NCBI GenBank assembly: GCA_944332395.1
Contig: CALVJV010000065.1
Location: 1-32,583, forward strand
Reading direction: 5' to 3'
DNA: 32,583 bases
Source of the DNA: an uncultured Clostridia bacterium
GTDB lineage: Bacteria; Bacillota; Clostridia; Christensenellales; UBA1242
Numbering within the stretch: the first letter of the stretch is position 1; every line of letters begins with the position of its first letter. Shown here piece by piece: positions 1 through 32,583 of the stretch. Under the pieces are notes generated by a model. That model was given only the letters and a program-made list of their open reading frames with translations, made no database searches and was not told the origin of the DNA. The translations under genes and the position numbers were made by a program.

Positions 1-107
1 TCGTAGTTTTTGAAAATCATAATCTGATTTAAGATTGCAACAAAAAATTCATTGTCTAGTAAGATTAAGTCCAGTTCGTTTTCAAATTCAATTTCTAGTA
101 TTTGCAT
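1..107 (-). CDS. Partial small hypothetical protein (N-terminus only)
   Basis: An open minus-strand frame starts at ATG 107-105 and runs off the left edge. Thirty-five residues are visible, beginning MQILEIEFENELDLILL. AGGAG lies just upstream of the ATG at good Shine-Dalgarno spacing, which supports a real start. The visible part is acidic and hydrophobic with no motif I recognise. It is downstream of, and co-oriented with, the sigma-like gene at 419-1060, but a terminator lies between them, so it is probably a separate transcription unit. No function is assigned. Confidence 0.5.
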   Translation of the reverse strand, partial: MQILEIEFENELDLILLDNEFFVAILNQIMIFKNY

Positions 108-418
108 AATTTTTAACTCCTTTTTTGAAAATTTGGAATTAAAAAGGACATAGAAAAGTTTTCTTTCCTACGCACATAAAATGCAACAACTGGATTTTAA
201 TTTTGGCTAAAAGCAAACTAATGAACTATCTTCTCGGTCTTACCATTTTTGCGTTGTCTTTTTATTTCCAGTTTTACTTTAGCACAAGTTATTCACAAAA
301 TGTAATGACTTAACTTGTACTTTACCTATACAAAAAACAACTTTTCTTAACTTTACTCAAACAAAACTTGTCATTACTTGATATTTCTTAACAAAAAAGA
401 GTATGTATATTACACACT
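108..418. other. Intergenic region with repeated ACTTG/CAAGT words and an inverted repeat
   Basis: No convincing gene is seen between the two minus-strand genes. An 8-bp inverted repeat, ACAAGTTA (284-291) and TAACTTGT (311-318), frames an 18-19 base spacer. Further ACTTG copies occur at 366-370 and 376-380, giving four copies of the word in about 100 bases. GTAATGACTT and its near-complement GTCATTACTTG also recur. This could be a regulator binding region or simply AT-rich repetition. The only minus-strand ATG frame noticed is six codons long and is not called. Confidence 0.3.
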
Positions 419-420
419 CT
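392..420 (-). terminator. Rho-independent terminator of the sigma-like gene
   Basis: Read on the minus strand, a 10-bp stem (411-420 pairing with 398-407, one G-T pair) closes on a 3-base loop and is followed by six T (393-398). The stem overlaps the TAG stop codon (421-419) of the gene it ends. Confidence 0.75.
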
Positions 421-1060
421 ATTTGTTTGAATATATGCAATATGCAAAATATCTATCTTTAAATTTTCTTCTGCGTTTGTAAACAATGTCTGTGCTAACT
501 CCTAAAAATTCGGCAATAAGTTTTACTTCAACACCATTGTAATAGTATTCTAAAATTTGGCTTTCTAATTTGTTGGTTACAATTTTCTTTATGATTTCAT
601 TAACCTTTGTGTAATCTGGTTTTTCTTTTTCAAAAGTATTTTCTGCTGGTATAAATTCAAGTAGTCCTTCATTTTCGGAGTTACCATTCTTCATTTCTTT
701 TCTTAGATATGCAAACAATGTTTTGAAACAAGCCATTCTAATAGATATTGTTTGTGGAGCTTTTGCAGTAGGTTTAATAAAAGTGCAAGTATTTCCAAGT
801 CTTTGACCTACAAATTTTAATAGGAACAAGCTTGCTTCTTGAACTATATCGTAAGCATCTGAGTAACTATCTAATTCATTGTGGTATCGAATATCTTTTT
901 GTAATTGCTTGCGTAAAATTTCAATTCTTTTTGCATTGCTGTAAGCATATCTTTCAAAATCTCTAAGACTGCTCATTGCTAAAATTTTAGATAACTTTTC
1001 AATGTTGTCTAAACTAATTACAACATTATCTTCTAATATTTCATTTTTTCTTTTGTTCAT
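419..1060 (-). CDS. Sigma-70-like / helix-turn-helix transcription factor
   Basis: A 213-residue protein with the two-part look of a small sigma factor. Residues about 60-125 resemble region 2, with DIVQEASLFLLKF matching the usual D-x-x-Q-E-x-x-L pattern. Residues about 165-205 form a region-4-like helix-turn-helix (ESQILEYYYNGVEVKLIAEF, then LGVSTDIVYKRRRKF). By family knowledge such proteins direct RNA polymerase to a few promoters and are common on integrative elements; the link to an element here is inference. The ATG at 1060 has AAAGGAG at good spacing. The gene is transcribed alone and ends in a terminator overlapping its stop. It could instead be a sigma-like regulator that does not bind core polymerase. 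Confidence 0.5.
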   Translation of the reverse strand: MNKRKNEILEDNVVISLDNIEKLSKILAMSSLRDFERYAYSNAKRIEILRKQLQKDIRYHNELDSYSDAYDIVQEASLFLLKFVGQRLGNTCTFIKPTAKAPQTISIRMACFKTLFAYLRKEMKNGNSENEGLLEFIPAENTFEKEKPDYTKVNEIIKKIVTNKLESQILEYYYNGVEVKLIAEFLGVSTDIVYKRRRKFKDRYFAYCIYSNK

Positions 1061-1183
1061 ATTTTTTCTCCTTTATCCGCCTTTTGGCAAGTGGCGTTGG
1101 AGCAGAGTTTGGATACAAAACATAACCCTTAAATTTCTAATACAAGAAGTCAAGGAAGAAGAAAAAATATTGTGTTTAAAAGC

Positions 1184-1210
1184 AAAAAAGACTAGGCTTA
1201 AAACCTAGTC
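1184..1210 (-). terminator. Minus-strand rho-independent terminator
   Basis: GACTAGG (1190-1196) pairs perfectly with CCTAGTC (1204-1210) around a 7-base loop. On the minus strand the stem is followed by six T (1189-1184). It lies upstream of the sigma-like gene and so ends a minus-strand transcript arriving from the 1211-1600 region or the defence genes beyond it. Confidence 0.7.
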
Positions 1211-1421
1211 TAGTAATTACACAAAACAATATTTATTTCCCTTGACTTAGGGGAAAACTATGCTACAAAAGACACCAAAAGCGAGTAAAGGAGATTAAAT
1301 AAAGAAAATATACTTTAATGATTTTGGAATAACTAGAGCATTAACAATGCTCTTAGTTATGTATTTGAAAAATGGCTTTGAAACAACAAGATTGAAATTT
1401 AAGAACAAATTACAATACAAT

Positions 1422-1489
1422 TTGCCGAGTGGTAAAAAAAAGAGGTTTTGCGGATAGCCTCGCGCGCAAACCTCTTTTTAACTCGGCAA
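1422..1489. terminator. Large nested hairpin, probable bidirectional terminator
   Basis: TTGCCGAGT (1422-1430) pairs with ACTCGGCAA (1481-1489). Inside, AAAAAGAGGTT (1437-1447) pairs with AACCTCTTTTT (1469-1479), and TGCG (1449-1452) pairs with CGCA (1465-1468) after one bulged T. The loop is 12 bases (1453-1464). The A-run on one side and T-run on the other allow termination in either direction. The outer 9-bp GC-rich arms are more than a simple terminator needs. Confidence 0.6.
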
Positions 1490-1527
1490 TGTTTGTCTAT
1501 GCCTTTTTGTTTAATTGTTTTTGTGTT

Positions 1528-1585
1528 CGTGTGCTTGTCTTCGGTGGAGCGTAGCGACACCGACTTGTATCAAGACAAGCACACG
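1528..1585. repeat. 14-bp perfect inverted repeat with nested hairpin
   Basis: CGTGTGCTTGTCTT (1528-1541) is exactly complementary to AAGACAAGCACACG (1572-1585). Between them TCGGTG (1541-1546) pairs with CACCGA (1558-1563), so the element can fold as a branched or extended stem. It has no flanking T-run. It lies just downstream of the stop codon of the ATPase/DUF4435 gene. Confidence 0.65.
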
Positions 1586-1600
1586 TTTAAATGCCATGAG

Positions 1601-3406
1601 TTAATTCTCTTTAATTATTAAATTTCTAAATTCACTTATAATAGCATCGCCTTCTTGAGATTTTAACAAATCAAAAATTTCTATTTCATAACTAAAATTT
1701 TTATCTAATCTTAATATTTGTTCTATCTCAATTATTATACCTTTACAATCTAAAAATCTCAGATACTGATTATAATTGTTATTTTTAGTAATTTGTTGAT
1801 GTAATTTTATAAATTTATTGTAAATTTCTTCAATTTGCTCGTTTGTCATTTTTTCATTATTATACAATTCTTTAAGATCTTGTAAATTATTTAAGCAATT
1901 AATCTTGCCCCTGTAATTAAACTTATCTCTCAATTCAAAAGCGGTATAATGGGTCGCAAATTTTTCTTTATTATTAATAAAAATTTCAGTAACTTTTTCC
2001 ATAATGCTATTAAACATATTAAATCTATCTTCTTCTGATTTAAAATGTTTATTTATTACTAATTTAATAAATTGTTCGCAACATAAAAAGTTTTCTATTT
2101 CATGAAATGGGATGTGATAAATATTATCTTTTTCTAGTTCTGTTAGCCATATTTCATCTTTATAGTCACAATCTATTATCCCATAGGCTATATTGGGTAA
2201 ATGTAGATTCTTGTAAGCTTTAGTTAAATTGCACACCTTATCACAACCAGACACTGAAACTATTTTGTATTCTGGAAATAAAATTCTAAAGAGCTTAGCA
2301 TCATACTTTGAATCATCATGTGACTCACAAAATAAGACTGGAGCTCGATTGCCAACTAATTCAATAAGTAGTTTTTGTGGCAATTCATCACTCTCTTCTA
2401 GCTCTTTCCATCTCCATTTTTCCCCATCATATTGTTCAATCCAATAAACTCTAGAATTAATACGTGATGCGACAAAATTGCTATCATGTGTCAAATATAC
2501 AAAAATGGAATTGGGTCTATTTCTTTCTATAAAATTCCAAAGAAGAGAGACAATAGCAGGATTAAGATTATTTTCTGGTTCATCAATAAAGTAGTAATCT
2601 TTTTCATCTAAAAGAAGAACTCCTATCAAAAAAAACAATATGGATTTTTCGCCACTGCTTAAGTACTTTAAGGGATATGTTTTTCCTGTCTTTGTTTTTA
2701 CATTTAAACCATGCTCAAAAAATAATTCTCTATCTTTTACTAAAAAGCCCCATTCATTTATTATCTTTTGAGTAATTCCGTTTTCAACATGCTTCTCATT
2801 TTCTTCATTTCTCTCTCTTTCAAGTAAATTTATATAATAATCAAATTGGTTTTGAATATAATTTCCTTGAAAATCCTCATCAACATTTGTTGCACGTGAA
2901 TAGTTGTTTTGCATATCTTTTATAAATTCTTCATATGCTCTTTTGGGATTAAAGTTTCTACTGACAAGTAAAACTCTATCTGCCTGAAAATATTGAACTT
3001 TTGCACTAGCGGTATCTTTCTGAAGTTTTCTTAACAATGTTGTTTTACCACATCCGTTTGGACCAACAAAAACCACATTTCTTTTTTCTTCTGAAAGAAA
3101 ATCAAGATAATCGATAGATTCAAACTTATTTATATATTGATTAAGTGCTTGAATTATTATATCTGCTTCATTTGTTACAATTCTGTTTACATAATAAATT
3201 GAATTACCATTTACGTCATCTTTTTCTATAATGGGGAAGGAATCAAGAATTGATTTAACAGTTGATTGATATTTTGCAGTACAACGTTCAAACTTTAAAT
3301 TAACCTTATTATAAAATTTCTGTATGCAATCAATAAGTTCTTTAACTTCACTAATTTTATTTAATTTGCCAGTTTTTATTTTTTCAAATTCAGCATTTGT
3401 ATACAT
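1601..3406 (-). CDS. Fused ABC-type ATPase and DUF4435 (TOPRIM-like) defence protein
   Basis: A 601-residue protein in two parts. The N-terminal ATPase has Walker A GPNGCGKTT (about 115-123), an ABC signature LSSGEKS (249-255), Walker B YYFIDEPE (271-278) and an H-loop histidine (about 307). After about 350 comes a DUF4435-type segment: E361 in LFCESHDD, an acidic pair in IIDCD (about 411-414) and the HEIENFL motif (about 435-441), a TOPRIM-like set of acidic residues. ATPase plus DUF4435 is the arrangement of PARIS-type (AriA-AriB) anti-phage systems and resembles OLD nucleases. In those families the ATPase senses a phage trigger and the nuclease part causes cell arrest. The role here is inferred from this and from the restriction-modification neighbours. 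GGAG precedes the ATG at good spacing. A 140-base gap separates it from the endonuclease gene, so it may have its own promoter (a TGCTATAAG extended -10 lies near 3443-3451). Confidence 0.75.
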   Translation of the reverse strand: MYTNAEFEKIKTGKLNKISEVKELIDCIQKFYNKVNLKFERCTAKYQSTVKSILDSFPIIEKDDVNGNSIYYVNRIVTNEADIIIQALNQYINKFESIDYLDFLSEEKRNVVFVGPNGCGKTTLLRKLQKDTASAKVQYFQADRVLLVSRNFNPKRAYEEFIKDMQNNYSRATNVDEDFQGNYIQNQFDYYINLLERERNEENEKHVENGITQKIINEWGFLVKDRELFFEHGLNVKTKTGKTYPLKYLSSGEKSILFFLIGVLLLDEKDYYFIDEPENNLNPAIVSLLWNFIERNRPNSIFVYLTHDSNFVASRINSRVYWIEQYDGEKWRWKELEESDELPQKLLIELVGNRAPVLFCESHDDSKYDAKLFRILFPEYKIVSVSGCDKVCNLTKAYKNLHLPNIAYGIIDCDYKDEIWLTELEKDNIYHIPFHEIENFLCCEQFIKLVINKHFKSEEDRFNMFNSIMEKVTEIFINNKEKFATHYTAFELRDKFNYRGKINCLNNLQDLKELYNNEKMTNEQIEEIYNKFIKLHQQITKNNNYNQYLRFLDCKGIIIEIEQILRLDKNFSYEIEIFDLLKSQEGDAIISEFRNLIIKEN

Positions 3407-3546
3407 AATCTTACTCCATTATTTTTAAAATAGAAATATATTCTTATAGCAATAATAAAAAGTTTTATTTTTGACTATTAGTTTTCTAAAAATTCTTTTT
3501 TATGCATTTAAGATTCATTTTATCTTGATAACACATAATATTATCA

Positions 3547-4293
3547 TTAAAAATTATCAAATCCTTCATAGGTTTTAAATGCCAATAAATACAAAGATTT
3601 TAGAAGATTTTTATCCTTTTGTTTAAGTTCTTGGAATACAGTATCTTTTTCTCTTTTATTTGCTATTGTTTTGTTTACAATTTTCGTTATAATTTCAGGC
3701 AAAACTTTACATAGTTTAGCAAATGCATCTTTTTCCCCAGTAACTATTTCATAGAATTTATCAATAGATATTCTTCTAATTCTTTCATTCTCAACTTTTT
3801 GTCCATTCATCGTTCTTTGCCATTTTATATTTTGACTACTTTTAGCAATGACCTCAACTAAAGCACAAATGCAATCCGATTCTTTTAATGCTTGATTTTG
3901 CAAGTTGATATAAACACTATCAGCACCACCTTTATTCATTGTATTATGTTTATTTTTTAATTCTACATAATATTTTTGAGTTCCATCATTAAAAACGATA
4001 TCAAAACCTTTTTGTGGAACTTCACAGTTCCTTATATATTTGAATATTTTTTGATGGAAATAACCAATAGCATTTGTATTGCTTTTATCTCTTTGTCTAG
4101 CGATTTCTTCATTTAGAATTGTTTTTATTTTCTTATTATAAACAATAGAGTCGAATGTTAATTTTATTGGATCAATAATATTTTCGTTAAATCTTTCTAG
4201 ATTGATGCCTTTAAGAGTTTCTCTATACTCATCCAAAGTTTCCTTAATATGATTTTCCAAATCATTATCACTAATAAAATTCAAATATGCCAT
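3547..4293 (-). CDS. Type II restriction endonuclease, Eco47II family
   Basis: A 248-residue protein that I recognise as the Eco47II family (Pfam RE_Eco47II). It starts MAYLNFISD and has the family's DP (41-42), EEIARQRDK (about 62-70) and NAIGYFHQKI (about 74-83) blocks. Catalytic residues fit a PD-(D/E)xK nuclease: D98 in GFDIVF and E111-L-K113 in the ELKNKHNT motif. The C-terminus has the FYEIVTGEKDAF block. Family members cut at GGNCC; that specificity is inferred from homology only. The ATG begins one base after the methyltransferase stop (TAA-ATG), with GGAG upstream, so the two are translationally coupled. Making the methyltransferase first fits protection before cleavage. Confidence 0.9.
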   Translation of the reverse strand: MAYLNFISDNDLENHIKETLDEYRETLKGINLERFNENIIDPIKLTFDSIVYNKKIKTILNEEIARQRDKSNTNAIGYFHQKIFKYIRNCEVPQKGFDIVFNDGTQKYYVELKNKHNTMNKGGADSVYINLQNQALKESDCICALVEVIAKSSQNIKWQRTMNGQKVENERIRRISIDKFYEIVTGEKDAFAKLCKVLPEIITKIVNKTIANKREKDTVFQELKQKDKNLLKSLYLLAFKTYEGFDNF

Positions 4294-5502
4294 TTATTTT
4301 ATCTCCTTTAGTACTTTTATAATTGATAAACCAATTTCTTTTGCTAAATTAACAGGTACTGCATTTCCAATCTGTTTATATTTACTATTTAAACTGCCAG
4401 TAAATTGCCATGAGTCAGGGAATGATTGTATTCTAGCACTTTCTCTTATAGTAAAAGGTCTTGTTTCATCTGGATGACATCTATCTGTTTGTTTCATACA
4501 AGGAGAACACAAAATTGTTAAACTTGGTTCATCCCATGAAATTCTTCTAGCCATTCCCGTTTTACCACCACCAAGATTATAAGATCCTTTCATATATGCT
4601 CTTGCAACATCTTCAGGTAAATCTCTCCAACATCCACCTGGGGGAACTAAATCAAACACTTCTTTTTTGCTTTGTGGATATTTTGCACCTTCTGATTTTG
4701 GAACATTTTTTAAAGCATCTCTCAAAACAGGTTTGTATTCATAAGGTGTAGGATATTCGAATTCAACTGGAATATCATTTCTAATGCCAACTATAACTAT
4801 TCTTTCTCGTTTTTCTGCAACTCCATAATCCCAAGCATTTAATACTTTATATTGAACACGATAACCGATTTCTTCGAAAACATTTATCATAGTTTGTAAT
4901 GTTTTTCCACCATCATGACTAACAAGACCTTTAACATTTTCAGCCAAAAACATTTTTGGTTTTAATTGTTTTAGTATTTTTGCATAATAATAAAACATTG
5001 TACCCCTTACATCATTTAGTCCTAATCTTTTACCTGCATAGCTAAATGATTGACAAGGATATCCGCCAGACAATAGATCCAATTCGCCTTCTTTAATATT
5101 TAACATTTTCAATAAATCTTGTTCTGCTAAATTTTCAACAGAGTCGCAAATTACATTCCAATCTGGCCTATTAGTTTTAAGTGTATTACAAGAATCTTTA
5201 TCAAAATCATTTGACAATAAGTTGCTAAAACCTGCTTGTTCTAATCCAAGAGCTAGACCACCAGCACCTGCAAATAATTCAACATGTGTAAAAGTATTTT
5301 TATGGGTATCAACATTAAGAAGTTTATTTGCGTCAATACTAAAATTTATAACAATCGAACGAAGATTCTCATAGTTTGGTTTTGATTTTCCAGACAACCA
5401 ATCACTAACTTGAGCTTGCGTTGCATTTATACTTTTTGCAAAACTTGTTTGGTTTAATCCGTTGTCATGTATAGTCTTTTGTAGTAGCTGTGCTAATTCC
5501 AT
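4294..5502 (-). CDS. DNA (cytosine-5) methyltransferase with N-terminal HTH domain
   Basis: A 402-residue 5-methylcytosine methyltransferase. Residues 1-60 form an Xre-type helix-turn-helix (NQTSFAKSINATQAQVSDWL). Then come motif I FAGAGG (77-82), motif IV GGYPCQS with catalytic C150, motif VI ENV (188-190), motif VIII EKRERI (about 230-234) and motif X GNAVP near the C-terminus. The target recognition region holds GGGKTGMARRISWDEPS and SPCMKQTDRCHP, like methyltransferases paired with Eco47II/Sau96I-type enzymes, so GGNCC is the likely target (inferred). In M.SsoII/M.EcoRII-type enzymes an N-terminal HTH represses transcription of the system; a similar role is plausible. GGGGTG precedes the ATG. 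A TGC-TATAAT extended -10 lies about 29 bases upstream of the start. Confidence 0.93.
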   Translation of the reverse strand: MELAQLLQKTIHDNGLNQTSFAKSINATQAQVSDWLSGKSKPNYENLRSIVINFSIDANKLLNVDTHKNTFTHVELFAGAGGLALGLEQAGFSNLLSNDFDKDSCNTLKTNRPDWNVICDSVENLAEQDLLKMLNIKEGELDLLSGGYPCQSFSYAGKRLGLNDVRGTMFYYYAKILKQLKPKMFLAENVKGLVSHDGGKTLQTMINVFEEIGYRVQYKVLNAWDYGVAEKRERIVIVGIRNDIPVEFEYPTPYEYKPVLRDALKNVPKSEGAKYPQSKKEVFDLVPPGGCWRDLPEDVARAYMKGSYNLGGGKTGMARRISWDEPSLTILCSPCMKQTDRCHPDETRPFTIRESARIQSFPDSWQFTGSLNSKYKQIGNAVPVNLAKEIGLSIIKVLKEIK

Positions 5503-5530
5503 TTTTACACCCCGTATATTTTGTTAACTT

Positions 5531-5539
5531 ATTATAGCA
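5531..5539 (-). promoter_or_regulatory. Extended -10 promoter of the restriction-modification operon
   Basis: On the minus strand TGC is followed by TATAAT (5536-5531), an extended -10 match. No good -35 box is visible at 17 bases, as often seen with TGn promoters. It predicts a start near 5524 and a leader of about 20 bases before the methyltransferase ATG. Confidence 0.55.
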
Positions 5540-5565
5540 TAAAAATTTTGAAAGTGTATCAGTTT

Positions 5566-5581
5566 TATCGGAATTCCTATA
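5566..5581. promoter_or_regulatory. Near-palindrome around GGAATTCC, candidate operator
   Basis: The 16-base TATCGGAATTCCTATA is palindromic at 14 of 16 positions. It is about 30 bases upstream of the restriction-modification -10 box and overlaps the stop codon of the upstream gene (5579-5577). As the methyltransferase carries an HTH domain, this is a candidate binding site for autoregulation. It is also an EcoRI-type word and could be coincidence. Confidence 0.3.
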
Positions 5582-6488
5582 ATTTTTTTGATAATATTTT
5601 TTGAAGTTCTTTTAGTTTGTTCTCATCTTGTAATATTTCCAAATGTGGGATCTCAAAAACATCCAAAAATCCAATTTTTTTCAATTCTTCAATTTGTTTA
5701 AAAATATTTATATTTGCTTCACACCACATGTTTAAATCAAACAAAGCATTTATTTTTATACATGAATCTTGTCTATTCTGCAAACCTTCATACGAGTTTA
5801 TTCCATTTTCCATGATAACGGCATATCTCTGTTTTTCTTGATCTGACATTATTTTAATGTCATCAACGCTTTGTAAAGGGTATCGTTCTATAACTTTATC
5901 ATACTCATAACCAAATATTTTTGCATTTCTTCGGTCTTGTTCTTCAGTATCAAATTCCTTAAAAACATGTTTTCCTTCTTCTGAAAGTTGATAAGAATGA
6001 AATGTGGAACTTGGATATTTAATTTTGTTTGCATCTGTTTCTAATGTTGCATTTAATCTATTTACCAATCTAAACAATTCTTTATCGTGTGGCACAAAAT
6101 CAATAGTTATAATATCGGGCAACACCTCAGCACATATTTCTCTCACATGAAGCAATTCATTTTTTTTATCTTGAATTTCTTCTTCCAGTGTATTATATAT
6201 TCTTGGTTTATAGTCATCATCTTTATGTGCTGATTTTTTATTTCTTTCATAATAAATTTTATCTATAATTTTATCGTTCTGTCTTATATTTTTCCTTTTA
6301 GTAGTGGTGTTAAATAATTCATCTAATACATTTACTAAGTTGATATAAAATATCTGTCTTAATTTATCAGTCTTTTCTCTTAAATTCAAATTAGACAATT
6401 CCAAAATATTATTAGAAATATATAAAAAACTATCAATACACTTTTTGGCCGTTATTAAAAAATTTGCATTTTCCCATTTATTCTTCAT
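5577..6488 (-). CDS. Hypothetical protein with HEPN-like Rx5H motif
   Basis: A 303-residue protein I do not recognise as a named family. The first 140 residues look all-helical. They contain YERNKKSAHKDDDY, in which R82 and H88 are separated by five residues as in the Rx4-6H signature of HEPN ribonucleases. The rest (about 150-303) has no recognised motif. HEPN proteins commonly act as RNA-cleaving toxins or abortive-infection effectors; applying that here is inference from one motif and from position beside a restriction-modification system and an ATPase/DUF4435 gene. The ATG has AAAGGA at good spacing, and a TGT-TATAAT extended -10 lies upstream (6531-6523). The gap to the methyltransferase gene is 74 bases, and that gene has its own -10, so both separate and read-through transcription are possible. 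Confidence 0.5.
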   Translation of the reverse strand: MKNKWENANFLITAKKCIDSFLYISNNILELSNLNLREKTDKLRQIFYINLVNVLDELFNTTTKRKNIRQNDKIIDKIYYERNKKSAHKDDDYKPRIYNTLEEEIQDKKNELLHVREICAEVLPDIITIDFVPHDKELFRLVNRLNATLETDANKIKYPSSTFHSYQLSEEGKHVFKEFDTEEQDRRNAKIFGYEYDKVIERYPLQSVDDIKIMSDQEKQRYAVIMENGINSYEGLQNRQDSCIKINALFDLNMWCEANINIFKQIEELKKIGFLDVFEIPHLEILQDENKLKELQKILSKKL

Positions 6489-6522
6489 GATTTAATTCCT
6501 TTATTATTGTTTATACAGCAAC

Positions 6523-6531
6523 ATTATAACA
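6523..6531 (-). promoter_or_regulatory. Extended -10 promoter upstream of the HEPN-like gene
   Basis: The minus strand reads TGT-TATAAT (6531-6523), about 35 bases before the ATG at 6488. No clear -35 is present at 17 bases. Confidence 0.5.
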
Positions 6532-6550
6532 TAAAATAAAAAATCTTTGT

Positions 6551-6585
6551 ATAAAAAATATGCAAAGAATAAATCTCTGCATATT
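6551..6585 (-). terminator. Terminator downstream of spoVM
   Basis: AATATGCA (6557-6564) pairs with TGCATATT (6578-6585), extended inward by AGA/TCT after one mismatch. On the minus strand it is followed by a T-rich run (6558-6551). It lies 37 bases past the spoVM stop and isolates that gene from the HEPN-like gene. Confidence 0.6.
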
Positions 6586-6621
6586 ATTCTGCTAGTTTCA
6601 AAATTGCTAACCCATTGGGTG

Positions 6622-6690
6622 CTATTTTTTTATGAAGAGTTTTAAAAAACCTCGTAAAAATTTGGGCGCTTTTATTGCCATAATTGTCAT
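6622..6690 (-). CDS. spoVM: Stage V sporulation protein M (SpoVM), 22 residues
   Basis: A 22-codon gene reading MTIMAIKAPKFLRGFLKLFI plus two lysines. It matches the core of Bacillus subtilis SpoVM (IKLPKFLGG): isoleucine, lysine, proline, PKFL and the following glycine fall in register. SpoVM is an amphipathic helix that senses membrane curvature, sits on the forespore outer membrane and anchors the coat ATPase SpoIVA; that is family knowledge. GGAGG (6702-6698) lies 7 bases before the ATG, an excellent Shine-Dalgarno; an internal ATG at codon 4 is less well placed. A CATATTAT box upstream (minus strand, about 6727-6720) loosely resembles a sigma-E -10. The gene has its own terminator and diverges from pcrA. 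Its presence argues for a spore-former. The peptide is short, so chance similarity is not wholly excluded. Confidence 0.8.
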   Translation of the reverse strand: MTIMAIKAPKFLRGFLKLFIKK

Positions 6691-6773
6691 CACATATCCT
6701 CCATTTTAGTTTACTTTATAATATGCCAAACAAAAAAAATTTGTGATAGCAATAAAAAATTATACCAAGTATT

Positions 6774-6801
6774 TTGCTTATTAATTTTTAAATGTTATAA
6801 T
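6774..6801 (+). promoter_or_regulatory. pcrA promoter (extended -10), predicts leaderless mRNA
   Basis: TTGCTT (6774-6779), 16-base spacer, TATAAT (6796-6801), with TGT directly before the -10. The pcrA ATG at 6809 is only 7 bases past the -10, so transcription should begin at or next to the start codon. Confidence 0.75.
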
Positions 6802-6808
6802 AAGCGGT

Positions 6809-9040
6809 ATGAACAATATAGTTGAAGAAGCATTAAATAATAACGATTTAATTTTGGACGAATTAAATAAAGAACAAAAACTGCCAGCTTTGACAACAGA
6901 AGGCCCTGTTTTGGTTAGCGCTGGGGCAGGCAGTGGCAAAACCAGGCTGTTAACACATAGAATTGCTTATTTAGTTAAGGGGAAGTTTATTAATCCAAGA
7001 AATATATTAGCCATTACATTTACAAATAAAGCCGCCAAAGAGATGCGAGAAAGACTTGCTAAAATGATTGATACAACAGAAATGCAAATTTCTACTTTTC
7101 ATTCATTATGTGCAAAACTATTAAGAAGACATGCTCCAATAATTGGGTTTTCACAAAATTTCTCTATTTACGGAGATGAAGAAAAGTCAAGATTGGTGAA
7201 ACGAATCATTGATGATAACACATTAAACTTGACTGTAAATAATGTGTGTTGGCATATTTCTGAATGCAAGAGCAAGTTGCTTGACGCACAAAACTATTAT
7301 AAGGCAATAATGTCAAACAAAGATGCTTTAGATATTTGTAAGGTAATTGAGGTTTATTGCTATGAATGTCAAAAAAATAATGCAATGGATTTTGATGATT
7401 TGATTGTAAATTGTGTTAAACTTTTAGAAATTGACAAAGAAGTCCGAAGTTTTTACCAAAATTTATATAAATACATTTTAGTTGATGAGTTTCAAGATAC
7501 TAATTATTCTCAATATAAATTAATCAAGGTATTATCAGAAATGCATCACAATATTTTTGTTGTCGGAGATGAAGATCAATGCATATATACCTGGCGTGGG
7601 GCAGAGGTAATTAATATGTCAAATTTTGTTAAAGACTTTCCAGAAACAAAAGTCTTTAAACTTGAACAAAATTATAGAAGCACAAAAAATATATTGCGAC
7701 CGGCAAATAAACTGATTGATAGCAATAAAAATAGGTTTAAAAAAGTGCTTTGGACAGATAATGAAGATGGCCCAGAAACTGAAGAAATTGTAGCTTATTC
7801 AGATTTAGAAGAAGCAGAATTTGTAGCAAGTACCATAAAATCAAAAATTCAAAGTGGTGAGTATAATCCAAAAGATTTTGCTATATTAATGCGTGTAAAT
7901 GCGTTATCTCGTATTTATGAAGAGAAATTGCTCGCCTATGGAATAGCACATCAAGTATATGGTGGGTTCAAATTTTATGAAAGAAAAGAAATTAAAGACA
8001 CATTAAGTTATTTAAAAGTCTTGGTTAACGATAAAGACAATGATGCGTTCATAAGGCTGTTGGGTTTTCCAAAAAAAGGCATAGGAGAAAAATCGGTTAA
8101 AGATTTGTATTTAATTGCTCACTCTAAAAATGTTTCGATGTGTGAGTATGTTATGAACTTAAAACCATCTGATTCGCTATATAAAAAATTTGTTATAGTT
8201 AAAGACCAAATTGCAAAATTAAAAGAGGATCTAAAGAGTATGCAACTTGGTGATTTTGTCGATTATTTGGTTAAGATGATTGGTATTAAAGAAGCAATAG
8301 GAAACAAGACCGAAGAAGATCAAACAAGGCAAATGAATATTGATGATTTGGTTAGATCAATAAGACAATTTTCTGAAACAAATCCAGATATGAACATTAC
8401 TGATTATCTAGAAAGCGTTACGTTGCTTCGCGATATTGACGAGCTTGAAGACGTTAATAACACAGTAACGATAACCACGGTTCATTCGGCAAAAGGCCTT
8501 GAATTTCCGGTGGTGTTTGTTGTTGGGCTGGTTGAGGGGCTATTTCCATTATCAAGAGCAATAAATAGTGATAATCCTGATGATTTAGAAGAAGAAAGGC
8601 GTTTGATGTATGTTGCTATAACAAGAGCAAAAAACCAATTATACTTGACAAGGAGCAGAACAAAATTTGTTTATGAAACTAGGCGCACAGAGGTAGTTCG
8701 TTGTTCAAGATTTTTAAAAGAAATGAGCGGAACATATAAAGCTCAAAACTTTGAATTTGATAATCTAGTTACAAGATATAGTCCAAACACATACAAAGTT
8801 GAAACAACAGGAGAAAAATATTTTAGCGAAAACAAACCAGAAAAAATAGAAGAAAAAAAAGTAAATAATGAATTAATTGCATCTTTTCAAAAAGGTGATA
8901 GGGTTTTTCACACGCACTTTGGCGAAGGTGTTGTAACAATTCCTGTTACTGATTTTTCAACAGCTTTTATTACAGTCAAGTTTGATAAAGTTGGAATTAA
9001 AACATTATCTTTAAGATTTGCACCATTAAAAAAAATATAA
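6809..9040 (+). CDS. pcrA: ATP-dependent DNA helicase PcrA/UvrD
   Basis: A 743-residue superfamily 1A 3'-5' helicase, typical PcrA length. Walker A GAGSGKT is at about 39-45, ITFTNKAAKEM (motif Ia) follows, DEFQDTN is motif II, GDEDQCIYTWRGA motif III, QNYRST motif IV, TTVHSAKGLEFPVVF motif V, and EERRLMYVAITRAK motif VI. The C-terminus has the Tudor-like KGDRVFHTHFGEGVV segment that binds RNA polymerase in PcrA. It unwinds DNA in repair and removes proteins from DNA. ligA follows 10 bases later, the usual clostridial pairing. The ATG at 6809 is the only ATG before Walker A and has no Shine-Dalgarno; with the -10 ending at 6801 the message is probably leaderless. Confidence 0.97.
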   Translation: MNNIVEEALNNNDLILDELNKEQKLPALTTEGPVLVSAGAGSGKTRLLTHRIAYLVKGKFINPRNILAITFTNKAAKEMRERLAKMIDTTEMQISTFHSLCAKLLRRHAPIIGFSQNFSIYGDEEKSRLVKRIIDDNTLNLTVNNVCWHISECKSKLLDAQNYYKAIMSNKDALDICKVIEVYCYECQKNNAMDFDDLIVNCVKLLEIDKEVRSFYQNLYKYILVDEFQDTNYSQYKLIKVLSEMHHNIFVVGDEDQCIYTWRGAEVINMSNFVKDFPETKVFKLEQNYRSTKNILRPANKLIDSNKNRFKKVLWTDNEDGPETEEIVAYSDLEEAEFVASTIKSKIQSGEYNPKDFAILMRVNALSRIYEEKLLAYGIAHQVYGGFKFYERKEIKDTLSYLKVLVNDKDNDAFIRLLGFPKKGIGEKSVKDLYLIAHSKNVSMCEYVMNLKPSDSLYKKFVIVKDQIAKLKEDLKSMQLGDFVDYLVKMIGIKEAIGNKTEEDQTRQMNIDDLVRSIRQFSETNPDMNITDYLESVTLLRDIDELEDVNNTVTITTVHSAKGLEFPVVFVVGLVEGLFPLSRAINSDNPDDLEEERRLMYVAITRAKNQLYLTRSRTKFVYETRRTEVVRCSRFLKEMSGTYKAQNFEFDNLVTRYSPNTYKVETTGEKYFSENKPEKIEEKKVNNELIASFQKGDRVFHTHFGEGVVTIPVTDFSTAFITVKFDKVGIKTLSLRFAPLKKI

Positions 9041-9050
9041 AAGGGAAAAT

Positions 9051-11018
9051 ATGACAGAACAAGAAAAAAGTAGAATTTTAGAATTAGTTGAATTGGTAAA
9101 TAAATATTCATATGAATATCATGTTAATGATAATCCACTTATTAGTGACAAAGATTATGATAAACTATTTTATGAACTTGTTGATTTGGAGCAAAAAACA
9201 GGTTATGTATTACCTAACTCTCCAACAAAGCGTATAGGCGCAGAACCGCTTGATAAGTTTGAAAAAGCAAAACATTTGTCCAAATTATATAGTTTGGATA
9301 AAGCACAAACAAACCAAGAAATTCAAGAATGGTATGAACGCAACCAAAAAATTCAAAAGCATATTGAGGAATTTTCAGTTGAATATAAATTTGATGGTTT
9401 GGCGATGGAGATTATATATGAAAATGGTATTTTAATTAAGGCAATAACGCGAGGGAATGGGGAGATAGGTGAAGATGTAACCGAACAGATAAAAACCATA
9501 AAAACAGTGCCATTAACAATAAAATGCAAAGATTTGTTAGGTATTCAAGGTGAAGCGATAATGCGATTATCTGCTTTAAAAGTTTATAACAAAAAGGCAG
9601 GTGAACCATTAAAGAATGCTAGAAATGCAGCCGCTGGAGCAGTTAGAAATTTAGATCCAAAAGAAACGGCAAAGAGACGCCTAGATTTTGTAGCTTATAA
9701 TGTAAATTATTCTAGGTCAACACAATTTTTGACGCAAGAACAAATACACAACTTCCTTATTGAAGAAGGTTTTTTTTGTGGCGAATATTTTGTTTTGGCA
9801 CATTCAATTAATGAAATTTATGATCAAATAAAAATAGTTACGGCTCAGCGAAAAAATTTGGATTATTTAATTGATGGAATGGTTATTAAGGTAAATTCAA
9901 TAGCAGACAGGCAAGAACTTGGTTTTACAGAGCGCTTTCCAAGAGGAATGGTTGCTTACAAGTTTGAGCCCGAAGAAGCAACGACTATATTAAAAAATAT
10001 TGTATGGCAAGTTGGACGAACCGGAAAAATCACACCAGTAGCAGAACTTGAGCCAATAGAGATTGGAGGAACAACAATAGCACGAGCAACATTAAATAAT
10101 GTTGGCGACATAAGACGAAAAAACATCAAAATAAATAGTAGAGTATTTATATGTCGAAGCAATGAAGTAATTCCAGAAATATTGGGTGTTGCAGAGTGTT
10201 TTAATGATTCAGTTGATGTTGAACCGCCTAAAATTTGTCCAGCATGTGGGACAAAATTAGTTGAAGAAGGTGCAAATTTGTTTTGTCCTAATGAGAAGGA
10301 ATGCGAACCACAAATAATTGGACGATTGGTGCATTTTGCTTCAAAAAATGCGATGAATATTGAAGGTATAAGTGATAAAACTGCTTTGCAATTACATAAT
10401 AAGTTATCTGTTAACTATCCAAGCGATTTATATAGTTTAACGAAAAACCAGTTAGAGCGATTAGAAAAGTTTAAAGAAAAAAAGTCTAATAACATCTATA
10501 ATTCTATTCAAAATAGCAAAAAAACAAATCTTACAAGATTTATTTATGCGTTAGGAATTGATGGAATAGGAAAAAAGACAGCAAATGTTTTGTCAAAAAG
10601 GTTTAAAACCCTAGAGGGCTTAATAGCGGCTAAAAGAGAAGACCTCATTAGCTTAGATGATATTGCAGAGATAACAGCTGACAATGTAATTTTATATTTT
10701 AAAAATCATATGCAAGAAGTTAACAGGCTGATAGATATGGGAATAACTATAAGTACAAATGACGAGCAATCAAATGAGCGACTACTATTAAGTGGCGAAA
10801 AGATAGTATTGACAGGCACTTTGCAAAGTTATTCAAGAAATGAGGCGACTGCAATTCTAGAAAGTTTGGGCGCCGAGGTTCAATCTAATGTAACCAAAAC
10901 CACAAGCTTGGTTATAGCTGGTAATAATGCTGGCTCTAAATTACAAAAGGCTCAAAATTGGGGAATAAAGATAATAAATGAAATTGAGTTTTTAGAGCTG
11001 TTAAACAAAAAACAATAA
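9051..11018 (+). CDS. ligA: NAD-dependent DNA ligase LigA
   Basis: A 655-residue NAD+-dependent ligase that seals nicks in replication and repair. The adenylated lysine is K113 in EYKFDGLAME (family KxDG). The order is the Ia domain (YHVNDNPLISDKDYD), the nucleotidyltransferase domain, the OB fold (about 320-390), a four-cysteine zinc finger (CPACG, then FCPNEKEC, about 395-417), helix-hairpin-helix repeats (GIDGIGKKTA) and a C-terminal BRCT domain (about 585-655). AAAGGG lies upstream of the ATG. It shares a transcript with pcrA. Confidence 0.97.
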   Translation: MTEQEKSRILELVELVNKYSYEYHVNDNPLISDKDYDKLFYELVDLEQKTGYVLPNSPTKRIGAEPLDKFEKAKHLSKLYSLDKAQTNQEIQEWYERNQKIQKHIEEFSVEYKFDGLAMEIIYENGILIKAITRGNGEIGEDVTEQIKTIKTVPLTIKCKDLLGIQGEAIMRLSALKVYNKKAGEPLKNARNAAAGAVRNLDPKETAKRRLDFVAYNVNYSRSTQFLTQEQIHNFLIEEGFFCGEYFVLAHSINEIYDQIKIVTAQRKNLDYLIDGMVIKVNSIADRQELGFTERFPRGMVAYKFEPEEATTILKNIVWQVGRTGKITPVAELEPIEIGGTTIARATLNNVGDIRRKNIKINSRVFICRSNEVIPEILGVAECFNDSVDVEPPKICPACGTKLVEEGANLFCPNEKECEPQIIGRLVHFASKNAMNIEGISDKTALQLHNKLSVNYPSDLYSLTKNQLERLEKFKEKKSNNIYNSIQNSKKTNLTRFIYALGIDGIGKKTANVLSKRFKTLEGLIAAKREDLISLDDIAEITADNVILYFKNHMQEVNRLIDMGITISTNDEQSNERLLLSGEKIVLTGTLQSYSRNEATAILESLGAEVQSNVTKTTSLVIAGNNAGSKLQKAQNWGIKIINEIEFLELLNKKQ

Positions 11019-11023
11019 ATTGC

Positions 11024-11052
11024 TTGCAAAATTTATTTAAGTATTGTATCAA
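11024..11052 (+). promoter_or_regulatory. Candidate promoter for gatCAB
   Basis: TTGCAA (11024-11029), 17-base spacer, TATCAA (11047-11052). The -35 and spacing are good, the -10 is 4 of 6. It falls in the 55-base gap between ligA and gatC. Confidence 0.4.
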
Positions 11053-11073
11053 TATTATTAAGGAGATTAGTCT

Positions 11074-11349
11074 ATGATTAGCAGAGCAGATGTCGAAAAT
11101 ACAGCAAAATTATCAAGATTGGAGTTTTCAAAAGAAGAACTTGACCAAATTCAAGTTGACATGAATTCGGTTATAAGTTATATGGAAATATTAAACAAAG
11201 TTAATACATCAAAAGTGGGTGACTTGGTTCGAGAAATTGGAGAAATGCGAGAAGATGAAATTTGTCCATCAGTTGATCCAGAAGAATTATTAAAAAATGC
11301 ACCAAAAAAAGAAGGAACAGCTTTCGTGGTTCCAAAAGTTATTGATTAA
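11074..11349 (+). CDS. gatC: Asp-tRNA(Asn)/Glu-tRNA(Gln) amidotransferase subunit C
   Basis: A 91-residue GatC, the small subunit that wraps and stabilises GatA-GatB. The opening ISRADVENTAKLSRLEFSKE and the late LRED/EDEICPSVDPEELLKNAP-like pattern are typical. AAGGAG lies 8 bases before the ATG. It is the first gene of gatC-gatA-gatB and is 14 bases from gatA. Confidence 0.95.
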   Translation: MISRADVENTAKLSRLEFSKEELDQIQVDMNSVISYMEILNKVNTSKVGDLVREIGEMREDEICPSVDPEELLKNAPKKEGTAFVVPKVID

Positions 11350-11363
11350 AAGAGGATTTACAA

Positions 11364-12797
11364 ATGGATAAGACAAAATTATTAAAATTATCAATTACTG
11401 AATTAATAAAAGCATTTGAATTAGGGCAAACATCAAGCGAAGAGGCAACAAAGGCTTGTTTAGAAAAGATAAAAAATTCACAATTAAACGCAGTAGTTCA
11501 CATTAATGAAGATGCAATAAACTTGGCTAAAGAGGCTGATAAAAAACGAAGAGAAGGCAAAAAAGGTAGATTATTGGGAGTCCCAATTTTGTTGAAAGCA
11601 AATATGTGCACTAAAGATAATATGCCAACATCTTGTTGTAGTAATTTCTTAAAAGATTTTAAGTCACCATATAATGCAACGGTAGTAGAAAAATTGCTAA
11701 AAGAAGGTGCTGTTATTATAGGTAAAGCCAATATGGACGAATTTGCTATGGGCGCATCAAATGAAACAAGTGCTTTTGCTAAAGCAAAAAACCCGCATGA
11801 TTTAACTAGAATTCCAGGTGGGAGTTCTGGCGGTAGTGCCGCTGCAGTCGCTGGACTTGAATGTTATGCATCTTTGGGTTCAGATACTGGTGGTTCAATT
11901 AGACAACCATCGGCGTTGTGCGGTGTGGTTGGATTAAAGCCAACATATGGTTCTGTATCTAGACGAGGATTGGTGGCATTTGCTTCTTCATTAGATCAAA
12001 TTGGCCCCATAACTCGAACGGTTGAGGATAATGCATTATTGTATGAAATAATAATGGGAGAAGACGAAAAGGATAGCACAACAAATAGAAAACCAGAGAA
12101 GTTTGTTCAAAATATTGGTGCGCCAATAAAAGGATTAACATTAGGCTTGGCAAAGGAGTATTTAGATTTGCCAGCTGATTCTGAAGTAAAACAAACTGTA
12201 TTAAATACTATAGACTTTTACAAAAAGAACGGAGTAAAGGTAGTAGAGGTATCGCTACCAAATATAGATAAAGCACTTGCTGTTTATTATATTTTATCAT
12301 CAGCCGAAGCTGCTAGTAACTTATCAAGATTTGATGGAATTAGATATGGGAAAAGAGTTGAAGGAAAAGATTTGATTGATACTTATTACAAATCAAGAAC
12401 GGCTGGATTTGGAGCAGAAGTAAAGAGGCGTATTATGCTTGGTAATTATGTGTTATCTAGCGGATTTTATGATGCGTATTATAAAAAAGCAACAAAAGTT
12501 CAACAAGTATTAAAGCAAGAATTTGAAAATGCTTTTTTAAAATGTGATTGTTTGATAGCTCCGGTTTGTCCACAGGTGGCTTGGCATTTTGGAGAAAAAT
12601 CTACACCAATATCAAATTATATGGCAGATATATTTACTGTTCCGGTTAATATTGTTGGCAGGCCAGCTATTTCATTCCCGTGTGGGGTTAATAAAGATAA
12701 TATGCCAATTGGCGTTCAACTGATAGCCGATATGAATAGAGAAGATGTTTTGTATAAGCTAGCAAGCTATTTTGAAAAACACAAAGGAGTTAAATAA
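11364..12797 (+). CDS. gatA: Asp-tRNA(Asn)/Glu-tRNA(Gln) amidotransferase subunit A
   Basis: A 477-residue amidase-signature enzyme that releases ammonia from glutamine for the transamidation carried out by GatB. The Ser-cisSer-Lys triad is present: K78 in GVPILLKAN, S154 in PGGSSGGSAA and S178 in SDTGGSIRQP. The usual K-D-N after the catalytic lysine reads K-A-N here, a mild departure. GAGG precedes the ATG. Its stop overlaps the gatB start by one base (TAATG). Confidence 0.97.
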   Translation: MDKTKLLKLSITELIKAFELGQTSSEEATKACLEKIKNSQLNAVVHINEDAINLAKEADKKRREGKKGRLLGVPILLKANMCTKDNMPTSCCSNFLKDFKSPYNATVVEKLLKEGAVIIGKANMDEFAMGASNETSAFAKAKNPHDLTRIPGGSSGGSAAAVAGLECYASLGSDTGGSIRQPSALCGVVGLKPTYGSVSRRGLVAFASSLDQIGPITRTVEDNALLYEIIMGEDEKDSTTNRKPEKFVQNIGAPIKGLTLGLAKEYLDLPADSEVKQTVLNTIDFYKKNGVKVVEVSLPNIDKALAVYYILSSAEAASNLSRFDGIRYGKRVEGKDLIDTYYKSRTAGFGAEVKRRIMLGNYVLSSGFYDAYYKKATKVQQVLKQEFENAFLKCDCLIAPVCPQVAWHFGEKSTPISNYMADIFTVPVNIVGRPAISFPCGVNKDNMPIGVQLIADMNREDVLYKLASYFEKHKGVK

Positions 12798-14224
12798 TGG
12801 ACTACGAAGTTGTTATTGGACTAGAAACACATATAGAACAAAACACTAAAACAAAGATGTTTTGTAGTTGCAAAAATGAATTTGGTGGAGCACCAAATAC
12901 AAATTGTTGTGAAGTATGCACGGCAATGCCAGGAGCATTACCGGTAATAAACAGGCAAGCCGTTTATAACACGATAAAAGCTGGGCTTGCAACAAATTGT
13001 GAAATTTCAAAAACATTCTATTTTGACAGAAAAGGATATTTTTATCCAGACTTGGCAAAGGCATATCAAATTTCGCAGTTGTATGTTCCAATTTGCAAAA
13101 ATGGAAAGGTTGAATTTGAGGTAAATGGAAAACAATACGCTATTAGACTAAACAGAATCCACCTTGAGGAAGATGCAGGTAAATTAGTGCATGGTTTATT
13201 TGGAGAAACTTTGGTTGATTTTAATAGGGGCGGAGTCCCATTGATGGAAATAGTAACAGAGCCAGATTTTAGAAGCGTAGAACAAGTGATGGCATATTTA
13301 GACACCATAAAAAACATCTTTAAAGCGATAGGTGTGTCGGAGTGTAGAATGGAGCGAGGCCAATTAAGATGTGATGTTAATGTTTCGTTGCGTCCATTTG
13401 GTTCGCCTAATTTTGGAACTAGAACTGAAATGAAAAATTTAAATTCATTTAAGGCTATAGAACGAGCAATTAAATTTGAAATATCAAGACAAACAAAGAT
13501 ATTAAATAGTGGTGGAAAAATAGTTCAAGAAACATTAAGATGGGATGATGTAGTAGGGCAGAACTATCCCATGCGGTCAAAGGAAGATAGTCAAGATTAC
13601 AGATATTTTCCTGATCCAGATTTGTTGCCAATTACTATAACTGATGAAGAGATTAAAAAAATAAAAAATGAGTTGCCAGTTCTTCCAGCTCAGTTGAAGT
13701 CAGAATACAAGAAAAAATATGGATTTTCTGATTATGATGCAACTCAACTATCAAAGAACATAGAAATATCAAAATTTTTTGAAGAATGCGTAAAAGCAGG
13801 AATTGAACCCAGAGAAGCTAGTAATTGGATTCAGGGTGAGATTTCAAATATATTAAACGAACAAGTGGGGGAAGAAATAGTTATTAAGTTAGTTCCTATT
13901 AATTTTGCAAAGTTGATAGGTTTATACAAGGCTGGAGAAATATCTCAGGCAAGTGCAAGACAGGTATTGAGAAAGATATGGGATAGCAATGAAGATCCTG
14001 GTGAAATTGTTGAGAAACAAGGTTTAAAAGCGTTATCAGATGATACAGAAATAAGAAAGATTGTAGAAGAGATTATTTCCAAAAATCCAAATGCTGTTAA
14101 TGATTATAAATCTGGCAACAAAAAGGCATTAGCGTTTTTTGTTGGACAAACAATGAAAGCGACTCAGGGCAAAGCTAATGCAGGGATAGTAAATAAAATC
14201 ATAATTGAGTTGTTGGGAGAGTGA
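12797..14224 (+). CDS. gatB: Asp-tRNA(Asn)/Glu-tRNA(Gln) amidotransferase subunit B
   Basis: A 475-residue GatB, the kinase/transamidase subunit that activates misacylated Glu-tRNA(Gln) or Asp-tRNA(Asn). The opening YEVVIGLETHIEQNTKTKMF, the LEEDAGK motif, DFNRGGVPLMEIVTEPD and RCDVNVSLRP are signatures. The C-terminal YqeY-like tRNA-binding tail (about 400-475) is complete. AAAGGAG within the gatA end serves as ribosome-binding site. Confidence 0.97.
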   Translation: MDYEVVIGLETHIEQNTKTKMFCSCKNEFGGAPNTNCCEVCTAMPGALPVINRQAVYNTIKAGLATNCEISKTFYFDRKGYFYPDLAKAYQISQLYVPICKNGKVEFEVNGKQYAIRLNRIHLEEDAGKLVHGLFGETLVDFNRGGVPLMEIVTEPDFRSVEQVMAYLDTIKNIFKAIGVSECRMERGQLRCDVNVSLRPFGSPNFGTRTEMKNLNSFKAIERAIKFEISRQTKILNSGGKIVQETLRWDDVVGQNYPMRSKEDSQDYRYFPDPDLLPITITDEEIKKIKNELPVLPAQLKSEYKKKYGFSDYDATQLSKNIEISKFFEECVKAGIEPREASNWIQGEISNILNEQVGEEIVIKLVPINFAKLIGLYKAGEISQASARQVLRKIWDSNEDPGEIVEKQGLKALSDDTEIRKIVEEIISKNPNAVNDYKSGNKKALAFFVGQTMKATQGKANAGIVNKIIIELLGE

Positions 14225-14232
14225 ATAGATTA

Positions 14233-15099
14233 ATGAAATCACAAACTGGTTTTGGTCGGAGCGAGAATATTAATCAATTTGGTAGTGTAACAGTTGAGAT
14301 AAGGTCGGTAAATGGTAGATTTTTTGAATTTTCGTTAAAAGCACCAAGACTAATAATGGGGCTCGAAGAACAAATCCGAAACAAGCTAATAAAACAAATT
14401 GTTAGAGGAACAATTGAAGTCAAAATAAGTTTGAGACTGCAAAAGTCTGTTGTTCCTGTGGTTGATCTTGAAATGGCAAAATTCTTTTATGAAAAGATAA
14501 AAATTTTAGAAAAGGAATTAAATTGCAAAGAACCAATTTCTGTGGACAAATTATTGATGCTTCCAGAAGTGATTAAAATTGAAGAAATTGAAGATTCTAA
14601 AAATATATGGGAATTATTAGAGCCTGCTTTAAATGATGCGATAAACAAAGTATTAGAATTTAAGATAAAAGAAGGCTTGCATTTAACAAAAGATATAAGC
14701 AGTCAAATAAGTAGCATTGAAAAGACTATTGCAAAAGTAGAAAAGCGCGTTCCTAAAATGATAAAAGAAAATACGACTAATATGCAAAATAGAATAAAGG
14801 AAATGTTAGGAGTAGTAGAAATAGATCAAACTAAACTTGCAAATGAAATAGCGTTTTTTGTAGACAAAGTAGATATAAACGAGGAAATAAAACGGCTAAA
14901 GAGTCATATAAATCAGTTTAAAGAAACGTTAAAAGATAAAGAAGCGATAGGAAAAAAGTTGGAATTTATTAGTCAGGAAATGACTAGAGAGATAAACACA
15001 ATGGGCTCAAAAAGTAATGACATAGAAATAACTAATAATGTTTTATTAATGAAAAATCTTAATGAAAAGATAAAAGAACAGATAAGAAACATTGAATAA
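14233..15099 (+). CDS. yicC: YicC-family endoribonuclease
   Basis: A YicC/YloC-family protein of 288 residues from the ATG at 14233. The start gives MKSQTGFGRSE, matching the family opening M-x-S-M-T-G-F-G; an upstream in-frame GTG at 14221 would add four residues but sits one base from the GGAG. N-terminal residues about 10-150 and the C-terminal DUF1732 part (EINTMGSKSNDIEITN) are both present. E. coli YicC is reported as an endoribonuclease acting on small RNA; the family is widespread and its role in Gram-positives is poorly known. It overlaps the gatB region closely, implying co-transcription with gatCAB rather than with gmk or rpoZ, its more usual partners. Confidence 0.92.
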   Translation: MKSQTGFGRSENINQFGSVTVEIRSVNGRFFEFSLKAPRLIMGLEEQIRNKLIKQIVRGTIEVKISLRLQKSVVPVVDLEMAKFFYEKIKILEKELNCKEPISVDKLLMLPEVIKIEEIEDSKNIWELLEPALNDAINKVLEFKIKEGLHLTKDISSQISSIEKTIAKVEKRVPKMIKENTTNMQNRIKEMLGVVEIDQTKLANEIAFFVDKVDINEEIKRLKSHINQFKETLKDKEAIGKKLEFISQEMTREINTMGSKSNDIEITNNVLLMKNLNEKIKEQIRNIE

Positions 15100-15105
15100 A
15101 AATGC

Positions 15106-15134
15106 TTGACAAAAAACAAATAATCTGATATATT
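15106..15134 (+). promoter_or_regulatory. rpsU-rpmB promoter
   Basis: TTGACA (15106-15111), 17-base spacer, TATATT (15129-15134): a near-consensus housekeeping promoter. The transcript would start near 15141, giving a leader of about 30 bases before rpsU. Confidence 0.85.
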
Positions 15135-15171
15135 GCAATCTGCATATCGTGCAAAAAAGCGGGGTGAAGTT

Positions 15172-15345
15172 ATGTCAACAGTTCGAGTGAACGAAAATGA
15201 AAGTTTGGATAGTGCATTAAAAAGATTCAAACGCAAATGCCAAAAAGATGGTATTATTGGCGACATCCGCAAGCGCGAAGCATATGAAAAACCAAGTGTA
15301 AAGCGTAAACACAAAGCAGAAGCCGCCCGAAAACGCAACAAATAA
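15172..15345 (+). CDS. rpsU: 30S ribosomal protein bS21
   Basis: A 57-residue bS21 beginning [20 protein letters not shown], with the family's basic C-terminus ([18 protein letters not shown]). The ATG at 15172 has GGGGTGA at good spacing. An in-frame start at 15133 lies within the promoter -10 box and is not used. bS21 sits on the 30S platform and aids initiation. The next gene is rpmB, 17 bases on. Confidence 0.95.
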
Positions 15346-15362
15346 ATAAGGGAGGAAAGGAA

Positions 15363-15548
15363 ATGAGTAAAGTATGTAGTGTATGCGGAAAAGGCCATAT
15401 GAAAGGTCATACAATTTCACATTCACATATTCTAACAAATAGAGCATTTAAACCAAATTTGCATAAAGTTAAGGTTGAAAACGATGGAAAAACAGAGTAT
15501 GTATATATGTGTACAAAGTGTATGAAAGGCTCAAAAAAGGATAAATAA
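15363..15548 (+). CDS. rpmB: 50S ribosomal protein bL28 (zinc-ribbon form)
   Basis: A 61-residue bL28 with the family core HTISHSHILTNRAFKPNLHK. Two CxxC pairs (C5-C8 and C50-C53) mark the zinc-binding form; paralogues lacking them are used under zinc shortage in some bacteria. GGGAGGAAAGG precedes the ATG. A strong terminator follows at once, so rpsU-rpmB form a two-gene unit. Confidence 0.95.
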   Translation: MSKVCSVCGKGHMKGHTISHSHILTNRAFKPNLHKVKVENDGKTEYVYMCTKCMKGSKKDK

Positions 15549-15554
15549 ATGAAC

Positions 15555-15585
15555 AATGCACACCATAAGTAGTGTGCATTTTTTT
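15555..15585 (+). terminator. Terminator of rpsU-rpmB
   Basis: AATGCACAC (15555-15563) pairs with GTGTGCATT (15572-15580) around an 8-base loop, followed by seven T. Confidence 0.9.
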
Positions 15586-15622
15586 GTTTTATTTTATAAA
15601 GCTATAAATTTATATAAAATAC

Positions 15623-15651
15623 TTGCTAAAATTTAGAAAAAATAGTAAAAT
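15623..15651 (+). promoter_or_regulatory. Promoter of the asp23-like/fakA/recG unit
   Basis: TTGCTA (15623-15628), 17-base spacer, TAAAAT (15646-15651). The ATG follows 35 bases later with GGGTGA upstream. Confidence 0.7.
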
Positions 15652-15685
15652 ACAAGATAATAATTAAACATTATTGGGTGAATAA

Positions 15686-16036
15686 ATGTCATTAAATACA
15701 GTAAATGCATACGGTAAGATAACTGTAACAGACGAAGCGATAGCATTAGTAGCAGGTCATAGCACATTAGAGTGTTATGGCGTTGTTGATTTGGTAGCAC
15801 GCAAAGCAAAAGATGTTGCAGGTGAGTTGTTTAATAGGCCAAGCAAAACTAGAGGAGTCCGTGTTTTAACAATTGGAGATAGAATTCATATTGATATTGA
15901 TTTGTTGCTTAAATACGGAGTCTCAATAAATGCGGTTGCGGAGTCTGTAAGACGACAAGTTAAATATAATGTAGAAAAGTTTACTGGAATGATTGTTGAT
16001 GCAATAAATATAAACGTAGCAGGAGTACGAGTTTAA
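15686..16036 (+). CDS. Asp23/Gls24 family envelope stress protein (YloU-like)
   Basis: A 116-residue Asp23/Gls24 protein. GKITVTDEAIALVAGHSTLE, CYGVVDLV and YGVSINAVAESVRRQVKYNV are family blocks. These are cytoplasmic, membrane-associated proteins linked to envelope homeostasis. The gene sits directly before fakA, the usual yloU-yloV order of Bacillota. Confidence 0.92.
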   Translation: MSLNTVNAYGKITVTDEAIALVAGHSTLECYGVVDLVARKAKDVAGELFNRPSKTRGVRVLTIGDRIHIDIDLLLKYGVSINAVAESVRRQVKYNVEKFTGMIVDAININVAGVRV

Positions 16037-16069
16037 AATAGTAATTACGCTGCAAATATGGAGAAAGCA

Positions 16070-17695
16070 ATGTCAAATACAATAAGTGGCGCTTTGTTTC
16101 GTAAAATGATAATTAACGGAGCAAACGCACTAGAAGAAAATAAGCAATATGTTGATTCATTAAATGTGTTCCCTGTTCCAGATGGAGATACGGGAACAAA
16201 CATGTCATTAACTATGCGAAGTGCAATGAAAGAGATTAACATGTGCACAAATAACAATTTGGATAGTCTTTGTGAAGCTTTGGGAAAAGGCGCACTAAAA
16301 GGAGCGCGTGGCAACTCTGGAGTTATCTTATCTCAAATTTTAAAAGGGTTTACATCAGTAATATCAAAAGAAAAGACTATATCAACAAAAAAGTTCGCCG
16401 AAGCCTTATCAAAGGGTGCAGAAATTGCTTATAATGCGGTAACAAAACCAAAAGAAGGAACCATATTAACTGTTATTAGAGTTATGAGCGAAGAATCTGT
16501 TAAGATAGCAAAAAAAGAATCAGATTTTGAACCATTTTTAAAGAAAACATTAGAAGCTGGAGAAATGATTCTTGCGCAGACACCAGAAATGCTTCCTGTG
16601 TTAAAAAAAGCTGGAGTTGTTGATGCTGGTGGCAGGGGCTTGTTGGTTATTTTAACAGGATTTGCAAAAGTTATTACAGGCGAAGTTCAAGAAGTAAATT
16701 TTGAGATCCAAGAGCCAGTATTGGAAGGCGAAGTTTCTGTAGATTATAATGATTTAGCGGATATAGAATTTGCATATTGTACTGAATTTTTTATAATTAA
16801 CATTAATAAAAAAACCACAGAAGCTGATATAGATAAGCTTCGTGAAAAATTAATGGAAATAGGTGATAGTGTAATTTGTATTGGCGATTTAAATTTAGTT
16901 AAAGTGCATGTTCATACAAACGATCCAGGAGTAGCGCTGTCTAATGCACTAATGTTGGGTGAAATAAATGGCGTAAAAATTGAAAATATGCTTGAACAAA
17001 ACAGAGCATTAAAAGTTCAAAAAGAAGAACAAGAATTAAGGCCAATGGGAATGATAGCTATTTGTGCTGGAGAAGGAATTGCTTCAGTATTTAAAGACTT
17101 AATGGTAGATGTAGTCATTGAAGGTGGCCAAACAATGAATCCATCAGCAGAGGATATAGCAAAAGCGGCTGATAGTGTTCCAGCGCAAACGGTTTTCGTT
17201 TTACCAAACAATAAAAATATAATTTTAGCGAGTGAACTAGCAAAAGACTTGTCTCATAGAAATATAGAAATAATTCCATCAACTTCTGTACCACAAGGAA
17301 TAACTGCAGCATTAAACTTTAATGTTGAAGAAACTGTAGATGAAAACAAGAGCAATATGATCGCTGCGCTTGAAACAGTAAAAACTGGTTCAGTAACCTA
17401 TGCTGTAAGATCAACACACATAGACGGATTAAAATTGAAAGAAGGCGATATAATTGGACTTGATGAAAAAAGAATTATAGCAAAGGGCGATGATGTTTCA
17501 GAAGTTGCTGCAAAAACGGTTGAGTCATTAATTGATGAAAATGTAATGCATATAACATTATTTTATGGTTATGATGTTAAAGAAGAATCTGCACAAAAAT
17601 TACAAGCAGAATTAGCGCAAAAATATCCAGATGTTGAAATTGATATTCACAATGGCGCTCAACCTTTGTACTATTATTTGATATCATTAGAATAG
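16070..17695 (+). CDS. fakA: Fatty acid kinase subunit FakA (DhaL-domain, YloV)
   Basis: A FakA/YloV protein of 541 residues from ATG 16070. The DhaL nucleotide-binding domain has the metal-binding aspartates in NVFPVPDGDTGTNMSLT and the GARGNSGVILSQ loop; a middle DegV-contacting region and the C-terminal DAK1-like part (HITLFYGYDVKE near the end) follow. With a FakB partner, which binds the fatty acid, it makes acyl-phosphate for phospholipid synthesis; no fakB is seen here. ATG 16070 is preferred over 16058 because GGAG at 16060-16063 then stands 6 bases upstream. Confidence 0.93.
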   Translation: MSNTISGALFRKMIINGANALEENKQYVDSLNVFPVPDGDTGTNMSLTMRSAMKEINMCTNNNLDSLCEALGKGALKGARGNSGVILSQILKGFTSVISKEKTISTKKFAEALSKGAEIAYNAVTKPKEGTILTVIRVMSEESVKIAKKESDFEPFLKKTLEAGEMILAQTPEMLPVLKKAGVVDAGGRGLLVILTGFAKVITGEVQEVNFEIQEPVLEGEVSVDYNDLADIEFAYCTEFFIININKKTTEADIDKLREKLMEIGDSVICIGDLNLVKVHVHTNDPGVALSNALMLGEINGVKIENMLEQNRALKVQKEEQELRPMGMIAICAGEGIASVFKDLMVDVVIEGGQTMNPSAEDIAKAADSVPAQTVFVLPNNKNIILASELAKDLSHRNIEIIPSTSVPQGITAALNFNVEETVDENKSNMIAALETVKTGSVTYAVRSTHIDGLKLKEGDIIGLDEKRIIAKGDDVSEVAAKTVESLIDENVMHITLFYGYDVKEESAQKLQAELAQKYPDVEIDIHNGAQPLYYYLISLE

Positions 17696-17696
17696 C

Positions 17697-19607
17697 ATGG
17701 AACTAACTAAAATACCTGGAATTGGAGAAAAAAGTGAAAAAGCCCTTAATGAAAAGGGCATTTTTTCGTATGAAGATTTAGCCCAAATTAGGCCAATTAA
17801 ATATTATGAAATTAATGATGCATCAGAATTTAATCCGAATGCTGAAAAGATAAGTTTAGAGATAAAACTAATATCCAAACCTCAAATTCTGCGCATAAAA
17901 AAATTATTAATAACAAAAGCAAAGGCTGAAGACATAAAAAGTAAAACAGAGCTAGAGCTGGTTTGGTATAATCAAAAATATGTCGGACAAGTGTACGAAG
18001 TTGGCAAGGCGTATTTTGTTTTTGGAAATATAAAGCAAAAACATTTACAGGTGTTATTAATGGTTGATTTAGAGAATAAAAAGGATATTATTGGTTTATT
18101 CCCAATATATAAGCGATATGGCATACCAAGAAAGACATTAATTAATGCCATTAAATATAGTCAATCTAACATAAAGTTGACAACTAAAATTAGTAAACAG
18201 GAAGAAGAAAAGTATAATTTAATGGGTTTATTGGAGAGCTATAAAATCTTAAATAATCCAATATCAACAAAGGAACTAGAACTGGCAAACTTTAGAATTG
18301 ATGTTGAAAAAGCGATTGATTTTATAACATCAGAAGGCAGTTTTGTAAGACAAAATAGAATAAATAGAAAACCACTAGATTGTTCAAAATGTAATATTTT
18401 GATTAAAAAATTGCCGTTTATGTTGACAAAATCACAACATTCGGCACTAAAAAACGTAATTGATGATTTTTTGGGTGAAAAAAGCTGTAATAGACTTATT
18501 CAAGGGGAAGTGGGCAGTGGTAAAACAATATTAGCATTTTTGTCAGCTTTGATATTTGTACAAAATTCATATCAAGTTGCTATAATGGCACCAACCGAAA
18601 TACTTGCTAGGCAACACTATGAAAATTTTAATAATATTTTTGGCATAAATTATGATTCTGTATTACTAACTTCATCACAAAAAAATAAGAACGAAATTTA
18701 TAATTTAATAAAACTCAAGTCTCCATTGATTATCTTTGGAACTCATGTTTTAGCTAATAGTGTAGAATTCAACAACCTTGGATTAGTTATTATTGATGAA
18801 CAACATAGGTTTGGGGTTGAAACTCGTGCAAAATTAATTGAAAAAAGTAAAACTCGTGATACCATCTCTTTATCAGCAACTCCAATACCAAGAAGTTTGA
18901 TGTTGTCTTTAATGAATATTTTATCAATTAGTCAACTCAATGAAAGACCTTCTAGATATAATATTAGTACACATATAGTAAATGAAAAATATTACGAGCA
19001 ACTTTGGAATTATATTAATCATCAAGACAAATGCTTTGTTGTTTGTCCAAGAATTTACGACATTGATGATCCATTTAGTGAACAAAAATCAAATGTTGAA
19101 ATTTTTCAAAAAAAATTGGAAAGTAAGTTTGGAAAATCACAGGTGCTAAGGCTTGATGGAGATATGAAACAGTTAGAACAAGAAAATATAATAAAACAAT
19201 TTAAATTAGGCAACGAAAAAATTTTATTGTCTACAACAATTATAGAAGTAGGTGTGGATTTAAAAAATGTGAATAATATGGTTATACTTGGCGCTGAAAA
19301 TTTTGGGTTGGCGACTTTGCACCAACTAAGAGGTCGAATCGGTCGTGATGGGAAAGAAGCCCATTGTTTTTTATTGTTTGATAAAAAGAAAATATCAAAG
19401 AAGACTTATGAGCGTATTAAATTTTTTAAGGAGCATGATAATGGGTTGGAGATTGCTGAATTTGACTTTAATACTAGAGGCACAGGAGATATATTTGGTT
19501 TAAGGCAAAGTGGAGATTGTAATTGGCCGTTTACTATGCAGGCTTTAAAAGTTGCCGATAAGCTAATTGGGAATCGAGAAAAAAAGATATATATTTCAAA
19601 TAATTAA
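17697..19607 (+). CDS. recG: ATP-dependent DNA helicase RecG
   Basis: A 636-residue branch-migration helicase that remodels stalled forks and Holliday junctions. An N-terminal helix-hairpin-helix-like stretch (TKIPGIGEKSEKALNEKG) and wedge/OB region precede the helicase domains: Walker A GEVGSGKT (about 270), DEQHRFGV (about 360), SATPIPRSL, and HQLRGRIGRDG (motif VI). It is slightly short against typical 670-690 residue homologues, mostly from a compact middle and C-terminus. It begins one base after the fakA stop with no clear Shine-Dalgarno, so translation is probably coupled. Confidence 0.95.
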   Translation: MELTKIPGIGEKSEKALNEKGIFSYEDLAQIRPIKYYEINDASEFNPNAEKISLEIKLISKPQILRIKKLLITKAKAEDIKSKTELELVWYNQKYVGQVYEVGKAYFVFGNIKQKHLQVLLMVDLENKKDIIGLFPIYKRYGIPRKTLINAIKYSQSNIKLTTKISKQEEEKYNLMGLLESYKILNNPISTKELELANFRIDVEKAIDFITSEGSFVRQNRINRKPLDCSKCNILIKKLPFMLTKSQHSALKNVIDDFLGEKSCNRLIQGEVGSGKTILAFLSALIFVQNSYQVAIMAPTEILARQHYENFNNIFGINYDSVLLTSSQKNKNEIYNLIKLKSPLIIFGTHVLANSVEFNNLGLVIIDEQHRFGVETRAKLIEKSKTRDTISLSATPIPRSLMLSLMNILSISQLNERPSRYNISTHIVNEKYYEQLWNYINHQDKCFVVCPRIYDIDDPFSEQKSNVEIFQKKLESKFGKSQVLRLDGDMKQLEQENIIKQFKLGNEKILLSTTIIEVGVDLKNVNNMVILGAENFGLATLHQLRGRIGRDGKEAHCFLLFDKKKISKKTYERIKFFKEHDNGLEIAEFDFNTRGTGDIFGLRQSGDCNWPFTMQALKVADKLIGNREKKIYISNN

Positions 19608-19656
19608 AGAAATATCTATTATAGACTTAAAGAGATATTAATAATATTAATATTTA

Positions 19657-19665
19657 TGATATACT
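19657..19665 (+). promoter_or_regulatory. Extended -10 promoter of the epimerase gene
   Basis: TGA-TATACT (19657-19665) about 30 bases before the ATG. The bases before it contain a repeated ATATTAAT word (about 19635-19653) that replaces any clear -35 and may bind a regulator. Confidence 0.45.
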
Positions 19666-19695
19666 TAATTAACAAAAAAAATTGGAGATGTTTTT

Positions 19696-20688
19696 ATGAG
19701 AAACGATAGGTTTATAACAATAACTAATGGTAGCACAAAATTGGTTATTGACAGATTAGGTGCCCAGATTGTTAGTTATATAGTTGATGGCGTTCAAATA
19801 ATGTATCAAGGAGCATTAAACCCAGATAATGCAATGTGGAAAGCAACAGCAAAAAATTTGTTTCCAAATCCTGGGCCAATCGGCTCTAATAATGATGTTT
19901 ATGGTGAATTAAAAGTCGAAGAATATTCAGTGAATGATAAAAATGAAAAACATACTATCTATATTCACAATGGTGGCCTTTATCATATGGGACAGCACGG
20001 GTTTGCACAAAGTAAATTATTTAACGTAAAAGCAAAAAAGCCATCATATGCTGTATTATCTTTATCGTCTGCAACCCACCAAACATATACAGAATATCCA
20101 TATGAGTATGTATACAATTTGATGATTGATTTGCCAACAAAAAATTCATTTCATTATCTAACCTCAGTGCAAAATGTAGATCAAAAACCTATATTGGCTG
20201 GCATGGGCTGGCATCCGGCTTTTAGGCTTCATGATTCGGCTCAAAAATACAAAATAAGATTTCGTAATTTAGTAAAAAATGAGCAGTGCGAATTAGAAGA
20301 GCATGTGTATTACGACATATATGACAGCGTGATTACAAAAAGCAAATCAAAAATTATTAGTGGAATAATAAGTGCAGACATAGAATTGTGTTACGAGATT
20401 GAACCTGGTAGATTTATTCCATATATAACTATGCACACCGAAGAGCCATATCTAATTTTATGGTCAAAAAATCGTGAACAAGCAAGTCAGGAAGAATTTA
20501 TCTGCATTGAACCATGGAATTGTCCACCTAGAATGATTAGCAAATTAACAACTCAAGACAAAACCGAATCGCTCAAAAATGAAGGTGCTGTTGTTGTTGA
20601 TTTAAATCAAAGAAGTGTTTTGGAGGCTATAGTTTTTGTTAATCCAGAGTACACAAAAACATTTTGTTACACAGAAGAAAAAAAATAA
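19696..20688 (+). CDS. Aldose 1-epimerase family protein (LacX/YeaD-like)
   Basis: A 330-residue galactose-mutarotase-fold protein. Supporting blocks are ITNGSTKLVIDRLGAQIVSY, NLFPNPGPIGS, MGQHGFAQS with its histidine, GMGWHPAFRL, and ICIEPWNCPPR with its glutamate. The histidine and glutamate fit the acid-base pair of aldose mutarotases. It may interconvert anomers of a hexose or hexose phosphate; the substrate is unknown. TTGGAGATG precedes the ATG. It stands alone between recG and the tRNA cluster. Confidence 0.85.
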   Translation: MRNDRFITITNGSTKLVIDRLGAQIVSYIVDGVQIMYQGALNPDNAMWKATAKNLFPNPGPIGSNNDVYGELKVEEYSVNDKNEKHTIYIHNGGLYHMGQHGFAQSKLFNVKAKKPSYAVLSLSSATHQTYTEYPYEYVYNLMIDLPTKNSFHYLTSVQNVDQKPILAGMGWHPAFRLHDSAQKYKIRFRNLVKNEQCELEEHVYYDIYDSVITKSKSKIISGIISADIELCYEIEPGRFIPYITMHTEEPYLILWSKNREQASQEEFICIEPWNCPPRMISKLTTQDKTESLKNEGAVVVDLNQRSVLEAIVFVNPEYTKTFCYTEEKK

Positions 20689-20775
20689 AATAATAAATGT
20701 TTGTTCCCAAAAAAAGATCTTGAGATATAGCTAGATTAAATAGAAAATAAAATTTTTAAAATAATAAAAAAACTC

Positions 20776-20804
20776 TTGCCAAAAAGAAATATCTTTGCTA
20801 AAAT
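20776..20804 (+). promoter_or_regulatory. tRNA cluster promoter
   Basis: TTGCCA (20776-20781), 17-base spacer, TAAAAT (20799-20804) with TGC directly before it (extended -10). tRNA-Val begins 18 bases after the -10. Confidence 0.75.
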
Positions 20805-20822
20805 ATAGCATGTTTATGTAAT

Positions 20823-20898
20823 GGAAGTTTAGCTCAGCTGGGAGAGCGCTTGCCTTACAAGCAAGTGGTCATAGGTTCGAGTCCTATAACTTCCACCA
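20823..20898 (+). tRNA. tRNA-Val (UAC)
   Basis: A 76-base cloverleaf: acceptor GGAAGTT/AACTTCC, D-arm GCTCAGCTGGGAGAGC, anticodon loop CTTACAA (anticodon TAC), T-arm with GTTCGAGTC. The 3' CCA is encoded. Confidence 0.97.
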
Positions 20899-20900
20899 AT

Positions 20901-20975
20901 GCGGGAATGGCTCAGTGGTAGAGCGTCACCTTGCCATGGTGAATGTCGCGAGTTCGAATCTCGTTTCCCGCTCCA
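20901..20975 (+). tRNA. tRNA-Gly (GCC)
   Basis: Acceptor GCGGGAA/TTCCCGC, anticodon loop TTGCCAT (anticodon GCC), T-loop TTCGAAT, encoded CCA. It starts two bases after tRNA-Val. Confidence 0.97.
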
Positions 20976-21058
20976 TAATAATGTAACTATAATGTTACTT
21001 TATAAAAATACAGAAGAACATTAAATTTTATATAAATTGACTAGTGATATAGTTTGTT

Positions 21059-21132
21059 GGCACCATAGCCAAGCGGTAAGGCAGAGGTCTGCAAAACCTT
21101 CAGCCCCGGTTCGATCCCGGGTGGTGCCTCCA
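21059..21132 (+). tRNA. tRNA-Cys (GCA)
   Basis: Acceptor GGCACCA/TGGTGCC, anticodon loop CTGCAAA (anticodon GCA), T-arm CCCGG/CCGGG with TTCGATC, encoded CCA. An 83-base gap separates it from tRNA-Gly. A TGATATAGT extended -10 at 21045-21053 may give it a separate start. Confidence 0.97.
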
Positions 21133-21145
21133 AAATTGTCAACAA

Positions 21146-21234
21146 GCCGGTGTGGCGAAATCGGCAGACGCACGGGACTTAAAATCCCGGGAGTGTAAAA
21201 GCTCGTATCGGTTCAAGTCCGATCACCGGCACCA
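21146..21234 (+). tRNA. tRNA-Leu (UAA)
   Basis: An 89-base class II tRNA with a long variable arm (GGAGTGTAAAAGCTC region). Acceptor GCCGGTG/CACCGGC, anticodon loop CTTAAAA (anticodon TAA), encoded CCA. Confidence 0.97.
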
Positions 21235-21264
21235 AGGATAACTTATAATGAGTTATCCTTTTTT
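21234..21264 (+). terminator. Terminator of the tRNA cluster
   Basis: AAGGATAACT (21234-21243) pairs with AGTTATCCTT (21251-21260) around a 7-base loop, followed by T-rich sequence. It begins at the final A of the tRNA-Leu CCA. Confidence 0.9.
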
Positions 21265-21407
21265 ATTTTAATAAAATTTAGAAATATTACTATTAAGTAA
21301 TTATAAATAATTTTTTAATATTCCAAAAATTATAACAAAAACCGCTAAAATTATGTTTAATATTGTTCATAATCAATTATATAATTAACAAAAAAAAGGA
21401 ATTTATC

Positions 21408-21653
21408 ATGGCTGATTATTATAAATATTATGAACTAATTAGACTAGGATACATTGTCAGTTTAGGTGAAAGGGCATCAGTAAATAAAATGACTGGATAT
21501 TATTGCACTGTTAGATATAATGGAAACCTTGTTCCATGCTTTATATCCATAATTGATAATATAGTTGTAATTATTTCAAATAGGAATAAAGATATTAATT
21601 TTAGATTAGATGCAAATAGTGTATTTCCAAATTTTGACAGCAAAAACAAATAA
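21408..21653 (+). CDS. Hypothetical protein, 81 residues
   Basis: I do not recognise this protein. From ATG 21408 (AAGGA 8 bases upstream) it reads MADYYKYYELIRLGYIVSLG and ends FPNFDSKNK. It is rich in tyrosine and isoleucine; a central hydrophobic strand-like part (LVPCFISIIDNIVVIIS) suggests a small beta-rich soluble domain rather than a membrane segment. A TATAAT at 21380-21385 may serve as its -10. An in-frame TTG at 21363 has no Shine-Dalgarno. It lies between the tRNA terminator and another orphan gene. Confidence 0.6.
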   Translation: MADYYKYYELIRLGYIVSLGERASVNKMTGYYCTVRYNGNLVPCFISIIDNIVVIISNRNKDINFRLDANSVFPNFDSKNK

Positions 21654-21720
21654 AGGTAATAAAAATTACAAAAACAATTTACAATTTTTGTGTATTTTGC
21701 ATAATTCTATTATTAGGGTA

Positions 21721-21749
21721 TTGTCAAAATTTAATAAGTATTTTATAAT
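21721..21749 (+). promoter_or_regulatory. Near-consensus promoter of the orphan gene at 21756
   Basis: TTGTCA (21721-21726), 17-base spacer, TATAAT (21744-21749). The ATG lies only 6 bases after the -10, predicting transcription from the start codon itself. Confidence 0.8.
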
Positions 21750-21755
21750 AAAATT

Positions 21756-22544
21756 ATGATAAGAATATGTGTTTCAGATGCAAATTCAGAAAATTTGGAT
21801 GATTCACTATATTTGGATTCTTCAATTATTGTAAAATGTGGATTATTTTATAACTTTGTTGTAAATGGTAAAATTGATATTTCTTTATCATTTCTTCAAA
21901 AGTTTAATAATGCTTGGGCACAAAATATTCTAAAATTAATGGGATATAAAAATTATTCTATTGCAATTAATTTGGAAAATGAATTGGAAAGACTTTGTTT
22001 AAAGTGTGGCAAAGATTCATACAAAGTTACAACGCAAGGGATTTCAATTATCCTTGATGAAGTATTTAGGTTTAAGAAAAGTAAGATGGAAGCAAGAGAT
22101 TTTATGGCAATTTTTGACGCTATGATAAAAAATAAAATCCATGATAGGTCTTCTAAAAATAATATAGAACTGCTAGTAAAATTACAAAATGCAATGATTG
22201 AGGAATTTGGAATAAAGAAAACAATATCGTTTAACACTCATTATGATAATGAAACACTTTCGGTCAAATTATTATCTATAATCGCTGAAATTTATTTAAA
22301 ACAATCATATTATAAAAAGTTTTCTCCCATATTAATTAACAAAGCTATTAGAAATTTTGAAGAATATGAAAAAAGATTTCATAATTTACTAAACGAAACA
22401 AAGGATAGTGAATATTTTAATAGTGACGAATTTTTATTGATGGCAGAGAAGATTAGAAGTGAAAAATTGAATATTTATAGAATGATATATCAGGCTGATA
22501 TAGCGAAAACAAATATAAATTATCTTATTCAAAAAAATAAATAA
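21756..22544 (+). CDS. Hypothetical protein, 262 residues
   Basis: I do not recognise a family. The N-terminal 60 residues are mixed (MIRICVSDANSENLDDS; SSIIVKCGLFYNFVVNGKID), and the rest appears mostly helical and charged, with LCLKCGK (a CxxC) near 83-88 and a helical C-terminus (LLMAEKIRSEKLNIYRMIYQ). No signal peptide or membrane segment is seen. The ATG has no Shine-Dalgarno and no alternative start nearby, but is placed 6 bases after a strong promoter, so a leaderless message is likely. Codon use resembles its neighbours. It precedes ruvC, which has its own promoter. Confidence 0.65.
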   Translation: MIRICVSDANSENLDDSLYLDSSIIVKCGLFYNFVVNGKIDISLSFLQKFNNAWAQNILKLMGYKNYSIAINLENELERLCLKCGKDSYKVTTQGISIILDEVFRFKKSKMEARDFMAIFDAMIKNKIHDRSSKNNIELLVKLQNAMIEEFGIKKTISFNTHYDNETLSVKLLSIIAEIYLKQSYYKKFSPILINKAIRNFEEYEKRFHNLLNETKDSEYFNSDEFLLMAEKIRSEKLNIYRMIYQADIAKTNINYLIQKNK

Positions 22545-22611
22545 TCTTTGGATATAAATTAAAAAACCAAATACAATTATTTTCATTTTGTTTTTTGTAA
22601 TGTGCAATTGA

Positions 22612-22640
22612 TTGACAAGTTTGCTGCATTATTTTATTAT
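22612..22640 (+). promoter_or_regulatory. ruvC promoter, predicts leaderless mRNA
   Basis: TTGACA (22612-22617), 17-base spacer, TATTAT (22635-22640). The ruvC ATG is at 22647, 6 bases later. Confidence 0.8.
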
Positions 22641-22646
22641 ATATTT

Positions 22647-23255
22647 ATGATTATTTTAGGTATTGATCCTGGCTTTGCAATAATTGGTTATGGAGTTATT
22701 GAAAAGTTACAAAATGGGAAATGTTTGTGCATTGATTATGGATCGATTGAAACATCACAAAATGATTCATTTCCAAAACGTTTGCAAAAAATTTCAAAAG
22801 CAATGAGATTATTACTCGAAAGATACAAACCCAATGCTGTCGCAATAGAGGAGTTGTTTTTTCAAAACAATACATCAACAGCTATTCCTGTTGCCGAAGC
22901 TAGAGGAGTGATTATTGCAACAGTAATGGAATATACCGAAAACTTGTTTGAATATACACCAAATCAAATAAAGTTATCAACAACCGGTACGGGTTCTGCA
23001 GACAAACATCAGGTTCAGCAGATGACAAGATATATTCTAAAACTAAAGACAGTGCCAAAGCCAGATGATGCGGCTGATGCACTAGCAGTAGCCTTAACTC
23101 ATGCACAAACAAATGTATTTATGGCTCAAAGTTCAATGCATAATAAATTAGCAAGAGGTGAATGTAAAAAAGGTAAAATCCCTAAGAATTCAAGCAATAA
23201 TCAATTAAAAATTCGTGCATCATCACCATGTATAGTAAAAAAAGCAAATAAATAA
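22647..23255 (+). CDS. ruvC: Holliday junction endodeoxyribonuclease RuvC
   Basis: A resolvase of 202 residues from ATG 22647 (MIILGIDPGFAIIGYG). Acidic active-site residues are D7 in GIDPG, E68 in VAIEELFF, and the aspartates of PKPDDAADAL (140, 141, 144). The C-terminal 40 residues are an extra basic tail (KKGKIPKNSSN, KIRASSPC). An upstream in-frame start at 22602 would run through the promoter -35 and -10 and is rejected. RuvC cuts the junctions moved by RuvAB, encoded next. Confidence 0.95.
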   Translation: MIILGIDPGFAIIGYGVIEKLQNGKCLCIDYGSIETSQNDSFPKRLQKISKAMRLLLERYKPNAVAIEELFFQNNTSTAIPVAEARGVIIATVMEYTENLFEYTPNQIKLSTTGTGSADKHQVQQMTRYILKLKTVPKPDDAADALAVALTHAQTNVFMAQSSMHNKLARGECKKGKIPKNSSNNQLKIRASSPCIVKKANK

Positions 23256-23269
23256 AATTTGGAGAAAGT

Positions 23270-23863
23270 ATGATAAATCGCATTATTGGAAAAGTTTTAG
23301 ACATAAAAAATTCAATAGTAACAGTTTTGGTTGGTGGAATTGGATTCGAACTAAATGTAAGTTTGCAAACACAAGAGAACTTAATGCTTGGTGATGAAAT
23401 ATGTCTATTTACCTATCTTTCCGTAAAAGAAGATTCCATAACCTTGTTTGGTTTTTCAACCGAAGAAGAGAAAGAGATGTTTTTAAAACTAATATCAATT
23501 TCCGGAATTGGTCCCAAAATGGCAATTTCTATTTTATCCAATTCCACACCCGAGAGTTTAGCATTGGCAATTATATCTGGCAATATATCAGTCTTATCAA
23601 ATATTAAAGGTGTAGGCAAAAAAACTGCGGAGCGTATTATACTTGAACTTAAGGAAAAAGTAAACGAGACAATTAAAAACTTGGATAGTGCAGAAAAAGT
23701 GGATAATAAACTATTGTGGCAAGAGGCCGAAGATGCAATTTATGGATTGAGAGCTTTGGGAATAAAGGAAATAGAAGCTCGAAGAATCGTTGAAAGTGTT
23801 GCTCAAAAGGGAGAAACAGCTGAACAAATTATAACAAAATCATTAAAAGGATTAGCAAAATAA
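23270..23863 (+). CDS. ruvA: Holliday junction branch migration protein RuvA
   Basis: A 197-residue RuvA. Order: OB-fold domain I (about 1-63), helix-hairpin-helix domain II ([31 protein letters not shown]), flexible linker and domain III ([20 protein letters not shown]) that contacts RuvB. GGAG precedes the ATG. It tetramerises on the four-way junction. ruvB begins two bases after its stop. Confidence 0.97.
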
Positions 23864-23865
23864 GT

Positions 23866-24927
23866 ATGGATGAAGAATTAATAAAAAGCAACAAAGATAA
23901 AATCGATTTTACTAACGAATATGAAGAGCGCTTATTGACAAAACAGCGAATCGAAGAAGACGTTGAAAATGAAAATATTTTGAGGCCCAAAACGATTAAA
24001 GAATATGTTGGCCAAACAAAAGTAAAAGAAAATTTGTTAGTATATATTACAGCGGCAAAAGCAAGAGCTGAAGCACTTGATCACTGTTTGCTTTATGGCC
24101 CTCCTGGTTTAGGTAAAACAACACTTGCAAACATTATTGCAAATGAAATGGGCGTTGGTTTTAAGCAAACAAGTGGCCCTGCTATTGAAAGAGCAGGAGA
24201 TCTTGCGGCTATTTTAACGAACTTATCCGAAAATGATGTTTTGTTTATCGATGAAATACATAGACTAAGTCACCAGGTTGAAGAGATATTATATCCAGCT
24301 ATGGAAGACTTTTCGTTAGATTTAACTATTGGAAAGGGGCCATCAGCTCGTTCAATGCGTCTTGCTTTACCTCACTTTACGCTTGTTGGTGCAACAACTA
24401 GAGCAGGAATGTTAACCGGCCCATTAAGAGATAGATTTGGTGTTTTATGTAGATTAGAACTTTATTCTAACCTTGAACTAGCAAAAATAATAACCCGATC
24501 AGCAAATATTTTAAAAATTATGATTGAAAAAGATGCTGCTGAAGAAATTGCTAGTAGAAGTCGTGGAACTCCAAGAATTGCTAATAGACTATTAAAAAGG
24601 GTTAGGGATTTTGCTGAAGTTGCAAACAGTAAAGTAATAACAAAAACAATAGCGAATGAGGCATTAACTAAAATGGAAATTGATGGGTTGGGATTAGATT
24701 TTGTTGATAGACGAATATTAAACACTATAATTGATAAATTCAATGGTGGGCCGGTGGGACTAGACACTCTATCAGCAATTACAGGTGAAGAAAGCAGTAC
24801 AATAGAAGATGTTTATGAACCATATCTTTTACAACTAGGATTTATTGCTAGAACGGCACGAGGTAGAATTGCATTAGAACCTGCTTACAAACATTTAAAC
24901 AAGGAACTGCGTAATGAAGACAAGTGA
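23866..24927 (+). CDS. ruvB: Holliday junction branch migration ATPase RuvB
   Basis: A 353-residue AAA+ motor. Walker [10 protein letters not shown], Walker B FIDEIHRL, sensor GATTRAGM, arginine finger region GPLRDRFG, and a C-terminal winged helix ([24 protein letters not shown]). The N-terminus carries about 20 extra acidic residues before the family core [11 protein letters not shown]. No strong Shine-Dalgarno is seen; coupling with ruvA is likely. queA overlaps its end by 14 bases. Confidence 0.97.
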
Positions 24928-25933
24928 TTTTTTTTATGAACTGCCAAATGAGTTAATAGCCCAATCTCCAACTGAAGAAAGAGACAAATCAAGATTAATG
25001 ATTGTTGACAGAAAAACGGGTAAAATTGAACACAAAATTTTTTCTGATATTGTGGAATATCTGGGCCCAAATGATTGTTTAGTTATTAACAACACAAAAG
25101 TTATACCCTGTAGAGTTTATTGCCACAAAGAAAATTGTTCTGGAAATATTGAGGTTTTATTGCTTCACAGAAAGGACTTATTTATTTATGAAGCTATTGC
25201 AAAACCAATGAAAAGAATTCACATTGGTGAAAAGTTAATATTTTCTGATAATATGTTCGCCGTTTGTAAGCATAAAGATGATTCTATATTATTATTGCAA
25301 TTTAATGTTAAAGAGGGCACTTTAGAAGCAGAGCTTGATAAAATCGGCAATGTTCCGTTACCGCCATATATAACAAAAAAATTGGAAGATAGGACTAGAT
25401 ACCAAACAGTTTACGCAAAAATTTCTGGCTCTGCAGCTGCGCCAACAGCGGGTTTTCATTTTACTAAAGATTTGTTTGAAAAAATCAAACGAAAGGGTGT
25501 GCAAATTATCGAGGTAAATCTAGAAATTGGGTTGGGCACATTCAGACCGGTAAAAACTGAAAATATAGAAGATCATAAAATGCACTCTGAATATTGTGTG
25601 GTAAGTGAAAATTCTGCAAAACTATTAAATGAAGCAAAGCGTAATGGCAAACGAATTATAGCAGTTGGGACAACTTCGGTCAGGACGCTTGAAACAGCAC
25701 AAAAACATGGAGAAATAATTGCTGGACATTATAATACAAATATTTTCTTATATCCGGGCAAAAAATTTAATTTTGTTGATTCAATCATAACAAATTTTCA
25801 TTTGCCAGAAAGTACATTAATTATGCTGGTTTCGGCTTTTCTTGGAACAGAAAAAACCATTGAATGTTATAATCTAGCCGTAAAAGAAAAATATAGATTT
25901 TTTTCTTTTGGTGATGCTATGTGGATAAAATAA
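24914..25933 (+). CDS. queA: S-adenosylmethionine:tRNA ribosyltransferase-isomerase QueA
   Basis: A 339-residue enzyme that adds the cyclopentene-type moiety from S-adenosylmethionine to preQ1 in tRNA, giving epoxyqueuosine. Blocks: [15 protein letters not shown] at the start, [43 protein letters not shown] and [14 protein letters not shown] near the end. The ATG lies within ruvB, with AAGGA upstream. It acts after Tgt, the next gene. Confidence 0.97.
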
Positions 25934-27082
<1,149 letters not shown>

Positions 27083-27118
27083 AATAATTAATCAAATTGA
27101 AATTTTATCAATAAATAT

Positions 27119-27147
27119 TTGACATATACAAAAAAAAACAATAAACT
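27119..27147 (+). promoter_or_regulatory. Candidate yajC promoter
   Basis: TTGACA (27119-27124), 17-base spacer, TAAACT (27142-27147). It gives a leader of about 16 bases with AAAGGAG. Confidence 0.55.
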
Positions 27148-27169
27148 AAAAAAAAAGGAGATAGTAGTT

Positions 27170-27661
27170 ATGAATATAATTAATTTAATGGCAGCCAATA
27201 TTCCAACATCTAGCATAGTACTCTATGTGGTCTTAGCATTGATGGTTATTGCAATGCTTGTTTTTCCAACAATTTCAAGAAGAAGACAAATGAAAGATTT
27301 TGCACAAATGATGGATAATTTGTCTGTCGGTGATCAAATTATGACAAACACTGGAATGATCGGAACAATAAAGAAAATAAATAGAAAAGCTGATGGCATG
27401 ACTTTTTTGCTTGAAACTGGTGAAAAAACAGTAATAGAGTTTGATGTTGGGGCGATCTCAAGAGTTCTTCATTCAGTAAAACCAATCCCAGTTGCAACAA
27501 AATCAAAAGATGACAAAACAATTAAAGCTGAAGTAGTTTCTCAAAATTCTGAAACAGAGAAGACTGAAGATAAAAAAGAAGAAAAAGTTGTAGAAAAAAC
27601 AGACACTGCAAAAAAAGAAAATACACCAAAGGTTGCAAACATAAAAAAGTCATCAAAATAG
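27170..27661 (+). CDS. yajC: Preprotein translocase subunit YajC
   Basis: A 163-residue YajC from ATG 27170. One membrane segment (about residues 13-33, SSIVLYVVLALMVIAMLVF) is followed by the cytosolic domain with MMDNLSVGDQIMTNTGMIGT and ITRV-type strands. The last 55 or so residues are a low-complexity K/E/T/S tail (EVVSQNSETEKTEDKKEEK), longer than in many homologues. AAAAAGGAG precedes the ATG; the in-frame TTG at 27119 is the promoter -35 and not a start. YajC associates with SecDF. A terminator follows. Confidence 0.93.
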   Translation: MNIINLMAANIPTSSIVLYVVLALMVIAMLVFPTISRRRQMKDFAQMMDNLSVGDQIMTNTGMIGTIKKINRKADGMTFLLETGEKTVIEFDVGAISRVLHSVKPIPVATKSKDDKTIKAEVVSQNSETEKTEDKKEEKVVEKTDTAKKENTPKVANIKKSSK

Positions 27662-27680
27662 TTCAATTTTTGTAATTTTA

Positions 27681-27711
27681 AAAAGAGCATTTGTTAGATG
27701 CTCTTTTTTTT
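27681..27711 (+). terminator. Terminator after yajC
   Basis: AAAAGAGCAT (27681-27690) pairs with ATGCTCTTTT (27698-27707) around a 7-base loop, followed by more T. It separates yajC from the membrane-protein gene. Confidence 0.9.
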
Positions 27712-27762
27712 GTTCTTAATTGTTTTATGTTGGAATACAAATAAATAATGAGGTAATATGAT

Positions 27763-28158
27763 ATGTTAAAATTAAGTAAAAAAATTCAATTCAAAGATTT
27801 AAAGTTTGCTCCATATATAATTGGTGGCTTTGCGTCGGTGATTGTTGCAATAGCATTAATATTGGTTTTTGCTTTAATTATTAGATATGTGGGAATATCT
27901 AACAACTGGATTAAGCCTATTAATATTTCAATAAAAATAATTTCAATTTGCGTGGGTGTTTTTATTGCAACAAAAGATGGTCAACACGGCCTAAAAAAAG
28001 GTGTTATTGTTGGTATTATATTTATATTGTTAGCTTCAATTATTTTTTCAATTTTAACAAAAAGTTTTATGTTTGATTTATCTTTGCTCGCAGATTTGGG
28101 CCTTGGAGTAGTTTCTGGTGCAATATCTGGAGTAATCTCTGTAAATCTAAGAAAATAA
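27763..28158 (+). CDS. TIGR04086 family membrane protein
   Basis: A 131-residue protein with four predicted membrane segments (about 16-40, 52-70, 82-100, 108-127). The pattern of small-residue-rich helices with ATKDGQHGLKKGVIVG between helices 2 and 3 fits the TIGR04086 family, found almost only in clostridia beside yajC and secD. No biochemical role is known. GAGG lies 9 bases before the ATG. Confidence 0.75.
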   Translation: MLKLSKKIQFKDLKFAPYIIGGFASVIVAIALILVFALIIRYVGISNNWIKPINISIKIISICVGVFIATKDGQHGLKKGVIVGIIFILLASIIFSILTKSFMFDLSLLADLGLGVVSGAISGVISVNLRK

Positions 28159-28177
28159 CAAAATATTGCCCACAAAG

Positions 28178-28207
28178 TTGACAAAAATGTTTAGAGTATT
28201 CTATAAT
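28178..28207 (+). promoter_or_regulatory. secD promoter
   Basis: TTGACA (28178-28183), 18-base spacer, TATAAT (28202-28207), about 37 bases before the secD ATG. Both boxes are consensus. Confidence 0.85.
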
Positions 28208-28243
28208 TACCAAGAATATTATAATATAGGGGCATAGTTATTA

Positions 28244-29569
28244 ATGAGAAAACAAAAATTGTGGGTTAGTTGGTTAGAATTGTCACTGGTTTGTTTATTG
28301 TTTTTTTGCACAATAATTGCAGCTTTTGTGCCAATTAAATTTAGTAGTGGAGAATACTATTCATTTTTTGGAGCACAAACTTATTCATCTGATTTATCGG
28401 ATAAGTTAGTTGTTACATATTCATATAAATCAACTAGCAACACTGATAAGTCTTCGGTAGATGATGCGTGTAAAACAATAGAAAAAATTTTACACAATAA
28501 AGGATATGCGTCTGCTATTGTTACAGCATTAGGTTCTGATCAAATAAAAGTTGAAATGGCAAAACCTGATAGAGGAGACCAATTACAAGATGCATTTTCA
28601 CTTTTAGGTAATCAGGGTATTGGCGTTGGTAATTTTGAACTAAAAACTGAAAACACAGCCGATGCTGAAGCACTACTAACTGGTAGTGAACATGTAAAGA
28701 AGATATCAATTGTTTCAAATAGCGGATATTATTATACTGTTGTTGAATTTACAACAGAAGGCAAAAGTCTATTAAACAATTATCAATCGGTCACGGAGAG
28801 CGAAGGGAAAAGCGTTAGTTATTACTTATATTTTGGAGGTTCGTCCGAGATTACAGGTGGGTATGCTTTTACGCCATCAAGTAATTTTGTGAATGGCGAT
28901 CTATATATTGGTGGGTTTGAAGATATCGAATACGCTGAACAATATAAACTTATGATGGATATAGGAAGTTTAAAAATTAATCTTAACTCTGCAACGGCGC
29001 TTGATATAAATAGCGAAAATAATATTACGAAAAATTTTTCTAGAATAATGTTATGGAGTGTCAGTTTGTTTTTTATTGTAATGTTTATTCTTGTAATAGG
29101 CATAAGACATGGGCTTTTTGCTTTCGTTGTTTCATTAATAAATAATGTATTTATTGTTGCATTAGTTTTGTTGCTTTCTATTGCAATGCGATGGGTAGAA
29201 CTATCTTCAATTGGTTTAATAACCTGGGCAATATGTTTAAGTGTATTTAATTTGTGCTTATTGTTTATGTTTGAAAAAATGCGACATGAAAAACAAATAG
29301 GAAAAGATTTAAGCATGAGTATTGATTCTGGATATATGAAAAGTTTGCTACCAACGATTGGAATAGGTGTGTTAATGTTTTTCATTGGATTATTTTGTGC
29401 CGTTGCGTTTGAAGGGCAAATCCGTGTGATTTCAACAATAATTTCAATGTTTGGTGTATTAACAATATTTTTTGTTTTGTGCTGTGCAAAAGGAATATTC
29501 AATTGGCTAATAAAGGTTGGACGTGTAAATAAAAGAACTATTAGTTGGGGAGCTGATAATAATGATTAG
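28244..29569 (+). CDS. secD: Divergent protein translocase subunit SecD
   Basis: A 441-residue SecD by layout and position. It has one N-terminal membrane segment (about 12-32), a large extracellular part (about 35-265) and five C-terminal segments (about 268-430). FEKMRHEKQIGKDLSMSIDS, then MKSLLPTIG, matches the conserved FERIKEE-x-GK cytoplasmic loop of SecD/SecF. The usual LGLDLRGG motif near the N-terminus is missing; SSDLSDKLVVTYSYKST stands in its place. SecD uses the proton gradient to pull exported proteins through SecYEG. GGGG precedes the ATG. secF overlaps its end by 8 bases. Confidence 0.82.
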   Translation: MRKQKLWVSWLELSLVCLLFFCTIIAAFVPIKFSSGEYYSFFGAQTYSSDLSDKLVVTYSYKSTSNTDKSSVDDACKTIEKILHNKGYASAIVTALGSDQIKVEMAKPDRGDQLQDAFSLLGNQGIGVGNFELKTENTADAEALLTGSEHVKKISIVSNSGYYYTVVEFTTEGKSLLNNYQSVTESEGKSVSYYLYFGGSSEITGGYAFTPSSNFVNGDLYIGGFEDIEYAEQYKLMMDIGSLKINLNSATALDINSENNITKNFSRIMLWSVSLFFIVMFILVIGIRHGLFAFVVSLINNVFIVALVLLLSIAMRWVELSSIGLITWAICLSVFNLCLLFMFEKMRHEKQIGKDLSMSIDSGYMKSLLPTIGIGVLMFFIGLFCAVAFEGQIRVISTIISMFGVLTIFFVLCCAKGIFNWLIKVGRVNKRTISWGADNND

Positions 29570-30632
29570 AATAAAAAAAGTAGAACCTAAAAATTTAGTA
29601 TATTTTTATATTTCTATAGTAGCTATTGTTGTACTAGTTGGTGCATTGATTTGGGGATTTTTAGGCATTAATTTGTCTATTGATTATTCTGGAGGTAGTC
29701 AATTAGTTGTTACATGTCAAACTCAAGATCAACTCGATTTGTCTGAATCTAAAATAATTAGTGTCCTAAAAAACAATAAGGTTGATATATATGAAATTAG
29801 ACATCAATCTAATGGTGCCGAATATCAGACAATTTTTGTAACTAAAGAAAAAAATGTTGCAAATGAAATATCATTAGCAGTAAGAAATGCAGTCGCGGAT
29901 TCACAGTCTGTTGAAATTAAGGGTTTTGATAATTTTAGTTCTAGTTATAAAACGCAAACTTGGATTATTGTCCTAACTAGTTGCGCCCTTGTGTTGGCAT
30001 TTAGTATTGCTTTATATTTTGTTTTTAAAAGTTGGATTGCCGCTATAACTTATATTATTTCTTTTTTTGCTACTGCTATTTTTATATTTAGTTTGTTTAT
30101 TATTACAAGAATAGAAATTGGACAAGAAGTTTTAGGTAGTTTGATGATGGGCTTAATTATAATGTCTGGTTTGGCGTTTTTGTTGTTTGTGCGAATTAAT
30201 AATCAGAAAAAATTTGCAATAAATCATGATAAGAATATATATCAAATAATACATTTAGTAAGAAGATTAAGTATAAAAATAGATAGCATATTTTTTGGTG
30301 TTATACTTTTGTGTTCTGTTGTTTCGGTTGTAATTGGAATTACATCGTTGATGTATTTTGGAGTGGGATTGTCTTTGGCTTTATTAGGTGCCGTATTTGT
30401 TTCGTATTATTTATTGTTAAATTTATATTGTAATTTTTTAACTTTTTCTGAAAGAAAATATGAACAAAAGAAACAGATAAATAAATCTATTTCTTCACAA
30501 GACACCAAGCAAGAAATCAAGACTAAATCACAAAATCATGTTAATCAGAAGCCTGTTTCTAAAAACAATGCACAACCTAAAAAGAAAAGAAAAAGACGCA
30601 AAAAATCAGATGATAATAAGGTTGTTGTATGA
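29562..30632 (+). CDS. secF: Protein translocase subunit SecF
   Basis: A 356-residue SecF. An N-terminal membrane segment is followed by INLSIDYSGGSQL, the SecF version of the G-x-D-x-x-GG motif, then a short extracellular domain and five membrane segments (about 135-300). The cytoplasmic loop after segment 4 is weakly conserved. The last 50 residues are a charged, lysine-rich tail (PKKKRKRRKKSDDNK). GGGGAG within the end of secD serves as ribosome-binding site. The recJ start overlaps its stop (ATGA). Confidence 0.88.
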   Translation: MIRIKKVEPKNLVYFYISIVAIVVLVGALIWGFLGINLSIDYSGGSQLVVTCQTQDQLDLSESKIISVLKNNKVDIYEIRHQSNGAEYQTIFVTKEKNVANEISLAVRNAVADSQSVEIKGFDNFSSSYKTQTWIIVLTSCALVLAFSIALYFVFKSWIAAITYIISFFATAIFIFSLFIITRIEIGQEVLGSLMMGLIIMSGLAFLLFVRINNQKKFAINHDKNIYQIIHLVRRLSIKIDSIFFGVILLCSVVSVVIGITSLMYFGVGLSLALLGAVFVSYYLLLNLYCNFLTFSERKYEQKKQINKSISSQDTKQEIKTKSQNHVNQKPVSKNNAQPKKKRKRRKKSDDNKVVV

Positions 30633-32583
30633 CAAATAACTTTGACAAAAAAATACTAAAAGTATTAGAAAATAGGGGAATTGATAATTCAAAAAAAATA
30701 GAGGAGTATTTTTTCCCCTCTATTTCTTTTTTGACTGATCCATTTAAACTATCTGGAATTGAAGCATCAAAACAAAGAATAGAAAAAGCAATATTGAATA
30801 AAGAAAATATTGTTATATATGGAGATTATGATGCTGATGGTGTATGTGCATCTTCAATTTTATATAAATATTTTAAAGAAAAAGGAATAATTCCGAATGT
30901 ATTTATTCCAAATAGATTTGAAGATGGATATGGCCTCAATAAAGATACAATTGAGTATATTGCTCAAAACTTATATCCAGATTTATTAATTACTGTAGAT
31001 TGTGGAATCACGGCGGTTGAAGAAATTAATTTATTGAATGATTTGGGCATTGATGTAATTGTAACAGATCACCATCTTCCAGGAGATAATTTACCAAAGG
31101 CTATCGCCATTATAGACCCAAAATTGGATAATTTAGAAGAAGTATATAATTTGTGTGGAGCGGGCGTTGCTTTAAAATTAATTCAAGCGCTTGGTGGTAA
31201 TATTGAAAAATATGTAGATTTAGCGGCAATTGCGACTATTGGGGATATAGTTCCATTAATATATGAAAACAGGCTTATATCGTATTTGGGCTTACAAAAA
31301 ATTAATACAAACAATACAAACTTGGGCATAAAATATTTACTTAATAATTTGAACATAAAAGAAAAGCTAACATCACAAGACGTTGCTTTCAAAATTGTTC
31401 CTAGGCTAAATTCGGCAGGTAGAATAAAAGATGCTAAAATTGCTTTTAATTTATTAATAGAAGAAGATGAAAAATCCGCAAAAAAATATGCAAATGAATT
31501 AGAAATTTTAAATACAGAACGAATTAACTTAATTAGTGAAGCATATTCAAACATTCTTGAAAAAATAAAAGATATTGACATTAACAAATCAAATGCAATA
31601 GTTGTTTGTTCCTCAGATTATAATTTAGGTATAATTGGAATATTAGCCTCAAAATTAGTTAGTGAATACAAAATACCTAGTTTTGTGTTCACAGAAACAG
31701 AAAATGGGTTTATAAAAGGTTCGTGTAGAAGCCCCGAATGGCTTGATATTCATTCAATACTTCTTCAACTCAAACCAATTTGTGAAAAAGTTGGAGGACA
31801 TAAACAGGCCGGAGGAATAACTTTAAAATCTCAAAATTATTCAGTATTTAAAGAGCAATTAGAACAATTACTAAATAAAATTAAAATACCTCATAATGAA
31901 TATCATCCACAATACGATATAGAGGTGTTAGATAAAGATATCACTATTAGTTTGGCAGAGCAGGTGATGTTAATGGAGCCAACTGGTTGCGGAAATGAAA
32001 AAATTGTTTTTAAAATGCCAGCTGTGGGTTGTGAATTTAAGCAGACTTCAAATCCCAATCATTATCAAATAATCACACAAAATAAAAAATATTTAGTTTG
32101 TTTTGGTGGTAATAAATTTGAAACTGACTTTTATTCTAATAACGCACAAATATACTTTAATTTATTTTGTGATGAGTTTAATAACACAAAAAGGCCAAGA
32201 GGATTAGTTAAAACAATAATAGCAGAAACAATACAAAAACAACATGAAAATGTTGTTATCAACCAGTTGGAATTTTTATTCAATACATATAAAAATAAAC
32301 CGAATAGTATATTATATAAAAACATAGAAAATTTGTTTTTTGGCCTGCAGCCCGCACTTAATAAATCTGGAACATTGTTAGTGGCTTACTCAAAAGAAAT
32401 TGCAGATTTTGCAAAATCAAAACTAAGCCTAAATCTTTATACTCAAATTCCATCAAATCAAGAAAGTTGCATATTATACTGTCCAAAAGGTTTTGTATTT
32501 AAACAAAACATCGATAGATATAAATGTGTTGTTTTGTTAGACGGAATATTAAGCAATACAAGTTTTGATGGTATAAAGACAAT
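30629..32583 (+). CDS. recJ: Single-stranded-DNA exonuclease RecJ (3' end beyond window)
   Basis: An open frame from ATG 30629 to the right edge: 651 codons with no stop. DHH-family motifs are present: GDYDADG (65-71), TVDCGI (D124), VTDHHLPGD (D147-H149), LCGAGVALK, RLNSAGR, GSCRSPEWLDI and the DHHA1 motif VGGHKQAGG. RecJ degrades single-stranded DNA 5' to 3' in recombination and repair. Clostridial RecJ proteins often exceed 750 residues, so a C-terminal part is cut off by the window. The start overlaps the secF stop by four bases. Confidence 0.95.
   Translation, partial: MTNNFDKKILKVLENRGIDNSKKIEEYFFPSISFLTDPFKLSGIEASKQRIEKAILNKENIVIYGDYDADGVCASSILYKYFKEKGIIPNVFIPNRFEDGYGLNKDTIEYIAQNLYPDLLITVDCGITAVEEINLLNDLGIDVIVTDHHLPGDNLPKAIAIIDPKLDNLEEVYNLCGAGVALKLIQALGGNIEKYVDLAAIATIGDIVPLIYENRLISYLGLQKINTNNTNLGIKYLLNNLNIKEKLTSQDVAFKIVPRLNSAGRIKDAKIAFNLLIEEDEKSAKKYANELEILNTERINLISEAYSNILEKIKDIDINKSNAIVVCSSDYNLGIIGILASKLVSEYKIPSFVFTETENGFIKGSCRSPEWLDIHSILLQLKPICEKVGGHKQAGGITLKSQNYSVFKEQLEQLLNKIKIPHNEYHPQYDIEVLDKDITISLAEQVMLMEPTGCGNEKIVFKMPAVGCEFKQTSNPNHYQIITQNKKYLVCFGGNKFETDFYSNNAQIYFNLFCDEFNNTKRPRGLVKTIIAETIQKQHENVVINQLEFLFNTYKNKPNSILYKNIENLFFGLQPALNKSGTLLVAYSKEIADFAKSKLSLNLYTQIPSNQESCILYCPKGFVFKQNIDRYKCVVLLDGILSNTSFDGIKT

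Follow-up and report, generated by a model that had tools for sequence, protein, structure and literature searches.

SpoVM (stage V sporulation protein M) is the peptide by which the surface of a developing spore is labelled for its protein coat. Pro9 is the only residue fully conserved in the literature alignment of SpoVM sequences, and Ile6 is required for SpoIVA binding (Ribis et al. 2017, PMC5607322). The substitutions K2A and I15A are harmful in the B. subtilis peptide, which is 26 residues long; the B. subtilis gene requires sigma-E and SpoIIID, and that of C. difficile is sigma-E dependent, shares a transcript with CD25622 near rpmB and can largely be dispensed with (PMC5607322). In other spore-formers, too, spoVM is as a rule found close to rpmB (PMC5607322). 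The gene also tops the table of sporulation genes missed in annotation, with 70 newly identified copies (Galperin et al. 2012, PMC3533761).

The locus described here was found in a 32,583-nt stretch of DNA (the window) from an uncultured Clostridia bacterium. Like B. subtilis spoVM, it is a separate short gene in a genome that also encodes the partner SpoIVA; unlike it, it encodes 22 residues, with Thr2 and Phe15 at the two sites where the harmful substitutions fall, does not adjoin rpmB, and is preceded by a -35 element of AC type, compared with the sigma-E plus SpoIIID control of the B. subtilis gene. With C. difficile it shares a clostridial SpoVM with a SpoIVA partner, but it differs in being monocistronic, in lying by pcrA and in its sigma-K-like -35 element. 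The closest orthologues, those of its own family, have Lys7, Pro9, the overall pattern and the promoter architecture in common with the target; they mostly carry Cys5 and lie in the order rsgA-rpe-spoVM-rpmB-asp23, whereas the target has Ala5 and lies beside pcrA.

The elements of the locus are reported in Table 1. The first-pass annotation had placed a 22-codon spoVM at this position leaving the strand unstated; its coordinates are exact, and the gene is read from the minus strand, the plus strand of the same interval containing stops. The good Shine-Dalgarno sequence and the terminator of its own, both described there, were likewise recovered. The terminator is the sole terminator-like site in the region (1 found, compared with 0.1 expected in shuffles); the stretch 3' of the gene folds at z = -4.25, a value bettered by just 1 of 200 shuffles, and a weaker GGGT hairpin immediately follows the stop codon. 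The gene, which is monocistronic, runs divergently from pcrA. It had also been judged to fall below gene-calling limits: this 22-aa gene is indeed unannotated, and missed spoVM genes are a documented annotation gap.

Table 1. Sequence features of the spoVM locus and other features of the window (positions are those of the window).
Feature	Position	Strand	Basis
spoVM coding sequence, 22 codons plus stop, MTIMAIKAPKFLRGFLKLFIKK then stop	6622..6690	-	read directly; profile matches
Possible alternative start, in-frame GTG immediately 5' of ATG	6693..6691	-	
Shine-Dalgarno GGAGGA, 6 nt 5' of ATG	6702..6697	-	read directly
Intrinsic terminator, 12-bp stem, loop of 5, T-rich tail	6585..6557	-	
Predicted mother-cell -10 GCATATTAT, then A (full CATANNNTA)	6718..6726	-	promoter model
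Predicted -35 TCACAAA, AC type (sigma-K-like), 13 nt from the -10 9-mer	6740..6746	-	promoter model
pcrA	6809-9040		
rpmB	15363-15548		
rpmB and asp23, co-directional	15363-16036		
Defence-type island: Eco47II-type restriction enzyme and C5-cytosine methylase with N-terminal helix-turn-helix (the pair at 3547-5502), near an AAA_21 + DUF4435 ATPase	3547-5502; 1601-3406	-	
ORF of 213 aa	419-1060	-	
ORF of 303 aa	5577-6488	-	

The identity of the peptide was evaluated by profile searches. The NCBIfam model SpoVM_broad (NF033436) gave 17 bits (E 0.0044) against a cut-off of 31 bits, while no Pfam model matched the peptide and a PDB search with it returned no match. The SpoVM_broad cut-off, however, was reached in none of the 40 related genomes searched, those with copies at the classical locus included, weak matches being found in many; it is therefore too strict for this group, an annotation threshold and no biological feature. 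With a profile built from 18 aligned orthologues, the target being left out, the target was the only match in its 880-kb genome (E = 1.1e-6, 29.5 bits) and the only significant one over the window and 68 pcrA loci (E = 1.4e-6). The same profile found matches at E <= 1 in 55 of 59 family genomes, mostly stronger than that of the target.

Cys5, Lys7 and Pro9 are invariant in the alignment of the 18 orthologues; the target keeps Ile6, Lys7 and Pro9, and has Ala5 where all 18 have Cys5. Comparison with clostridial SpoVM sequences, proposed as a check in the first-pass annotation, gave 18 identical residues out of 22 for relatives G047 and G053 (4 differ) and 15 out of 22 for G021 (7 differ). Against the B. 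subtilis peptide, 8 of 22 positions are identical in a gapless alignment (M1, I6, K7, P9, K10, F11, L12 and G14); position 5, Thr in B. subtilis, is Ala in the target and Cys in the family. The gapless pattern, Pro9 included, thus occurs in a peptide within the expected size of about 20-40 aa, small, hydrophobic and of net charge +6. Its hydrophobic moment fits an amphipathic helix, but is not significant taken alone (shuffle fraction 0.086). No second spoVM was found near rpmB or rpe in the genome, which is 90% complete. Judged by its sequence, the ORF is a genuine, ordinary SpoVM, one more of known type; what adds interest is its relocation, along with the sigma-K control predicted for it. 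Standard models miss spoVM throughout a family of bacteria that have genomes of roughly a megabase and appear competent to sporulate, and calls of spoVM absence there are consequently unreliable.

The genome holding the window (G000) amounts to 880 kb in 66 contigs, and its relatives are genomes of 0.6-1.4 Mb recorded as uncultured Clostridia or Christensenella. This reduced-genome family is probably UBA1242 of the GTDB Christensenellales; for UBA1242, genomes below 1 Mb have been described, and the sporulation genes called 'quite unexpected', in an article whose text makes no mention of SpoVM (Begmatov et al. 2025, PMC12306168). The organism had been proposed as a likely spore-former, a view that a lack of spoIVA and other core sporulation genes would contradict. 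These genes are present: SpoIVA scored 642 bits (cut-off 459.9), and an inventory covering a sample of sporulation genes showed that Spo0A, SigF, SigE, SigG and SigK are encoded, together with SpoIIAA, SpoIIAB, SpoIIGA, SpoIIIAA and SpoVAC. On the other side, a search of this genome and 24 relatives for alpha/beta SASP genes (PF00269) returned none, while a B. subtilis control was matched, and for this reason sporulation is put forward as a genomic prediction only. The 25 genomes without a detected alpha/beta SASP belong to a family that keeps the sigma cascade and SpoIVA, which suggests either divergent DNA-protecting proteins or another kind of spore. No SpoIIID (TIGR02844) was detected in 14 of 39 genomes from the family, near-complete ones among them, and specifically in G000, G021, G010, G047, G051 and G053; the mother-cell cascade of the family may run without it. 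A second, short protein similar to the C-terminal part of Spo0A is encoded elsewhere in the target genome (L109, G000:C42:2177-2485; a 137-aa open frame, 63 bits); it has no receiver domain and lies near parA/parB- and dnaN-like genes.

A sigma-E promoter had been suggested for the gene. The upstream regions of 30 spoVM genes of the family, with the target left out, were fitted with a two-block model, which took the form [TG][AC]AC[AC]AA - 13 - [TG]CATATAAT, with a total score of 450 compared with 250 +/- 14 on shuffled sets; refitting led to the same TAACAAA motif from two of three starting points, and to a shifted TTTAACA from the third. The target promoter, TCACAAA - 13 - GCATATTAT, located 27 nt before the ATG, scores 20.2 bits, above all 30 training promoters, and none of 1000 shuffles reaches this score. 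Upstream regions of spoIVA in the same family show instead TCATAAA - 13 - TCATATATT, of the sigma-E ATA type. When regions were anchored on the -10 alone and the -35 was read off without fitting, the discriminating base was distributed C:T = 25:1 over the 30 spoVM loci, the target among them, and 1:27 over the spoIVA loci, with P = 6e-13, a value which treats related genomes as independent, although the genomes span about 30 genera and their spacer sequences differ.

In C. difficile, as in B. subtilis, a -35 of ATA type corresponds to sigma-E and one of AC type to sigma-K, and a -10 identical to that of the target, CATATTAT, has been reported for a mother-cell promoter (2013, PMC3789822). Optimal gaps between -35 and -10 are 12 and 15 nt, and the -35 is discriminated by a Gln in the case of SigE and by an Arg in that of SigK (Eichenberger et al. 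2004, PMC517825); the corresponding segments of the target genome read ISQSYISR (Gln) in SigE and ISRSYVSR (Arg) in SigK. Spaced as TCACA - 15 nt - GCATATTATA, the target site combines the AC-type -35, the gap of about 15 nt and the CATANNNTA -10 looked for in a sigma-K promoter. The AC model is also matched, at p <= 0.035, by 6 of 17 spoVM upstream regions taken from beyond the family (a single genus contributing two of the six), and such a -35 is probably not confined to this family. A hand-weighted sigma-E consensus was also tried and proved too blunt in AT-rich DNA (target z 0.4, not significant, the family being significant overall); spoIIIAA upstream regions, taken as a sigma-E control, were discarded, as what the fits picked up was not promoter sequence but apparently the end of the coding region of a preceding gene. 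The predicted spoVM promoter is thus of the mother-cell (sigma-E/sigma-K) class: this part of the original suggestion stands, but the -35 is sigma-K-like and not sigma-E-like.

The AC-type -35 would lead to transcription by sigma-K, or by sigma-K plus sigma-E, and not by sigma-E alone. A plausible but less likely alternative is an ordinary sigma-E promoter, in which ACAA would be a SpoIIID-assisted or a relaxed sigma-E element. The dependence of B. subtilis spoVM on SpoIIID and of C. difficile spoVM on sigma-E (PMC5607322) favours this possibility and calls for caution about the predicted sigma-K control, and the -10 elements recognized by the two factors are almost identical. All six genomes listed above as having no detectable SpoIIID, however, carry the AC-type -35, so that a SpoIIID site would not be the simplest explanation of ACAA and such a box is disfavoured as its source; moreover, the spoIVA promoters of the same family show a plain ATA -35.

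Transcription involving sigma-K has implications for timing. By analogy with B. subtilis, the short, cationic peptide would lie along the outer forespore membrane, which is positively curved, on its mother-cell face, and would help SpoIVA to encase the forespore, thereby founding the coat; Pro9 would bend the chain, and the peptide, placed in the convex outer membrane, would hold SpoIVA there (PMC5607322). The sequence shows the ORF, its homology, its signals, the relocation and the class of the promoter, whereas expression timing, protein function and sporulation itself are inferred. If made under sigma-K, SpoVM would arrive later than SpoIVA and act as a stabiliser. We consider it an even question whether, in this family and in several other clostridial ones, spoVM is expressed late, under sigma-K, and spoIVA early, under sigma-E. 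Were this the case, SpoIVA would have to arrive at the forespore and encase it at a time when SpoVM is not yet made, and SpoVM would be a late coat stabiliser, unlike the B. subtilis peptide, which serves as an initial landmark. The contrast, seen across the family, between early-type promoters of spoIVA and late-type ones of spoVM also offers a testable reason why in some Clostridia, as was found for C. difficile, encasement by SpoIVA could do without SpoVM.

The location beside pcrA and away from rpmB, pointed out in the first-pass annotation, was confirmed and is unusual. Of the 30 family loci, 25 have spoVM no more than 1.5 kb away from rsgA/rpe or rpmB/asp23, and rpmB is opposite in direction to asp23 in all 19 which show both. 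In G021, the nearest genome by pcrA, a single contig carries pcrA-ligA-gatCAB ... priA-def-fmt-rlmN-rsgA-rpe-spoVM-rpmB(antisense)-asp23. In the target genome, spoVM has pcrA on one side and, on the other, an island containing an Eco47II-type restriction-modification pair; it lies about 8.7 kb from rpmB, here co-directional with asp23, and the priA...rsgA-rpe segment is on a separate contig (C19), where a large serine recombinase starts 161 nt after rpe and is followed by a rolling-circle-type replication protein and by the contig end. None of the 30 orthologue loci has spoVM beside pcrA, and 68 other pcrA loci gave no significant match. The usual rpe/rpmB/asp23 neighbourhood, from which the target departs, does not define the gene: 5 of the 30 orthologue loci are also outside it, and position consequently says nothing about SpoVM membership. 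Several relatives (G016, G044, G051, G063 and G010) have likewise moved the gene away from there. The likely history is a rearrangement through mobile DNA, by which spoVM with its promoter would have shifted from the ancestral rpe-spoVM-rpmB-asp23 neighbourhood to the site upstream of pcrA.

The vicinity of the restriction-modification island, the very short length of the ORF and its unusual Ala5 might suggest a chance ORF, or a decaying, non-functional remnant of the rearrangement, but this is very improbable: the frame is intact, with promoter, Shine-Dalgarno sequence and terminator all in place, the profile match has E = 1.1e-6, the promoter outscores all others, and this is the sole spoVM copy found in a genome which retains spoIVA and the sigma cascade. 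Still more improbable is another small cationic amphipathic membrane peptide convergent on SpoVM, such as a type I toxin-antitoxin toxin, which would share the small size, hydrophobicity and +6 charge, but would explain neither the gapless, position-by-position match to the SpoVM pattern, nor relatives at 15 to 18 identities out of 22 that include G021 at the classical spoVM locus, nor a promoter of mother-cell type. We are therefore highly confident that the ORF is the spoVM of this genome, monocistronic, moved together with its promoter and predicted to be transcribed by sigma-K or by sigma-K plus sigma-E.

The target documents a spoVM moved as a self-contained unit, promoter and terminator included. 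At the contig edge beside it, the restriction-modification pair is near an AAA_21 and DUF4435 ATPase, in what appears to be a defence-type island, and neither of the ORFs next to this island (213 aa and 303 aa) matches any Pfam model. Directly 3' of rpe on contig C19, at the ancestral spoVM site, the serine recombinase and the rolling-circle REP (ORF2/G2P) occupy L112:6365-8930. Another rearrangement was observed in relatives G002 and G057 (loci L003, L118 and L124), where spoVM is inverted with respect to rpe and asp23 within an unchanged neighbourhood.
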